DNA of 52,830 nt from Acidobacteriota bacterium (GTDB lineage: Bacteria; Acidobacteriota; Thermoanaerobaculia; Gp7-AA8), in contig JAOBAU010000113.1 of the NCBI GenBank assembly GCA_025463165.1, positions 1 to 52,830 of the forward strand. The letters run 5' to 3'. Both the position numbers and the translations under genes were made by a program. The notes under the pieces were generated by a model. That model searched no databases. It worked only from the letters and a program-made list of their open reading frames with translations, and was not told the origin of the DNA. Below, one piece after another: positions 1 to 52,830 of the stretch (position 1 is the stretch's first letter; each line of letters opens with the position of its first letter).

Positions 1-1033
1 CGGCCTTGAAGCAGGCGTGGGTCATCAGGTGGAACACGCCCGAGGCATAGGCTTTGGTGCCCACGCCGATGAACATGAAGCCGAGCTGCGAGACGGTGGA
101 GTAGGCGAGGACTTTTTTGATGTCCCACTGCCGGATGCCGATCGTCGCGGCGAAGAGCGCGGTACAGGCGCCGACGATGGCGACGACCGCCATCGCCGTC
201 GGCGAGAGGCGATAGAGGACGTTCGAGCGGACGATCATGTAGACGCCGGCGGTGACCATCGTCGCGGCGTGGATGAGTGCGGAGACCGGAGTCGGGCCGG
301 CCATGGCGTCAGGCAGCCAGACGAAGAGAGGAATCTGCGCCGATTTGCCGGTGGCGCCGAGGAAGAGCAGGAGACAGATGGTGGTGATGAGCGCCGGCGC
401 GAGATTTCCATGTGCCGCGATCTGCGTGACTTTCGCGAAGTCGACCGTGCCGAAGTTCGCGAGCATCAGGAACATGGCGATGAGGAAACCGAAGTCGCCG
501 ATGCGATTGACGATGAACGCTTTCTTGCCGGCTGCCGGCGCGTAGCCGGTCTCGTAATAGAAGCCGATCAGGAGATAGGAACAGAGTCCGACGCCTTCCC
601 AGCCGACGAACATGAAGAGATAGCTGGAGCCGAGGACGAGGATGAGCATCGCGGCGAGGAAGAGATTGAGGTACGCGAAGTAGCGCGCGTAGCCGTCTTC
701 ATGCGCCATGTAGCCGGCGGAGTAAAGATGGATCATGAAGCCGATCCAGGTGACGATCATCAGCATGACGACGCTGAGCGGATCGAGCTGGAACGCGATG
801 TCGGCGGAGATGCCGCCGGAAGAGATCCAGTTGTAAACGACGTCGAGGTGACGCTCGCCGCCGGGATACGCGTGGTGATACTGCACGACGGCAATGGTCG
901 CGAAGACCGCGGCAAAAAACGTCGACGCCAGCGCCACCGCGGTGACGAACGCCTTGCCGGCCTTCCTGCCGACGAGCCCGTTCACCAGGAAGCCGATGAA
1001 CGGGAGGAGGGGGATTAGCCAGAGTTTGTCCAT
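1..1033 (-). CDS. nuoL: NADH-quinone oxidoreductase subunit L (partial, 3' end outside window)
   Basis: Antiporter-like proton-pumping membrane subunit of respiratory complex I. The minus-strand frame opens with ATG at 1033 (MDKLWLIPLLP...) and stays open to the left edge, giving about 344 N-terminal residues of a protein usually over 600 long. It is rich in hydrophobic helices, and the last visible stretch, GVFHLMTHACFKA, matches the conserved LMTHAFFKA segment of the NuoL/MrpA family around the helix carrying the pump lysine. It is the last visible gene of the minus-strand nuo cluster. It is separated from nuoK by a DUF6335 gene and a heptad inverted repeat, an unusual interruption. nuoM and nuoN would be expected further left but cannot be seen. 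Family assignment is firm; truncation is due to the window edge. Confidence 0.93.
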   Translation of the reverse strand, partial: MDKLWLIPLLPFIGFLVNGLVGRKAGKAFVTAVALASTFFAAVFATIAVVQYHHAYPGGERHLDVVYNWISSGGISADIAFQLDPLSVVMLMIVTWIGFMIHLYSAGYMAHEDGYARYFAYLNLFLAAMLILVLGSSYLFMFVGWEGVGLCSYLLIGFYYETGYAPAAGKKAFIVNRIGDFGFLIAMFLMLANFGTVDFAKVTQIAAHGNLAPALITTICLLLFLGATGKSAQIPLFVWLPDAMAGPTPVSALIHAATMVTAGVYMIVRSNVLYRLSPTAMAVVAIVGACTALFAATIGIRQWDIKKVLAYSTVSQLGFMFIGVGTKAYASGVFHLMTHACFKA

Positions 1034-1040
1034 TTCGAGT

Positions 1041-1124
1041 GAGTGCTGAGTGCTGAGTGCTGAGTGCTGAGTCAAACCCCCGGGTGGGCGGGACTCAGCA
1101 CTCTGCACTCAGCACTCTGCACTC
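1041..1124. repeat. Heptad inverted repeat A (GTGCTGA type)
   Basis: The left arm 1041-1073 holds four copies of the 7-bp unit GTGCTGA. The right arm 1092-1124 is its reverse complement, except that alternate units read GTGCAGA, giving 31 of 33 paired positions around an 18-nt loop. It lies between nuoL and the DUF6335 gene, both on the minus strand. It belongs to a family of seven such elements in this window. Confidence 0.9.
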
Positions 1125-1126
1125 GT

Positions 1127-1169
1127 ATCTCCTCACGTCTGGCCGCCGTGAGGAGATCCTCGCGGCGGC
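1127..1169 (-). promoter_or_regulatory. Two mutually exclusive hairpins after the DUF6335 stop codon
   Basis: One hairpin pairs ATCTCCTCACG (1127-1137) with CGTGAGGAGAT (1147-1157), 11 perfect pairs and a 9-nt loop. A second pairs 1142-1153 with 1158-1169, 12 positions with one G-U type pair and a 4-nt loop, abutting the DUF6335 stop codon. Both use 1147-1153, so only one can form at a time in the minus-strand transcript leading to nuoL. There is no U-tract, so this is not an ordinary intrinsic terminator. An RNA processing or attenuation role is inference. Confidence 0.5.
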
Positions 1170-1579
1170 TAAGTCTTGTCGTTCACGCGATCCCGATAAT
1201 CCTCCGAGGAGGCGGGGTCGAGCTCCCAGCGGTGGCGGTCGCGTTCTCGTTCTTTTTCGCCGACTTTCAACTCTTCGTCGTCGGCGTATTCGATTCCCAT
1301 GGCGCGGCCGATGTCGCTGACCTGGTTCTGTTCCGGGGTGGTCATCGATGAAACGGCCGATTCGTCGCCCGATCCCTCCGCGGTTTCGAAGCGGGCGTCG
1401 ACGTCGCCTCCCGTGACTACGAGACTGTCGGCGCCGTCCTCTTTGAGGCGGTGGCGCAGATTTGCGGAGCCGGCGCTGATGTCCGGAATCGGCGGCTCGA
1501 TCTCATCATCGATGCCGTTGCGGTTCCGGTCGGCGCGTTCGTTCTCTTCCCAGTCAATGAGCTTTTCGGTCTTGTCCAT
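1169..1579 (-). CDS. DUF6335 family protein
   Basis: A 136-residue, highly charged soluble protein with no signal peptide or membrane helix. The C-terminal third (about residues 90-130) carries MGIEYADDEELKVGEK followed by RDRHRWELDPASSEDY. I recognise this as the hallmark of the DUF6335 family, which is of unknown function and is seen in acidobacteria and cyanobacteria. Start ATG at 1579 is preceded by a good AGGAG on the minus strand. It sits 53 nt after nuoK and before nuoL, inside the complex I cluster. It is not a complex I subunit in any organism I know, so the placement may be incidental or may mark an accessory factor. Antisense frames here lack family resemblance. Confidence 0.8.
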   Translation of the reverse strand: MDKTEKLIDWEENERADRNRNGIDDEIEPPIPDISAGSANLRHRLKEDGADSLVVTGGDVDARFETAEGSGDESAVSSMTTPEQNQVSDIGRAMGIEYADDEELKVGEKERERDRHRWELDPASSEDYRDRVNDKT

Positions 1580-1632
1580 TTTCGATGCTCCTGTCGAGCT
1601 CGAAAATGCGACCTCCGCGCCAACGGCGCGTT

Positions 1633-1935
1633 TTACCAGTGCATCAGGTTCGCTTCGTCGACGTCGATCGTCTCGCGGTGATGGAACAGCGAGAGGAAGA
1701 TGGCGAGCCCGACCGCTGCTTCCGCGGCCGCGATCGCCATGACGAAGAAGACGAAGATCATTCCGTGTAACTGATGAAACTGCCTCGCGTAGGCGAGGAA
1801 CGTCAGGTTGACGGCGTTCACCATCAGCTCGATCGACATGAAGATCGTGATGCCGTTCCTGCGCGTGAGCACCCCGCAGACGCCGATCGTGAAGAGGATC
1901 GCGCTGAGGATCAGAAAGTAATGAGTCGGGATCAT
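1633..1935 (-). CDS. nuoK: NADH-quinone oxidoreductase subunit K
   Basis: A 100-residue integral membrane subunit of complex I, the usual NuoK length, with three transmembrane helices. Both conserved membrane glutamates of the proton channel are present at residues 36 (in SIELMVNAVNL) and 72 (in AAAEAAVGLAIF), the same numbers as in the Escherichia coli protein. The start is ATG at 1935, which overlaps the nuoJ stop by 4 nt (ATGA), so translation is probably coupled. The C-terminus ends ETIDVDEANLMHW. The gene is followed by DUF6335 rather than directly by nuoL. Confidence 0.97.
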   Translation of the reverse strand: MIPTHYFLILSAILFTIGVCGVLTRRNGITIFMSIELMVNAVNLTFLAYARQFHQLHGMIFVFFVMAIAAAEAAVGLAIFLSLFHHRETIDVDEANLMHW

Positions 1936-2459
1936 CGAGCCCCCTCTCCGTCGGCCGCGCGCACTTTCGATGGCAGCCGGCCGCTCAGCAGCAATGCGCC
2001 GACGATCGCCGCCAGCAGGAGGATGGAGACCATCTCGAACGGGAAGATGTACGCCTGAAAGAGCTCGACGCCGACCGCGCGTGCGTCGGCGTTGAACGGT
2101 CCGTTGGGGAGCTGCAGCGCCGCGTACTTGGCGATGTAGTAGACGAGCCCGAGGCCGAAGGCGGCGCTGCCGGTGTAGCCGAGGAACTGCTGGATGGGAC
2201 GCGTGTTCTCTTCGCGCGCGTGCTGCAGATTGAGCAGCATGATCACGAAAAGGAACAGCACCATGATCGCGCCGGCGTAAACGATGATCTGCAGCACGGC
2301 GAGGAACGGCGCTTCGAGCAGCACGTACATCACCGCCAGCGCGAAGAAGGACGCGACGAGTGAGAGCGCGCCGACCACCGGATTGCGATGGAGGATGACG
2401 GCGAGGGCGAAGATCACGGCGATGGCGGCGAAGACGAAGAAGACGATGAATTCGAGCAT
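1932..2459 (-). CDS. nuoJ: NADH-quinone oxidoreductase subunit J
   Basis: A 175-residue membrane subunit of complex I with about five transmembrane helices. The conserved motif of helix 3, QIIVYAGAIMVLFLFVIMLLN, the site of the pi-bulge linked to coupling, is intact. The gene begins 3 nt after the nuoH stop and overlaps nuoK by 4 nt. In the usual operon order nuoI lies between nuoH and nuoJ. Here the two are directly adjacent and no nuoI is present, so the 23-kDa two-cluster ferredoxin subunit must be encoded elsewhere. Confidence 0.97.
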   Translation of the reverse strand: MLEFIVFFVFAAIAVIFALAVILHRNPVVGALSLVASFFALAVMYVLLEAPFLAVLQIIVYAGAIMVLFLFVIMLLNLQHAREENTRPIQQFLGYTGSAAFGLGLVYYIAKYAALQLPNGPFNADARAVGVELFQAYIFPFEMVSILLLAAIVGALLLSGRLPSKVRAADGEGAR

Positions 2460-2462
2460 TGG

Positions 2463-3764
2463 CTAGATCCAGCCCTTCGCGATCGCCAGCGCGACGATGA
2501 TCAGATTTACCAGCGCCAGCGGCAGAAACACCTTCCAGCCGGCTTTCATCAGGATGTCGTACTTCAGTCGCGGGATCGTCCAGCGCACCCAGACGAAAAC
2601 GAACAGCATGAACGTCACTTTCACCACGAAGGCGAGAGCGGAGAGGAGGAATCCGAAGAAGGTCGGCGGCTCGTGGTACCAGGGGATGTCCCATCCGCCG
2701 AGGAAGAGCGTCACGATCAACGCCGACATCGTCGCCATCGCGATGTACTCGGACATGAAGAACAGCGCGAACTTCATCGACGAGTATTCAGTGTGGTAGC
2801 CGGCCACGAGCTCCGCTTCAGCTTCCGCGAAATCGAACGGCAGCCGGTTCGTCTCCGCGAATGCGGCGATGACGAAGACAACGAACGCGATCCACATCAC
2901 CGGCGAGAAGACGTTCCACGCGGGCAGCTTCACCGTGTCGAAGATGACGAAGTAGCCGGTCTGCTTCCAGACGACGTCGGTCAGCCGCAGCGAGCCGGCG
3001 ACGAGCAGTGCGCTGACCGCGGCGAGCGACAGCGCCAGCTCGTACGAGATCATCTGCGCCGACGCGCGGATGCCGCCGAAGAGCGAGAACTTGTTGTTCG
3101 ATGCCCAGCCGGCCATGACGATGCCGTACACGCCCATCGATGCGAGCGCGAAGACGAGCAGCAGTCCGACGTTCAGATCGGCGACGATCGGCTCGAAGAT
3201 GCGATTGCCGCCCGGGATGCGAATGGCATCGACGGCTTTCAGTCCGGCGAGGCTGAGGATGACGGCCAGTCCGCCGAGGATCAGCGCGGCGCCGACGAGC
3301 CAGCCGACGGCGACGTTCAGCTTGCTCGCGCCGCCGCGTGAGCTGACGCGCACGGTAGAGAACGCGACGCCGCCGCCGAGGAACAACAGCGCCAGCGCGA
3401 GCGTCCAGCCGATCGTCGACACGTGCTCGTAAAGGATTGCTTCGGGAATGAGGAACGGACGTCCCCACGGCACGACGGCGATCGTCGTCAGCGCGGGGAT
3501 GAGGCCGAACATTGGCGCGATCGTGAAGAGCCACTTGTTCGCGCCGGCCGGCGTGAAGTCTTCCTTGAGGACGAACTTCAGCGCGTCGGCGAATGACTGA
3601 ATGAGGCCGAACGGTCCGATGCGGTTCGGACCGACGCGATCCTGGATCAGCGCGCTGCCGCGGCGCTCGACCCAGACCATGATCGGCGTCACCTGCAGCA
3701 GCGCGCCGACGACGATGGCGATCTTGAGCAGCGAGAGAACGATGTCGGTGGTATCGAATGCCAT
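2463..3764 (-). CDS. nuoH: NADH-quinone oxidoreductase subunit H, with an extra two-helix insertion
   Basis: Quinone-site membrane subunit of complex I. Family signatures are clear: VERRGSALIQDRVGPNRIGP near residue 35, GGIRASAQMISYE near 230, AETNRLPFDFAEAEAELVAGYHTEYS near 303-328 and RWTIPRLKYDILMKAGW near 395. At 433 residues it is long for the family (about 325 in E. coli). The excess lies between VPWG (residues 98-101) and VADLNVGLLL (about 194). There roughly 80 extra residues include two additional hydrophobic segments, about 117-135 and 150-172. The reading frame is uninterrupted, so this is an insertion, not an error. It is 12 nt downstream of nuoG. Confidence 0.96.
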   Translation of the reverse strand: MAFDTTDIVLSLLKIAIVVGALLQVTPIMVWVERRGSALIQDRVGPNRIGPFGLIQSFADALKFVLKEDFTPAGANKWLFTIAPMFGLIPALTTIAVVPWGRPFLIPEAILYEHVSTIGWTLALALLFLGGGVAFSTVRVSSRGGASKLNVAVGWLVGAALILGGLAVILSLAGLKAVDAIRIPGGNRIFEPIVADLNVGLLLVFALASMGVYGIVMAGWASNNKFSLFGGIRASAQMISYELALSLAAVSALLVAGSLRLTDVVWKQTGYFVIFDTVKLPAWNVFSPVMWIAFVVFVIAAFAETNRLPFDFAEAEAELVAGYHTEYSSMKFALFFMSEYIAMATMSALIVTLFLGGWDIPWYHEPPTFFGFLLSALAFVVKVTFMLFVFVWVRWTIPRLKYDILMKAGWKVFLPLALVNLIIVALAIAKGWI

Positions 3765-3776
3765 CGCCGATCGTCC

Positions 3777-5378
3777 TTACGCGGGCTGGCTCGCCACTGC
3801 GCCGCTGCCGTCATCGCTCCAGACGACGTTCGCGAGCGCCGGCACATCGCCGCGCATCGTCTCGAACATCTCTTCGACGTCGGCGCTGCGGAACTCCGCT
3901 GCAGCGGGATAGAGCTTCACGCCGATGCGGCGGAAGATCTCGACGTCGGTGACCGCCTGGCCTTTCGGTGGATACGCCTGATGGATGCGCTGCACGCGTC
4001 CCTGCAGGTTGGTGAACGTTCCTTCTTTTTCGACGTGCACCGTCGCCGGGAGCAGCACGTCGGCGACTTCGTTGAGCGGATGATTGACGTCCCATGAATG
4101 AACGATGAGCGTCTTCGCCTGGCGAAGGTTGGCGATGACCTGCGGATCTTTCGCGCGATCGCTGAATCCGGCGTCGCAGATGTAGAGGACGTCGATGCCG
4201 GCGGCGCCTTCGGTCATCAACTGTTCTACAGTTTTCGTCGTTTTCGCGCCGACGCCGACGTTCTGCACGCCGCGGAAGTTCGGCGCGCCCTGCGTGCCGA
4301 GGATCCATTCGGTGCGCGTTTTCATTTTGATCGGGCCGATCGCGTCGACCATCACGTCGAGCGTCGCGGCGCCGGCGTTGTCGGCGAAGAGTTTCTTCGC
4401 CAGCCACGCTTCTTCATTGGTCATGTTCGCGGAAGCGATGACGGCGATCTTCTCGCCGCTCGTGCCGTTGAACGCCACGGCGATCGCGTCGAGCGCTTCG
4501 ATCCAGGTGGAGATGCCGAGGTAGTCGTCCTCGTTGCGAACCTTCGGGACGACCACGCGGTCGGTCTCGTAGCGCTCGTGCGAGAAGCGGCCGTAGTCGC
4601 ACAGCCAGTGATCGTTGACGTCGGGATTGACGCGCGGGCGATAGCGGAAGACCTGTCCGTTGCGATGGCCGACGAAGATGTTGCAGCCGACGTCGCAGCC
4701 GTTGCAGACCGACTCCGCGGAGTCGAGGTTCCAGACGCGTGATTCGAAGCGGAACTCGCGCGTGGTCAGTGCACCGGTCGGGCAGATGTCGGTGACGCAG
4801 GCCGACATCCAGTTGTCGAGCGGCGTGTCGGGGAAGACGCCGACTTCCGTCGCCGCGCCGCGCTTGAAGAAGCCGAGCTCTTTCGTCTCGGTGATCTCCT
4901 GCGTGAAGCGAATGCAGCGCGTGCAGTGGATGCAGCGATTCATGTTCTGCACGACGTGCGGTCCGATGGCCGTGCGGTCCATGCCGGGATAGGTGCGCTT
5001 GTACTCGCCGTAACGCGACTCGACCGAGCCGTAGTTGAACGAGTAATCCTGCAGCGGACACTCGCCGGCTTTGTCGCAGATCGGGCAGTCGAGCGGATGG
5101 TTGATGAGAAGAAACTCCATCTGCCCTTTACGCGCTTTGTCGACCTTGTCGTTATAGACGTGGATCTTCATCCCGTCTTTGACCGGAGTCGCGCAGCCCG
5201 CCTGAAGTTTCGGCATCCCTTCGACTTCGACGAGACACATGCGGCACTGGCCGACCACGGTCAGTGAGGGGTGGTAGCAGAAATGAGGGACGTGAACGTC
5301 CGCGGCTTTCGCCGCTTCGATGACGTTGATGCCGTCCTGGACGTCGACCTCGACGCCGTCGATCGTTACTTTCGCCAT
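3777..5378 (-). CDS. nuoG: NADH-quinone oxidoreductase subunit G
   Basis: Peripheral-arm electron-transfer subunit of complex I, 533 residues. The [2Fe-2S] ligands are C34, C45, C48 and C62. The His-ligated cluster motif HPLDCPICDKAGECPLQD gives H94, C98, C101 and C107. A further [4Fe-4S] site is NRCIHCTRCIRF with a later CPTGAL. A fourth motif, C-x2-C-x3-C-x27-C, begins at VCNGCDVGCN and matches the ligands of the N7 cluster that many complex I enzymes have lost. A molybdopterin-oxidoreductase-like domain follows, shortened relative to E. coli NuoG (about 900 residues). It is the first gene of the minus-strand nuo cluster, transcribed away from the PPIase gene, with a recognisable promoter and operator upstream. 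Confidence 0.96.
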   Translation of the reverse strand: MAKVTIDGVEVDVQDGINVIEAAKAADVHVPHFCYHPSLTVVGQCRMCLVEVEGMPKLQAGCATPVKDGMKIHVYNDKVDKARKGQMEFLLINHPLDCPICDKAGECPLQDYSFNYGSVESRYGEYKRTYPGMDRTAIGPHVVQNMNRCIHCTRCIRFTQEITETKELGFFKRGAATEVGVFPDTPLDNWMSACVTDICPTGALTTREFRFESRVWNLDSAESVCNGCDVGCNIFVGHRNGQVFRYRPRVNPDVNDHWLCDYGRFSHERYETDRVVVPKVRNEDDYLGISTWIEALDAIAVAFNGTSGEKIAVIASANMTNEEAWLAKKLFADNAGAATLDVMVDAIGPIKMKTRTEWILGTQGAPNFRGVQNVGVGAKTTKTVEQLMTEGAAGIDVLYICDAGFSDRAKDPQVIANLRQAKTLIVHSWDVNHPLNEVADVLLPATVHVEKEGTFTNLQGRVQRIHQAYPPKGQAVTDVEIFRRIGVKLYPAAAEFRSADVEEMFETMRGDVPALANVVWSDDGSGAVASQPA

Positions 5379-5426
5379 AGTGTTCGCCTGGGTGATGCGC
5401 GGGGGATCGGTTCTTTCACATGAGGC

Positions 5427-5444
5427 GGGTGAAAGTTTTCACAA
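5427..5444. promoter_or_regulatory. Candidate Rex-type operator upstream of nuoG
   Basis: The sequence GGGTGAAAGTTTTCACAA matches the Rex consensus TTGTGAANNNNTTCACAA at all 14 defined positions except the two outermost of one arm. Rex is an NADH/NAD-sensing repressor of respiratory genes in several phyla. The site lies about 5-22 nt downstream of the transcription start predicted for nuoG, a typical repressor position. A third half-site, CTTTCAC, lies at 5413-5419. The motif is seen in the sequence; the identity of the regulator is inference, since no rex gene is in the window. Confidence 0.5.
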
Positions 5445-5455
5445 ACCGGTTGCGG

Positions 5456-5484
5456 AGCATAACGATTCAAATCTGCATCGTCAA
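5456..5484 (-). promoter_or_regulatory. Predicted sigma-70 promoter of nuoGHJK
   Basis: On the minus strand TTGACG (5484-5479) and TATGCT (5461-5456) are separated by exactly 17 nt. Transcription would begin near 5449, about 70 nt before the nuoG ATG, leaving room for the Rex-like operator in the leader. This is one of the best -35/-10 pairs in the window. Confidence 0.6.
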
Positions 5485-5508
5485 CGACATCACGCGAGGA
5501 GTAGTAGC

Positions 5509-5523
5509 ATGCGCCTCGCATGA
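5509..5523 (+). other. Four-codon upstream minigene coupled to the PPIase start
   Basis: ATG at 5509 reads Met-Arg-Leu-Ala-stop. It has a proper Shine-Dalgarno, GAGGAG at 5496-5501 with 7-nt spacing. Its TGA overlaps the ATG of the PPIase gene (ATGA at 5520-5523). The PPIase start itself would lie 18 nt from that Shine-Dalgarno, too far for direct use. The minigene therefore looks like a translational coupling device. Its translation has not been shown. Confidence 0.5.
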
Positions 5524-6488
5524 AAAAAGACGTCCTCATCGCCATCGCCGCGATCGCCATCGTTGCCGCTCTCGCCTTCGGTTTGAATGCCATGCGGCTG
5601 CCTCTTCCTCCGACTCCCTCGCAGCCGTACGCGGCGTCTTCGTCCGCGACGGAAACGAAGTCTCCAAACGGGCACGTGGTCATGCGCGTCAACGGGGAAC
5701 CGGTCACCGAGGAGGAGTTCAACGTCGCGTTCCAGCAGCTGCCGGAGCAGCTCCAGCAGCAGTTCGCATCGGAGATCGGGAAGCAGGCGCTCGCCGAACG
5801 GATCGTCCGTCTGAAACTGCTCGAGCAGGAAGGCCGGAAGCAGGGACTGGAGAACGAGCCGAAGGTGGCCGCGCAGGTTGCGCTGAGCCGCACGAACGCC
5901 GTCGCCGACGCGACGTTCTCCAAAATGCAGAAGCCGGCCAGCGAAGCGGAGGTCACGAAGTTCTACGAACAGAACCGCGCGAAGCTCGAGTCGGTCGAGC
6001 TGAATCACATCCTCCTCTCGTACGCCGGCAGTGAAGCGCCGCCGCGCGAAGGCGGCGCGCGGCTGACGCAGGAGCAGGCCATTGCGAAAGCGCTGCAGAT
6101 TCGCGCGAAGCTCAAACAGGGCGGCGACTTCGCGGCAATCGCGAAGCAGTACTCCGACGATGCCGGCAGCGCGGTTCGCGGCGGCAGCCTCGGCGAGATC
6201 GCGCACGGCATGCTGCCGGCGGAGCTCGACAAAGTCGTCTTCGCGTTGCCGGTCGGTGAGGTGAGTCCGCCGGTGCCGTCGCGCTACGGCATTCACATCT
6301 TCAAGGTGACGAAGAAGCAGGGCGAGCCCAATCAGCAGATTCGCTCGATGATCGCGCAGCGCGTCGCGCAGCAGGACGCCATGCAGAAGATCGAAGCGAT
6401 GCGCAAATCGGCGAAGGTCGACTTCGATCCGAAGTTCTTCCCGAACGCGAAGATGCCGCCCATACCGCCGGTGCCGGTGAAAAACTAA
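5520..6488 (+). CDS. Membrane-anchored parvulin-type peptidyl-prolyl isomerase (PpiC/SurA-like)
   Basis: A 322-residue periplasmic folding factor. Residues 4-24 form an N-terminal membrane anchor or signal (VLIAIAAIAIVAALAFGLNAM). After a low-complexity linker comes a SurA N-like helical region (about 50-155, beginning VVMRVNGEPVTEEEF), then a parvulin domain (about 160-265). That domain has the conserved LNHILLSYAG strand, FAAIAKQYSDDAGSAVRGGSLGEI and SRYGIHIFKV. Such proteins assist folding of secreted and outer-membrane proteins, which fits a genome with FadL and many exported enzymes. The ATG at 5520 is the only plausible start and appears to depend on the overlapping minigene. A proline-rich tail (PPIPPVPVKN) ends the protein. 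Confidence 0.9.
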   Translation: MKKDVLIAIAAIAIVAALAFGLNAMRLPLPPTPSQPYAASSSATETKSPNGHVVMRVNGEPVTEEEFNVAFQQLPEQLQQQFASEIGKQALAERIVRLKLLEQEGRKQGLENEPKVAAQVALSRTNAVADATFSKMQKPASEAEVTKFYEQNRAKLESVELNHILLSYAGSEAPPREGGARLTQEQAIAKALQIRAKLKQGGDFAAIAKQYSDDAGSAVRGGSLGEIAHGMLPAELDKVVFALPVGEVSPPVPSRYGIHIFKVTKKQGEPNQQIRSMIAQRVAQQDAMQKIEAMRKSAKVDFDPKFFPNAKMPPIPPVPVKN

Positions 6489-6518
6489 TCCCGGCGCGAT
6501 ACACTGTTGCCACCCCGC

Positions 6519-6905
6519 ATGACAATCGCCGCGCCGAAGGTTCTCGTCGTCGAAGACAACGACATGAACATGCAGCTCGTCGAGTATCTGCTCGAAGAGG
6601 GCGGATACGAGATCGTGAAAGCCAGCAGCGGCGAGGAAGCGCTGTCGATCACGCGCGACTCCGAATCGCCGGCGCCCGACATCATCCTGATGGACATTCA
6701 TCTGCCCGGGATGGACGGTCTGAGCGTCGTGCGCGAGATCAAATCGGATGAGCGGATGCGCGGCGTTCCGATCCTCGCGCTGACCGCGCACGCCATGCGC
6801 GGCGACAAAGATCGCTTCCTCGAAGCAGGATGCGACGGCTACATCTCCAAGCCGATCGACGTGAAGACGTTCCTCTCGTCGATCGAACAGTACCTTCGAA
6901 AATAA
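6519..6905 (+). CDS. Receiver-only response regulator (DivK/CheY-like)
   Basis: A 128-residue single receiver domain with no output domain. Acidic pocket residues are E12 and D13 (VVEDND), the phospho-acceptor is D59 (ILMDIHLPGMDG), the switch threonine is in LTAHAM and the conserved lysine is in SKPID. The MDIHLPGMDG and LTAHAMRGD motifs are of the type common in DivK and in receivers of hybrid kinases. It would relay phosphate or act by protein contact. A TACACT -10-like hexamer lies at 6500-6505. ATG at 6519 is preferred; a TTG at 6507 in the same frame is an alternative. No histidine kinase is adjacent. Confidence 0.9.
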   Translation: MTIAAPKVLVVEDNDMNMQLVEYLLEEGGYEIVKASSGEEALSITRDSESPAPDIILMDIHLPGMDGLSVVREIKSDERMRGVPILALTAHAMRGDKDRFLEAGCDGYISKPIDVKTFLSSIEQYLRK

Positions 6906-6923
6906 ACCAGCAGGAGTCCCTCA

Positions 6924-8057
6924 TTGAACATCCTCGTCCTCGGCTCCGGCCGCATGGGCCTCGGCGCCGCTTACGATTTCGCACAACAGCCTGACGTCGA
7001 GCGCGTCACCGTCGCCGACATCGAGCTCGCCCGCGCCGAAGCGGTCGCGAAGCGCATCGGCAGCGACAAAGTCGTCCCCGTGCAGATCGACGTCACCGAT
7101 CACAAAGCGGTCGTCGAGCTGATGCGCGGCCATGCATCGACGCTCAGCTGCGTCGTCTACAAACTCAACGTCCAGCTCGCACGCGCCGCCATCGAAGCGG
7201 GCACGAACTTCTGCGACCTCGGCGGCAACAACGACGTCGTCGGCGCCGAGCTCGCACTCGATGCCGAAGCGCGCGACGCCGGCATCACGATCGTTCCCGA
7301 CTGTGGACTCGCACCCGGCATGGTGGCGGTGCTCGTCGCACACGCGGTGGAGCGCTTCACGAACGTCGACGAGATCCACATTCGCGTCGGCGGACTGCCG
7401 CAGGATCCGAAACCGCCGCTCAACTATCAGATGGTCTTCTCGGTCGAGGGACTCATCAACGAATACATCGAACGTGCGCGTGTCATGCGCGACGGAAAGA
7501 TCCTCGAAGTCGAATCGATGACCGAGATCGAAGAGCTGGAGTTCCCGGCGCCGTTCGGAAAGATGGAAGCGTTCCAGACTTCCGGTGGCACGTCGACGCT
7601 TCCCGAAACGTTTCAGGGCCGCGTGAAAGAGCTCGACTACAAGACGATCCGCTACAAGGGTCATGGCGAGAAGATCAAGACGATGATCGACCTCGGACTC
7701 TGCAGCTCGACGCCGATTGAAGTCGACGGTGTGCGCATCGCGCCGCGGCGCCTCCTGTCGGAGCTCATCGTGAAGAACCTGCCGGCCGATGGACCGGACG
7801 TCGTGCTCGTCCGCGTCGAAGTGATCGGCGACGGCAAGCGCCTTCGTTACGACATCATCGATTACCAGGATGAAGCGACCGGACTCTCCGCGATGATGCG
7901 GACGACCGCGTTCCCGGCGGCGATCGTGGCGCTGATGATGGCGCGCGGCGACGTCGCGAAGAAAGGCGCCATGCCGCAGGAGCGCTGCATCCCGACGCAG
8001 AAGTTCATGGACGAGCTGGCGAAGCGGAAGATCGACGTGAAAGAGGAGTGGAGTTAA
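6924..8057 (+). CDS. Saccharopine dehydrogenase / lysine 6-dehydrogenase-like oxidoreductase
   Basis: A 377-residue NAD(P)-dependent enzyme. The N-terminal Rossmann fold begins at once with GSGRMG (residues 7-12, GxGxxG) and an acidic residue after strand 2 (VADIELARA). The central part has the family pattern LGGNNDVVGAELALDAEARDAG and PDCGLAPGM typical of saccharopine-dehydrogenase-like proteins, followed by a long alpha/beta substrate domain. Length and order fit lysine 6-dehydrogenases better than the fused eukaryotic enzymes, but carboxynorspermidine or other imine-reducing members cannot be excluded. The TTG start at 6924 is supported by AGGAG about 10 nt upstream. The following membrane gene starts 3 nt after the stop. 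Confidence 0.85.
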   Translation: MNILVLGSGRMGLGAAYDFAQQPDVERVTVADIELARAEAVAKRIGSDKVVPVQIDVTDHKAVVELMRGHASTLSCVVYKLNVQLARAAIEAGTNFCDLGGNNDVVGAELALDAEARDAGITIVPDCGLAPGMVAVLVAHAVERFTNVDEIHIRVGGLPQDPKPPLNYQMVFSVEGLINEYIERARVMRDGKILEVESMTEIEELEFPAPFGKMEAFQTSGGTSTLPETFQGRVKELDYKTIRYKGHGEKIKTMIDLGLCSSTPIEVDGVRIAPRRLLSELIVKNLPADGPDVVLVRVEVIGDGKRLRYDIIDYQDEATGLSAMMRTTAFPAAIVALMMARGDVAKKGAMPQERCIPTQKFMDELAKRKIDVKEEWS

Positions 8058-8060
8058 GCG

Positions 8061-8408
8061 ATGCAACTCCTGCTGCGATGGCTGCTGAACACGATCGCGC
8101 TGTTCATCGTGGTGACGGTCGTGCCGGGCTTTTCGTATCGGACGATCGTCACGCTGGCCATCGCCGCCGCGGTGCTCGGTCTGCTGAACGCGATCGTCCG
8201 GCCGATCCTTTTTCTGCTCACGCTCCCACTGACGATCGTAACGCTCGGCCTCTTTCTGATCGTGCTGAACGCGATCATGCTCGAGCTGACCGACGTGCTC
8301 GTGCCGGGCTTTGCCATCAGTCATTTCCGATGGGCGATCGTCGGTGCGATCGTTCTCGGGCTCGTGTCGCTGATCACGAATCGGATCGGACGGCGCGAGA
8401 AAAGCTGA
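8061..8408 (+). CDS. Small four-helix membrane protein of the phage holin IV / YvlD family
   Basis: A 115-residue integral membrane protein with four hydrophobic helices (about 5-22, 28-48, 52-75, 86-107) separated by short loops. The motif LNAIVRPILFLLTLPLTIVTLG, repeated hydrophobic turns and VLNAIMLEL are characteristic of the PF04020 family (YvlD, mycobacterial four-TMS holin-like). The function of chromosomal members is unknown, and there is no nearby phage gene to suggest lysis. It follows the dehydrogenase by 3 nt, and a GAGGAG inside that gene's 3' end can serve as its ribosome-binding site, so the two are probably cotranscribed. Confidence 0.8.
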   Translation: MQLLLRWLLNTIALFIVVTVVPGFSYRTIVTLAIAAAVLGLLNAIVRPILFLLTLPLTIVTLGLFLIVLNAIMLELTDVLVPGFAISHFRWAIVGAIVLGLVSLITNRIGRREKS

Positions 8409-8449
8409 GTCTTGTTACACTAGCGCCGACTTTCGAAGGAGATCTGCTT

Positions 8450-8800
8450 TTGAACATCATCAAAAACCGCGTCAGTGACGTCACAGTGCTGGACATCCAG
8501 GGTGTGATCAAGCTCGGAGAGAGCGCCCGCGAGTTCTCGAGCTATCTCGAGAAAGTCCTCAATGACGAGACCGGTCCGGTGATGATCAACTTCGAAGCGA
8601 TCAACTACATGGACTCGACCGGCCTCGGCGAGCTCATCGGTTACCTGCAGAAGTTCGAAGACCGCCAGCGCAAGATGGCGCTAGTGAAACCGTCGCACCG
8701 AATCCTCGCCCACCTTAAGATCACGAAGCTGGATACCGTCTTCAAGATCTTCGATTCGCGCGAGACGGCGATGGCCTATCTGACGGATACGGCGGCTTAA
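8450..8800 (+). CDS. STAS-domain anti-sigma factor antagonist-like protein
   Basis: A 116-residue single STAS domain. The hallmark INYMDSTGLGELIG puts the potentially phosphorylated serine at residue 56. The preceding strand (GPVMINFEAINY) and following helix match SpoIIAA/RsbV-type proteins. Such proteins bind an anti-sigma factor or signalling partner when unphosphorylated. No switch kinase (HATPase) gene lies in the window, so the partner is unknown. The start is TTG at 8450, chosen because AAGGAG lies 8 nt upstream at 8436-8441. A TACACT -10-like element is at about 8415, giving a short leader. A heptad repeat begins 12 nt after the stop codon. Confidence 0.88.
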   Translation: MNIIKNRVSDVTVLDIQGVIKLGESAREFSSYLEKVLNDETGPVMINFEAINYMDSTGLGELIGYLQKFEDRQRKMALVKPSHRILAHLKITKLDTVFKIFDSRETAMAYLTDTAA

Positions 8801-8812
8801 TCAGGCGAACAA

Positions 8813-8901
8813 GGTGCTGAGTGCAAAGTGCTGAGTGCTGAGTCAAAGCACTCGGTTCTTTCGTTCTCCGACTCAGCACTCTGCACTCAGCACTCTGCAC
8901 C
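8813..8901. repeat. Heptad inverted repeat B (GTGCTGA type)
   Basis: Arms 8813-8844 and 8870-8901, each 32 nt of four 7-bp units with a few mismatches (one unit reads GTGCAAA), around a 25-nt unique loop. It starts 12 nt after the STAS gene stop and precedes nuoA in the same direction. Confidence 0.9.
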
Positions 8902-8961
8902 GTTGCGAAGCAACGCGTTTCCCGTTAGCATTCGCGCCCGCAGCGCAGCCACAACCGCGTT

Positions 8962-9333
8962 ATGACACACACCTTCATCCCCGTCTTAATCATGCTGATC
9001 GTCGCTCTCGGCGTCGGCGTGGTCATTCTTTCGCTGAACCGGGTCGTGGGACGGCATCAGCGCAATCCTTCGAAAGCGGCTCCGTACGAGAGCGGCGTGC
9101 CGCTTCTCGATACGAACCGCAAGCGCGTCAACGTCCGCTTCTACCAGATCGCGATGCTGTTCATTCTGTTCGACATCGAAGCCGCCTTTCTCTATCCGTG
9201 GGCGGTGATTTATCGCGACGCCAGCCACGGCAACGCCGGGATGTTCCTCTTCGGCGAAATGCTCGTCTTCATCCTTCTCCTCGGCGTCGGCTACGTCTAC
9301 GTCTGGAAGAAGAAGGCGTTCGACTGGAAGTGA
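8962..9333 (+). CDS. nuoA: NADH-quinone oxidoreductase subunit A
   Basis: A 123-residue membrane subunit of complex I with three transmembrane helices (about 5-25, 62-82, 92-113). The conserved segment between helices 1 and 2, PYESGVPLLDTNRKRVNVRFY, and FDIEAAFLYPWAV in helix 2 are intact. It heads a plus-strand cluster nuoA-nuoE-nuoF. nuoB, nuoC and nuoD, which normally follow nuoA, are absent here, so the complex I genes are split over at least three places. A TAGCAT hexamer near 8926 could be a -10 with a leader of about 25 nt. Confidence 0.96.
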   Translation: MTHTFIPVLIMLIVALGVGVVILSLNRVVGRHQRNPSKAAPYESGVPLLDTNRKRVNVRFYQIAMLFILFDIEAAFLYPWAVIYRDASHGNAGMFLFGEMLVFILLLGVGYVYVWKKKAFDWK

Positions 9334-9342
9334 ATCCAACCA

Positions 9343-9873
9343 ATGGCTGATCTGCATCCCGACAATCCGTACGCAAAAGACCGCTTCCCCGATCGCGCGA
9401 AGCAGGTCGAGTTTCCGCCCGAGCACAAGGCGCGCTTCGAGCATCTGCTGACTCGCTATCCGACCAAAGAGGCATGCCTGCTGCCGACGCTGCATCTCGC
9501 GCAGGAAGTGTGGGGCTGGATCTCGCCGGAGGTCGTGCACTACGTCGGATCGCTGCTCGATCTCTCGCCGGCGCAGGTCTTCGGCGTCGTCTCGTTCTAC
9601 AACATGTACAACCAGAAACCTGTGGGGAAGTATCACCTGCAGGTCTGCACGAATCTCAGCTGCATGGTCTCGAATGCGTACGACATCTACGACCATCTCT
9701 GCGACCGCCTGAAGATCAATCCGGGCGAGACGACGAAGGACGGTCTCTACACCGTCGTCGAAGTCGAATGCCTCGGCTCGTGCGGCACCGCTCCCGTCGT
9801 GCAGATCAACAACGACTATCACGAGAACATGGACGTGGCGAAGATGGACGCGCTGCTGCCGACACTGAAATGA
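9343..9873 (+). CDS. nuoE: NADH-quinone oxidoreductase subunit E
   Basis: The 24-kDa-type subunit of the NADH dehydrogenase module, 176 residues, with a thioredoxin-like [2Fe-2S] domain. Cluster ligands are C102 and C107 (CTNLSC, Cx4C) and C143 and C147 (CLGSC, Cx3C). The N-terminal helical part contains LPTLHLAQEVWGWISPEVV, conserved in NuoE. It is 9 nt after nuoA, and its stop overlaps the nuoF start (ATGA at 9870-9873), consistent with stoichiometric coupled translation. Confidence 0.97.
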   Translation: MADLHPDNPYAKDRFPDRAKQVEFPPEHKARFEHLLTRYPTKEACLLPTLHLAQEVWGWISPEVVHYVGSLLDLSPAQVFGVVSFYNMYNQKPVGKYHLQVCTNLSCMVSNAYDIYDHLCDRLKINPGETTKDGLYTVVEVECLGSCGTAPVVQINNDYHENMDVAKMDALLPTLK

Positions 9874-11174
9874 CCGAGCCGATCAAAGTTCTCACCGCCA
9901 ACATCGACAAGCCGAACTCGGCGTCGATCGAGACATACGGCGACTACGCCGCGGCGCGCAAAGCGCTGGCGATGAAGCCGGAAGACGTCGTCACGCTCGT
10001 GAAAGATTCGGAGCTCCGCGGTCGCGGCGGCGCCGGCTTCCCGACCGGCATGAAGTGGTCGTTCGTGCCGAAGAACGCGCCGAAGCCGACGTATCTCCTC
10101 TGCAATGCGGACGAGTCGGAGCCGGGCACGTTCAAAGATCGCGTCCTCATCGAGCAGGATCCGCATCTGTTGCTCGAAGGGATGCTCATCGCCGCGTACG
10201 CGATCGGCTCCTGCCCGATGGGCTACATCTACATTCGCGGCGAGTTCTATTTTGGCGCCACCGTCCTCGACAAAGCACTCGAAGAAGCGCGCGCCAAAGG
10301 CTTCCTCGGCAAAAACATTTTCGGCACCGGCTTCGACTTCGACATGACCGTGCACCGCGGTGCCGGCGCGTACATCTGCGGTGAAGAAACGGGACTGATC
10401 GAATCGGTCGAAGGTCATCGCGGACAGCCGCGTGTGAAGCCGCCGTTCCCCGCGGTCGTCGGCGTCTTCGGCGGACCGACCGTCGTCAACAATGTTGAGA
10501 CGCTCGCCTGCGTGCCACTAATCGTGAAGAACGGCGCGGAGTGGTTCAAAGGATTCGGCACGCCGAAGAACACCGGGCCGAAGCTCTACTGCGTCTCCGG
10601 CAACGTGAAGAAGCCGGGCGTCTACGAGTTCCCGATGGGCATCAATCTGAAGGAACTGATTTACGACCACTGCGGCGGCATCACCGGCGATCGCAAACTG
10701 AAAGCGGTCATCCCGGGCGGTGCTTCGGCGCCGATGCTGCTCCCTGATGAGATCGATCTGCCGCTCAACTTCGACGCGGTGATGAAAGCCGGCTCGATGC
10801 TCGGCTCTGCCGGAATCATCGTGCTCGACGAATCCGTCTGCATCGTCGACGCCGTGTGGCGTCTCGCGAAGTTTTTCGCGCATGAGTCGTGCGGTCAATG
10901 CACGCCGTGCCGCGAAGGAACGAACTGGCTGGAGTCAATCCTCGATCGTCTCGAGCGGGGAGAAGGACGTCCGCAGGATGCCGATCTGCTGCTCGACATG
11001 TCGGACAACATCGGCGGCAAATCGCTCTGCGCGCTCGGCGATGCGGCCATCGGCCCGGTGATCTCGAGCGTGAGGAAGTTCCGCGACGAATACGTCTATC
11101 ACGTGACGCACAAGTCGTGTCTGCCAGGCACACGCCGCTATCGCAGACTCGACATGCCGGTCGCCGCACACTGA
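9870..11174 (+). CDS. nuoF: NADH-quinone oxidoreductase subunit F (NADH- and FMN-binding)
   Basis: The flavoprotein subunit where NADH is oxidised, 434 residues. The NADH/FMN site motif GRGGAGFPTGMKW and the second glycine-rich motif GAYICGEETGLIESVEG are present. The [4Fe-4S] N3 ligands are in SCGQCTPCREG and the following SLCALGD. The start at 9870 overlaps the nuoE stop; an in-frame upstream extension exists but runs antiphase through nuoE and is rejected. It is the last gene of the A-E-F cluster, and a 20-bp palindrome follows the stop codon. Confidence 0.97.
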   Translation: MTEPIKVLTANIDKPNSASIETYGDYAAARKALAMKPEDVVTLVKDSELRGRGGAGFPTGMKWSFVPKNAPKPTYLLCNADESEPGTFKDRVLIEQDPHLLLEGMLIAAYAIGSCPMGYIYIRGEFYFGATVLDKALEEARAKGFLGKNIFGTGFDFDMTVHRGAGAYICGEETGLIESVEGHRGQPRVKPPFPAVVGVFGGPTVVNNVETLACVPLIVKNGAEWFKGFGTPKNTGPKLYCVSGNVKKPGVYEFPMGINLKELIYDHCGGITGDRKLKAVIPGGASAPMLLPDEIDLPLNFDAVMKAGSMLGSAGIIVLDESVCIVDAVWRLAKFFAHESCGQCTPCREGTNWLESILDRLERGEGRPQDADLLLDMSDNIGGKSLCALGDAAIGPVISSVRKFRDEYVYHVTHKSCLPGTRRYRRLDMPVAAH

Positions 11175-11176
11175 CG

Positions 11177-11196
11177 ACGGCGCGACGTCGCGCCGT
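11177..11196. promoter_or_regulatory. Perfect 20-bp palindrome between nuoF and the beta-helix gene
   Basis: ACGGCGCGAC followed directly by GTCGCGCCGT is a perfect self-complementary 20-mer starting 3 nt after the nuoF stop. The -10-like TATCTT of the next gene is at 11206-11211, so the palindrome covers its -35 region. No U-tract follows, so an operator or weak 3'-end hairpin is more likely than an intrinsic terminator. Confidence 0.5.
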
Positions 11197-11217
11197 TCAC
11201 GTCCGTATCTTCCCCGT

Positions 11218-13407
11218 ATGCCCCGGATCCTCTTCGCTCTCCTCTTCCTCGCCACCGCCGCTTACGCCGATACCGCCGACGTTTCCGTCGCGCTCAACAC
11301 GGTCCCGAGCGTCGTCACCGGCGGGCTCTATCCGGTCACGGTCTCGCTGCACAACGCCGGACCTGACGCCGCGGCCGGCGCACGCGTCCGCATCGAAATG
11401 ACGGATCGACGATTCGTGCCGCTCGACAAATATCCGAGCTGTCTCGTTGATGGCGACGCCATCCTTTGTTACGCATACGACTTCGCGGCAGGAGAGACGC
11501 GCGACTTCGCGCTGACGTTCACCGCGCACGACTCGCCAACGCCGATTTCCATTCGCGCGACGGCGATCACGACGAACGATCCGAATCCGGCGAACGACTC
11601 CGCCGGCGCAACCGTCAACGTCTTCGCCGCCGTCGATCTGCATCTCTCCGTCGACGTCTATCCGAGTCTGCAGCCGCGTCAACAGAGTCAGGTGCGATTC
11701 GACGTCCGCAATTTGTCGTCGACGCCGGCCGGACCGTTCAGCGCTCTCTTCACCTTTCCGGCGACGCTGACGGTGACGAGCTTTCCCGATCACTGCGATC
11801 AACTCGATTCGGCAAACTACCGATGCGATTTCGCCGGTCTGTCGTTCGGCATCGTCGCCGCCGCGTTTCAGGTCGTGCCCGATGACGGCAGTCATTCGGC
11901 GACGGTGAGCGGGTCGGTCGATTTCAACGGCGACGCCAACCCGTCCGACAATCGCGTGACGCTCGACGTGCCGGTGTATGACGTCGCGCAGCTGGTGGCG
12001 TCGATCACCTCGCCCGATCGGCTCGACGAATCGCGCACCGCCGCCATTCGCTATCACATCGAAAACAGGTCCGACGTTGCCGCGACGAACGTCGTCGTCG
12101 AGACGTTCGCCGGCTTCACTTCGACGATCGCCGGTTTCACCGCCGATGGCTGGTCGTGCGTGCCGAAAGGGAGCGAGCCCGGTCTGCGCTGTACCACGCC
12201 GACGCTCGCGCCGCGCGAAGCGCGCGACATCGTAATGAACGTCCTCTTCCCGACGCGCGAGCTGCGCGCGCAACTCTTCGCGAGCGTGACGCAAACGACG
12301 CCGGCCGAGTTTCGCGCTCTGCCGAACTTCACCACGGTGAACGGCGTCTTCTATCGCGTCTTCAACGTCACGAATGCGCTCGACCTCGGCGCCGGCTCGC
12401 TGCGCGCGGCCATCGACGCCGCGAACGCGCAATGCGGCAACGATCAGCTCAACATCCCATGCAAGGTCGCGTTCCAGGGCTCGCTCACGATCGCGCCACG
12501 CTCGCCGCTGCCGATCGTCACCGCTCCCGACTTCGCGATCGATGGCGCAGCGCAAACGTTCATCGACGGCGCGCTCGCCGGCGACACTGACGGGCTGCAC
12601 ATCAACTCGACGATCGCCGACGTACGAGGCCTCGCCATCCGCAATTTCGCACGCAACGGTCTGCTGCTCGAACGCGGAACCGCGCAGGTTCCGACGCCGA
12701 ATCAGGAGCAGCGCATCGTGCAGAATCTCCTCACCGTCAACGGCCTGCGCGGGCTGATGGCGCTCCGCTTCCAGGGCACGATCGCCGCGAACATCATCGG
12801 CAACAACGCGCGCAGCGCGATCTTTCTCTATCCCGCAACGAATACGACGATCCGCGACAACCGCATCGGCGTCGCGGCGGACGACTCGCCGCTGCCGAAC
12901 GGCGCGAGCGGCATCTTCATCGGACCGCAGTCGAACAACATCACGATCGAGAACAACGTCATCGCCAACAACAGCGACTTCGGCATCGCCGTCGCGCGTC
13001 CGGTGACGATCAACATCGCCGCGAATCGCTTCATCAACAGCGGACAGCGCGCCATCGACGTCGGCCTCGATGGTCCATCGCCCTCCGAACAGACCGCGCC
13101 CGCGCCGTCGATCCTTTCCGCTCGGTACGACGCCTCGAGCGGCGACACGATCATCGAAGGCTCCGGCGTCGCGCGCGCCTATCCGCGGCGCGAAACGCTC
13201 TACCTCTACGCGAACGCCGCCGACGTCGCGGAAGGACATCGCTTCCTCGGCACCACGACGGTCGATCGCGACGGCCGCTTCGTCTTCCGCGTACACGACG
13301 ATCTGCGCGGAACGTTCGTCGCTGCCGCCGGCGTGATCCTCACTGACTTCGGCGACATCGCCTGGCGGAACTCGACGGAGCTCAGCGCGCGGCTGCGAGT
13401 GGACTGA
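11218..13407 (+). CDS. Secreted protein with DUF11-like domains and a right-handed beta-helix
   Basis: A 729-residue exported protein. The N-terminus has a clear signal peptide (MPRILFALLFLATAAYAD, cleavage near residue 17). Residues about 20-385 contain three consecutive beta-sandwich segments of the DUF11/CARDB type, each with a phrase like VTVSLHNAGPDAAAGARVRIEM or NPSDNRVTLDVPVYD. Residues about 390-660 contain LGAGSLRAAIDAAN, typical of autotransporter-like and NosD-like parallel beta-helices, then repeated strands (NNITIENNVIANNSDFGIAV). A small C-terminal sandwich follows. It probably acts at the cell surface; binding or polysaccharide lyase activity cannot be told. The gene at 15855 is a shorter paralogue. 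A TATCTT 6 nt before the ATG suggests a leaderless mRNA. Confidence 0.8.
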   Translation: MPRILFALLFLATAAYADTADVSVALNTVPSVVTGGLYPVTVSLHNAGPDAAAGARVRIEMTDRRFVPLDKYPSCLVDGDAILCYAYDFAAGETRDFALTFTAHDSPTPISIRATAITTNDPNPANDSAGATVNVFAAVDLHLSVDVYPSLQPRQQSQVRFDVRNLSSTPAGPFSALFTFPATLTVTSFPDHCDQLDSANYRCDFAGLSFGIVAAAFQVVPDDGSHSATVSGSVDFNGDANPSDNRVTLDVPVYDVAQLVASITSPDRLDESRTAAIRYHIENRSDVAATNVVVETFAGFTSTIAGFTADGWSCVPKGSEPGLRCTTPTLAPREARDIVMNVLFPTRELRAQLFASVTQTTPAEFRALPNFTTVNGVFYRVFNVTNALDLGAGSLRAAIDAANAQCGNDQLNIPCKVAFQGSLTIAPRSPLPIVTAPDFAIDGAAQTFIDGALAGDTDGLHINSTIADVRGLAIRNFARNGLLLERGTAQVPTPNQEQRIVQNLLTVNGLRGLMALRFQGTIAANIIGNNARSAIFLYPATNTTIRDNRIGVAADDSPLPNGASGIFIGPQSNNITIENNVIANNSDFGIAVARPVTINIAANRFINSGQRAIDVGLDGPSPSEQTAPAPSILSARYDASSGDTIIEGSGVARAYPRRETLYLYANAADVAEGHRFLGTTTVDRDGRFVFRVHDDLRGTFVAAAGVILTDFGDIAWRNSTELSARLRVD

Positions 13408-13459
13408 CGCCGGGGGCGTATCATTGAGGCCTTTCCCGCGCTCGTGACGGAGGGTCTGC

Positions 13460-14014
13460 ATGCAGGAAGTGCACGTCAAGGCAGTTCCGGTGAATGGGCT
13501 TTGTCAGTTCGTCGCGCAGGAGCTGACTCCCGAGCAGCTTCGCGCCGCGACCGAGAAGATGGGAGCGGACAGCCGGTGGTTCACCGGACATCTCCTCGCG
13601 CACGAGATGGTTCCGCTGGCGCTCGTGAATCGCTTCACCGCGCTCTGTGCCGCGGAAAAGAAAGAACCGGTGCGGCAGTTCGCGAAACGCGCCGGCCGCT
13701 TCGGCGCGGCGCTCGGCGTGAAGAGCGTCTACAAGTTCATCCTCGCCGTGCTGTCGATCGAGTACGTGTTGAAGAAGGCGCCGTTCATGTGGACGCGCGT
13801 CTACGACGGCGGCACGATGGACGTCGACGCGACGGACAAACACGCGCGCATTCGCATCAGAGATTTTCCCGCGCACGAGGCCGGCTGCGGCCGCATCACC
13901 GGCTGGTTCGAAGTCGTCGGCGAGCGCGCCGGGGCGAAGGACCTTCGCTGTTCTCACACGTCGTGCGCCGCCGAAGGCGCTACCGAATGCGTTTGGGACT
14001 TCGAATGGCGATGA
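13460..14014 (+). CDS. Hypothetical protein with V4R / DUF2378-like C-terminus
   Basis: A 184-residue soluble protein. The C-terminal 80 residues have an HxxC and late cysteine pattern, CSHTSCAAEGATECVWDFEW, preceded by FMWTRVYDGGTMDVD and GRITGWFEVVGER. This resembles small-molecule-binding V4R domains and the myxobacterial TIGR02265/DUF2378 family. C-terminal cysteines in V4R proteins can form a metal or ligand site. I cannot name a ligand. The start ATG at 13460 follows GGAGGG at a suitable distance, and a TATCAT hexamer near 13420 may be its -10. A heptad repeat begins 5 nt after the stop codon. Confidence 0.55.
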   Translation: MQEVHVKAVPVNGLCQFVAQELTPEQLRAATEKMGADSRWFTGHLLAHEMVPLALVNRFTALCAAEKKEPVRQFAKRAGRFGAALGVKSVYKFILAVLSIEYVLKKAPFMWTRVYDGGTMDVDATDKHARIRIRDFPAHEAGCGRITGWFEVVGERAGAKDLRCSHTSCAAEGATECVWDFEWR

Positions 14015-14019
14015 CCCTT

Positions 14020-14101
14020 CGGTGCTGAGTGCTGAGTCCGTCGAAAACTGTCACGCAGTGTTTGCTTCGACGCAGCACTCAGCACTCGGCACTCGGCACC
14101 G
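14020..14101. repeat. Heptad inverted repeat C (asymmetric, GTGCTGA type)
   Basis: The left arm 14020-14038 has just over two units. The right arm 14072-14101 has about four, some reading GTGCCGA. The loop itself contains complementary GTCGAA and TTCGAC segments that extend the stem. It begins 5 nt after the stop of the V4R-like gene and ends just upstream of the cytochrome promoter region (TAGTCT at about 14109). Confidence 0.82.
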
Positions 14102-14135
14102 GTTGCGCTAGTCTTTCCGGCCGGGGGTTTCTCGT

Positions 14136-14591
14136 ATGAAGAAGTACGTGTGGGCGTTGTCGCTCGTCCTTGCAACCGCGTGCGCCGCCATCAATGCGCA
14201 AAAAGCGCAGGCGGTGCGCGCCGATACCGGCGAGTTCCACAATCTCAAAGTCCTGCCGCAGAACATCACACGCGATCAGCTCATCGCCACGATGCGTTCG
14301 TTCACCCGCTCGCTCGGCGTGAAGTGCGATCACTGTCACGTCGCCAATCCGGAAGGGGCGAAGGAACACTTCGATTTTCCGAATGATGCGAAGCCTGAAA
14401 AGAATGTCGCACGCGTGATGCTGCGCATGACGAAGCAGATCAACGCCGACTACATCGACAAGATCAACGAGCAGGGAACGAACGTCACCTGCTATACGTG
14501 CCATCGCGGCCAGGTCACGCCGGAATCATCATTGCCGCCGCTTCCCGCGGGTCAGGGACAGGGCGCACCACCTCCGCAACCTCACGGTTGA
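14136..14591 (+). CDS. Diheme c-type cytochrome of the reaction-centre cytochrome subunit family (CytoC_RC)
   Basis: A 151-residue exported cytochrome. A signal sequence (MKKYVWALSLVLATACAAINAQ) is followed by FHNLKVLPQNITRDQLIATMR, the family's conserved lead-in, then two heme sites, CDHCH and CYTCH. PEKNVARVMLRMTKQIN between them supplies a likely distal methionine. The photosynthetic tetraheme subunit carries four such sites; free-standing two-heme members are common in non-phototrophic acidobacteria. It probably carries electrons in the periplasm. The tail is proline- and glutamine-rich. The ACAA context around residues 14-18 could be a lipobox (TACA), so lipidation at cysteine 16 is possible. 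Confidence 0.83.
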   Translation: MKKYVWALSLVLATACAAINAQKAQAVRADTGEFHNLKVLPQNITRDQLIATMRSFTRSLGVKCDHCHVANPEGAKEHFDFPNDAKPEKNVARVMLRMTKQINADYIDKINEQGTNVTCYTCHRGQVTPESSLPPLPAGQGQGAPPPQPHG

Positions 14592-14613
14592 TCGCTGCAA
14601 ATCGGGCGTAGAA

Positions 14614-14637
14614 TTCGTGCTCCTGATCGAGCACGAA
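14614..14637. promoter_or_regulatory. Inverted repeat overlapping the sigma-factor start codon
   Basis: TTCGTGCTC (14614-14622) and GAGCACGAA (14629-14637) form a perfect 9-bp dyad with a 6-nt spacer. The last A is the first base of the start codon. A TAGAAT hexamer at 14609-14614 touches the left arm and predicts a start near 14621. If that is right, the dyad is a DNA operator over the start site. If transcription begins further upstream, it would instead be an RNA hairpin hiding the ATG. Confidence 0.5.
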
Positions 14638-15812
14638 TGGCCCGTTACGAAGAACGCGATGACTCGTACGATCTCCTGAATCAATATCTTCAGGAGATCG
14701 CACGAATCCCGCGCCTCACACCCGAGCGCGAGCGCGAGCTCGGTCAGCGCGTGCAGCAGGAGAACGACAAAGCCGCGCTCGAAGAGCTGGTGAAATCGAA
14801 TCTCCGCTTCGTCGTCTCGTACGCGAAACGCTATCGCAACGCGCACGTCCTCTTCCTCGATCTGATCAACGAAGGCAACATCGGGTTGATCCACGCCGCG
14901 CGGAAATTCGATCCCGACAAGAACGTGAAGTTCATCACGTACGCGGTCTGGTGGATTCGCCAGTCGATCCTGCACGCGTTGTCGGAACAGGGCGGCGCGT
15001 TCCGTCTGCCGCCGAAGCGCGCGAACCTGATGTACCGGCTCGAGAAAGCGATCGGCACCGCGATGACGGAAGGGAATCACATTCCGACGGCCGAGGAGCT
15101 GGCGGTGGAGCTGGGTGTGACGGTGAAGGAAGTGCAGACGCTGATGCACGCCAACGCCGACAACTTCTCATTGAATGCGGAGCTCGACGACGAATCGCAC
15201 ACCGAGCTCGCCGACGTCATCGAGCAGACCACGATTCCGTCTGCCGATTCGGAGATGCAGGCGCAGTCGCGGCGCGAAGAATTGCTCGCGCACATGGCGG
15301 AGCTGACGCCGAAAGAGCGGCTCGTGCTGACGCTGCGTCACGGCGTCAGCGACAACGTCCCGAAACGAATCAACGAGCTCGCCGCGTTTCTCAATCGCGA
15401 GCCGGCGAACATCGTGTCGGTGCTCGAAGCGGCCGAGCAGAAAGTGTGCGAGACGATCGCCATCACGCGCAGCGAGCTCGCGCAGTTGTTGCTCTACACG
15501 AATCCGAACGTCCGCGCCGCGCGCACGTTCTGGTCGGAGCTCGGCGACATCGCCGAAGGCGTCACGCCGCAGATCGACTTCGCGCGCGTCGGCCAGCTCG
15601 AGTCGCTGAAGCAGCACGGCTCGGTGCAGAAGACGATCGATGCGCTGACGCTCGAAGAACGGACGATCCTGAAACTGCGCTACGGCGTCCTGCAGGATGA
15701 CGAGCTGACGCTGCGCGACATCGGCGAGATTCTCGGTCTTTCGCGCGAGCGCGTGCGGCAGATCGAGTCGCGCGCCGAGCAGAAGTGCCGCCGCAGCGTG
15801 CGGCGCCGCTGA
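14637..15812 (+). CDS. Sigma-70 family RNA polymerase sigma factor with two region-4-like segments
   Basis: A 391-residue primary-like sigma factor without region 1.1. Region 2 spans about 50-115 and includes FLDLINEGNIGLIHAARKF and YAVWWIRQSI. Region 3 covers about 125-205. A canonical region 4 with helix-turn-helix is at the C-terminus (331-388: LTLEERTILKLRYG...LTLRDIGEILGLSRERVRQIE). Between them, residues 217-270 hold a second, degenerate region-4-like unit (LTPKERLVLTLRHGVSD...INELAAFLNREPANIVSVLEAAEQKV) joined by a linker of about 60 residues. Standard group 2 factors are about 280-330 residues. The start ATG lies in an inverted repeat. The extra segment could contact DNA, RNA polymerase or an anti-sigma factor. 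Confidence 0.9.
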   Translation: MARYEERDDSYDLLNQYLQEIARIPRLTPERERELGQRVQQENDKAALEELVKSNLRFVVSYAKRYRNAHVLFLDLINEGNIGLIHAARKFDPDKNVKFITYAVWWIRQSILHALSEQGGAFRLPPKRANLMYRLEKAIGTAMTEGNHIPTAEELAVELGVTVKEVQTLMHANADNFSLNAELDDESHTELADVIEQTTIPSADSEMQAQSRREELLAHMAELTPKERLVLTLRHGVSDNVPKRINELAAFLNREPANIVSVLEAAEQKVCETIAITRSELAQLLLYTNPNVRAARTFWSELGDIAEGVTPQIDFARVGQLESLKQHGSVQKTIDALTLEERTILKLRYGVLQDDELTLRDIGEILGLSRERVRQIESRAEQKCRRSVRRR

Positions 15813-15854
15813 TTTGTCACAAGCGGAAGTGCTGTTCGTGACGTAACTAGTCGC

Positions 15855-17456
15855 GTGACTACGCGCACTCTCGTCCTCATCTCTCTTCTTGCAGTCTCGT
15901 CCGCCGCGATTGCGCAGGACTATCGAATCGATGTCGATCGCGCGCACTTCGATGCCGCGACGGGCGCGCTCCCGGCGCACATCACCGTCACCAACGACAG
16001 CGATGCGCCGATCAGCGGCGTGGAGCTCTTCTTCGCCGGACAGTTGGTTCACGCCGCGAGCGGAAGCGGCTGGACCTGCACGGAGAGTCGCAACCAGCCG
16101 ACGAAGTGCGACTTCGCCGGTACGTTCGCCGCCGGTGAGATCGCAACGGTCGACGCGATCGTCGTCTTCGCGCAGCAGCCTTCGCGCATCAGCGTTGACG
16201 GCAATCTCTTCTGGACGAACGCGGCGGGTCAGCGCACCTTCATCTCGCGGCGATTGCCGCTCGCGGTCTACAAGGCTTTCGTCGTGACGCGGACGGCTGA
16301 CAGCGGCAGCGGCTCGTTGCGTGACGCGATCGTGGCGCTCAACGCCGACGCTGTTTGCGCATCGCTGCCGTGCGGCATCGCGTTCAACTTCGCGCCGAGC
16401 GCCGACGAGAAGTGGCAGACGATTCACGTTCGGTCGGAACTGCCGGCGCTCACCGCCGCGGACGTCACCATCGACGGCGATTCACAGAGCATCTTCGCCG
16501 GCGACACGAATGCCGACGGCCCGGAAGTCGAGCTGCGCGGTGAAGGAGTCGCTGGCGATGGATTCGATTTCCGTTCCGCGGTCTCCGAAGTGCGCGGAAT
16601 GGCGATTGGCGGCTTTGGACGCAACGGCATTGCGCTCACGGTTCGCTTGCGCGAGCACGGCGTTTTTCGCTTTCTGCACAACTACCTCGGCACCGACGCC
16701 ACCGGTTCCAATGCCGCGCCGAACGGACTGCGCGGGATCTCGATCACCGGCGGTTACGTCGAAGGCGAGATCCGCGACAACGTGTTGAGTGGCAACGGAC
16801 GCAGCGGACTGTGGGTCTGGACGGAACAGTCTCCCGGCTTCCGTCTCGCGGAATCGATGAACGTGGCCGGCAATCGCGCCGGCCTGCAGGCGCATTCCGA
16901 CGCGCCGCTGCCGAATGGCGCGAGTGGCATGTTCTTCGGGCCCGCCGTCGACGGCGCTGCAGTTGAAGGAAACACGATCGCGTACAACCGCGACTTCGGC
17001 GTCGCCGTCGGTCGCGGCGCGCGACTGATGCGCGTGCGCGGAAACTCGATCGCGCACAACGGCGTCGGCGGCATCGACGTCGGTCTCGATGGTCCGACGC
17101 CGGCCGGCGTCGATGCGGAGTTCAGCGATGTGCCGGCGCCGCTGCTGCAGTCCGCGACGTACGACGCTGCCACGAACACGACCACGATCGCGGCGACGGT
17201 GCCGCCCAGCTTCTACTTCGTCATGAATCAGGTTGATTTCTATGTCAGCGAAACGCGTGAGCACGGCGACTACGCGGAAGGCGAGCGCTATCTCGGGACA
17301 TCGAAAACACAACCGGGAACGAATGTACGAACGCTGACGGTGCCGGGCGATCTGCGTGGCCGATTCGTCAGCGGCGTGACGTTCCGAACGCGCGACGCAG
17401 AGGGCTCGCTCCTCTACGACACCGGCGAACCGAGCAACGCGATCGAGGTGAAGTGA
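15855..17456 (+). CDS. Secreted beta-helix protein, paralogue of the 11218 gene
   Basis: A 533-residue exported protein with signal peptide MTTRTLVLISLLAVSSAAIAQ. One DUF11-like sandwich (about 22-140) replaces the three in its larger relative. A parallel beta-helix follows, opening with SGSGSLRDAIVALN. Shared signatures with the 11218 product include PLPNGASG followed by FGP or IGP, IDVGLDGP, AEGERYLGT versus AEGHRFLGT, and GDLRGRFVS versus DDLRGTFVA. The two therefore arose by duplication and then differed in domain number. The start is GTG at 15855. Function is unknown; a surface-binding or structural role is likely. Confidence 0.78.
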   Translation: MTTRTLVLISLLAVSSAAIAQDYRIDVDRAHFDAATGALPAHITVTNDSDAPISGVELFFAGQLVHAASGSGWTCTESRNQPTKCDFAGTFAAGEIATVDAIVVFAQQPSRISVDGNLFWTNAAGQRTFISRRLPLAVYKAFVVTRTADSGSGSLRDAIVALNADAVCASLPCGIAFNFAPSADEKWQTIHVRSELPALTAADVTIDGDSQSIFAGDTNADGPEVELRGEGVAGDGFDFRSAVSEVRGMAIGGFGRNGIALTVRLREHGVFRFLHNYLGTDATGSNAAPNGLRGISITGGYVEGEIRDNVLSGNGRSGLWVWTEQSPGFRLAESMNVAGNRAGLQAHSDAPLPNGASGMFFGPAVDGAAVEGNTIAYNRDFGVAVGRGARLMRVRGNSIAHNGVGGIDVGLDGPTPAGVDAEFSDVPAPLLQSATYDAATNTTTIAATVPPSFYFVMNQVDFYVSETREHGDYAEGERYLGTSKTQPGTNVRTLTVPGDLRGRFVSGVTFRTRDAEGSLLYDTGEPSNAIEVK

Positions 17457-17459
17457 GCG

Positions 17460-17729
17460 CTATTGCTGCTTGTTGCGCAGACCCGCGGCGATCTCATCCA
17501 TCTTCGTCTGATGGAACTCGTTGACGAAGCGCTGCAGCTGTTCCTCGGGCATCGACGTCATGTCCGACGTGTAAACCTTCTTCAACGCGCCGGCGAGGTA
17601 GACCTTCGTCTCGACGCGCCACGCAGGGCGTGGAAAGAATTCGGTCTGGATCGTCAGTTTCTTCGTACCGACATCGAACGCATCGAGGCGTCCCATCGGC
17701 AACTCGCGGGGCGGAGCGACGTCGGTCAT
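17460..17729 (-). CDS. Hypothetical protein (89 aa)
   Basis: A short soluble protein beginning MTDVAPPRELPMGRLDAFDVG and ending in a charged helix (EEQLQRFVNEFHQTKMDEIAAGLRNKQQ). I do not recognise the family. It lies 3 nt from the convergent stop of the beta-helix gene and is divergent from the 17751 gene. The ATG at 17729 is favoured over longer upstream readings because TACCAT, a -10-like hexamer, lies 8 nt upstream and because upstream extensions would overlap the divergent gene. Third-position GC is high, consistent with coding. Confidence 0.6.
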   Translation of the reverse strand: MTDVAPPRELPMGRLDAFDVGTKKLTIQTEFFPRPAWRVETKVYLAGALKKVYTSDMTSMPEEQLQRFVNEFHQTKMDEIAAGLRNKQQ

Positions 17730-17736
17730 GTTGCGA

Positions 17737-17743
17737 TATGGTA
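17737..17743. promoter_or_regulatory. Overlapping divergent -10 elements (TATGGTA)
   Basis: TATGGT (plus, 17737-17742) is 8 nt before the ATG at 17751. TACCAT (minus, 17743-17738) is 8 nt before the ATG at 17729. The two hexamers share five bases in a 21-bp intergenic gap, with no Shine-Dalgarno room for the minus gene. Confidence 0.45.
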
Positions 17744-17750
17744 GACGAAG

Positions 17751-18149
17751 ATGCGGCTCGAGCATTTGACCGATGATGAGGAAGACCACTGGCGGGGGGA
17801 GTTCGCGCAGGAGAACTGGATTTTCGGGGCGCTGCGACTCAGCATCACGCTCCCCGAATTCGCCGGCGGCGTGCCGTCGCTGCGCGACATGCACTTCGGT
17901 TATTACCTGCAGCCGCTGCATCTGAACGCGGACGATCGCGAAGATCTGCCGCGCAAGCTCGCGTACGTCGTCGCGCGCCGTAAACCGCCGCTCGACTTTC
18001 TCGAGCTCGTCGGCGCGGGGCTGCGCATTCCGCACTGCTTTCCGCAGGGCTTCACGCTGCACAGCGTCCTGCGCATCACGCTTCAGGAACTGCGTCGCCT
18101 GCCGCTCCGCGATGACAGCGGCCGCGTCGCCGCACGGGAAGAATCATGA
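17751..18149 (+). CDS. Hypothetical protein (132 aa) preceding an ABC exporter
   Basis: A soluble acidic-to-basic protein starting MRLEHLTDDEEDHWRGEFAQ. No signal peptide, membrane helix or family motif that I recognise. Its stop overlaps the start of the ABC exporter gene by 4 nt (ATGA at 18146-18149), so it is almost certainly cotranscribed and coupled with it. It may be an accessory of the transporter or an unrelated passenger. Minus-strand readings over the same interval are compositional shadows. Confidence 0.65.
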   Translation: MRLEHLTDDEEDHWRGEFAQENWIFGALRLSITLPEFAGGVPSLRDMHFGYYLQPLHLNADDREDLPRKLAYVVARRKPPLDFLELVGAGLRIPHCFPQGFTLHSVLRITLQELRRLPLRDDSGRVAAREES

Positions 18150-19885
18150 CTCCGATCCGCCGTCTTCTTCACTACTTCAAACTGCATAAAGCGTCGCTCA
18201 CCGCCGGCGCGCTTTGCGTCGTCGGTTCCGCGGTGTTTTCACTCGCCAAACCGCTCATCGTCGGCAACGCCGTCAACGCGCTGACGCATTCATTCACGCG
18301 CGCGATGTTGCTTCGCTACGGACTGCTGCTGATCGGCGCGTCGGCGATCGAAGGGATCTTTCTCTACCTGCAGCGCTGGATCATCATCGGCGCGTCGCGG
18401 CGCATCGAGTACGAGATGCGCAACGATTTCTACGCGCATCTGCAGCGGCTGCCGCTTTCGTACTACCAGGACCAGCGCACCGGCGATCTGATGTCGCGCG
18501 CCACGAACGATCTCGCGTCCGTGCGCATGCTCATCGGTCCGGCGGTCATGCACTCGTTCTCGTCGCTGCTCGTCGTGACCGGCGCGTTCATCATGATGTT
18601 GCGTATCGAGCCGCGCATGGCGCTCATCTCCCTTTGCGCGGTGCCGGTCGTGGCCGGGATGGTGAAGTACTTCGGCGAGCAGATTCACGTTCGCTTCAAA
18701 TCGGTACAGGACTACTTCGGCGACATCTCCGCGCGCGTGCAGGAAAACCTCGCCGGCGTGCGCGTCGTGCGCGCCTTCGGTCAGGAGCGCAACGAAGCGG
18801 AGATTTTTCGCGAGATGAATCGCGAGTACGTGAATCGCAATCGTTCGCTGATCCGCCTCACCGCGACGTTCTATCCGGGACTGCACGCCATGATCGGACT
18901 GATGTTCGTCATCGTCTTCTTCATCGGCAGCCGGAAGATGATCGCCGGCACGATGACGATCGGTTCGTTCGTCGCCTTCCAGTTCTACCTCGGACGGATG
19001 ATCTGGCCGCTCATCGCCCTCGGATGGGTCATCAACCTGTTTCAGCGCGGCATGGCATCGATGCAGCGCCTGCACGAAGTCTGGTCGGTCGATCCGGGTG
19101 CCGATACGAATGAAGGGGAGCGTGTCGAAGGAACGGTGCGCGGCGACATCGAGATTCGCGAGCTGACGTTCACCTACACCAATCATCCGGTGCTGCGCGA
19201 TGTGAACCTCAGCATCCGGCACGGAGAAACGGTCGGCGTCGTCGGCCGCACGGGGAGCGGGAAATCGACGCTGCTCGCGCTGCTGACGCGGACCTTCGAG
19301 CCGCCGCCGAACAGCATCTTCATCGACGGCCGTCCGATCGAAACGATTCCGCCGCGCCAGCTGCGCGAATGGATCGGGATGGTGCCGCAGGAGACGTTCC
19401 TCTTCTCGGAATCGATCGCGGAAAACATCCGCTTCGGAAGAGCAGAAGCGAACGCCGGCGAGTTGCGCGACGCCGCAACGATGGCCGGCTTGTCGATGGA
19501 TGTCGAGACCTTCTCGCAGGGACTGGAGACCGTGATTGGAGAGCGAGGCATCACCCTTTCCGGCGGACAGAAACAGCGCACCGCGATCGCGCGTGCGCTC
19601 GTCCGCGAACCGATGATCCTCCTGCTCGACGATTCGCTCAGCGCCGTCGACACCGCAACCGAAGAACAGATCCTCACCGCGCTGCGAAACGTGCGCAAAG
19701 GAAGAACAGTCCTCATCGTCTCGCATCGCGTCTCGTCGGTAAAAGACGCCGATCACATCGTCGTCCTCGACGAAGGAAAGATCGTCGAGCGCGGAACCCA
19801 CGACTCACTCCTCGCGCACGACGGCTACTACGCCGACCTCTATCGACGCCAAACGATCGAGGCGGAGCTGGAGGAGATTGCTTAA
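18146..19885 (+). CDS. ABC exporter half-transporter, degenerate Walker B partner
   Basis: A 579-residue type IV (ABCB-like) exporter half. Residues 1-310 hold the six-helix membrane domain and 330-579 the nucleotide-binding domain. Walker A is GRTGSGKS (367-374), the signature LSGGQ (471-475) is canonical and the H-loop is H527. Walker B reads ILLLDD, so aspartate 496 replaces the catalytic glutamate. This is the pattern of the TM287/BmrC-type subunit of heterodimeric exporters, where one of two ATP sites hydrolyses poorly. The next gene is the complementary partner. Substrate is unknown; drug or lipid export is typical of the family. Confidence 0.93.
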   Translation: MTPIRRLLHYFKLHKASLTAGALCVVGSAVFSLAKPLIVGNAVNALTHSFTRAMLLRYGLLLIGASAIEGIFLYLQRWIIIGASRRIEYEMRNDFYAHLQRLPLSYYQDQRTGDLMSRATNDLASVRMLIGPAVMHSFSSLLVVTGAFIMMLRIEPRMALISLCAVPVVAGMVKYFGEQIHVRFKSVQDYFGDISARVQENLAGVRVVRAFGQERNEAEIFREMNREYVNRNRSLIRLTATFYPGLHAMIGLMFVIVFFIGSRKMIAGTMTIGSFVAFQFYLGRMIWPLIALGWVINLFQRGMASMQRLHEVWSVDPGADTNEGERVEGTVRGDIEIRELTFTYTNHPVLRDVNLSIRHGETVGVVGRTGSGKSTLLALLTRTFEPPPNSIFIDGRPIETIPPRQLREWIGMVPQETFLFSESIAENIRFGRAEANAGELRDAATMAGLSMDVETFSQGLETVIGERGITLSGGQKQRTAIARALVREPMILLLDDSLSAVDTATEEQILTALRNVRKGRTVLIVSHRVSSVKDADHIVVLDEGKIVERGTHDSLLAHDGYYADLYRRQTIEAELEEIA

Positions 19886-19888
19886 TTC

Positions 19889-19960
19889 GGCATGAGGCAT
19901 GAGGGACGAGGTATGAGTGGGAGGCTTCTCACTCATGCCTCATTCCCCATGCCTCATGCC
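19889..19960. repeat. Heptad inverted repeat G (GGCATGA type)
   Basis: Arms 19889-19919 and 19930-19960, 31 nt each with 27 matches, built from 7-bp units of GGCATGA and variants (GGGACGA, GGTATGA) around a 10-nt loop. It starts 3 nt after the stop of the first exporter gene and ends 12 nt before the ATG of its partner, so it lies inside an obligate gene pair. Confidence 0.85.
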
Positions 19961-19972
19961 TGACGGAACGTC

Positions 19973-21820
19973 ATGGCTGAAATCGAAAAACACGAAGACG
20001 AAGGCGCGAAGTCGTTCGATCCGCATCTTGCGCGGCGGCTGCTGCACTACCTTCGTCCGTATCGCGCGCGGGCGGGGTTCTCGGTGCTGCTCGTCATTCT
20101 TTCGTCGGCGCTGGAGATCGTCGGGCCGGCCATCATCGCCATCGCCATCGATCTCTTCGTGAAGCCGGTGCCGGGGAGCAGCACGATCGGCGTCAGCGGA
20201 CGGATCGGCGTGTGGCTCGCGGCGCATGGCTGGAGCCTCGACGTCGTCACCGGCATCAACGTCGCCACCTCGGTTTATCTCACCGCGCTCGTGCTCGGTT
20301 TCGCGGTGCTCTATTCGCAGATGGTCCTGATGAACGTGATGGGCCAGTACATCATGTACGACCTCCGCAAGGAGATCTTCGGCCATCTGCAGAAGCTCGA
20401 CATCCGCTTCTTCGATCGCAATCCGGTCGGACGGCTGATGACCCGCGTGACGACCGACGTCGACGCACTGAACGAGATGTTCACCGCCGGCTTCGTCGCC
20501 ATCTTCGGCGACATCGTCGTGCTCGCCGGCATCGTCGGCGTGCTGTTCTGGATGAACTGGCGGATGGCGCTCGTCCTCTTCTCCATCACGCCGTTCATCG
20601 TGCTGGCGTCGATGTGGTTCCGCCGCGGTGCGCGCATCACCTACAGACAGGTGCGCGCGCGCATCGCCGCGATCAACGCGTTTCTGCAGGAGCACATCTC
20701 CGGCATGTCGACCGTGCAGCTCTTCAATCGCGAAGAGGCGGAGGCGGAGAAGTTCGAGGTGCTGAATGCGAAGCACCGCGACGCGAACATCGATTCGATC
20801 TTCTACTACGCCGTCTTCTATCCGGTCATCGAGCTCGTGCAGACGATCGGCATCGCGCTGATCGTCTGGTACGGCGGCGGTCAGGTCGTGCAGAAGACGC
20901 TGTCGATCGGCGCGCTGATCGCCTTCTTTCAATACGCGCAGCGTTTCTACGAGCCGATCTCGGATCTGTCGGAGAAGTACAACATCCTTCAGGCGGCGAT
21001 GGCGGCGAGCGAACGGATCTTCCGGCTGCTCGATACGCCGGTGGCCATTGAAGACAGCGGCGAGCTTGCAATCACCGAGCTCGAGTCGATCGAGTTCCGC
21101 AACGTCTGGTTCGCGTATAACGAGGAAGAGTGGGTGCTGAAAGACGTCTCGTTCCAGGTGCGGCGCGGCGAGCGGGTCGCGCTCGTCGGTCACACTGGCG
21201 CCGGGAAGACGACGGTCACTTCGCTGCTGCTGCGTTTCTACGAGATTCAGCGCGGCGAGATTCTCATCAATGGAGTCGACATCCGGCGCTACTCGCTTGT
21301 CTCGTTGCGGCGGCTCTTCGCCATCGTGCAGCAGGACTTCTTCCTCTTCACCGGCAACGTCTCGCAGAACATCGCGCTTGGCGATCCGTCGATCGGCGAA
21401 GAGCGCGTGCGCGAAGCGGCGGTGCGCGTGCAGGCCGACCGCTTCATCAGCAGATTGCCGGAAGGTTATGCCGCCGAGGTGAGGGAGAGAGGGGCGGGGT
21501 TCTCGGTCGGGGAGAAACAGCTGCTGTCGTTCGCGCGCGCGCTGGCGTTCAATCCGCCCGTGCTGATCCTCGATGAGGCGACCTCATCGATCGATACGGA
21601 AACCGAGCGGCTGATTCAGGACGCCATCCGGACGCTGATGGAAGGGCGGACGTCGATCGTCATTGCGCACCGGCTTTCAACGATCCGTTCGGCCGACACG
21701 ATTCTCGTGTTCCACCATGGCGAGATTCGCGAGCGCGGCACGCACGAGGAGCTGATGGAGACGAACGGTCTCTACCGTAGGCTGTACGAGATTCAGTATC
21801 GCGAAGCAGCGCTCGTGTGA
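19973..21820 (+). CDS. ABC exporter half-transporter, degenerate signature partner
   Basis: A 615-residue ABCB-like exporter half, partner of the preceding gene. The membrane domain is about residues 25-345 and the nucleotide-binding domain 370-610. Walker A is GHTGAGKT (406-413), Walker B LILDE with catalytic glutamate 535, and the H-loop H566. The signature is FSVGE (510-514) instead of LSGGQ. In a heterodimer its signature would face the Walker motifs of the first subunit, making one site degenerate in two elements and leaving the other fully canonical. This mirrors TM288/BmrD-type subunits and supports an asymmetric heterodimeric exporter. Confidence 0.93.
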   Translation: MAEIEKHEDEGAKSFDPHLARRLLHYLRPYRARAGFSVLLVILSSALEIVGPAIIAIAIDLFVKPVPGSSTIGVSGRIGVWLAAHGWSLDVVTGINVATSVYLTALVLGFAVLYSQMVLMNVMGQYIMYDLRKEIFGHLQKLDIRFFDRNPVGRLMTRVTTDVDALNEMFTAGFVAIFGDIVVLAGIVGVLFWMNWRMALVLFSITPFIVLASMWFRRGARITYRQVRARIAAINAFLQEHISGMSTVQLFNREEAEAEKFEVLNAKHRDANIDSIFYYAVFYPVIELVQTIGIALIVWYGGGQVVQKTLSIGALIAFFQYAQRFYEPISDLSEKYNILQAAMAASERIFRLLDTPVAIEDSGELAITELESIEFRNVWFAYNEEEWVLKDVSFQVRRGERVALVGHTGAGKTTVTSLLLRFYEIQRGEILINGVDIRRYSLVSLRRLFAIVQQDFFLFTGNVSQNIALGDPSIGEERVREAAVRVQADRFISRLPEGYAAEVRERGAGFSVGEKQLLSFARALAFNPPVLILDEATSSIDTETERLIQDAIRTLMEGRTSIVIAHRLSTIRSADTILVFHHGEIRERGTHEELMETNGLYRRLYEIQYREAALV

Positions 21821-21826
21821 CGATTA

Positions 21827-21856
21827 TTTGACTGATGTCAAAAACAGGCATACCTT
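21827..21856 (+). promoter_or_regulatory. Promoter with FNR/FixK-like dyad before the 78-aa gene
   Basis: TTTGAC-TGAT-GTCAAA (21827-21842) is a perfect dyad matching the TTGAN6TCAA pattern of FNR/FixK/DNR-family sites. TTGACT within it (21828-21833) and TACCTT (21851-21856) are 17 nt apart and can form a sigma-70 promoter, so the dyad overlaps the -35. The regulator is not identified. Confidence 0.45.
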
Positions 21857-21910
21857 CAGCATCCGTGTTACGCAAAGAAGTACGCCCACGGGGGGAGAGG
21901 AGGGGAAAGA

Positions 21911-22147
21911 ATGACCGTGAGGTTTTTCCCCGGGAGCCGGAGATCAAAGACCGGCCTGATTGAAGGGTTTTTGTCGAGATACCGCGTCGCGCACGAGTTA
22001 GTGCAGCCGGAGGATTACAAGTCGAAGACGTTTCGTCTCGGCACCGATCCGGCGGTCGAAGTGGACGGAATGCTTTTTGTCGACCCCAACGTCGACGCGC
22101 TGAAAAAGATCCTTCACGTCGACGGCGACGAGGCTCAGCCCGTCTGA
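21911..22147 (+). CDS. Hypothetical small protein, possibly glutaredoxin-fold without cysteines
   Basis: A 78-residue protein. The run VEVDGMLFVDPNVDALKKIL resembles the last strands and helix of glutaredoxin or ArsC-like folds, and the N-terminus MTVRFFPGSRRSKTGLIEGFLSRYRV could be the first strand and helix. There is no redox cysteine pair, so a redox role is not supported. It has its own transcription unit: an FNR-like dyad and promoter upstream, a strong purine-rich Shine-Dalgarno (GAGGAGGGG) and a textbook terminator 20 nt after the stop. This isolated, well-signalled architecture suggests regulated expression. Confidence 0.6.
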   Translation: MTVRFFPGSRRSKTGLIEGFLSRYRVAHELVQPEDYKSKTFRLGTDPAVEVDGMLFVDPNVDALKKILHVDGDEAQPV

Positions 22148-22159
22148 CAATGAGAGCCT

Positions 22160-22459
22160 TCAGGCGGCCGGGAAAATCCCGGCCGCTTCTTTTTCCACGG
22201 CACTCTTGATCCGCGGCTCGAACGGCTTCGCGATCAGCGGCAGTTTGCCTTCGATGATGACGTCGGTGTCGGTGATCTCCAGCGATCCGCTGACCTTGAA
22301 GCCGCGCGCCGCCCCCGAGAACGTCAGCTTCTCGCCATCCCACTGATGCTGCGACTCGTTGAGGTAATGGCCGTATTGCGCGAGCGCCTGCCCCAGCCGC
22401 TCATCGATCGCCTTCCGAGCCTTTTCCTTCGTCGTGTGATGCGGAACCGTCAGTCGCAT
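22160..22459 (-). CDS. Polyhydroxyalkanoic acid system family protein
   Basis: A 99-residue protein starting MRLTVPHHTTKEKARKAIDERLGQALAQYG with later WDGEKLTFSGAARGFKVSGSLEITDTDVIIEGKLPLIAKPFEPRI. This matches the PHA granule-region family (PF09650), small alpha/beta proteins often found outside any PHA operon and of uncertain role. The start ATG at 22459 has AGGAG upstream and a TAGAAT -10-like element further up. No PHA synthase is in the window. Its last codons (EAAGIFPAA) encode, on the other strand, the terminator of the convergent 78-aa gene. Confidence 0.75.
   Translation of the reverse strand: MRLTVPHHTTKEKARKAIDERLGQALAQYGHYLNESQHQWDGEKLTFSGAARGFKVSGSLEITDTDVIIEGKLPLIAKPFEPRIKSAVEKEAAGIFPAA
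22164..22194 (+). terminator. Intrinsic terminator of the 78-aa gene, embedded in the opposing CDS
   Basis: GCGGCCGGGA (22164-22173) pairs perfectly with TCCCGGCCGC (22177-22186) over a 3-nt loop and is followed by TTCTTTTT. It serves the plus-strand 78-aa gene. The whole element lies within the 3' coding end of the minus-strand PHA-family gene. Confidence 0.85.
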
Positions 22460-22504
22460 GTGGTCGTCTCCTGTGTACGCGCGAATTGCGGGCGCATTCT
22501 ACCG

Positions 22505-22687
22505 TCAGCCGCCGTACGCGCGGAACGCAAGCACCGCGAAGATCACGACGATGATCAGCAGAAAGATCCGTCCGACGCTCATCATTCGACTGTGAGCAAC
22601 GTGACGCGTTCCCCGCGGTTTGATGCCGGTGACTGCAGCGATCCCGCAAACGACGACAGCCATTCCAAGCCATACCATCCAGTTCAT
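22505..22687 (-). CDS. Hypothetical two-helix membrane protein (60 aa)
   Basis: A small protein starting MNWMVWLGMAVVVCGIAAVTGIKP with a second hydrophobic helix IFLLIIVVIFAVLAFRAYGG. The two membrane segments (about 3-21 and 40-56) are joined by a basic loop, giving a helical hairpin. GGAAG lies about 9 nt before the ATG on the minus strand. It sits between ComM and the PHA-family gene in the same direction. No family recognised; the regular hydrophobic pattern and position support a real gene. Confidence 0.55.
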   Translation of the reverse strand: MNWMVWLGMAVVVCGIAAVTGIKPRGTRHVAHSRMMSVGRIFLLIIVVIFAVLAFRAYGG

Positions 22688-22722
22688 GGCGAAGTCTTCC
22701 GCAAGAGACGAGCCATCGCCGA

Positions 22723-24264
22723 TCACCCGCTCCGAAAATACGAACGATCGAGCGCCCGATACTGCACAGCTTCGGCGACATGCGCGGTCTCGATGTGTCC
22801 CGAGCCTGCGAGGTCGGCGATCGTTCGCGACACCTTCAGCACGCGGTCGTACGCGCGCGCGGAAAGGCCGAGTCGGGTCATCGCCTGTTCCAGAAGTCGT
22901 CGCGACGGCGCGTCGAGCTCGCAGTGGCGCCGGAGCGATCGCGTCGCCATCTCCGCGTTGCACTGCATCGAGGTCCGGCGAAACCGTTCGCGCTGAATCG
23001 TGCGCGCCTGCTCGACGCGATCGCGTATCGCCGATGACGGTTCGCCGCTCGCCGTCGATGACACCTCGGCGGCAGTCAGCGCCGGCACTTCGACCTGCAG
23101 GTCGATCCGATCGAGCAGCGGCCCGGAGATCTTCGCGAGGTAACGCGCGATCTGGATCTGCGAACAGCTGCACTCGTGCCGGCTGTCATTGAAGTAGCCG
23201 CACGGACAGGGATTCAGCGCGGCGGCCAGCGTGAAGCGCGCGGGGAACGTCACCGTGCGCGTGACGCGGCCGATCGTGACGACGCCGTCTTCCATCGGCT
23301 GCCGCATCACCTCAAGCGTGTCGCGGCGGAACTCCGGCAGCTCGTCGAGGAACAGCACGCCGTGATGCGAAAGACTCACTTCGCCCGGACGCGGCGGACT
23401 TCCGCCTCCGACGAGACTGGCCGTCGAGATCGTGTGATGCGGCGCGCGGAACGGTCGCTTCGCGAGCAGGCCACTTCCTTTCGGTAGCGTGCCGGCGACG
23501 GAGTGAATCTTCGTGGTGGTGATCGCTTCGTCGGACGAAAGCCGCGGCAGGATTGACGGCAATCGTTTCGCGAGCATCGTCTTGCCGGAGCCGGGAGGTC
23601 CGACCAGCATCACGTTGTGGCCGCCCGCCGCCGCAACTTCGAGCGCGCGTTTCGCCTGCGCCTGTCCGCGCACGTCGGCGAAGTCGGCCGCCTCGCCGAA
23701 GTCGAATTCGACCGCGGAGCACGACAGCGCGCGCGGCAGCGGCGTGTCGCCGCGCAGATGCGCGATAAGCGACGTCAGATGCGCGGCGCCGATGACGCGG
23801 ACCGACGCGACGGCGGCCGCTTCGGCGGCGTTGGCCATCGGGACGATCAACTCGCGCACCTCGTCGTCGCCTGCGAGTGCGGACGAGATCGAGAGCGTTC
23901 CGCGAATCGGCGCGATCGTTCCATCGAGCGACAGCTCGCCGGTAAAGACACGTCCGGCGATCTCTTCGTCGCGTAAGAACTCGAGGGCGTGAAGGATGCC
24001 GATCGCGATCGGCAGATCGAACGACGATCCTTCTTTCTTCACATCGGCCGGAGAAAGATTGACGGTGATCCGGCGCGGCGGCATCCAGAGGCCGCAGTGG
24101 TGCAGGGCGGAGCGGACGCGCGAGTACGCCTCGCGCACGGCGGCGTCCGGAAGTCCGACGAGAGTGAAGCCGGGCAGGGCGGCGTAGCTGCCGCCGTCGA
24201 CTTCGACGATGATCCTTGTTGCATCAATTCCGAGTGTCGCGGCACTCCATACTTTCGAAAGCAT
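22723..24264 (-). CDS. comM: YifB/ComM-family Mg-chelatase-like AAA+ ATPase
   Basis: A 513-residue protein. Residues 1-170 form the Lon-protease-like N-terminal domain (MLSKVWSAATLGIDATRIIVEVD...PGFTLVGLPDAAVREAYSRVR). A AAA+ domain follows, with Walker A GPPGSGKT, FRAPHHT and Walker B LFLDELPEF. A Mg-chelatase C-terminal domain includes the cysteine cluster NPCPCGYF...CSC. ComM is a hexameric helicase that promotes branch migration during integration of transformed DNA in Vibrio and Haemophilus. Conservation is broad even in strains not known to be competent. ATG at 24264 begins the conserved N-terminus; longer upstream readings are rejected. Confidence 0.93.
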   Translation of the reverse strand: MLSKVWSAATLGIDATRIIVEVDGGSYAALPGFTLVGLPDAAVREAYSRVRSALHHCGLWMPPRRITVNLSPADVKKEGSSFDLPIAIGILHALEFLRDEEIAGRVFTGELSLDGTIAPIRGTLSISSALAGDDEVRELIVPMANAAEAAAVASVRVIGAAHLTSLIAHLRGDTPLPRALSCSAVEFDFGEAADFADVRGQAQAKRALEVAAAGGHNVMLVGPPGSGKTMLAKRLPSILPRLSSDEAITTTKIHSVAGTLPKGSGLLAKRPFRAPHHTISTASLVGGGSPPRPGEVSLSHHGVLFLDELPEFRRDTLEVMRQPMEDGVVTIGRVTRTVTFPARFTLAAALNPCPCGYFNDSRHECSCSQIQIARYLAKISGPLLDRIDLQVEVPALTAAEVSSTASGEPSSAIRDRVEQARTIQRERFRRTSMQCNAEMATRSLRRHCELDAPSRRLLEQAMTRLGLSARAYDRVLKVSRTIADLAGSGHIETAHVAEAVQYRALDRSYFRSG

Positions 24265-24364
24265 GGCAGGTTGCGACCCGCGGAAGTCCCGTGCCGAGGC
24301 TACCTCGGCGACGAAGAAGAAGGCAAGAAAAGGACGGGCATCGGGATTGCGCCGTACAAACCTC

Positions 24365-25816
24365 GTGATTCCCCGCCTCGTGCTGCTCCTCGCGCTCGTG
24401 TCAGCGTCGTCGCTGGCCGACTGCATCGACAACGGCCACTACACGATCGCCGCGACGACGAATCCGCTGACCGGCGGCCGCTATCCGTACACCGAAGATC
24501 TGACGCACCATCTCGATGACAAACCGGTCGGCGGCGAGGTGACGGTTGCCTATCGCACGGAGGGCGCGTGGACGAAGCTCCAGAGCGGCTGCGCCTCGTT
24601 CGATGAGAAGAACATCAGCGCTGCCGGACCGGTGAATCTCCTGCTCCGCGCGTCGATTCATCTGGAGTATGGGAAGCAGCAGGCGCCCGCCGGTACGCGT
24701 TATGAGGTGCAGCTACGGATCGGACGGACGGCCGATGATCCGCAGCCGTTCGTTGCGATCGACGAAGAGCGCCGGCTCGATGGTCGCTATCCGCAAAGCA
24801 TCCGGTTCGCCGCAATCGCGCGTGATCTCCCGGCGGGGAACTGGGTCTACTCGATGTGGATGCGCATCATCGACGGGCCGCCATCGAATCAGATCACGCT
24901 CGATCTGCAATGGATCACCGCGCAGGGCGTGCCGAACGTCTATCCGGCGGCGCTGACGCGTTCGAGCGGAGACGTGATCGTCGGCACGAACTGGACTGAC
25001 GTCGCGCCGCCGATGGTGATCGACACGCCGTACGACATCGACGCGATTCTGCAGTCGTCGTTCACGATCGCAGGTGCGAGCGCCGACGCCGGTCTGATCG
25101 AGATTTCCTTCACCGCCGATGCGCCGCAACCCGGCTCGCGTTTCGGCGTGATCGCGCTGCCGCCGATGCTTCCCGATCGCGCCGTCGTCTTCGATCACGC
25201 TGATGCGCTCGAAGACGGAGGCCACACCATTCAACTGCGAATGCGAACGACGAAAGGGGAGGTGCGCCTTCGCGACATCCGCGCGGAATGCGTTTCGTTT
25301 CCGCGTCAGCTCCTGCGTCCGACGATCATTCCGCTGCAGATCGGCTACGACGCGCAGCCGTTCGTCGCGACCGCCGGTGATGAGCAGCCGGCGGCGATGA
25401 GTCCGGTGTGCGGGCGATGGACGAAAGTGCTCGACATGGAGCTCGAGCCATCAGGTGGTCCGCTCTCGTGGACGTTCGAAGGATTCGTCGAGATTCTCGG
25501 CGCCGACGTCAGCGGTTACGGGCAGCTCGGAATCGACGTCACGCATCGCGAACGCGATCGTTCCGACCCTTCGCGCGAGGTCGATTACGCGACCGATATG
25601 GGGATGTTCGAGTTCCAGGTGACGCCCGGCCGCGATGGGATTTACATCTTCGGCGACTGTAGCAAATGGGGCAATTTCAAGCGTGGCGCGCATGTATCGC
25701 TCTGGATTCGCAGAATTGAGGGATGCAATAACGCACCATTTGGCGGGCCGTTTCGGGTCGGCCGGCGCTGGCTTTCGATCAAACTTCTCCCCTCCGAAGG
25801 TCCCCACCTTCCGTAG
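24365..25816 (+). CDS. Secreted hypothetical protein (483 aa)
   Basis: An exported protein. The GTG at 24365 gives signal peptide MIPRLVLLLALVSASSLADC. The mature part is rich in beta-strand and has even cysteine spacing, with no catalytic motif that I recognise. It may be built of two or three beta-sandwich modules: phrases such as YEVQLRIGR, IQLRMRTTKGEVRLRDI and WTFEGFVEILGADVSG recur at similar spacing. Upstream in-frame ATG at 24209 would overlap comM and lacks a signal peptide at its N-terminus, so it was not used. It is divergent from comM. Lineage-specific surface protein is the best guess. Confidence 0.65.
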   Translation: MIPRLVLLLALVSASSLADCIDNGHYTIAATTNPLTGGRYPYTEDLTHHLDDKPVGGEVTVAYRTEGAWTKLQSGCASFDEKNISAAGPVNLLLRASIHLEYGKQQAPAGTRYEVQLRIGRTADDPQPFVAIDEERRLDGRYPQSIRFAAIARDLPAGNWVYSMWMRIIDGPPSNQITLDLQWITAQGVPNVYPAALTRSSGDVIVGTNWTDVAPPMVIDTPYDIDAILQSSFTIAGASADAGLIEISFTADAPQPGSRFGVIALPPMLPDRAVVFDHADALEDGGHTIQLRMRTTKGEVRLRDIRAECVSFPRQLLRPTIIPLQIGYDAQPFVATAGDEQPAAMSPVCGRWTKVLDMELEPSGGPLSWTFEGFVEILGADVSGYGQLGIDVTHRERDRSDPSREVDYATDMGMFEFQVTPGRDGIYIFGDCSKWGNFKRGAHVSLWIRRIEGCNNAPFGGPFRVGRRWLSIKLLPSEGPHLP

Positions 25817-25895
25817 CCGTAGCCCAATTAATTCAATGGGTTAGGTCCGCCTCGCCAGCTAACGGCTGAGGCCGCGGAAGCGACTAAAAAGGGAG

Positions 25896-25997
25896 CCGGT
25901 AACAATAATTTAGAATAGATTGCCGGGCTGGCACGTTTTTCAAAGTCTCCAAACGTTACCGGTTAATTGTTGACAAAATGATTTCCGATTTTATGAT
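25896..25997 (+). promoter_or_regulatory. Strong sigma-70 promoter with upstream inverted repeat
   Basis: TTGACA (25970-25975) and TATGAT (25992-25997) are 16 nt apart, the closest match to consensus in the window. They are 36 nt before the 26033 gene. Upstream, CCGGTAAC (25896-25903) and GTTACCGG (25955-25962) form an 8-bp inverted repeat, the nearer arm ending 7 nt before the -35. The 216-nt gap is notably AT-rich compared with its surroundings. An operator function for the repeat is inference. Confidence 0.6.
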
Positions 25998-26032
25998 CTT
26001 AGGCGGGTCGGTGATGGGTGAGGAGTCGGAGC

Positions 26033-26413
26033 ATGGCATTTGAGAAATGGGAGCCGCAACCGGAGTTCGAGCGTTTCCCCGCTTCGGCGACCATCGTGCA
26101 GTCGCGACTGATCCGCCTGCCGACGCCCGTCGCCAACATGCTTCGCCTGCGCGGCAGGACCAGCGCGAACCTCTACTACGACAAAAAGCGGAAGCTCATC
26201 GGCATCCGTCCGCTCGATAAAAAGGAAGAGGGCGCCGCGAAGATTCGCCAGTCCGACAAGTCGACGTCGCTGCACGTTCCGAGCTTCTTCCGCTTCTACG
26301 ACATCGAAGTGCCCGGCATCAAACGCTTCCACTGCTGGTACGACGAGAAGGAGCGGATGGCGATGATCGACATCTCGCGTCCGTCGCCGCGCGGACGTCC
26401 GGCCGGCACGTAA
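26033..26413 (+). CDS. Hypothetical basic protein (126 aa)
   Basis: A soluble, lysine- and arginine-rich protein starting MAFEKWEPQPEFERFPASATIVQSRLIRLP. I do not recognise a family. The mid-region VANMLRLRGRTSANLYYDKKRKLIGIRPL recalls a short strand-helix DNA-binding fold, but there is no firm match. The start at 26033 follows GGAG; a GTG 15 nt upstream is in frame. It is driven by the strong promoter at 25970-25997, which suggests high or tightly switched expression. It is convergent with the next small gene, 3 nt apart. Confidence 0.6.
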   Translation: MAFEKWEPQPEFERFPASATIVQSRLIRLPTPVANMLRLRGRTSANLYYDKKRKLIGIRPLDKKEEGAAKIRQSDKSTSLHVPSFFRFYDIEVPGIKRFHCWYDEKERMAMIDISRPSPRGRPAGT

Positions 26414-26416
26414 CGC

Positions 26417-26677
26417 TCAGCGCTCGATGCTCGCGAGGTGGCGGCGATCGAGCACCATGTACGTGTCGGTTTCGGTGAACGCGAACGCAGGCCAGTCGAG
26501 CTCCGCCGGCCCATCGAAGTAGAGCGTCTCGATTGGCCGGAGTGAGGTTTTCGGCGCGCGGTACTTCTCTGATCGCGGCCGACCCTTCGTTCCACGCATC
26601 GATGGGATCGCCAGCGCTCCGCGCGTGCGGATCGTCCGCGGAATCTCGAAGGCATCGATCGTATCCGTGTTCGTCAT
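26417..26677 (-). CDS. Hypothetical protein (86 aa)
   Basis: A small soluble protein starting MTNTDTIDAFEIPRTIRTRG, containing YRAPKTSLRPIETLYFDGPAELDWPAFAF and ending DRRHLASIER. No family recognised. Third-position GC is high throughout this frame from the ATG at 26677 and drops in the upstream extension, which is why the shorter start was chosen. The 244 nt between this gene and the SGNH hydrolase gene hold no supportable gene, only the hydrolase terminator. Confidence 0.5.
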   Translation of the reverse strand: MTNTDTIDAFEIPRTIRTRGALAIPSMRGTKGRPRSEKYRAPKTSLRPIETLYFDGPAELDWPAFAFTETDTYMVLDRRHLASIER

Positions 26678-26872
26678 CGGAGCTGCGTTGTGCCGCCGAC
26701 CAGAGGACGTAGCGATCGAGCCGACTCGCGTGTACATAGCCACCTGATGCGCAGCCTTCGTGTCCGCGGGCATCGCAGAGGATACCTGCACGGGATTGTT
26801 CCGCCAGTCAGCCATTCGAGCGAATTGGTGATCTGGGTCCCGTCGCAGATGACGCGCGATTCTCCTCCAAAC

Positions 26873-26901
26873 AAAAACGGCGGCCTCGCGGCCGCCGTTT
26901 T
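26873..26901 (-). terminator. Bidirectional intrinsic terminator after the SGNH hydrolase gene
   Basis: AAAACGGCGGCC (26874-26885) pairs perfectly with GGCCGCCGTTTT (26890-26901) over a TCGC loop. In the minus direction it ends in a run of five U. It lies 21 nt after the stop of the SGNH hydrolase gene and closes the FadL-hydrolase unit. Confidence 0.85.
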
Positions 26902-26921
26902 CATCGCTGCGTAAAAGCAGA

Positions 26922-28376
26922 TCAGTGGTTGGAGATGCGGCGCGTGCGGCCGGGAGCGGCCGATGGCGCCGGGGTCTCGACGAACATCGTCCGGAACTGT
27001 GCGGCTGACTCGTCGCTGAGCGACCACGGCGTCGACGCGAGGACCGCGTCGCCGTTCGTGGTGCGGGCGAGGAACGAGATCGCGCCGTTGTTCGTGAAGA
27101 ACGGGGTGACCGAGGCGACCGGGATCTTCGTGCCGTAGCCGCGGTTGATGGCGCGGATGAACTCGTTCGCGAACAGCGTGTAGCCGAGGTCCGTGAAGTG
27201 CAGTCCGTCGAGGCTGAAGAAGCCGCCGGTGACGAATGCGTTGGTCACCGAGAACGGGCCGATGGCGATGCCGCCCGGCGCCGTGACGCGGTTGAAGAGA
27301 CCCGAGAAATCGGCGACCGGAATCTGGCGCGCGCTGGCCGCGGTGTTGATCGCCGCGTTGATGTCGACGGCGCGCTGCACGATCTCCGTGATCTCGGTGC
27401 CGGTCAGTGCATCGGCGTCCGGCAGCGGCTCACCGGCGTGCGGCAGCGCGTTGAACGGCGGAATGGCCTTCAGCGCCGGCGGAATGCCGTAGCCGAGGCG
27501 CAGGTCGGTCTGTGCGTGCAGCGGAACGCGCGAGTTGGCGTCGAGCTGGCCGAGGACGCCGTTCGTTTCGGCGAAGTAGTAGATCACTTTGCCGTCCGGA
27601 CCGAGGACCGGCTGGCCGGTGGCCGGATTCACGATGTACGGCGCGATGAGGTTGATGTACGGCAGCGTGGCGGGATTCGTCGGCAGGTTGCTGACGACGA
27701 TGCCGGCATCCGGCGCGCCGGCGCGCAGCTTGTCGAGGAGTGCGTTGTACGAGGTGGTGAAGGCGGCCAGCGGCGTGAGCGACTTCGACGTGCCGCTGGT
27801 GAGCGCGGTGAGGACGTCATTCGCTCCGAGCTCGACGATGATGAACGTCGGATGAAGCGCGAGCGCCTGATTGGCCTGCGTGCCGAGTCCGCGCAGGATG
27901 AACTGCGCGAACGACGTCGCGGTGCTCGTCGCCGGCTGCGCGCCGGTCAGCGTGTCAGCCTCCGTGGCTTTGATTCCCGGGACGCTGAGGTTGTTGTACG
28001 GACGTCCGAAGCCGGTCACGAGCGGAGTGCCCGAGCCGGGAGCCGGCGAGATTACGACGCTCGGCGCGATGCTGACGAGCTGGTTCTCGCTGCCGATGCC
28101 GGGGAAGCTCACCAGCGGCTGCGCGAAGCAGTTGTCGGCCGCGGTTGCGCTGACGCCGCAGACGGTGAGACCGACCTGGCGCGCGATGACCGCGGGGAAG
28201 CTGTACTGCTGATGGTTGACGTTCAGCGATCCGGACTCGAGTCCGGAGCCGAGGCTCGTGCCGATGACGACGAGGCGGGTGAAGTCGGCTTTTCCTGGTG
28301 CAGCGAAGACCGGCACCGCTGCGACGGCAAGGACGGCAAGGACCGCCACAAATCGTGCGAAGCTCTTGTTGCTCAT
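26922..28376 (-). CDS. Secreted SGNH/GDSL hydrolase (lipase/esterase-like)
   Basis: A 484-residue exported hydrolase. Signal peptide MSNKSFARFVAVLAVLAVAAVPVFA is followed at once by block I VVIGTSLGSG, with the nucleophile serine in GTS where GDS is usual. Block III is ELGANDVL and block V DGLHFTDLGY (Asp-x-x-His). Long inserts between the blocks are typical of outer-membrane or secreted GDSL lipases. The start at 28376 is chosen for its AAGGAG Shine-Dalgarno; a longer upstream reading lacks one. It lies 28 nt downstream of a FadL gene in the same direction, suggesting release and uptake of fatty acids by one operon. Confidence 0.85.
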   Translation of the reverse strand: MSNKSFARFVAVLAVLAVAAVPVFAAPGKADFTRLVVIGTSLGSGLESGSLNVNHQQYSFPAVIARQVGLTVCGVSATAADNCFAQPLVSFPGIGSENQLVSIAPSVVISPAPGSGTPLVTGFGRPYNNLSVPGIKATEADTLTGAQPATSTATSFAQFILRGLGTQANQALALHPTFIIVELGANDVLTALTSGTSKSLTPLAAFTTSYNALLDKLRAGAPDAGIVVSNLPTNPATLPYINLIAPYIVNPATGQPVLGPDGKVIYYFAETNGVLGQLDANSRVPLHAQTDLRLGYGIPPALKAIPPFNALPHAGEPLPDADALTGTEITEIVQRAVDINAAINTAASARQIPVADFSGLFNRVTAPGGIAIGPFSVTNAFVTGGFFSLDGLHFTDLGYTLFANEFIRAINRGYGTKIPVASVTPFFTNNGAISFLARTTNGDAVLASTPWSLSDESAAQFRTMFVETPAPSAAPGRTRRISNH

Positions 28377-28404
28377 CACTCGGTTCTCCTTAGGGTTTGA
28401 TCGC

Positions 28405-29694
28405 TCAGAACTTGTAACCAAAGTTCACGCTGATCAGGTTCGCGTCGGTTTTGTAGGTGCCGTTGAAGTGATCGGAGTTGATGCCGCCGGTGCTGCGATC
28501 CTTGAAGTGCAGGACGAACTCGGTGGCGTCGATGATCCACGGTCCTTTGTGGTAGCCGACACCGAACGAAACGCCTTCGCGATCGGAGTCGGGGAGGAGC
28601 GGACCGACGCCTTCCGTCGGCTGCGGGTTCTCGTCGTAGACGACGCCGAGACGAACGTCCCAGTTCGGCGTGACCGGATGGTTCGTGCCGAGGCGGAACG
28701 AGTTCGTGTTTTCCCAGTTCTGCGGACGATGAAGGTTCAGCGCCGGCGTGCTGTCGAACGCGATGTCGAGATTCTTGAAGCGGCTCCACGTCGTGTGCGT
28801 CACATCGAACTCGACGTCCCAGTTCGGAATGAGCGTCGTGGCGACGCCGATCGAGGCGATGGCCGGGAAGTCGATCGAGGTGCTGATCCCCTGGTTGGCC
28901 GGAAGACCGGCGCGAACGGCGGCGTCGAACTGCGCGTTGCCGGTGAGGATCTGCGTGAACTTCGCTTTGCCTTTGAAGTCGATGGTCTGGTCAGTGCGGT
29001 ACGACGCACCGAAGCGCCACGTCGGCGACGGCTTGAACAGCAGGCCGACGTTCCAGCCCCAGTTGTTCTCCCAGTCGCTGGCGAGATACACGTTGGCGAC
29101 GTCGGCGAAGTTCTGCGTGAACGGGTTGAGCGCGCCGTTGTTGCGGTTGAGCGAGATCTTGGCGCGGCGATACTCGGCGCCTGCGCCGAGTGCGAAGCGG
29201 CCGTCGCTGGTCTGCCACGCGATGGCCGGCTCGACCGAGAGCGTCTTCACGTTCGCGTCGCGCGAGATGAAGCGGCCCGGGAAGTCATCCTGCCAGTTGG
29301 TGCGCAGACCGAACGCGGAGAACGCGCCGAGTCCGAAGGTGAGGTTCTCACCGATCGGCACGACGAGGTACGCGTTCGGCGGCGTGAACGTGTGACGCTT
29401 GTAGTTCGCGCCGCTGATGCCGACCGTGAACGGATCGTCCTGGTCGCCGGTGAAGTCGTTCGAGAAGTTGATGATCGTCGCGCCGCTGATGAACGACAGA
29501 TGCCGTTGCTGCGCGATGCCCGCGACGTTGTAGAAGATCGCGCTCGGATCGTCGGCAGTGGCGACGAATGCACCGCCCATCGCGGTTGCCTTCGCACCCT
29601 GTTCGAAAATCGAGAATCCGGAGCCGAACGCCACTCCGCCCACTGCCAGGATCGTTGCCGGGATCAGTAGTGAAAGTCTGGTCAGAAGACGCAC
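28405..29694 (-). CDS. FadL/OmpP1/TodX-family outer membrane transport protein
   Basis: A 429-residue outer-membrane beta-barrel for long-chain fatty acids or other hydrophobic compounds. After the signal peptide (MRLLTRLSLLIPATILAVGGVAFGSG) the N-terminal plug begins FSIFEQGAKATAMGGAFVATADDPSAIFYNVAGIA, the diagnostic FadL opening with its NPA-like motif here as NVAG. Alternating strands follow and the protein ends with a terminal aromatic, NFGYKF. The GTG start at 29694 has AGGAGGT 7 nt upstream. It is followed by a secreted SGNH hydrolase, so the two probably form a lipid-use operon. Confidence 0.93.
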   Translation of the reverse strand: MRLLTRLSLLIPATILAVGGVAFGSGFSIFEQGAKATAMGGAFVATADDPSAIFYNVAGIAQQRHLSFISGATIINFSNDFTGDQDDPFTVGISGANYKRHTFTPPNAYLVVPIGENLTFGLGAFSAFGLRTNWQDDFPGRFISRDANVKTLSVEPAIAWQTSDGRFALGAGAEYRRAKISLNRNNGALNPFTQNFADVANVYLASDWENNWGWNVGLLFKPSPTWRFGASYRTDQTIDFKGKAKFTQILTGNAQFDAAVRAGLPANQGISTSIDFPAIASIGVATTLIPNWDVEFDVTHTTWSRFKNLDIAFDSTPALNLHRPQNWENTNSFRLGTNHPVTPNWDVRLGVVYDENPQPTEGVGPLLPDSDREGVSFGVGYHKGPWIIDATEFVLHFKDRSTGGINSDHFNGTYKTDANLISVNFGYKF

Positions 29695-29816
29695 AGGTGT
29701 GACCTCCTAAGTCGTTTACATTTGCAGGTTAATCAAGTTTGTGGACGGCGCGGATCATAGCACAGCAATTCCGTCAAATAGCCGCGCGTTCCGGTGCCCG
29801 ACAGGGAGAGAAAACC

Positions 29817-30608
29817 ATGCGTCGTCTGCTCATCTTCATCGCCATTGCGATGCTCGCACTGCCGGCTTTTTCCGGCACCGCTTACGACTTCCGTTCGGCG
29901 ACGACCGGCATCCGAAAAACGACGATGAGCGGCCACATCGAAGTGGAAGGGAAGAACCTTCGGATGAACGTCGTCGAAGGCGACGGAAAGCTCTTCCGCA
30001 ACGGCGCGATCGTCCTGTCGAAAGACGGCGGCAAAACGCTCGTCGTCACCTCACCCTCGGACAAAACCTTTTACGAAGTGAACCTGAACGATCTCCTCGG
30101 CGGCGCCGGCGCGATGCTGAAGTCGCTCGGCGATCTCGTGAAGATCACCTTCGACAATCAGAAGGTCGCCGTGCGCGATGCCGGCGCCGGTGAAACGATC
30201 GAAGGCTATCCGACGCGCAAGTCGTTGCTCGATGCGTCGTACGACATGAATGTGATCACCGGCGGACAGAAAATGTCGACGCATATGTCGATGAAGACCG
30301 AGAGCTGGACGACCGATCGCATCGCCGCCGACGCCATGAACTGGTTCCAGACGACCGGAGTGCGCACCGGCATCGACGGAATCGACAAGCTGATCGAAGC
30401 GCAGAGCCGCGCGACGAAAGGCGGCTTCCCGCTGAAGCAGGTAACGACGGTGACGGTCGATCGCGGCGGACAGAAGATGGTGTCGACGACGATGGCGACC
30501 GTGACGAACATCGCCACGCGGCCGATCGCCGCAAAAGAATTCGCGATGCCGGCCGGTTATCGGAAGGTACCGAGCCCGCTCGATCGGATGATGGCAGGCC
30601 GGCCTTAG
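29817..30608 (+). CDS. Exported DUF4412-domain protein
   Basis: A 263-residue protein with signal peptide [22 protein letters not shown]. The mature part follows the DUF4412 pattern: [56 protein letters not shown] and a C-terminal [15 protein letters not shown]. The fold is probably a lipoprotein-like (LolA/VioE-type) beta-sheet that can bind hydrophobic ligands; function is unknown. GGGAGAG lies before the ATG at 29817. Divergent from the FadL operon and convergent with gatB, whose stop overlaps this one (TTAG at 30605-30608). Confidence 0.75.
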
Positions 30609-32008
30609 CGGTCGAGCAGTTCGCGCAGCACGGCGTTGGCCAGCTCGGCCTTCGCTTTTCCGCGCGTCTCTTTCATCAGCTGGCCGACGAGGAAACCGAA
30701 GACCTGCTGCTTGCCGCCGCGGTACTGCTCGACCTGCGCGGCGTTCGCGGTGATGACGCGCTCCGCCGCTTCGCGGATCGCCGACGGATCGCTGATCTGC
30801 GAGAGCCCTTTGCGCTCCACGATCGTCTCCGGCGCTTCGCCGCTCTGCGACATATCGTCGAAGATCTCTTTCGCTGACTTGCCGCCGATCGCGCCGCTGT
30901 CGATCAGTTTGATCAGCCGCGCCAGCATCGACGGCGTGACGCGATACTCCTCGAGCTCGACCTTCTCTTCATTGAGCACGCGCAGCACTTCGTTGCGCAC
31001 CCAGTTCGCTGCCGCTTTCGCGTTCGCCGCTTCCGCCGCCACCGCTTCGTAATACTCAGCGAGCGCTTTCGTCACCACGAGCGCTTCGGCATCTTTCACG
31101 CTGAGGCCGAAGTCACGCTGATAGCGCGCCGCCCGCGGCGCCGGCAACTCCGGCAGCGCGCGGCGAATCTCTTCGATCTGCGACGGCTCGACGTCGAGCG
31201 TCAGCAGATCGGGATCGGGAAAATATCGATAGTCATGCGCTTCTTCCTTCGAGCGCATCACGCGCGTCTCGCCCGTGGCGACGTCGTAGAGCCGCGTCTC
31301 CTGATCGATTTTTCCGCCGCGCTCGAGCACCGCGATCTGCCGTTCGATCTCATGTTCGATCGCGCGTCCGACGTAGCGGAACGAGTTCAGGTTCTTCGTT
31401 TCCGTGCGCGTGCCGAGCTCTTCACCTTCGCGGCGCACGGAGACGTTTGCGTCGCAGCGCAGCGATCCCTCTTCCATGTTGCCGTCGCACGCGCCGGTGT
31501 ACATCAGCACCTGACGCAGCCGCGTCAGATACGCGACCGCGTCATCGGCATTGGCGAGGTCGGGCTCCGTCACGATCTCGACGAGCGGCGTGCCGGCGCG
31601 ATTGAGATCGACGAGCGAGCCGTCGCCGTGATGCATCAGCTTCCCGGCGTCTTCTTCCATGTGAATGCGGCGAATGCGCACGTCGCCGATGCGGCCGTTC
31701 GTCGCGATCGGCCGGTCGAACTGCGAGATCTGGTAGCCCTTCGGCAGGTCGGGGTAGAAGTAGTTCTTGCGCGCGAAGACGGAGCGCGGATGCACTTCGC
31801 AATCGGTTGCCAGTCCCATGCGAACCGCGAGCTCGACCGCTTTCCGATTCAGCACCGGCAGCGATCCGGGATAGCCGAGGCAGATCGGACAGACGTGAGT
31901 GTTCGGCGGCGCGCCGAAAGCGGGGGAGCATCCGCAGAAGATTTTGGTGCTGGTGAGCAGTCGCGCGTGGACCTCGAGTCCGATGACCGCTTCCCACTTT
32001 CCCGGCAT
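30605..32008 (-). CDS. gatB: Aspartyl/glutamyl-tRNA amidotransferase subunit B
   Basis: The tRNA-binding and kinase subunit of the GatCAB complex, which amidates Glu-tRNA(Gln) and Asp-tRNA(Asn). At 467 residues it is typical. Signatures: [61 protein letters not shown], the cysteines of the zinc site (CGC...CPIC), and a YqeY-like tail ending [16 protein letters not shown]. gatA and gatC are not adjacent. A perfect TATAAT is 8 nt before the ATG, so the transcript is predicted to be leaderless. Confidence 0.97.
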
Positions 32009-32016
32009 GGCGGCGG

Positions 32017-32022
32017 ATTATA
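32017..32022 (-). promoter_or_regulatory. -10 element (TATAAT) 8 nt before the gatB start
   Basis: Perfect TATAAT on the minus strand with an 8-nt spacer to ATG and no Shine-Dalgarno. Transcription would start at or within a base or two of the start codon. One of the clearest members of the leaderless set in this window. Confidence 0.6.
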
Positions 32023-32093
32023 CGCACCGATACGAAACGCCCTCGCCATCCGTATCAGCTACAATTACGGCCTTCCGCCGCCCACGGAGTCAG

Positions 32094-34364
32094 ATGCAAC
32101 GCTCTTCTTTGCTTCGCACGTATTACGTCGCGGCCATCGTTGTGGCCACGGCGTGCGTTGCATTGGAGCTGGCGACGGAGCCGAACGCTTCGCCGCGCGC
32201 GCTTCTCTTCTTCGCGGCGCTGGTGATGCTCTCGTCGTTTCTGCGCGTCGACGAGCGTTCGATCGGCTTCGAAGCGGCGCCGGTTTTCGGAGCGATGATC
32301 CTCTACCACGACCCGGTCGTGGCGATCGTCCCGGTCTTCGCCGGCATCGGCCTGCGCTGCGCGTACGACGCGTTCGTCGATCGCGCCGCGCGCCGCGTCG
32401 AGCCATTCTACGAAGCGGCCGAGCTCGGGCTCTCGTATTACGTCGTCGCGCTTTTGTATGCGTCGGCCGTCGCGCGCACCGCGCCGCTGATGGCGAAAGT
32501 CTCCGGCTACATCCTGCTGATGGTCGGCTGTGTCGTCGCGCATCTGATCTTCGCGTCGATCCGCCGCTATCTCGATGAAGAGCGCGGACCGCTCGACTTC
32601 CGCAGCACGCTGGCGTCGCAGACGCGGACGCTGCTGCTGGTCAGTCCGATCGTCGGACTCGAGGTGATGAGCTTCGCCGCGTACGGCGGACTCGGATTCG
32701 CCGCCGCGTATCTGCCGGTGCTGCTCGTCGCGTATGCGCTGCGTCGCGAGTCGGTGGCCGAGAAACAGAACGCCGATTTGATTCGCCGCAATCGCGAGCT
32801 GTCGATTCTCACCGAGAGCGCGGCGCAGATTCTCTCAGCAGAGGGCGATGAAGAGACGCTGCGGCGAATGGTGTCGCTGCTCGGCGGACTGGCGAAACTG
32901 AAAGCGTGCGCGGTCGTGACGTGGGAGATGAATCCGGAGATCGCCGGAACCGTCTATCGATATGGCGAGTGTCTGCCGACCGATCAGGAGATCGGCCGCT
33001 GGGTCGACTCCGCGGGATTCGCGCAGTCGGCGCCGAGCCGCGCGTTCGTTTTTCAGAATGAGCTGCGCCGGTTTCCTCTGTCGAACGGCAGCGGCATTCA
33101 GGTGCTCATCGGCATTCAGACAGTCGAAGTCATCTACGGAATCCTCATCTACGAGACCGAAGACGCGTCGATCATCAAGACCGGCAATCTCAATCTGCTC
33201 ACGCTGCTCGTCAATCAGACCGCGGTGTCGCTGCAGGACCAGCTGCTGCGCCGCGAGATGCGCGACAAGACGGAGCAGCTCGAAGCGCAGGCCGCCACGA
33301 TGTCGACGATTCTCGAAGTGTCGAACGGACTGATCGGCTCGTTCGACATCGACGCCATGCTGACGCGCATCGCACTCGCGGTGCGGACCGCGCTCGGCTT
33401 CGAAGTGGTCGTCTTCGCGCTCTTCGATCCGAAGAAAGACGAGTTCGTCCGGCGCGCGCACGCGGGGCTCGATGACGTGTGGGAAGAGGTGCGCAGGAAG
33501 CACGTCTCGTCGAGCGAGATTCGCGCGTTCTTCAACGAAGAGTTCCGCATCTCGGGATCGTTCTTCGTGTCGCATACGGCGCTCGTGCAGAGCGAGCATG
33601 GGTTCTTCGTGCGGCCCGACGACACCGGTGAAAAGCTCGTCGCCGAATGGCACGAGAACGACATGATCATGGTGCCGCTGATGAGCGCCGATCAGGTCAT
33701 CGGCTATCTCTCGGTGCGCGAGCCGCACGATCGCCGCGTGCCGACGATGGAGAAGCTGAAGACGCTCGAGATCTTCGCCGTGCAGGCCGTGACGGCGCTG
33801 CAGTCGGCGCGGCAGTACGAAGAGATCAAACGCCTCACCGCCATCGATGCGCTGACGCCCGCGTACAACCATCGCTACTTCCAGGAAGCGCTCGCGAAAG
33901 AGATCCATCGTCATCAGCGCACCTCGCATCAGTTCGTTCTGGCGATGCTCGACATCGACAACTTCAAACGCTTCAACGACACATTCGGCCATCCGGTCGG
34001 CGACGAGATCCTGAAAGGTCTGGTCGATGAGTTGCTGACCAACGTGCGCGATATGGACGTCGTGGCACGTTACGGCGGCGAAGAATTCGCGATCATCTTT
34101 CCCGAGACGCGCGGCGTGGCAGCGCGCGATGCGGCGAACCGTTTGCGCGAGCTGGTCGGCAAGCGTGAGTTCGCGCTGCCGCAGGTCGGACGGGCGCTGC
34201 GGATCACGGTCAGCATCGGCGTGGCGGTCTTCCCGGAAGACGGCGAGACGAACGCCGATCTGATCAACCACGCCGATATCGCTCTCTACCAGGCGAAGAA
34301 GAACGGCCGCAATCAGGTCGTGCTCGCGGCGGACGTCGCGGCAAACGAAGCGACCGGCGCGTAG
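32094..34364 (+). CDS. Membrane-bound GAF-GAF diguanylate cyclase
   Basis: A 756-residue signalling enzyme that makes cyclic di-GMP. About residues 8-230 form an N-terminal membrane sensor of several helices. A short coiled coil (AEKQNADLIRRNRELSILTESAAQIL) leads into two GAF-like domains (about 245-385 and 420-580), separated by a second coiled coil (LLRREMRDKTEQLEAQAATM). The C-terminal GGDEF domain begins near 590 (LTAIDALTPAYNHRYFQEAL). Its active-site motif is GGEEF (661-665). The inhibitory I-site RDMD lies exactly five residues upstream (652-655), so product inhibition is likely. ATG 32094 follows GGAG and a TACAAT -10-like element at 32060-32065. Confidence 0.93.
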   Translation: MQRSSLLRTYYVAAIVVATACVALELATEPNASPRALLFFAALVMLSSFLRVDERSIGFEAAPVFGAMILYHDPVVAIVPVFAGIGLRCAYDAFVDRAARRVEPFYEAAELGLSYYVVALLYASAVARTAPLMAKVSGYILLMVGCVVAHLIFASIRRYLDEERGPLDFRSTLASQTRTLLLVSPIVGLEVMSFAAYGGLGFAAAYLPVLLVAYALRRESVAEKQNADLIRRNRELSILTESAAQILSAEGDEETLRRMVSLLGGLAKLKACAVVTWEMNPEIAGTVYRYGECLPTDQEIGRWVDSAGFAQSAPSRAFVFQNELRRFPLSNGSGIQVLIGIQTVEVIYGILIYETEDASIIKTGNLNLLTLLVNQTAVSLQDQLLRREMRDKTEQLEAQAATMSTILEVSNGLIGSFDIDAMLTRIALAVRTALGFEVVVFALFDPKKDEFVRRAHAGLDDVWEEVRRKHVSSSEIRAFFNEEFRISGSFFVSHTALVQSEHGFFVRPDDTGEKLVAEWHENDMIMVPLMSADQVIGYLSVREPHDRRVPTMEKLKTLEIFAVQAVTALQSARQYEEIKRLTAIDALTPAYNHRYFQEALAKEIHRHQRTSHQFVLAMLDIDNFKRFNDTFGHPVGDEILKGLVDELLTNVRDMDVVARYGGEEFAIIFPETRGVAARDAANRLRELVGKREFALPQVGRALRITVSIGVAVFPEDGETNADLINHADIALYQAKKNGRNQVVLAADVAANEATGA

Positions 34365-34387
34365 CAGCCTCATGTACCCTTGCGCGC

Positions 34388-35701
34388 ATGAAACGCGCGC
34401 TCGTCCTTCTCGCATTCATCGCCGTTCCCACTTTCGCGCAGTCGCTCGACGCGCTCGTCGACAAAGAACTGCCGTCGCTCGTCGAGACGTACAAGAAGCT
34501 CCACGCGGCGCCCGAGCTCTCGACACAGGAAGCGAAATCGTCGGCGCTGCTCGCCGCGCGTTTGCGCGAGCTCGGCTACAGCGTGACCGATCACGTCGGG
34601 AAGTACGACGATCCGTCGCTGACGTCCTACGGTGTCGTGGCGGTGATGAAGAACGGCGACGGGCCGGTGGTGCTCGTCCGCAGCGACATGGACGCGCTGC
34701 CGGTCGCGGAACAGACGGGACTTCCGTACGCCAGCACGGTTCGCGCGAAGAGTCCTTCCGGCGATGACGTCCCGGTGATGCACGCATGCGGACACGACAT
34801 TCACATGACGACGTTGATGGGCACGGCGTCGATGCTGGCGCAGCTGAAGGATCGCTGGCACGGCACGGTGCTGCTCGTCGGTCAGCCGGCGGAAGAGGTG
34901 GTGAAGGGGGCGAAGGCGATGCTGAACGACGGCATCTACGAGCGCTTCCCGCGGCCGGCGTATGCGATCGCGCTGCACGACTCCGCCGATCTCGCCGCCG
35001 GCACGATCGGTTACACGCCCGGCTACGCGCTGGCGTCAGGCGATTCGGTGAACATCACCGTACGCGGTCTCGGGGGCCACGGCGCGTCGCCGCAGAAAAC
35101 GAAAGATCCGGTCGTGCTCGCGGCGCAGATCGTCATCGCGCTGCAGACGATCGTCAGCCGTCAGAACTCGCCGCTCGATCCGGTCGTGGTGACGGTCGGT
35201 GCCATTCACGGCGGCACGAAGCGGAACATCATTCCGGATGAAGTGCAGCTTCTCCTGACCGTTCGGACCTACAAGCCTGAGGTAAGAAAAAATGTCCTTG
35301 CGGCAATCGGCCAGATCGCACGCGGCACGGCCATCGCCGCCGGATTCCCGGAGGATCGGATGCCGGTCATCGAGCTGCTCGATCACGAATCGGTCGCATC
35401 GACGTACAACGATCCCGCGCTGACGGAGCGGCTGGCGAAGGCGCTTGGCCGGGTCCTCGGCGACGCGAACGTGATCAAAATCGATCCGCTGATGGTGAGC
35501 GAGGACTTCGGTCTCTTCGGCGTCGACCGCAAAATCCCGACCGCGCTCCTGCACCTCGGCGCCGTCGATCCGGCGCGCATCGCGGCCGGCGGTCCGTTGC
35601 CGGCGCTGCACTCCAGCAAATGGGCGCCGCTGCCCGAGCCGACGCTCCGTACCGGCGTACGCGCACTGACGACGATGGTGCTCGAGTTGATGAAGAAGTA
35701 G
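34388..35701 (+). CDS. Exported M20-family amidohydrolase (HipO/IAA-amino-acid hydrolase-like)
   Basis: A 437-residue metal-dependent amidohydrolase. Signal peptide MKRALVLLAFIAVPTFAQ places it in the periplasm. Metal-site motifs are VLVRSDMDALPV, HACGHDIHMTTLMGTA and QPAEEVVKGAKAML, with the late histidine near PALHSSKWAPLPEP. The lid domain contains GGHGASPQKTKDPVVLAAQIV. The family cleaves N-acyl amino acids and related amides. A TACCCT hexamer 7 nt before the ATG and the lack of a Shine-Dalgarno suggest a leaderless message. It fits the peptide-use theme of the right half of the window. Confidence 0.92.
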   Translation: MKRALVLLAFIAVPTFAQSLDALVDKELPSLVETYKKLHAAPELSTQEAKSSALLAARLRELGYSVTDHVGKYDDPSLTSYGVVAVMKNGDGPVVLVRSDMDALPVAEQTGLPYASTVRAKSPSGDDVPVMHACGHDIHMTTLMGTASMLAQLKDRWHGTVLLVGQPAEEVVKGAKAMLNDGIYERFPRPAYAIALHDSADLAAGTIGYTPGYALASGDSVNITVRGLGGHGASPQKTKDPVVLAAQIVIALQTIVSRQNSPLDPVVVTVGAIHGGTKRNIIPDEVQLLLTVRTYKPEVRKNVLAAIGQIARGTAIAAGFPEDRMPVIELLDHESVASTYNDPALTERLAKALGRVLGDANVIKIDPLMVSEDFGLFGVDRKIPTALLHLGAVDPARIAAGGPLPALHSSKWAPLPEPTLRTGVRALTTMVLELMKK

Positions 35702-35734
35702 CGTGTGACCGGTTTGCGGTTGGCGCAACGATTG

Positions 35735-35759
35735 CTCCTGCATTTATGGAATGCAGGAG
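35735..35759 (+). promoter_or_regulatory. Hairpin sequestering the ribosome-binding site of the 79-aa gene
   Basis: CTCCTGCATT (35735-35744) and AATGCAGGAG (35750-35759) form a perfect 10-bp stem with a TATGG loop. The 3' arm includes most of the Shine-Dalgarno AGGAGGG (35755-35761), which is 6 nt before the GTG at 35768. The folded RNA would block initiation, so opening by temperature, protein or ligand would switch translation on. Confidence 0.6.
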
Positions 35760-35767
35760 GGTCGGAC

Positions 35768-36007
35768 GTGCAATACACGATCGAAGCACGGCAACTGACG
35801 AATGGTCAGTCGCAACGCGCTGTATTCGACTGGCAGCCGAGAGAGACGGTCATCGAAGCGGCGTCGCCCGACGACGCGATCTCCCGATTCGTCACTGAAA
35901 ATGAGTCGGAGCTGGTGAGCCTCAGCCGCCCGCTGCGCGGCTCCGAATCGATTGCCACCGTGAAGAAGAACGACTCGGTCTTCGTCGTACGTATCTACAC
36001 TGCCTGA
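35768..36007 (+). CDS. Hypothetical protein (79 aa) under a hairpin leader
   Basis: A soluble protein starting MQYTIEARQLTNGQSQRAVFDWQPRETVIEAASPDDAISRFV and ending IATVKKNDSVFVVRIYTA. It looks like a small alpha/beta domain; no family recognised. The GTG at 35768 is chosen over a GTG at 35705 because of the strong AGGAGGG just upstream. That Shine-Dalgarno is buried in a stable hairpin, so expression is probably controlled at translation. It sits between the amidohydrolase and a response regulator. Confidence 0.6.
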   Translation: MQYTIEARQLTNGQSQRAVFDWQPRETVIEAASPDDAISRFVTENESELVSLSRPLRGSESIATVKKNDSVFVVRIYTA

Positions 36008-36122
36008 GCCTGCCGGCCGTTTTCGTTTGCCCGGCGGTGCAAAATCTGATCGCGCGATCCCTGGCGAATCTGCAAATGAGCGTGTATCCTCGATCGGTTC
36101 CGACTCACGGTCACGGTCGCTC

Positions 36123-36527
36123 ATGTCCCGTACAGATCCGCCGCAGCGGCGTCTTCAGGCACTCGTCGTCGATGACGACCTGGCGCTTCGAGGACTGTTC
36201 ACGACGCTGCTGACGCGCCGCGGGTTCGACGTCGACTGCGCTCCCGACGGCCGGCTCGCCTTCGATCAGCTCGAGCGCCACACCTACGCGGTCATCCTCG
36301 TCGACCTGATGATGCCGGACGTGAACGGCTTCGAGCTGCTCGCGAGGATGCAGCGCGAGAGTCCGATGCTGCTGCCGCGCGTGATCGTGATGACGGGAGC
36401 GAGTCAGCGGACGATTCAGCAGCTCGATACGCGCGGGATCTGGGGACTGATCCGCAAGCCGTTCGACATCGAAGATCTGGTGACGTCGGCGATCGACTGT
36501 GCGGAAGGACGGCGCCACGACGCGTAG
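36123..36527 (+). CDS. Single-domain response regulator
   Basis: A 134-residue receiver domain without output domain. The acidic pair is D17 and D18 (VVDDD), the phospho-acceptor D61 (VDLMMPDVNG), the switch position is in VIVMTGAS and the lysine in IRKPFDIEDL. The ATG at 36123 begins the conserved N-terminus; upstream in-frame codons lack conservation. A TATCCT hexamer at about 36089 may be the -10, with a leader of about 30 nt. No kinase is adjacent. Confidence 0.88.
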   Translation: MSRTDPPQRRLQALVVDDDLALRGLFTTLLTRRGFDVDCAPDGRLAFDQLERHTYAVILVDLMMPDVNGFELLARMQRESPMLLPRVIVMTGASQRTIQQLDTRGIWGLIRKPFDIEDLVTSAIDCAEGRRHDA

Positions 36528-36547
36528 CGAGTAAACTACGCCGCGCT

Positions 36548-37276
36548 ATGAGTGCGGTGTGGGCGCTGTCCGCGTTTGTGATGACTCTTGCCGGCGGCGC
36601 GTTCGCGTTCCGGTATCAGAAGTATCTCTTCTTCATCATGGCCTTCTCGGCCGGTCTGCTGATCGGCGTGGCCTTCCTCGATCTGCTGCCGGAAGTGATC
36701 GAGATCGCGCATCGGTCGTCGCTCGACGTGCGGGGCCTGATGATCACGATGCTGTCGGGATTCGTCGGCATCTTCCTGCTCGAGAAGCTGACGATCATCC
36801 ACAGCGAGAAGCAGCACGACACGCCGGGACATCGCCACAACGTCGGCCTCGTCGGCGCGCTCGGACTTTCGTTCCACAGTTTCCTCGACGGACTGGCGAT
36901 CGGCGTCGGCTTCCTCGCAGGTACGGAAGTCGGCTTCGTCGTGCTGCTTGCCGTCGTCGCGCACGACTTCGCCGACGGACTGAACACCGTGACGTTCATG
37001 CTCGCTACGCGCAACAGCCTGTGGCGAACCGTGGTGCTGCTGGCGGTCGATGCGCTCGCGCCGGTGGCCGGCGCACTCGTCGCGAACGTGATCCGCATTG
37101 ATCCAATCCTGCTCGCATATCAGCTCGCGTTCTTCGCCGGATTTCTCCTTTATCTCGGCGCCAGCGATCTCCTCCCGCACGTCCACGAAAAGCCCCGCGC
37201 CGCCCTCATCGTCGCCACCCTCGGCGGCCTCACGACGGCGGGACTTCTCGTTTATGCGCTGGACGCCGTCCACTGA
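36548..37276 (+). CDS. ZIP-family divalent metal transporter
   Basis: A 242-residue membrane protein with about eight helices. The metal-path signatures are HSFLDGLAIGVGF in helix 4 and HDFADGLNTVTFML in helix 5. A histidine-rich loop between helices 3 and 4 (HSEKQHDTPGHRH) is typical. ZIP proteins bring zinc, iron or related metals into the cytoplasm. A TAAACT hexamer lies 10 nt before the ATG with no Shine-Dalgarno. A heptad inverted repeat starts 6 nt after the stop. Confidence 0.92.
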   Translation: MSAVWALSAFVMTLAGGAFAFRYQKYLFFIMAFSAGLLIGVAFLDLLPEVIEIAHRSSLDVRGLMITMLSGFVGIFLLEKLTIIHSEKQHDTPGHRHNVGLVGALGLSFHSFLDGLAIGVGFLAGTEVGFVVLLAVVAHDFADGLNTVTFMLATRNSLWRTVVLLAVDALAPVAGALVANVIRIDPILLAYQLAFFAGFLLYLGASDLLPHVHEKPRAALIVATLGGLTTAGLLVYALDAVH

Positions 37277-37282
37277 AATCCA

Positions 37283-37385
37283 GTGCTGAGTGCAGAGTGC
37301 TGAGTGCTGAGTCGCTCCGCTGCACGAAAGCTCATCGGGCATCACGAGGCCTTTTTCTCAGCACTCAGCACTCTGCACTCAGCAC
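37283..37385. repeat. Heptad inverted repeat D (perfect arms)
   Basis: Arms 37283-37311 and 37357-37385 are 29 nt and perfectly complementary, including one GTGCAGA variant unit at the matching place in both arms. The loop of 45 nt is unique. It lies between the ZIP and S9 peptidase genes; the right arm ends 9 nt before the TATGCT element of the S9 gene and so covers its -35 region. Confidence 0.93.
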
Positions 37386-37407
37386 CTCTCCTGGTATGCT
37401 TCGCCGC

Positions 37408-39516
37408 ATGAAGCGAGCACTCATCGGATCCATTCTTTTTCTATTCGCTGTCTCCGCGTTCGCTCGTCCGATCACGGAGAAGGACATTTTCAAGTTCCAG
37501 TGGATCGGCGATCCGCGTCTGTCGCCTGACGGTTCGCAGGTCGCGTTCGTCCGCGTGACGGTCGACGAGAAAGAGGATCGCTACGCGACGTCGCTCTGGT
37601 CGGTGCCGATCGCGGGCGGCGAGCCGCGGCGTCTGACGAACGGGCCGCGCGACTCGGCGCCGCGCTGGTCGCCGGACGGAAAAACGCTGGCGTTCCTGCG
37701 CGTCGGAGAGAAGAAAGGGAAGCCGACGGAGTCGCAGGTTTTTCTGCTGTCGATGAGCGGAGGCGAGTCGCACTCGCTGAAGTCGCTGACGCGCTCGGTC
37801 GAATCGATCGCGTGGTCGCCGGATGGGAAAACGATCGCGTTTACCGCCACGATGCGTTCGTCCGATCTCGACGAGAAGAAGAAGGGGACGGAGGAACCGC
37901 GCGAGAGCGACGTCCTGATCATCAATCAGGCTACCTATCGCGAGAACGGTTCCGGCTTCAACGATCCCTCGCGCGCGTCGCACGTCTGGACGATCGCCGT
38001 TCCCGGTTCCCCGGTCGATGAAACCGCGAAGCCGAAACAGCTGACGAGCGGCGATTACGACGAAGGCGACGTGGTCTGGAGCGCGGACGGCTCGCGCCTT
38101 TTCTTCACCACGCTGCGCATCGCGGAGCCGTATTACGAGCCGGAAAAGACGGAGCTCTGGTCGGTGCCGGCCGCGGGTGGCGAGTCGTCGCGGCTACTGA
38201 CGTTTGAAGGACCGATGTCGCGTCTCTCGCCGAGTCCCGACGGAAAGTGGCTGGCGTTCTCCGGCTACATTTCGAATCCGGTCCGCTCTTACAACGAGCC
38301 CGATCTTTACGTGGTCGGTACAGCCGCTGGCGCGCAGCCGCGCAATCTCACCGCATCTTATGACTACGATGTCCTTGCCGGCGTGAGCGGCGATCAGCAC
38401 GCGCCGCGCGGTGGCGGTGGCGCGCGTCCGATCTGGAGCAGCGACTCGCGGTTCGTTTACGCGTCGACGGTCGAGGAAGGGAAGTCGAACCTCAACCGCT
38501 TCGACGCGACCTCCGGCGCAATGACGCCGGTGACGAGCGGCAAGCATGACGTGATCTCTTATGCGGTCGGCGCCGGGAAAACCGTCGCGCTGATCTCGAC
38601 GCCGACGCGAATCGGCGACCTCTTTGCCGTCGACGCGAACGGCTCACTGAAACAGCTGACCGATCTCAACGGTCCGCTCTTTCACGAACTGACGCTGACC
38701 GAGCCGGACGAGATACGGCTCACCAGTTTCGACGGAATGAAGATCGAGACGTGGGTACAGAAGCCGGCCGATTTCGACGCCACGAAGAGATACCCGCTGA
38801 TCCTGAATATTCACGGCGGACCGCACGCCGCCTACGGTTACACGTTCGATCACGAATTCCAGTGGATGGCGGCGAAGGGTTACGTCGTCGTTTATCCGAA
38901 TCCGCGCGGCTCGTCGTCTTACGGCCAGGAATTCGGCAACGTCATTCAGTACCGTTATCCCGGCGATGACTACAAGGATCTGATGGCGTCGGTCGACGCC
39001 GTAATCGCGAAGGGTTACATCGATCCGAAGAAACTCGGCGTCACCGGCGGCAGCGGCGGCGGGCTGCTGACGAACTGGACCATTACGCAGACCGATCGCT
39101 TCGCGGCCGCCGTTTCACAGCGCGACATCGCCGACTGGTCGACGTTCTGGTATGTCGCCGATTTTCAGCAGTACCAGCCGTCCTGGTTTCGCAAAGCGCC
39201 GTGGCAGGATCCGCAGGATTACGCGGCCCGCTCGCCGATCACGCACATCGAGAATGTCCACACGCCGCTCATGCTCATCCTCGGCGAAGCCGACTGGCGC
39301 ACGCCGCCAATGGCCGGCGGCGAGATGATGTTCCGCGCGCTGAAATACCTGCACCGCCCCGCGGTGATGGTTCGCTTCCCCGGCGAGTCGCACGAATTGT
39401 CGCGCTCGGGAAAACCGTGGCATCGCGTCGAACGGCTGCAGAACATCGTCAACTGGTTCGACAAATGGCTGCTCGGCAAACCGATGCCGCAATATGACAA
39501 GGGATTACGGCAGTAA
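37408..39516 (+). CDS. Exported S9-family (prolyl oligopeptidase-like) peptidase
   Basis: A 702-residue serine peptidase. Signal peptide MKRALIGSILFLFAVSAFA is followed by a WD40/TolB-like propeller (about 30-420) with repeated DPRLSPDGSQVAFV and WSPDGKTIAF blades. A C-terminal alpha/beta-hydrolase follows: LILNIHGGPHAAYGY, nucleophile in GGSGGG, acid in GEADWRTPP, histidine in GESHELSRSGKP. It belongs with dipeptidyl or acylaminoacyl peptidases. ATG 37408 is preferred over 37396 because it begins the signal peptide and has TATGCT 7 nt upstream, the leaderless pattern. A second S9 peptidase begins at 51451. Confidence 0.94.
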   Translation: MKRALIGSILFLFAVSAFARPITEKDIFKFQWIGDPRLSPDGSQVAFVRVTVDEKEDRYATSLWSVPIAGGEPRRLTNGPRDSAPRWSPDGKTLAFLRVGEKKGKPTESQVFLLSMSGGESHSLKSLTRSVESIAWSPDGKTIAFTATMRSSDLDEKKKGTEEPRESDVLIINQATYRENGSGFNDPSRASHVWTIAVPGSPVDETAKPKQLTSGDYDEGDVVWSADGSRLFFTTLRIAEPYYEPEKTELWSVPAAGGESSRLLTFEGPMSRLSPSPDGKWLAFSGYISNPVRSYNEPDLYVVGTAAGAQPRNLTASYDYDVLAGVSGDQHAPRGGGGARPIWSSDSRFVYASTVEEGKSNLNRFDATSGAMTPVTSGKHDVISYAVGAGKTVALISTPTRIGDLFAVDANGSLKQLTDLNGPLFHELTLTEPDEIRLTSFDGMKIETWVQKPADFDATKRYPLILNIHGGPHAAYGYTFDHEFQWMAAKGYVVVYPNPRGSSSYGQEFGNVIQYRYPGDDYKDLMASVDAVIAKGYIDPKKLGVTGGSGGGLLTNWTITQTDRFAAAVSQRDIADWSTFWYVADFQQYQPSWFRKAPWQDPQDYAARSPITHIENVHTPLMLILGEADWRTPPMAGGEMMFRALKYLHRPAVMVRFPGESHELSRSGKPWHRVERLQNIVNWFDKWLLGKPMPQYDKGLRQ

Positions 39517-39525
39517 ACCAAAAAT

Positions 39526-39604
39526 GTGCTGAGTGCTGAGTGCAGAGTGCTGAGTCACGCTTCGCGTCCTCGGCCTTTTGACTCAGCACTCAGCACTCTG
39601 CACT
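39526..39604. repeat. Heptad inverted repeat E between convergent genes
   Basis: Left arm 39526-39557 with four units, right arm 39579-39604 with three and a half, 24 of 26 paired positions, loop about 21 nt. It starts 9 nt after the S9 stop and ends 3 nt from the stop of the M1-permease gene on the other strand. It is the only element of the family at a convergent junction. Confidence 0.9.
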
Positions 39605-39607
39605 GAT

Positions 39608-42600
39608 TTAGAGCTTTTTCGTATTGTCGTCGGGATTTCGATCGATCAGTTTATTGAACGGATCGATTCCCGCCTTCGTCGGCTTACCGCTCACAACGAT
39701 GTCGAACGTCGTCTTCGGCTGCGTGATGTGGCGCTTCTCCATGAAGAGCACCTTGTCGTCATCCTTTGACTTGCCGGACGCAAGGACGCCGACGTCGATC
39801 CAGTCATTGATCGCGATCGGCTGCTCGGCACCTTTGCCGTCGCCGCGCAATTTCTTCGACTCCACCGTGAATGTAACGCGGTATTTGTCGCCCGCGAGCG
39901 GCGTCGCTTTCACTTCGGTCGTCTTGTTGTCGTAAAGCGTGATCGTCTCGAAGAGATCGTTGATGATCCCGCGCTGTTCCGGCGGCGTCACTTTGCGGAA
40001 CTCCTCCACGAGATCGAGCGCCGTCGGGTAGGGAGGCTGTGTGAATGCGTACTTGCGGAGGAACTCGCGGCACGCCGCATTAACGCGGTCTTCACCGATG
40101 TAATCGCGCAGCGCGTACATGACGAGACTGCCTTTGCGGTAGTGGAGATATTGCTGGTTTTCCACTTTCTCCAGCGGCATCTCCGCGACCAGTTCACCAC
40201 CGCGGCCGTTCAGATAACGGTCGAGCTCCCACTTGAGGAACTTGCGCATGTGCGCTTTGCCGTACTCCTTCTCCATCACCATCAGCGCCGAATACTGTGC
40301 CATCGTCTCGACGACCATCGTCTCGCCCTGGACATTGCCGCTGACGGCCTGATGTCCCCACCACTGGTGCGCGACTTCGTGCGCGGTGACGTAGAAGACG
40401 TAATCGATGTTGTCGGGATTGCGCAGGTCGGCAATGAAGCCGATCGATTCCGAATACGGGATCGTATTCGGGAACGACTGTGCGAATGACGCGTATCGCG
40501 GAAATTCGAGAATGCGAACCTGCTGATGCTGATAGGGCGAGAAGTTCGTCGTGCAGTAATCGAGCGCCTTTTTCACGCCGTAAATCATCCGATCGACGTT
40601 GTACGGATGTTTGGCGTCGTAATAGATTTCGATCGGGATACCTTTCCAGCTGTCGCGTTTCACCTGATAGCGCGCTGACAAGTACGCCCAGAAATCGAGG
40701 ATCGGCGCCGTCGTCTTGTAGTGGAAATAGCGGCGGCCGCCGGCCGTCCATTCTTTCTGCAGATATCCGGGCGCGAGCGCGATCTGATCGGCCGAAGTGC
40801 TGACCGTCGTATCGAGATTGATCCAGTCGGCTTCGGTCGACAATCCATTGACCATGCGCGCCTGCATGTCGGTCGCCGGCCGCAGTCGCTCGATCGGGCC
40901 GAGCCCGTATTTCTTCCGCTTGCTGCGGTCCTGCAGCTCGACGCCTGCCGGGTAGCCGAGGTGCGGGAAATAGGAGCCGTTGTTGAAGAAGGTGCCGTTC
41001 TCGACGAAATTGTTGTTCGGACGGCTGTTGACGAAACCGGGATTCTCGACGGAGATGTTGTACGACATCTGCAGCGACGCGCCGGGAGCGAGCGCCGGCG
41101 TCAGTTTGTAGATCGTGTAGCCGAGATCCGTATCGCGCGATTTAATCGTCGCGCCCGGAATCTCGACTGTTCCCTTCAGCTCACGCGGAAGCGTCACGTG
41201 CAACTCGGGAATCGGCGCGGTGGTTTTGTTCACCATCGTGTAATGACCGCGAATCGACGCCGCCCGCTTCTCCGGGTAAATATCGACGTCGGCCTGCACG
41301 TCGGTAATGCGCGGCTGTGCGAGCCTCGCGTACTGCTTGTATTTCTTTTCGGTCTCCGCCTGGCGCTTCTCACCCTTTTCGGCAGTCTCGTAATGATTGA
41401 GCACGTTTTCGTTGTAGAAGACGTAGCAGCCGGTGGCGATGAAGGCAAGCGCAAAGACGGCGACGAGCGTCGCGGCCGTACCACTGAAACGAGCGCTCAC
41501 CGCGCGCAAACGCGATGCGAGGCTGGTTTCGGTTCCGCGCGCCCAGAGGAGATGCGTGGCGATGACGAGGAGCACCGCCGCGAAGAGCCAGTAAACGAAC
41601 AGGATGATCTGCGGCAGGAAGAAATGGCCGAAGCCGTTCATATCCGAATAGACCGGATCGGGGAGGACGAAGAAGAGATAGAGATTGTGTTCGAAGTGCA
41701 GCGGCGGCATCGCCGACGTCAGCACGAAATAGACGAGCACGAGGAGAAATCCCGCGTATTTGTTGCTCGTCAGTACCTGCACGACGAACGCAAGGACGCA
41801 GATGAGCACGATCTGCGCGCCGGCGGTCAGGAACACACCGGTTCCATATAGCCCGAGCTCGTAATTGTGAAAGCCCTTGGCCGTCTGGACCACGAGCATC
41901 GATACCGTTGCGGCGATGAGCATCACGCCGCTCAGCACGCCGATCGTCAGCAGCTTCGCGCCCCACACCGCGGAGTTGGAAACCGGCGTGGCGTCGATCA
42001 CTTCATTGAGCTTCACCTGGCGTTCGCGCCAGACCATTTCGCCTGCATAGAACGTCAGCAGCACGATGGCCAGAAATGCGAAGCCGCCGGCGATCGAGTT
42101 CACCATGATGTGTGTGACCGGATAGACGGGCGTACCGAAATTGCGCGCCTGCGCGAGGGCGACGAACACCGTGTTCGCGACCGCGAGCGCGGTCACGATG
42201 AGGAACGGGATTCCTTTCAGCACCATCGGCAACTCGATGCTGAGCACGCTGCGAAACTGCTGGAACCAGGTGCCGCGATCGAAGCGCTGTTCGACGCGCG
42301 GCAGCACGAGCGCCGCGCGCGCGGCGAGCGGCGCTTCGGTTTCCACCGGACGCCGTTTCCCGGCACGATTCGGCTGCTCGAAACGAAAGCGCCAGATCGT
42401 GACGCCGACGAGCAGCAGTCCGACGCCGAGCCACAGCAGCCGGTTCATCATCAGATCGCCGGTCGGCGGCCACGGCAGTCGCGAGTTTTTCTCGAAGACC
42501 GTCCAGTAGCGCGCGGTCTTCGAGAAGGCGTTGATCCCGAACGGATCGACGAGTGCCGCGATGTGATCGTTCTCGATGTCGCTCGTGAAGCGGCGCGACG

Positions 42601-43177
42601 CGAGATAGCCGACGAAGAAGAGCACCATCGACGCGTACGTCGCCATGATGTTGCGCGTCAGCGATGCGACGCAGAAGAAGAGCGCGGAAATGAGCAGCAG
42701 GTTCGGGATGATGCCGATTCCGAACGCGACGAGAAACGGCTTCAGGCTGAACGCACCGACCGTTTCCTGATCGATCCACCACATCTTGTTGCCGATCGCG
42801 AACGCCACCGCGGCGGCGACGAAGACCATGATCGACATCGTGAACGAGCCGCCGAAACGTCCGGCGAGGAACGGCACTTTGCGGATCGGCGCGGTGAAAA
42901 AGAGCGCGTCGGTTTTCTGATCGTAATCGCGATAGGCGGCGTTGCCGACGAACGCGGTCGTCGTGAAGATGCCGAAGATCGTCATGATCATCAGGAGCTG
43001 CATCAACACGAACGGCGCGTTGCGATTGACGTTGCCGACGGCGCCGCCGAGCTGAATTCCGTCCGTCGTCACGATGAGGAACGTGAAGAGAAAGAAGATG
43101 ATCGACGAGACGTAGATCATCGGCTGCCGCAATTGATAGCGGAGCTCGAAGCCAAAGATTTCGCGGAACTGTCTCAC
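39608..43177 (-). CDS. ABC-2 permease fused to M1-family aminopeptidase
   Basis: A 1189-residue protein joining two ABC-2-type permease units to a zinc peptidase. Residues about 1-255 and 310-600 hold two sets of membrane helices, each opening with an amphipathic lead-in (FREIFGFELRYQLRQP; FRSVLSIELPMVLKG). Residues about 660-1189 are an M1 domain, with zinc motif HEVAHQWWGH (933-942; HExxH at 933-937) and the third ligand in VVETMAQYSALM. The peptidase is predicted outside the membrane. The gene overlaps its ATPase partner by 4 nt. Such fusions are known in acidobacteria and Bacteroidota; the transported substrate is unknown. Confidence 0.93.
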   Translation of the reverse strand: MRQFREIFGFELRYQLRQPMIYVSSIIFFLFTFLIVTTDGIQLGGAVGNVNRNAPFVLMQLLMIMTIFGIFTTTAFVGNAAYRDYDQKTDALFFTAPIRKVPFLAGRFGGSFTMSIMVFVAAAVAFAIGNKMWWIDQETVGAFSLKPFLVAFGIGIIPNLLLISALFFCVASLTRNIMATYASMVLFFVGYLASRRFTSDIENDHIAALVDPFGINAFSKTARYWTVFEKNSRLPWPPTGDLMMNRLLWLGVGLLLVGVTIWRFRFEQPNRAGKRRPVETEAPLAARAALVLPRVEQRFDRGTWFQQFRSVLSIELPMVLKGIPFLIVTALAVANTVFVALAQARNFGTPVYPVTHIMVNSIAGGFAFLAIVLLTFYAGEMVWRERQVKLNEVIDATPVSNSAVWGAKLLTIGVLSGVMLIAATVSMLVVQTAKGFHNYELGLYGTGVFLTAGAQIVLICVLAFVVQVLTSNKYAGFLLVLVYFVLTSAMPPLHFEHNLYLFFVLPDPVYSDMNGFGHFFLPQIILFVYWLFAAVLLVIATHLLWARGTETSLASRLRAVSARFSGTAATLVAVFALAFIATGCYVFYNENVLNHYETAEKGEKRQAETEKKYKQYARLAQPRITDVQADVDIYPEKRAASIRGHYTMVNKTTAPIPELHVTLPRELKGTVEIPGATIKSRDTDLGYTIYKLTPALAPGASLQMSYNISVENPGFVNSRPNNNFVENGTFFNNGSYFPHLGYPAGVELQDRSKRKKYGLGPIERLRPATDMQARMVNGLSTEADWINLDTTVSTSADQIALAPGYLQKEWTAGGRRYFHYKTTAPILDFWAYLSARYQVKRDSWKGIPIEIYYDAKHPYNVDRMIYGVKKALDYCTTNFSPYQHQQVRILEFPRYASFAQSFPNTIPYSESIGFIADLRNPDNIDYVFYVTAHEVAHQWWGHQAVSGNVQGETMVVETMAQYSALMVMEKEYGKAHMRKFLKWELDRYLNGRGGELVAEMPLEKVENQQYLHYRKGSLVMYALRDYIGEDRVNAACREFLRKYAFTQPPYPTALDLVEEFRKVTPPEQRGIINDLFETITLYDNKTTEVKATPLAGDKYRVTFTVESKKLRGDGKGAEQPIAINDWIDVGVLASGKSKDDDKVLFMEKRHITQPKTTFDIVVSGKPTKAGIDPFNKLIDRNPDDNTKKL

Positions 43178-44067
43178 GCCGCCTTCTCCTCGGCGGCCAC
43201 ATTCCGCAGCGTCGAGAAGTAGACGTCCTCGAGGCTCGTCGACACCGCTTCAAACGACGGGTCGGGCTGCGTCTCGCTGAAGACGTGAATGACCGTACGG
43301 CCGGCGACGAGCTTCGTCGAGATGACGGCGTGCTCCTGCTGAAACGTTTCGAGCTCGCCCTTCGCGATGACGCGGCGCCAGACCTTTCCTTCGAGATTGC
43401 GGATCGCTTCGAGCGGCTCGCCCTGCATCAGCACGCGGCCGCCGGAGATGATGGCCATGTTCGAACATAGGTCGCTGACGTCTTCGACGATGTGCGTCGA
43501 AAGGATGACGACGACGTTCTCGCCGATCTCGGAGAGGAGGTTGTGAAACCGAACGCGCTCGCCGGGATCGAGTCCCGCCGTCGGCTCATCGACGATGATC
43601 AGTTTCGGATTTCCGAGCAGCGCCTGCGCGATGCCGAAGCGCTGCCGCATGCCGCCGGAGAACGTGCCGAGTCCCTGCTTGCGAACGTCGTGTAGATTCG
43701 TGCGACGCAGCAGCGCGCCGACGATCTCTCTCCGCTCCTTCGATTTGTAGATGCCTTTGAGCACCGCGAAGTGCTCGAGCAGTGTCTCCGCGGAGATGCG
43801 CGGATAAACGCCAAACTCCTGCGGCAGGTAGCCGAGGATTTTGCGGACGTCGTCTTTCTGCTTCAGCACGTCGATGCCGGCGAAGCTGATCGAACCGGCA
43901 TCCGCTTCCTGCAACGTGGCGATGGTGCGCATCAGCGTCGACTTCCCGGCGCCATTCGGCCCAAGCAGCCCGAACATCCCGGTCGGAATCGTGAGCGATA
44001 CGTCATCGAGCGCGCGCACGCCATTCGCGTACGTTTTCGAGAGGCCGGAAATCTTTAGTTCCAACAC
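43174..44067 (-). CDS. ABC transporter ATP-binding protein (partner of the M1-permease)
   Basis: A 297-residue ATPase. Motifs: Walker A GPNGAGKST, Q-loop YLPQEFGVYP, signature TFSGGMRQR, Walker B LIIVDEPTAGLD, switch histidine in STHIVED. The C-terminal 80 residues match the ABC-2 type extension. The GTG start at 44067 has GGAGG 9 nt upstream; a TTG 15 nt further up is less likely. TATAAC further upstream may be the -10. It overlaps the M1-permease gene by ATGA, forming a two-gene unit. Confidence 0.93.
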   Translation of the reverse strand: MLELKISGLSKTYANGVRALDDVSLTIPTGMFGLLGPNGAGKSTLMRTIATLQEADAGSISFAGIDVLKQKDDVRKILGYLPQEFGVYPRISAETLLEHFAVLKGIYKSKERREIVGALLRRTNLHDVRKQGLGTFSGGMRQRFGIAQALLGNPKLIIVDEPTAGLDPGERVRFHNLLSEIGENVVVILSTHIVEDVSDLCSNMAIISGGRVLMQGEPLEAIRNLEGKVWRRVIAKGELETFQQEHAVISTKLVAGRTVIHVFSETQPDPSFEAVSTSLEDVYFSTLRNVAAEEKAA

Positions 44068-44129
44068 GGATGGATCCTCCAATGAAAGTTGGGCGGTTAT
44101 ACGCGGGCGTGCGCTGCAGGTTGCGAACG

Positions 44130-44233
44130 AGTCCTGAGTCCTGAGTCCTTAGTCCTGAGTGCTCGACCCACAGCGCGGGCTGTTCGTCGACGCGGAGCGT
44201 TACTCAGGACTCAGGACTCAGGACTCAGGACTT
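44130..44233. repeat. Heptad inverted repeat F (GTCCTGA type)
   Basis: Arms 44130-44160 and 44202-44233 are built from GTCCTGA units, 30 of 31 positions paired, loop 41 nt. It ends 3 nt from the stop codon of the minus-strand diheme cytochrome and precedes the ABC operon in the same direction. Confidence 0.92.
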
Positions 44234-44236
44234 GCT

Positions 44237-45226
44237 TCATCTCGCATCCGGAAACGAATTCACCCGATTCGCAATCGGCTTCACCGTCTTCAGATAGTCA
44301 TAGATCGCGCCGAGGTCGTTGTCGGTCATTTGCGCGAAGGCGAGCCAGGGCATGACGGTGTTGCGGCCTTTGGCGGCGACGGGAGGGTGGAGCGGATCGA
44401 TGCTTGCGAAGGCGCGGAAGCGGCCGATGAACTCTGCTTTTGTGGCGCGGCCGAGGTAGTTGTCGGGATGCGGGGTGAGGTTCGCGGTTAGGACGCGGCC
44501 CCAGGGTCCGCGCATTTCCCAGCCGCCGGAGAACGGCTTGTCGGCGATGAGGCCGTTCTTGTCGTCGTGCGGCGTGTGGCATTCGTAGCAGCCGGCGATC
44601 GTCGTCAGGTACTTGCCGTACTTCAGCGAGTCGTGCGGATCGGGCGCGCTGACCGGACCATCGAGCGGTTGCGGCGCGAATTTCACGAAGAGGTTGACCG
44701 GGAAGTCGATCCGCTTGGCGACGACCTGATTGCGCACCGGCTTGAGCGTGCGCAGATAGACGACGATCGACTTTGCGTCTTCGTCGCCGAGGTTGCGCAG
44801 ATGCGTGTACGGCATCATCGGAAAGAGCGCGTCGCCGTTGCGATCGACGCCTTCGCGAATGGCGCGCAGGATCTCGCCGTCCGTCCATTTGCCGAGGCCT
44901 GTTTCGGGATCGGAGGTGATGTTTTGCGCGGCCACGACGCCGGGAAATCCGAGTTTCTTGTCGAAGACAAATCCGCCCTGTCCCTCGGCGCCCGGCTTGA
45001 CCGGAAAGGCGAAGCCGTCGATGTGATCGGAATGGCAGCCGAGGCAATCGGAGACGTGATTGACCAGATAGCTGCCGCGCGCGAGCCGCGCCGGAGTTGA
45101 TTCGATCTTCTCCGCCGACGCCGGGCGCTGCGCCGGTTTCCGCATCGAGAGATACGAGACGCCGCCGAGGACGAGGGCGAGCACGACGAGCACAACTCCG
45201 CCGACGATCTTCAAAAAAGTCTTCAT
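44237..45226 (-). CDS. Membrane-anchored diheme cytochrome c
   Basis: A 329-residue protein with an N-terminal anchor (MKTFLKIVGGVVLVVLALVLGG) and two cytochrome c domains. Heme motifs are CLGCH (domain 1, after YLVNHVSD) and CYECH (domain 2, after LTTIAG). Likely distal methionines are in PYTHLRN-proximal FPMMPY and NTVMPWLAF. The layout resembles cytochrome subunits of membrane alcohol, aldehyde or gluconate dehydrogenases and of terminal oxidases, but no such partner gene is adjacent. AGGAG precedes the ATG at 45226. It is divergent from the M20 dipeptidase gene. Confidence 0.9.
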   Translation of the reverse strand: MKTFLKIVGGVVLVVLALVLGGVSYLSMRKPAQRPASAEKIESTPARLARGSYLVNHVSDCLGCHSDHIDGFAFPVKPGAEGQGGFVFDKKLGFPGVVAAQNITSDPETGLGKWTDGEILRAIREGVDRNGDALFPMMPYTHLRNLGDEDAKSIVVYLRTLKPVRNQVVAKRIDFPVNLFVKFAPQPLDGPVSAPDPHDSLKYGKYLTTIAGCYECHTPHDDKNGLIADKPFSGGWEMRGPWGRVLTANLTPHPDNYLGRATKAEFIGRFRAFASIDPLHPPVAAKGRNTVMPWLAFAQMTDNDLGAIYDYLKTVKPIANRVNSFPDAR

Positions 45227-45269
45227 TTGTGTGACTCCTGGATTTCCGGACGAGCGATATTCTACCGCC

Positions 45270-46760
45270 ATGCTTCTTGCGCCGATTCTTCTTGCCGCCG
45301 CCGCGTCCGTCGCCGTGCAGCACTACGAGATGTTTGAATCGAAACAGCTCGTGCCGATGCTCACCGAGGTGCTGAAATTTCGAACGTACGCACACAACGA
45401 TGAAGCGCGCGACGCGCAGCAGCAGTGGGTGATGAAAACCGCGCAGACGCTCGGACTGGAAGCGCGCGACGCGGGCAAAGTCGTCGAGATCGAGCTCCCC
45501 GCGACCGTCGCCGATGCGCCGGTGCTCGGCCTCGTCGTACACGGCGACGTGCAGCCTGTCGAAGAAGAAGCGTGGTCGTTCCCGCCGTTCGCGGGACGCG
45601 TCGACAAAGGTTACGTGTACGGACGCGGCGCCGCCGACGACAAGGGACCGCTCGTCCAGGCGTTGCTCGCGATGCACGTCATCAAAGAGAGCGGACCGAA
45701 AGTGCGCACGCACACGATTCGGCTGCTCGTCGGCAGCGATGAAGAATCCGACAACACCGACATCGCCGAGTATCTGAAGGCGCACAAAGCTCCCGACTAT
45801 TCGCTCGTGCTCGACTCCGCGTTTCCGGTCGTCGCGGGTGAGAAAGCGTGGCAGGCGCTGACGGTGACGACGTCGCTCGCGCCGCGCGCCGGCGTCGCGA
45901 AACCATACGAGGTCGTGGCGCTCACCGCCGGACTCGCGACGAGCATCGTTCCCGATCATGCGGAAATCACGCTGCGCTGGCTCGATGGCGTGCCGCAATG
46001 GGACGCGCTGCTGCAGTCGCTCGGCAAGCTCCCGGCCGGCACGCGCATTACGCACGGCGAAGAGGGCAATCAGCTGCGAATCGTCGCGTACGGGAAGTCG
46101 GCGCACGCCGGTGTGAACATCACCGGCGGCCGCAATGCGCTCGTCGCACTGGCGCGCGCGCTCGATGGAAAGCTTCCCTCCGGCGGCGCGAACGATCTCC
46201 TCTCCTTCGCCCGCCTCGCCGGACGCGATCTAACCGGTACAGGCCTCGGCATCACCGATTCCGATCCGCTCTGGGGTCACTACGACGTCAACGTTGCGAC
46301 GATCAAAACGGACGCGAATGATCCCAAGAAAACGACGCTGACGATCAACATCCGTCGCGTGCCGCCGCGTACCGGCGAGCAGCTCGAGCTGAAACTGCGC
46401 CGCTTCGTGACCGCGTTCAACACGCGCACGGGCGCCGGACTGACGTTCGGCGGATTCTTCGCCGATGAGCCGCTCGTCTTCGATCCGAAAGGCAAACTCG
46501 TGCGGCGACTGCTCGCGAATTACGGAGCCGCGACCGGCACGAAGTCACCGAAGCCGGCCATCTCCGGCGGCGGAACGTACGCGAAGCGACTGCCGAACGC
46601 GATCGCCTTCGGGATGTGGTTTCCCGGCAAGCCGTACCCGGGACACGACGTTGACGAGCGGATCACGATCGCCGATCTGCATCGCGGCGCACACGTGTTG
46701 ATTCGGACGCTGGAAGACATCGTCGGGAACCCGCGGATCGTCGAGCCGTTCAAGCCGTAG
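45270..46760 (+). CDS. Exported M20-family dipeptidase (PepV-like)
   Basis: A 496-residue metallopeptidase with signal peptide MLLAPILLAAAASVAVQ. Metal-site motifs are GLVVHGDVQPVE, YGRGAADDKGPLVQALLAM, GSDEESDNTDI and LVLDSAFPVV, with the final histidine in PGHDVDERITIADL. The lid contains YGKSAHAGVNITGGRNAL. PepV-like enzymes remove dipeptides with broad specificity; export here suggests periplasmic peptide digestion. The ATG at 45270 lies 6 nt after TATTCT (45258-45263), without a Shine-Dalgarno. The convergent GT39 gene ends 3 nt beyond the stop. Confidence 0.92.
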   Translation: MLLAPILLAAAASVAVQHYEMFESKQLVPMLTEVLKFRTYAHNDEARDAQQQWVMKTAQTLGLEARDAGKVVEIELPATVADAPVLGLVVHGDVQPVEEEAWSFPPFAGRVDKGYVYGRGAADDKGPLVQALLAMHVIKESGPKVRTHTIRLLVGSDEESDNTDIAEYLKAHKAPDYSLVLDSAFPVVAGEKAWQALTVTTSLAPRAGVAKPYEVVALTAGLATSIVPDHAEITLRWLDGVPQWDALLQSLGKLPAGTRITHGEEGNQLRIVAYGKSAHAGVNITGGRNALVALARALDGKLPSGGANDLLSFARLAGRDLTGTGLGITDSDPLWGHYDVNVATIKTDANDPKKTTLTINIRRVPPRTGEQLELKLRRFVTAFNTRTGAGLTFGGFFADEPLVFDPKGKLVRRLLANYGAATGTKSPKPAISGGGTYAKRLPNAIAFGMWFPGKPYPGHDVDERITIADLHRGAHVLIRTLEDIVGNPRIVEPFKP

Positions 46761-46762
46761 CG

Positions 46763-48304
46763 TCAGCGCCGCACGAGCTCATAGATCTCCGACGCGCCGA
46801 AATCGGCCACGCGTTGCACGCGATAGCGCGGCACGTCGACGTGCAACTCGCGCGCGGTCTTCACGAACGTCTGGCCGATGTCGAGATTGGTGACGAGGAA
46901 GAGCCGCTGCGCGTTGACCTTCGGCCGCGTCGCGTCGATCGGAATTCCTGCGCGCTGCAGATAGAACGTGAGCGGCACATCCGATGGCGTGAGAGCGACG
47001 ACTTCGTCGCCGGGCTGCAGCCGCCGCTGCAACTCGTCGGCGATGAGCGGTCCGGTGCGCAGGTTCCCGGTCTCGCGCGGATGCGGACCGTAAGTAATGT
47101 CGTGCGCGAGTAGCGCGACGAGCGCAATGGCGACGATCCGCTCGACGTGAATCTGCATCGCAATCGCGGCGATGGTGATGAAGAAGAACGGTAAAAACGC
47201 GAACCAGATCCGCGATGGCGGCACGTAGCGCTCGGCGAACGTGAAGGCGAGCACGGCGAGAAAGCCGAGCCAGATCGGATAGCGAAACGACGACAGCCGG
47301 CGATGGAACACGAGCGCGGCGAGGAAGGCGAGTGCGGCCGCGAACTGCAGCGCGCGCGGGAAGCCGACCATGAGCCGGATCACGATCGCGTGCGACATGA
47401 AAGGCACGTCGTGGAGAAAATGGTCGAGCGTCGACGGCGCGTTGTAACCGTTCGTCGCGATCGACGTCGGACCGCTGATGACGAGCACCGGGTAGTACGC
47501 GAGCATCGTGAACGCGCCTGCGAGGAGACAGGCGATGACGATCGCAATCCATCGCGACGGCCGCTCGACGATCGCCCACGCCACGATGAAAAGGAACAGG
47601 GTGATCATCACCAGCACCGACGCGAAGCCCAGAGCGACGGCGATCGCGAAGAGCAGCGCGACTATGCTGTTGCCGGTGCGGAGCAATGTCGCCATCGCCA
47701 TCGCGGCGATCAGCGCGAACGCGGCCATCATCGCGTAGCCGCGGCCGTCGGTCGAATAGGCGACGATGACCGGCGACGTCGCGACGAGTCCGGCCGCGAT
47801 CAGCGCGCCGCGCCGATAGAAGACGCGTGACGTTGCGTACGCCAGCGGAATCAGCGCCAGGCCGGCAATGAATGCGGGAAGGCGCAGCGCCCATTCGCGC
47901 GGTCCGAAGATCGCGCCGGAGATGTGCATCAGCAGCGTGTTGAGCAGGTGATTGTTCGGCGAGCTCCAGATCGTCACGCCGACGATGAGCGGCTTCGACG
48001 CGTAGTAAAGCCACGATGACGCTTCATCGGTGCCGATCGGATTGTTGAGCTCGCGGACTCGCAGCCAGATGCCGATGACGAAGAAGATGACGAGCAGCGC
48101 GACGTCGAGCGGCGCCGTGTCGCGCGCTGCGGCGGCGATGCGATTCCAGAGCAGCGGCGCGTCGTTGCGCAGTTGCGCGCGCAGCGCTGCAACGTGTTGC
48201 GGGCGGAGTCGCGAGACGAGCGCATATGCGAGCGCGAGCACGACGACGAGGACGATCGTCGCGACGGAAAGCAGCGACACGATCGTCGATTCGAGCTCCG
48301 GCAC
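46763..48304 (-). CDS. GT39/ArnT-like membrane glycosyltransferase
   Basis: A 513-residue polytopic membrane protein with about 11-12 helices. The first periplasmic loop holds the catalytic acidic pair in GTDEASSWLYY, followed by SSPNNHLLNTLLMHISGAIFGPREWALRLPAFIAGL, the conserved PMT_2/dolichyl-phosphate-mannosyltransferase-like core. It probably transfers a sugar from a polyprenyl-phosphate donor to a protein or lipid outside the inner membrane. The GTG start at 48304 was chosen over an ATG at 48328. It has TACAAT 6 nt upstream, whereas the ATG would overlap the divergent gene's start codon. The soluble C-terminus ends FGASEIYELVRR. Confidence 0.85.
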   Translation of the reverse strand: MPELESTIVSLLSVATIVLVVVLALAYALVSRLRPQHVAALRAQLRNDAPLLWNRIAAAARDTAPLDVALLVIFFVIGIWLRVRELNNPIGTDEASSWLYYASKPLIVGVTIWSSPNNHLLNTLLMHISGAIFGPREWALRLPAFIAGLALIPLAYATSRVFYRRGALIAAGLVATSPVIVAYSTDGRGYAMMAAFALIAAMAMATLLRTGNSIVALLFAIAVALGFASVLVMITLFLFIVAWAIVERPSRWIAIVIACLLAGAFTMLAYYPVLVISGPTSIATNGYNAPSTLDHFLHDVPFMSHAIVIRLMVGFPRALQFAAALAFLAALVFHRRLSSFRYPIWLGFLAVLAFTFAERYVPPSRIWFAFLPFFFITIAAIAMQIHVERIVAIALVALLAHDITYGPHPRETGNLRTGPLIADELQRRLQPGDEVVALTPSDVPLTFYLQRAGIPIDATRPKVNAQRLFLVTNLDIGQTFVKTARELHVDVPRYRVQRVADFGASEIYELVRR

Positions 48305-48310
48305 CGCTCG

Positions 48311-48320
48311 ATTGTAGGAT
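48311..48320. promoter_or_regulatory. Shared divergent -10 elements (ATTGTAGGAT)
   Basis: TACAAT (minus, 48316-48311) is 6 nt before the GTG at 48304. TAGGAT (plus, 48315-48320) is 6 nt before the ATG at 48327. They share the central TA, giving the pattern ANNNTANNNT, inside a 22-bp intergenic gap. Confidence 0.55.
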
Positions 48321-48326
48321 GCCGCC

Positions 48327-48776
48327 ATGCGACTCGCTGAACGATTGCTGCGTGATCTTCGCTCCACATTCGACGGCAACGCGTGGCACGGCACGCCGGT
48401 CCGTCGTCTGCTCGACGACGTGGACGACGCGCGCGCGAACGCGCATCCGATCGACGGCGCGCGCTCGATCGCGGAGCTGCTCGCGCATCTCAGCTCGTGG
48501 ATCGGCATCGTCGATCGACGGCTGCACGATGAGCTGTTCGAGGTCACGTTGGAGGAAGATTTTCCGGGCGTCGACGGCGTCGCGTTCAGCGAGCTGATCG
48601 AACAGCTCGAGCGCAGACACGCGGTCCTTTGTGCAACCGTCGAAGCGATGGACGATGCGGAGCTCGACCGCAAAGTTCCCGACGGCCGCTACACGAAAGA
48701 CTTCATGCTGCGCGGGCTCATCCATCACACGACGTATCACGCGGCGCAGATCGCGATGCTGAAGAAATTCGGATGA
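48327..48776 (+). CDS. DinB-like four-helix protein
   Basis: A 149-residue helical-bundle protein of the DinB/YfiT superfamily. Residues AELLAHLSSWIGIVDRRL in helix 2 and MLRGLIHHTTYHAAQIAMLKK in the last helix supply the three-histidine metal site usual in this family. Members include thiol transferases and many proteins of unknown role; DNA damage induction is shown only for the Bacillus founder. The stop overlaps the sirtuin start by 4 nt, so the two are coupled. The transcript is predicted to be leaderless. Confidence 0.8.
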   Translation: MRLAERLLRDLRSTFDGNAWHGTPVRRLLDDVDDARANAHPIDGARSIAELLAHLSSWIGIVDRRLHDELFEVTLEEDFPGVDGVAFSELIEQLERRHAVLCATVEAMDDAELDRKVPDGRYTKDFMLRGLIHHTTYHAAQIAMLKKFG

Positions 48777-49627
48777 GCGAGCTCGCGACGCTCATTCAGC
48801 GCGCGCGGCGTCTGGTCGTGCTCACCGGCGCCGGCTGCAGCACGGAATCCGGCATTCCCGATTACCGCAGTCCCGGCGGCGCGTGGACGCGGCACAAGCC
48901 GATCTACTACAGCGCGTTCGTGCGCAGCGAAGAGGTGCGCCGCTTCTACTGGGCGCGCAGCTTTCGCGGCTGGACGCGGTTCTCCGCGGCGCGTCCGAAC
49001 GCCGCGCACTACGCGCTCGCGGAGCTCGAGAATCGCGGCACGGTGCGGCAGCTGATCACACAGAACGTCGACGATCTGCATCAGGAAGCGGGCAGCCGCG
49101 CGGTGATTCAGCTGCACGGCCGCAATCGGCTGGTCGTCTGTCTCGACTGCCGCAACGAATCGCCGCGCGAAGAGATGCAGTCGCGGCTTGCGGAGTTGAA
49201 CGCGGAATGGATCGCGCGAACTGAGTGGGATGGACTGCACGCCGATGAAGCGGACTTCGCGCCGGATGGCGACGCCGAGCTGGCGCGCGATCGCGTTGCC
49301 GGATTCGAAGTTCCGGCGTGCGAGCGTTGCGGCGGCGTGCTGAAACCGGCGGTCGTGTTCTTTGGCGAAACCGTTCCGCCGCAGAAAGTCATCGACGCGA
49401 TGAGCGCCGTCGATGACGCCGACGCGCTGCTCGTGGCCGGCTCATCGCTCACCGTCTGGTCGGGCTTTCGTTTCGTGAAGCGTGCCTCCGATCGCGGTTT
49501 GCCGATCGCGATCGTCAACATCGGTCCGACGCGCGGCGACGACCTCGCATCGATACGCGTCGAGGAGAAAGTCGGCATCGCACTGCCGCGCGTTATCGCG
49601 GCGCTCGATGCAACTCGATCAGCGTGA
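48773..49627 (+). CDS. Sir2-family NAD-dependent protein deacylase
   Basis: A 284-residue sirtuin. NAD-site motifs are LTGAGCSTESGIPDYRSPGG and LITQNVDDLHQEAGS, the catalytic histidine is in QLHGR, and a four-cysteine zinc site is formed by CLDC and CERC. VVFFGETVPP and AGSSLTVWSG close the cofactor pocket. The STESGIPDYR and YWARSFRGW variants fit class II (SIRT4-like) sirtuins, whose members act on acetyl and longer acyl groups. It starts within the DinB stop (ATGA) and its 3' end overlaps the convergent metallophosphoesterase gene by 35 nt. Confidence 0.93.
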   Translation: MSELATLIQRARRLVVLTGAGCSTESGIPDYRSPGGAWTRHKPIYYSAFVRSEEVRRFYWARSFRGWTRFSAARPNAAHYALAELENRGTVRQLITQNVDDLHQEAGSRAVIQLHGRNRLVVCLDCRNESPREEMQSRLAELNAEWIARTEWDGLHADEADFAPDGDAELARDRVAGFEVPACERCGGVLKPAVVFFGETVPPQKVIDAMSAVDDADALLVAGSSLTVWSGFRFVKRASDRGLPIAIVNIGPTRGDDLASIRVEEKVGIALPRVIAALDATRSA

Positions 49628-50717
49628 TCTCCGGCGTCATGCCGAGACGGAAGGGGAGCAGCCAGTAACCGGTGCCGGTGTTGACGTAGAGCTGCGAATC
49701 GCCGCGTTCGTAGAGTCCCATATGGAACGGGAGAAACACTCCGGCGAGCGACCAGCGCAGCGGACGAAATCCGAACTGTCCGCCGTGCGTGTGCGCGCAA
49801 AGTGTGAGCGGCAGATGGCGTTCGCGCGCGTCGGCGAAGCCTTTCGGCTGATGCGCGATGACGATCGGGAACGCATTCGGCGGACGACGGGCAAGCGCGG
49901 CGTTCAGATCAGGAGCGAGTGCACGTGTGCCGGCGTAGTCGGACACGCCGGCGAACCAGACGCCGCGCATGTCCGCACCTTCATTCACGAGCAGGCGGAT
50001 GCGCGAGTTGCGCAGTGCGGCGATGACGCCGTATGGATCGCCGTACATCTCGTGGTTGCCGAGGACCGCGACGAGCGGACGTGACGGCGAGAGTGATTGC
50101 GTGCCGGCGAGCAGCTTCGGGACGAAGTACGGATCGTCGTCAACGAGATCGCCGGCGATGACGACCGCGTCAGCGTTCAGTGATTCCGTCGTGGCGAAGA
50201 TTTTGGTCAGCCGCGATGAACGCGTGAAGAGACCGACGTGCAGATCGCCGAGCAGGGCGATGCGAAAGCCGTCGAGGTGCGGCGGCAACGTGTTGATGAC
50301 GATCGGTACGCGCTCCACGCGCAGCGGAACGAGCGCCTGATACATCCCGACCAGGCCGCCGGCGATGACGATGGTGATGAAGACGCGCGACGGCCAGCGC
50401 GCGAACTCTGCAAACGGATGGCGGCGCGCGAACAAAAGCCAGATGAAAAGAGTTGCCGCGATCACGAACGAATAGAGAATCGCAAACACAGTCCACGCAA
50501 ACCACGGCGGACCGAGCGTCGCGCGCAGGAACCGCGAGAGATCGGTCCGCGCATTCAGGATCGGGAGGCAGAGCCACATCAGATTGCAGCCGATGGCGAC
50601 CGCGAGAATCAGCCGCTTTCGCCGCGGATGAATGCGCAGCAACTGGCGCACGGAGAGAACGTTGAAAGCGAGGAAGATGGCCGCGACGAGCGCGACGATG
50701 AGCGCGATCCGGAGCAT
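49593..50717 (-). CDS. Membrane metallophosphoesterase (YkuE/YaeI-like)
   Basis: A 374-residue protein with four N-terminal transmembrane helices (about 1-155) and an extracytoplasmic or cytoplasmic calcineurin-like domain. Metal ligands are in LLGDLHVG, IAGDLVDDD, LGNHEMYG, AHQPKG and CAHTHGGQ. Related proteins such as YaeI cleave UDP-2,3-diacylglucosamine or act on lipids, but specificity cannot be read here. ATG 50717 is preferred over 50729 because TATCAT, the presumed -10 at 50733-50728, overlaps the upstream ATG. Divergent from a 127-aa hypothetical gene. Confidence 0.88.
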   Translation of the reverse strand: MLRIALIVALVAAIFLAFNVLSVRQLLRIHPRRKRLILAVAIGCNLMWLCLPILNARTDLSRFLRATLGPPWFAWTVFAILYSFVIAATLFIWLLFARRHPFAEFARWPSRVFITIVIAGGLVGMYQALVPLRVERVPIVINTLPPHLDGFRIALLGDLHVGLFTRSSRLTKIFATTESLNADAVVIAGDLVDDDPYFVPKLLAGTQSLSPSRPLVAVLGNHEMYGDPYGVIAALRNSRIRLLVNEGADMRGVWFAGVSDYAGTRALAPDLNAALARRPPNAFPIVIAHQPKGFADARERHLPLTLCAHTHGGQFGFRPLRWSLAGVFLPFHMGLYERGDSQLYVNTGTGYWLLPFRLGMTPEITLIELHRAPR

Positions 50718-50727
50718 GAAAGGCGGC

Positions 50728-50737
50728 ATGATACATT
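50728..50737. promoter_or_regulatory. Shared divergent -10 elements (ATGATACATT)
   Basis: TATCAT (minus, 50733-50728) is 10 nt before the ATG at 50717. TACATT (plus, 50732-50737) is 7 nt before the GTG at 50745. They share a central TA, the same ANNNTANNNT layout as at 48311-48320. Confidence 0.55.
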
Positions 50738-50744
50738 CGCCGCG

Positions 50745-51128
50745 GTGGCGCATTTCGACATCCCGCTCGACCTGCCGCACGCCAGCCGGCTCGCCGATCG
50801 GATTCTGAATCTCATCGAGCGGCACACCGAGGAGCTGGGCGTCGAGGTGCCCGAGGCGATCGATTGTGCGGAGCGGCTGACGAGCCTTCTCTTCCGTTTC
50901 GGCGATGAGGAAATGACGCCGACGAACTCCGAGTCGCTGCAGGCTCGCGATGAAGCGGCGGTGCTCGGCCGCGAGCTCGTCACGTACCTCGAGGCATCAC
51001 CGATCAAAAGCGATCGCCTCGGCCAATACGTCAGGAACCTCTTCGAATGCCTGGAGCTCGGCGCGGAAGGGGCGGAAATCTCGCTGCGCGCCGGAGAGAA
51101 TCCGCACTCGCTGCAGCGGCCGATCTAG
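50745..51128 (+). CDS. Hypothetical acidic protein (127 aa)
   Basis: A soluble helical protein starting MAHFDIPLDLPHASRLADRILNLIERHTEELGVEVPEAIDCAERL. Most of it should be alpha-helix; no family recognised. The GTG at 50745 was chosen because it opens the well-biased part of the frame and has TACATT 7 nt upstream. Longer readings would run through the divergent metallophosphoesterase. Its last 4 nt overlap the convergent 75-aa gene. Confidence 0.6.
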   Translation: MAHFDIPLDLPHASRLADRILNLIERHTEELGVEVPEAIDCAERLTSLLFRFGDEEMTPTNSESLQARDEAAVLGRELVTYLEASPIKSDRLGQYVRNLFECLELGAEGAEISLRAGENPHSLQRPI

Positions 51129-51352
51129 TCGAACGCCAGGACGATTTCCTGCGTGTCGAACTCGCGCACTTTGACCACTTCGCGCTGCATCAGCTGCTGC
51201 TTCAGGAAGCGGTGCAGCACGACCTGCTCGCGGAGCTCGTCGAGCTGTGCCTGCGTCGCCGGCTGGTCGTTGTCGAATACGCTGTGGCGGCGGATGCCGG
51301 CTTCCAGCCGATCAACCTGCACACGCAGCCAGTCTGTGTATCGCATTCTCAT
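51125..51352 (-). CDS. Hypothetical protein (75 aa), likely coiled coil
   Basis: A small protein starting MRMRYTDWLRVQVDRLEAGIRRHSVF. The middle (QAQLDELREQVVLHRFLKQQLMQREVVKV) has a heptad pattern suggesting a short coiled coil, and the end EFDTQEIVLAFD is acidic. No family recognised. It overlaps the convergent 127-aa gene by 4 nt. Frame-specific base bias supports coding, but confidence is limited by size. Confidence 0.5.
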   Translation of the reverse strand: MRMRYTDWLRVQVDRLEAGIRRHSVFDNDQPATQAQLDELREQVVLHRFLKQQLMQREVVKVREFDTQEIVLAFD

Positions 51353-51450
51353 GACGATGCATATCTTCGGTTCGGCGCGCGGAAAGTTGCGTGAGCGCCG
51401 TCACGAATTCGTCGCCGTAACGAGTTCGCAACAGTCGTACGATATGGCGC

Positions 51451-52830
51451 ATGAAACGAACGTCAATGTGTTGTCTTGTCGTCCTCGCGCTCGTCGCGAC
51501 CGTTGCCGGCGCCGAGCGTCTGCAGCTCGGCGATCGCGCGCGCGTCGTCAACGTCAGCGATCCGCAGCTCTCGCCTGACGCGCGCCAGCTCCTTTGCTCT
51601 GTCTCGCGTGTGAACCTCGCCGAGAACCGCCACGAGCCGCAGCTCGTCGTCATCGACGTCGCCAGCGGCGAGCAGCGTCCGCTGACGTCGGATCGTCGCG
51701 GTGTCGCGTCGGCACGCTGGTCGCCGGACGGTGCGCGGATCGCGTTCCTCGCCAATGCGACGAACGAGAAAGATGCGAAGCGGCAGCTCTGGGTAATGAC
51801 GATGATCGGCGGCGACGCACGCCGCATCACCGACGCGGCGAAAGGCGTGCAGCAGTTCGCCTGGAGTCCGGACGGCGCGACGATCGCGTTCGTCGCGGCC
51901 GATGACGTCGAGCGCGCCGACAAACACAACCTGTCGTTCGAAGTAGGAGACGACGACTTTCTGACGACCAGCGCGCCGACGCCGTCGCACATCTGGCTCG
52001 TCGCGTCCGACGGCGCGGGCAAAGCGCGGCGCCTGACGTCGGGCGCATGGAGCCTGCCGGTGGCGAAGCCGCCCGGACCGGTGCCGTCGCCGCTCTCGTG
52101 GTCGCCGGACGGAAGGTCGATCGCGTTCGTGCGGCTCGCCACGCCGCACACCGGCAACACCGACAGCGCGCATCTCGAGCTCGTCGACGTCGCCAGCGGC
52201 ACGACACGCCGCGTGACGCCGAGCGGCGAGCGTGAAAGCCATCCGCTCTTTTCGCCGGATGGAAGCAGCATCGCCTACCTGCACTCGCGCGACGATCAGC
52301 GGCTCAACGAAACATCGGTCTGGGTCGCACCGGCCGCCGGCGGCGCGGGACGCGAAGTGACGCACGACATCGATCGCAATCTCGTTCGCGCCATCTGGAT
52401 GCCGGACGGAAAATCGCTGCTCGTCGGCGCGCACGATGCGACGTCGACCGGCTACTGGCTGCAGCCGCTCGATGGCAGCTCCGCGCGCCGCCTCAACCTC
52501 GGCGACGTCGAGCCGTCGTGGTCGTTCTGGATCGATGCGTCGGTCGCGACGAACGGCACGATCGCCTTCACCGGCACGACGCCGTCGCGCCTGAAAGAAG
52601 CGTACGTGATGACGTCTGCGACTGCTGCGCCGAAGCAACTGACGAACGTGAACGAAAAGCTGTCATCGTTGCAGCTCGGCCGCTCCGAACGGATCACGTG
52701 GACGAACGAAGGCTTCGATGAAGACGGCGTCGTGACGTATCCACCCGACTTCGACGCGAAGAAAAAGTATCCGCTTGTCCTCTACATTCACGGCGGACCG
52801 CGCGCGTCGTCGACGACCGGCTGGTCGTTC
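51451..52830 (+). CDS. Exported S9-family peptidase (partial, 3' end outside window)
   Basis: The first 460 residues of a second TolB-propeller S9 peptidase. Signal peptide MKRTSMCCLVVLALVATVAG is followed by blades such as ARWSPDGARIAFLAN, FAWSPDGATIAFVAA and LSWSPDGRSIAFVRL. The start of the alpha/beta-hydrolase domain (YPLVLYIHGGPRAS) lies just before the edge; the catalytic triad is beyond it. It is related to, but clearly diverged from, the 37408 gene. TACGAT lies 7 nt before the ATG at 51451 with no Shine-Dalgarno, the leaderless pattern. Confidence 0.9.
   Translation, partial: MKRTSMCCLVVLALVATVAGAERLQLGDRARVVNVSDPQLSPDARQLLCSVSRVNLAENRHEPQLVVIDVASGEQRPLTSDRRGVASARWSPDGARIAFLANATNEKDAKRQLWVMTMIGGDARRITDAAKGVQQFAWSPDGATIAFVAADDVERADKHNLSFEVGDDDFLTTSAPTPSHIWLVASDGAGKARRLTSGAWSLPVAKPPGPVPSPLSWSPDGRSIAFVRLATPHTGNTDSAHLELVDVASGTTRRVTPSGERESHPLFSPDGSSIAYLHSRDDQRLNETSVWVAPAAGGAGREVTHDIDRNLVRAIWMPDGKSLLVGAHDATSTGYWLQPLDGSSARRLNLGDVEPSWSFWIDASVATNGTIAFTGTTPSRLKEAYVMTSATAAPKQLTNVNEKLSSLQLGRSERITWTNEGFDEDGVVTYPPDFDAKKKYPLVLYIHGGPRASSTTGWSF

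Follow-up and report, generated by a model that had tools for sequence, protein, structure and literature searches.

The window, i.e., the whole stretch of 52,830 nucleotides analyzed here, belongs to a genome of 5.1 Mb in 471 contigs, a Gp7-like MAG of the Thermoanaerobaculia (soil Acidobacteriota), which is labelled G000 below. Seven inverted arrays of 7-bp units were found in the window, forming seven hairpins, five of the TGC, one of the TCC and one of the GCA dialect. This agrees with the first-pass annotation, made from the letters alone, which had reported five elements with GTGCTGA, one with GTCCTGA (element F) and one with GGCATGA (element G). When folded as single strands, the window hairpins reached −45 to −78 kcal/mol, with z-scores of −4.8 to −10.9 against dinucleotide shuffles (0 of 200 shuffles as stable for each). 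The elements, one recurrent tip motif and the two genes that flank element G are located as follows.

1040 to 1124, no strand assigned: element A, arms of 33 bp in the GTGCTGA dialect, with GTGCAGA variants confined to the right arm
8810 to 8900, no strand assigned: element B, GTGCTGA dialect
14022 to 14099, no strand assigned: element C, GTGCTGA dialect, shorter arms, small hairpin inside the loop
18146 to 19885, plus strand: ABC transporter subunit, recognizable by the signature LSGGQKQR; the gene precedes element G and ends in a stop codon 4 nt before its arm
19889 to 19960, no strand assigned: element G (inverted array to 19961), two 31-bp arms, GGCATGA dialect with GGA and GTA variants, 10-bp loop GGAGGCTTCT
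19973 to 21820, plus strand: second ABC transporter subunit, downstream of element G, start 12 nt past its arm
37283 to 37385, no strand assigned: element D (inverted array from 37282), GTGCTGA dialect, perfect 29-bp arms, mirrored GTGCAGA unit
39526 to 39604, no strand assigned: element E, GTGCTGA dialect, tip ACGCTTCGCGT (complement ACGCGAAGCGT)
44130 to 44232, no strand assigned: element F (inverted array from 44129), arms of 31 bp in the GTCCTGA dialect, carrying one of the ten genome copies of tip GTGCTCGACCCAC
44159 to 44171, plus strand: tip motif GTGCTCGACCCAC in element F, also present at nine other loci, whose flanks are unrelated and whose arms are TGC in two cases

Element G folded at −59.6 kcal/mol (z −10.9). 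Its left arm reads GGCATGA GGCATGA GGGACGA GGTATGA and its right arm contains GGGGAATGA, with 4 mismatches in 31 positions; the element is itself mixed in dialect, variants resembling TGAGGGA and TGAGGTA standing beside TGAGGCA. Orthologues of the ABC transporter subunit encoded upstream of element G, with 73–79% identity, were found in nine relatives, all of them Acidobacteriota MAGs and several labelled gp7 or Thermoanaerobaculia. When these nine relatives were compared, the gap that holds element G contained heptad hairpins built from GTCCTGA (TCC-TGAG), TGGTTRC, GAGTGAM, or TAGTGGA, as well as three other inverted repeats, and was near-empty in two cases (12 and 27 nt).

To extend the description to the genome, inverted repeats with periodic arms were searched for in 889 kb of G000 (17% of the genome), a sample picked in part for containing matches, of which 325 kb form a less biased subset. 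The 889-kb sample, chosen in part for hits, yielded 60 TGAG-type hairpins, and 53 of its 56 periodic inverted-repeat arms of at least 20 bp had a period of 7, so that the constant heptad period first noted in the window also holds outside it. The 325-kb subset contained 27 strong 7-bp arrays, 25 of them with an inverted partner, together with two arrays of period 14 (itself twice 7), one of period 5, and none of any remaining period from 4 to 15. With tandem 7-bp units far in excess of chance, the arrays qualify as heptanucleotide SSRs. Polarity was equally regular. In every one of the 60 hairpins of the sample, the 5′ arm carried TGAG and the 3′ arm CTCA, and a genome-wide pattern scan gave 152 matches in G000 against 0 in the reversed polarity, and 506 against 1 in G008, a genome of the same family. 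The TGAG hairpin pattern was present in 52 of the 297 genomes of a phylum-wide scan. Within the units of G000, position 4 was G without exception, and G at position 2 and A at position 3 were each found in 97%.

The commonest word was identical in the left and right arms of 46 of 52 elements in the G000 sample, and none of 1000 permutations of arms between elements reached the observed arm-pair identity. Other periods and mixed-dialect arms, which would have spoken against the pattern had they been equally common, were thus clearly in the minority in G000. The proposal that both arms of an element share one dialect therefore holds for most elements. The proposed comparison of arm identity within and between elements gave a divided answer: identity within elements was higher over the whole set, as judged by the permutations, but in the TGC dialect alone, with all shifts allowed, it was 0.957 within and 0.955 between elements. 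Since TGC arms are equally alike within and between elements, the sameness of arms is in part a matter of shared vocabulary and not of exact copying.

The exact mirroring of variant units had been described from element D, where 29 of 29 bases are paired, the GTGCAGA unit included, but it is not general, element A having two GTGCAGA units in its right arm and none in its left. A first test of strict mirroring (0 of 2000 shuffles) was based on a register chosen by the detector; when the register was re-optimised in the null, 92 paired units of the genome sample were identical against 86.3 ± 2.2 expected, and 18 of 2000 shuffles reached 92. Strict mirroring was thus rejected in favor of a weak effect: exact mirroring is found in a minority of elements, and the order of variant units is weakly mirrored, slightly above chance. 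Among the tandem gene pairs of G000, the GTGCAGA unit was commoner in the arm facing the stop of the upstream gene than in the opposite arm (14 against 4 elements and 23 against 10 units, small numbers drawn from 58 placed elements).

The tips of the hairpins were also compared. For 24 of 53 loops, a neighbor was found above the 99th percentile of shuffled loops. Tip GACGCGRAGCGACTCA has 20 copies in the genome, all 20 of them at the tips of heptad hairpins, and its arms are of the GAC, TGC or GCA/GTA type, i.e., of at least three dialects. Among the 10 genome copies of tip GTGCTCGACCCAC, TCC arms occur in eight, most of which include a TTAG or TAAG variant unit on the left side, and TGC arms in two; the copies are 84% identical from arm to tip, as compared with 27% for their upstream flanks. 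Because tips are shared among loci with unrelated flanks, whole elements must have been copied to new loci, and because a single tip occurs with different dialects on both arms, the arms can be replaced as a pair. The earlier claim that arms change together was borne out in this way, and shared tips with differing arms are the best evidence for paired arm replacement. The sequence GCGAAGC, an unusually stable DNA mini-hairpin, was observed in many tips, such as those at 39532–39604 (element E) and L123:8863, and GCGNAGC or its complement was present in 25 of 59 loops, as compared with 7% of random stretches.

The 58 elements that could be placed in G000 are intergenic and mostly lie directly past stop codons; 38 are located between codirectional, 13 between divergent, and 7 between convergent genes. 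In the 38 codirectional gaps, the median distance was 6 nt from the stop to the element and 14.5 nt from the element to the next start, genes having been called by a simple hexamer-based caller whose stops are reliable and whose starts are less so; the gap remaining without the element had a median of 27 nt. The orientation of the gene pairs did not differ from background, convergent gaps (7 of 58) not being enriched, and the orientation of the tip relative to the gene was random (10 same, 12 opposite). Arm mismatches on the transcribed strand showed no excess of wobble pairs (G·T 3 against A·C 12), no consistent T run followed the arms of the window elements, and an Rfam search of the window matched no family. 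A role as terminators was rejected on the basis of pair orientation, tip orientation, and T runs, and selection on RNA structure on the basis of the wobble test. Nor do the mismatch counts, the random tip orientation, and the background gene pairs support the suggestion that the constant period reflects selection on structure or spacing. Owing to the orientation, position, and mismatch results, tolerated insertions fit the data and terminators or selected RNA hairpins are not favored.

All seven window elements can be written, as had been noted, as TGAG plus three variable bases (TGAGTGC in five, TGAGTCC in one, and TGAGGCA in element G), but the frame is not universal. Hairpins of the same architecture in G008 and the sister genome G016 are built from CAGAYCG, TAGCGGG, GGCTCTT, AATTGAA, or GAATGTC heptads, some others from 8- or 9-mers, with 43 hairpins of period 7, 7 of period 8, and 3 of period 9. 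The TGAG frame is thus a property of one vocabulary and not of the heptad-hairpin phenomenon. One strand of the word was found on the 5′ arm in 46 cases against 2 across nine word classes in these two genomes, and G exceeded C in 45 of 53 five-prime arms. A stop-codon cluster (TGA every 7 bp gives stops in three frames) was discarded as a general reason for the words, since CAGAYCG and GGCTCTT contain no stops. Several orthologous gaps of G008 and G016 held differently worded hairpins, and others were occupied in only one of the two species. These single cases are striking, yet co-occupancy over orthologous gaps was not significant (Fisher p = 0.23 for any inverted repeat and 0.60 for heptads; p = 0.27 in a further test), and we therefore do not claim conservation of sites between the sister species. 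At L225 of G016, the orthologue of L071:1927-2044, TGAGTCC arms surround a heptad hairpin of GGGGTCG units, a nested arrangement that resembles the entry of one element into another.

Being multicopy intergenic palindromes near stop codons, the elements resemble REPs, but no constant tag of the GTAG/CGTC type was seen in the elements inspected, and the ends of all 60 hairpins are TGAG-type heptad arms. As regards the terminal inverted repeats that copies of a MITE share, the arms are inverted repeats with a common vocabulary, but the word varies among copies with the same tip. No clear target-site duplication was seen in pairs of empty and filled sites, which share only ~70–85% identity, and no transposase gene was linked to the elements. 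G000 has a single Y1_Tnp hit, and no inverted repeat was detected in its 3.3-kb locus (L180). Across genomes, Y1 numbers did not track TGAG numbers (TGAG 266 and Y1 1 in G000, 0 and 15 in G003, 285 and 2 in G001). TGAG arrays are absent from G003 and G015 and number in the hundreds in G000 and G008. Mobilization by a RAYT was thus rejected in G000, its sole Y1 gene not being linked to any element. Y1 genes were present in most relatives, and several adjoin non-heptad palindromes of their own; those of RAYT type at L162, L163, L165, L167, and L169 lie next to other inverted repeats, such as CCCCCGGCTTCAGCCGGGGG. A plasmid search with element A gave no match, although such a query may be masked by the low-complexity filter of BLAST. 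In viral contigs, the TGC array was found in 22 stretches; since few of these were scored as hairpins in our scan and most of the hairpins fall in one 40-kb contig that is perhaps not viral, a link to phages was set aside.

Elements composed of a tip and its arms recur at unrelated intergenic loci, their dialects are paired, one tip carries several dialects, and period and polarity are fixed. Heptad-armed hairpins have the appearance of a DNA element that spreads and whose two arms are rewritten jointly. We consider it somewhat probable that the elements are dispersed non-coding hairpins of the REP or MITE kind, with arms homogenised by fold-back copying. The unit plan would be a short tip, or core, framed by two arms of ~30 bp with about four copies of one 7-bp word, the 5′ arm bearing TGAG whichever strand is read. 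Such elements may spread by copying via a single-stranded intermediate; slippage, or a template switch to another element, might alter one arm, and fold-back synthesis, in which the 3′ arm of the hairpin copies the 5′ arm, would rewrite the other arm, so that dialects shift in pairs. The 7-bp unit would be the slippage step, and placement past stop codons may reflect that the scarce non-coding DNA lies there and that insertion would be least harmful. Random tip orientation and background gene pairs are as for insertions, and a single polarity for every word is what the copying of a polar element would give. Against fold-back copying, we counted that arm identity within a dialect is no higher inside an element than between elements, and where sister species have wholly different words at one site, this could be due to independent insertions instead of rewriting. 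We think that the copying enzyme in G000 is not a RAYT. Tentatively, it is also possible that a mobile tip acquires new arms where it lies, built from the word current in the genome, both arms together, by fold-back copying in 7-nt steps and with one polarity, perhaps by a dedicated enzyme.

It is unlikely that the elements are RNA hairpins selected in mRNA as terminators, 3′-end stabilisers, or intercistronic processing sites, with words drifting by compensatory change. Their very stable stems, their position mostly directly behind stop codons, and the recurrence of hairpins in the same gap of relatives would be consistent with such a role, but convergent gaps are unenriched (7/58) and 13/58 elements lie between divergent genes, tips occur in both orientations without any Rfam match in the window, G·T is not favored over A·C (3 against 12), sharing between the sister species is within the expectation for independent occupancy (Fisher p = 0.23 and 0.60), and drift would not produce the same words and the same tips at dozens of loci. 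Shared tips with unrelated flanks are also left unexplained, or would need to be convergent, if the hairpins arose by purely local mutation, slippage making 7-bp arrays and palindrome-correcting template switches copying an array to the other strand without mobility. This process, which appears quite improbable to us, accounts for the period and for arm concordance, and in most genomes heptads reportedly outnumber every other class of long SSR (Mrazek 2007, as cited in the passages considered of PMC4679880), but it does not explain the same few words genome-wide or the fixed polarity (152 to 0). A protein reading TGAG every 7 bp, such as a global regulator or a nucleoid protein, would fit the near invariance of TGAG in G000 (G4 in all units, G2 and A3 in 97%) and the similar look of the Geobacter class-3 sites in the legends of PMC2700814. 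We give it little credence, as relatives have the same architecture with unrelated words, and the elements show no promoter preference, 38 of 58 lying between codirectional genes at a median of 6 nt past the stop. Movement as REP elements by a RAYT (Y1 transposase) is very improbable: the elements are palindromic, intergenic, of single polarity, and near stop codons, and most relatives have Y1 genes, several beside their own non-heptad palindromes, but the sole Y1_Tnp of G000 has no inverted repeat in its 3.3-kb locus, Y1 counts do not follow TGAG counts (G000, G003, G001), and there is no GTAG tag, the arms of ~30 bp contrasting with stems of 5–13 bp in the GTAG REPs, according to the parts considered of PMC3733652.

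Several known systems share part of this organization. In the P6b stem of the Nostoc tRNA-Leu(UAA) group I intron, as described in the sections of PMC4476775 considered here, both arms derive from one 7-nt motif (Class I TDNGATT, Class II NNTGAGT, the latter matching the TGAGT-type words), and whole stem regions have been swapped, repeatedly and independently, for the other motif while the fold was kept, as with the elements here. That stem, however, occupies one intron site in cyanobacteria, whereas the Acidobacteriota elements number in the dozens to hundreds, are intergenic, share tips, and use many words; a P6b or group I intron location does not apply, the window giving no Rfam match and the elements being intergenic. 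The predicted regulator sites of Geobacter metallireducens, with five tandem MTYCTGA heptads, are likewise dispersed, multicopy, and made of a CTGA-containing word, and class 3 is printed over two strand-switching lines, but in the legends of PMC2700814, on which this comparison is based, they are read as regulator sites with 16 copies and without an analysis of dialects or tips. REPs of the GTAG/CGTC super-families are, in the parts considered of PMC3733652, intergenic palindromes near stops with many copies and one end polarity, viewed as miniature mobile DNA; unlike them, the elements described here have 7-bp-periodic arms of ~30 bp, no GTAG/CGTC tag, and no RAYT nearby in G000. TAACTGA direct repeats, which occur in Beggiatoaceae, cyanobacteria, and Bacteroidetes, are also intergenic and abundant in one genome, forming short arrays of a heptad that contains TGA, but almost all are direct (169 direct sets and one indirect set), mostly upstream of starts, and not inverted pairs past stops (parts considered of PMC4679880). 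The same passages cite Mrazek 2007 for an explanation by polymerase contacts of why heptads are the commonest long SSR class.

Bacterial heptad repeats have been noted repeatedly, without an agreed explanation for the number seven. The STRR heptads of cyanobacteria, reportedly described by Mazel in 1990, would share the same likenesses to and differences from the elements as the TAACTGA repeats. We found no description of hairpins in intergenic DNA that share tips and can exchange their heptad arms in the open-licence literature as far as it was covered, and earlier subscription papers may have been missed. Here, the word changes while period, polarity, and pairing hold, and the tips serve as tags by which arm replacement can be traced for each copy, so that ideas on how heptad repeats originate can be tested. 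If the heptad stems of Nostoc and Geobacter are the same thing, the re-arming process would be widespread in bacteria. As a caution, structure alone would be insufficient to call such hairpins terminators or regulator sites.

Further repeats were observed in addition to the elements. A non-heptad repeat family, ATCCCTCTCCCTCCGGGAGAGGGTG...GGGTGAGGGG, is found at L066:15855, L128:7922, L129:845, L133:2207, L134:4299, and L148:15597. The palindrome GTCATYCCGAGCGNAGCGAGG is dispersed in G000 (L059:2787 and L150:12586) and also occurs at the element-G site of a relative (L095, gap 6783-6906); within it, the motif GAGCGNAGCG resembles the tip GACGCGAAGCG.
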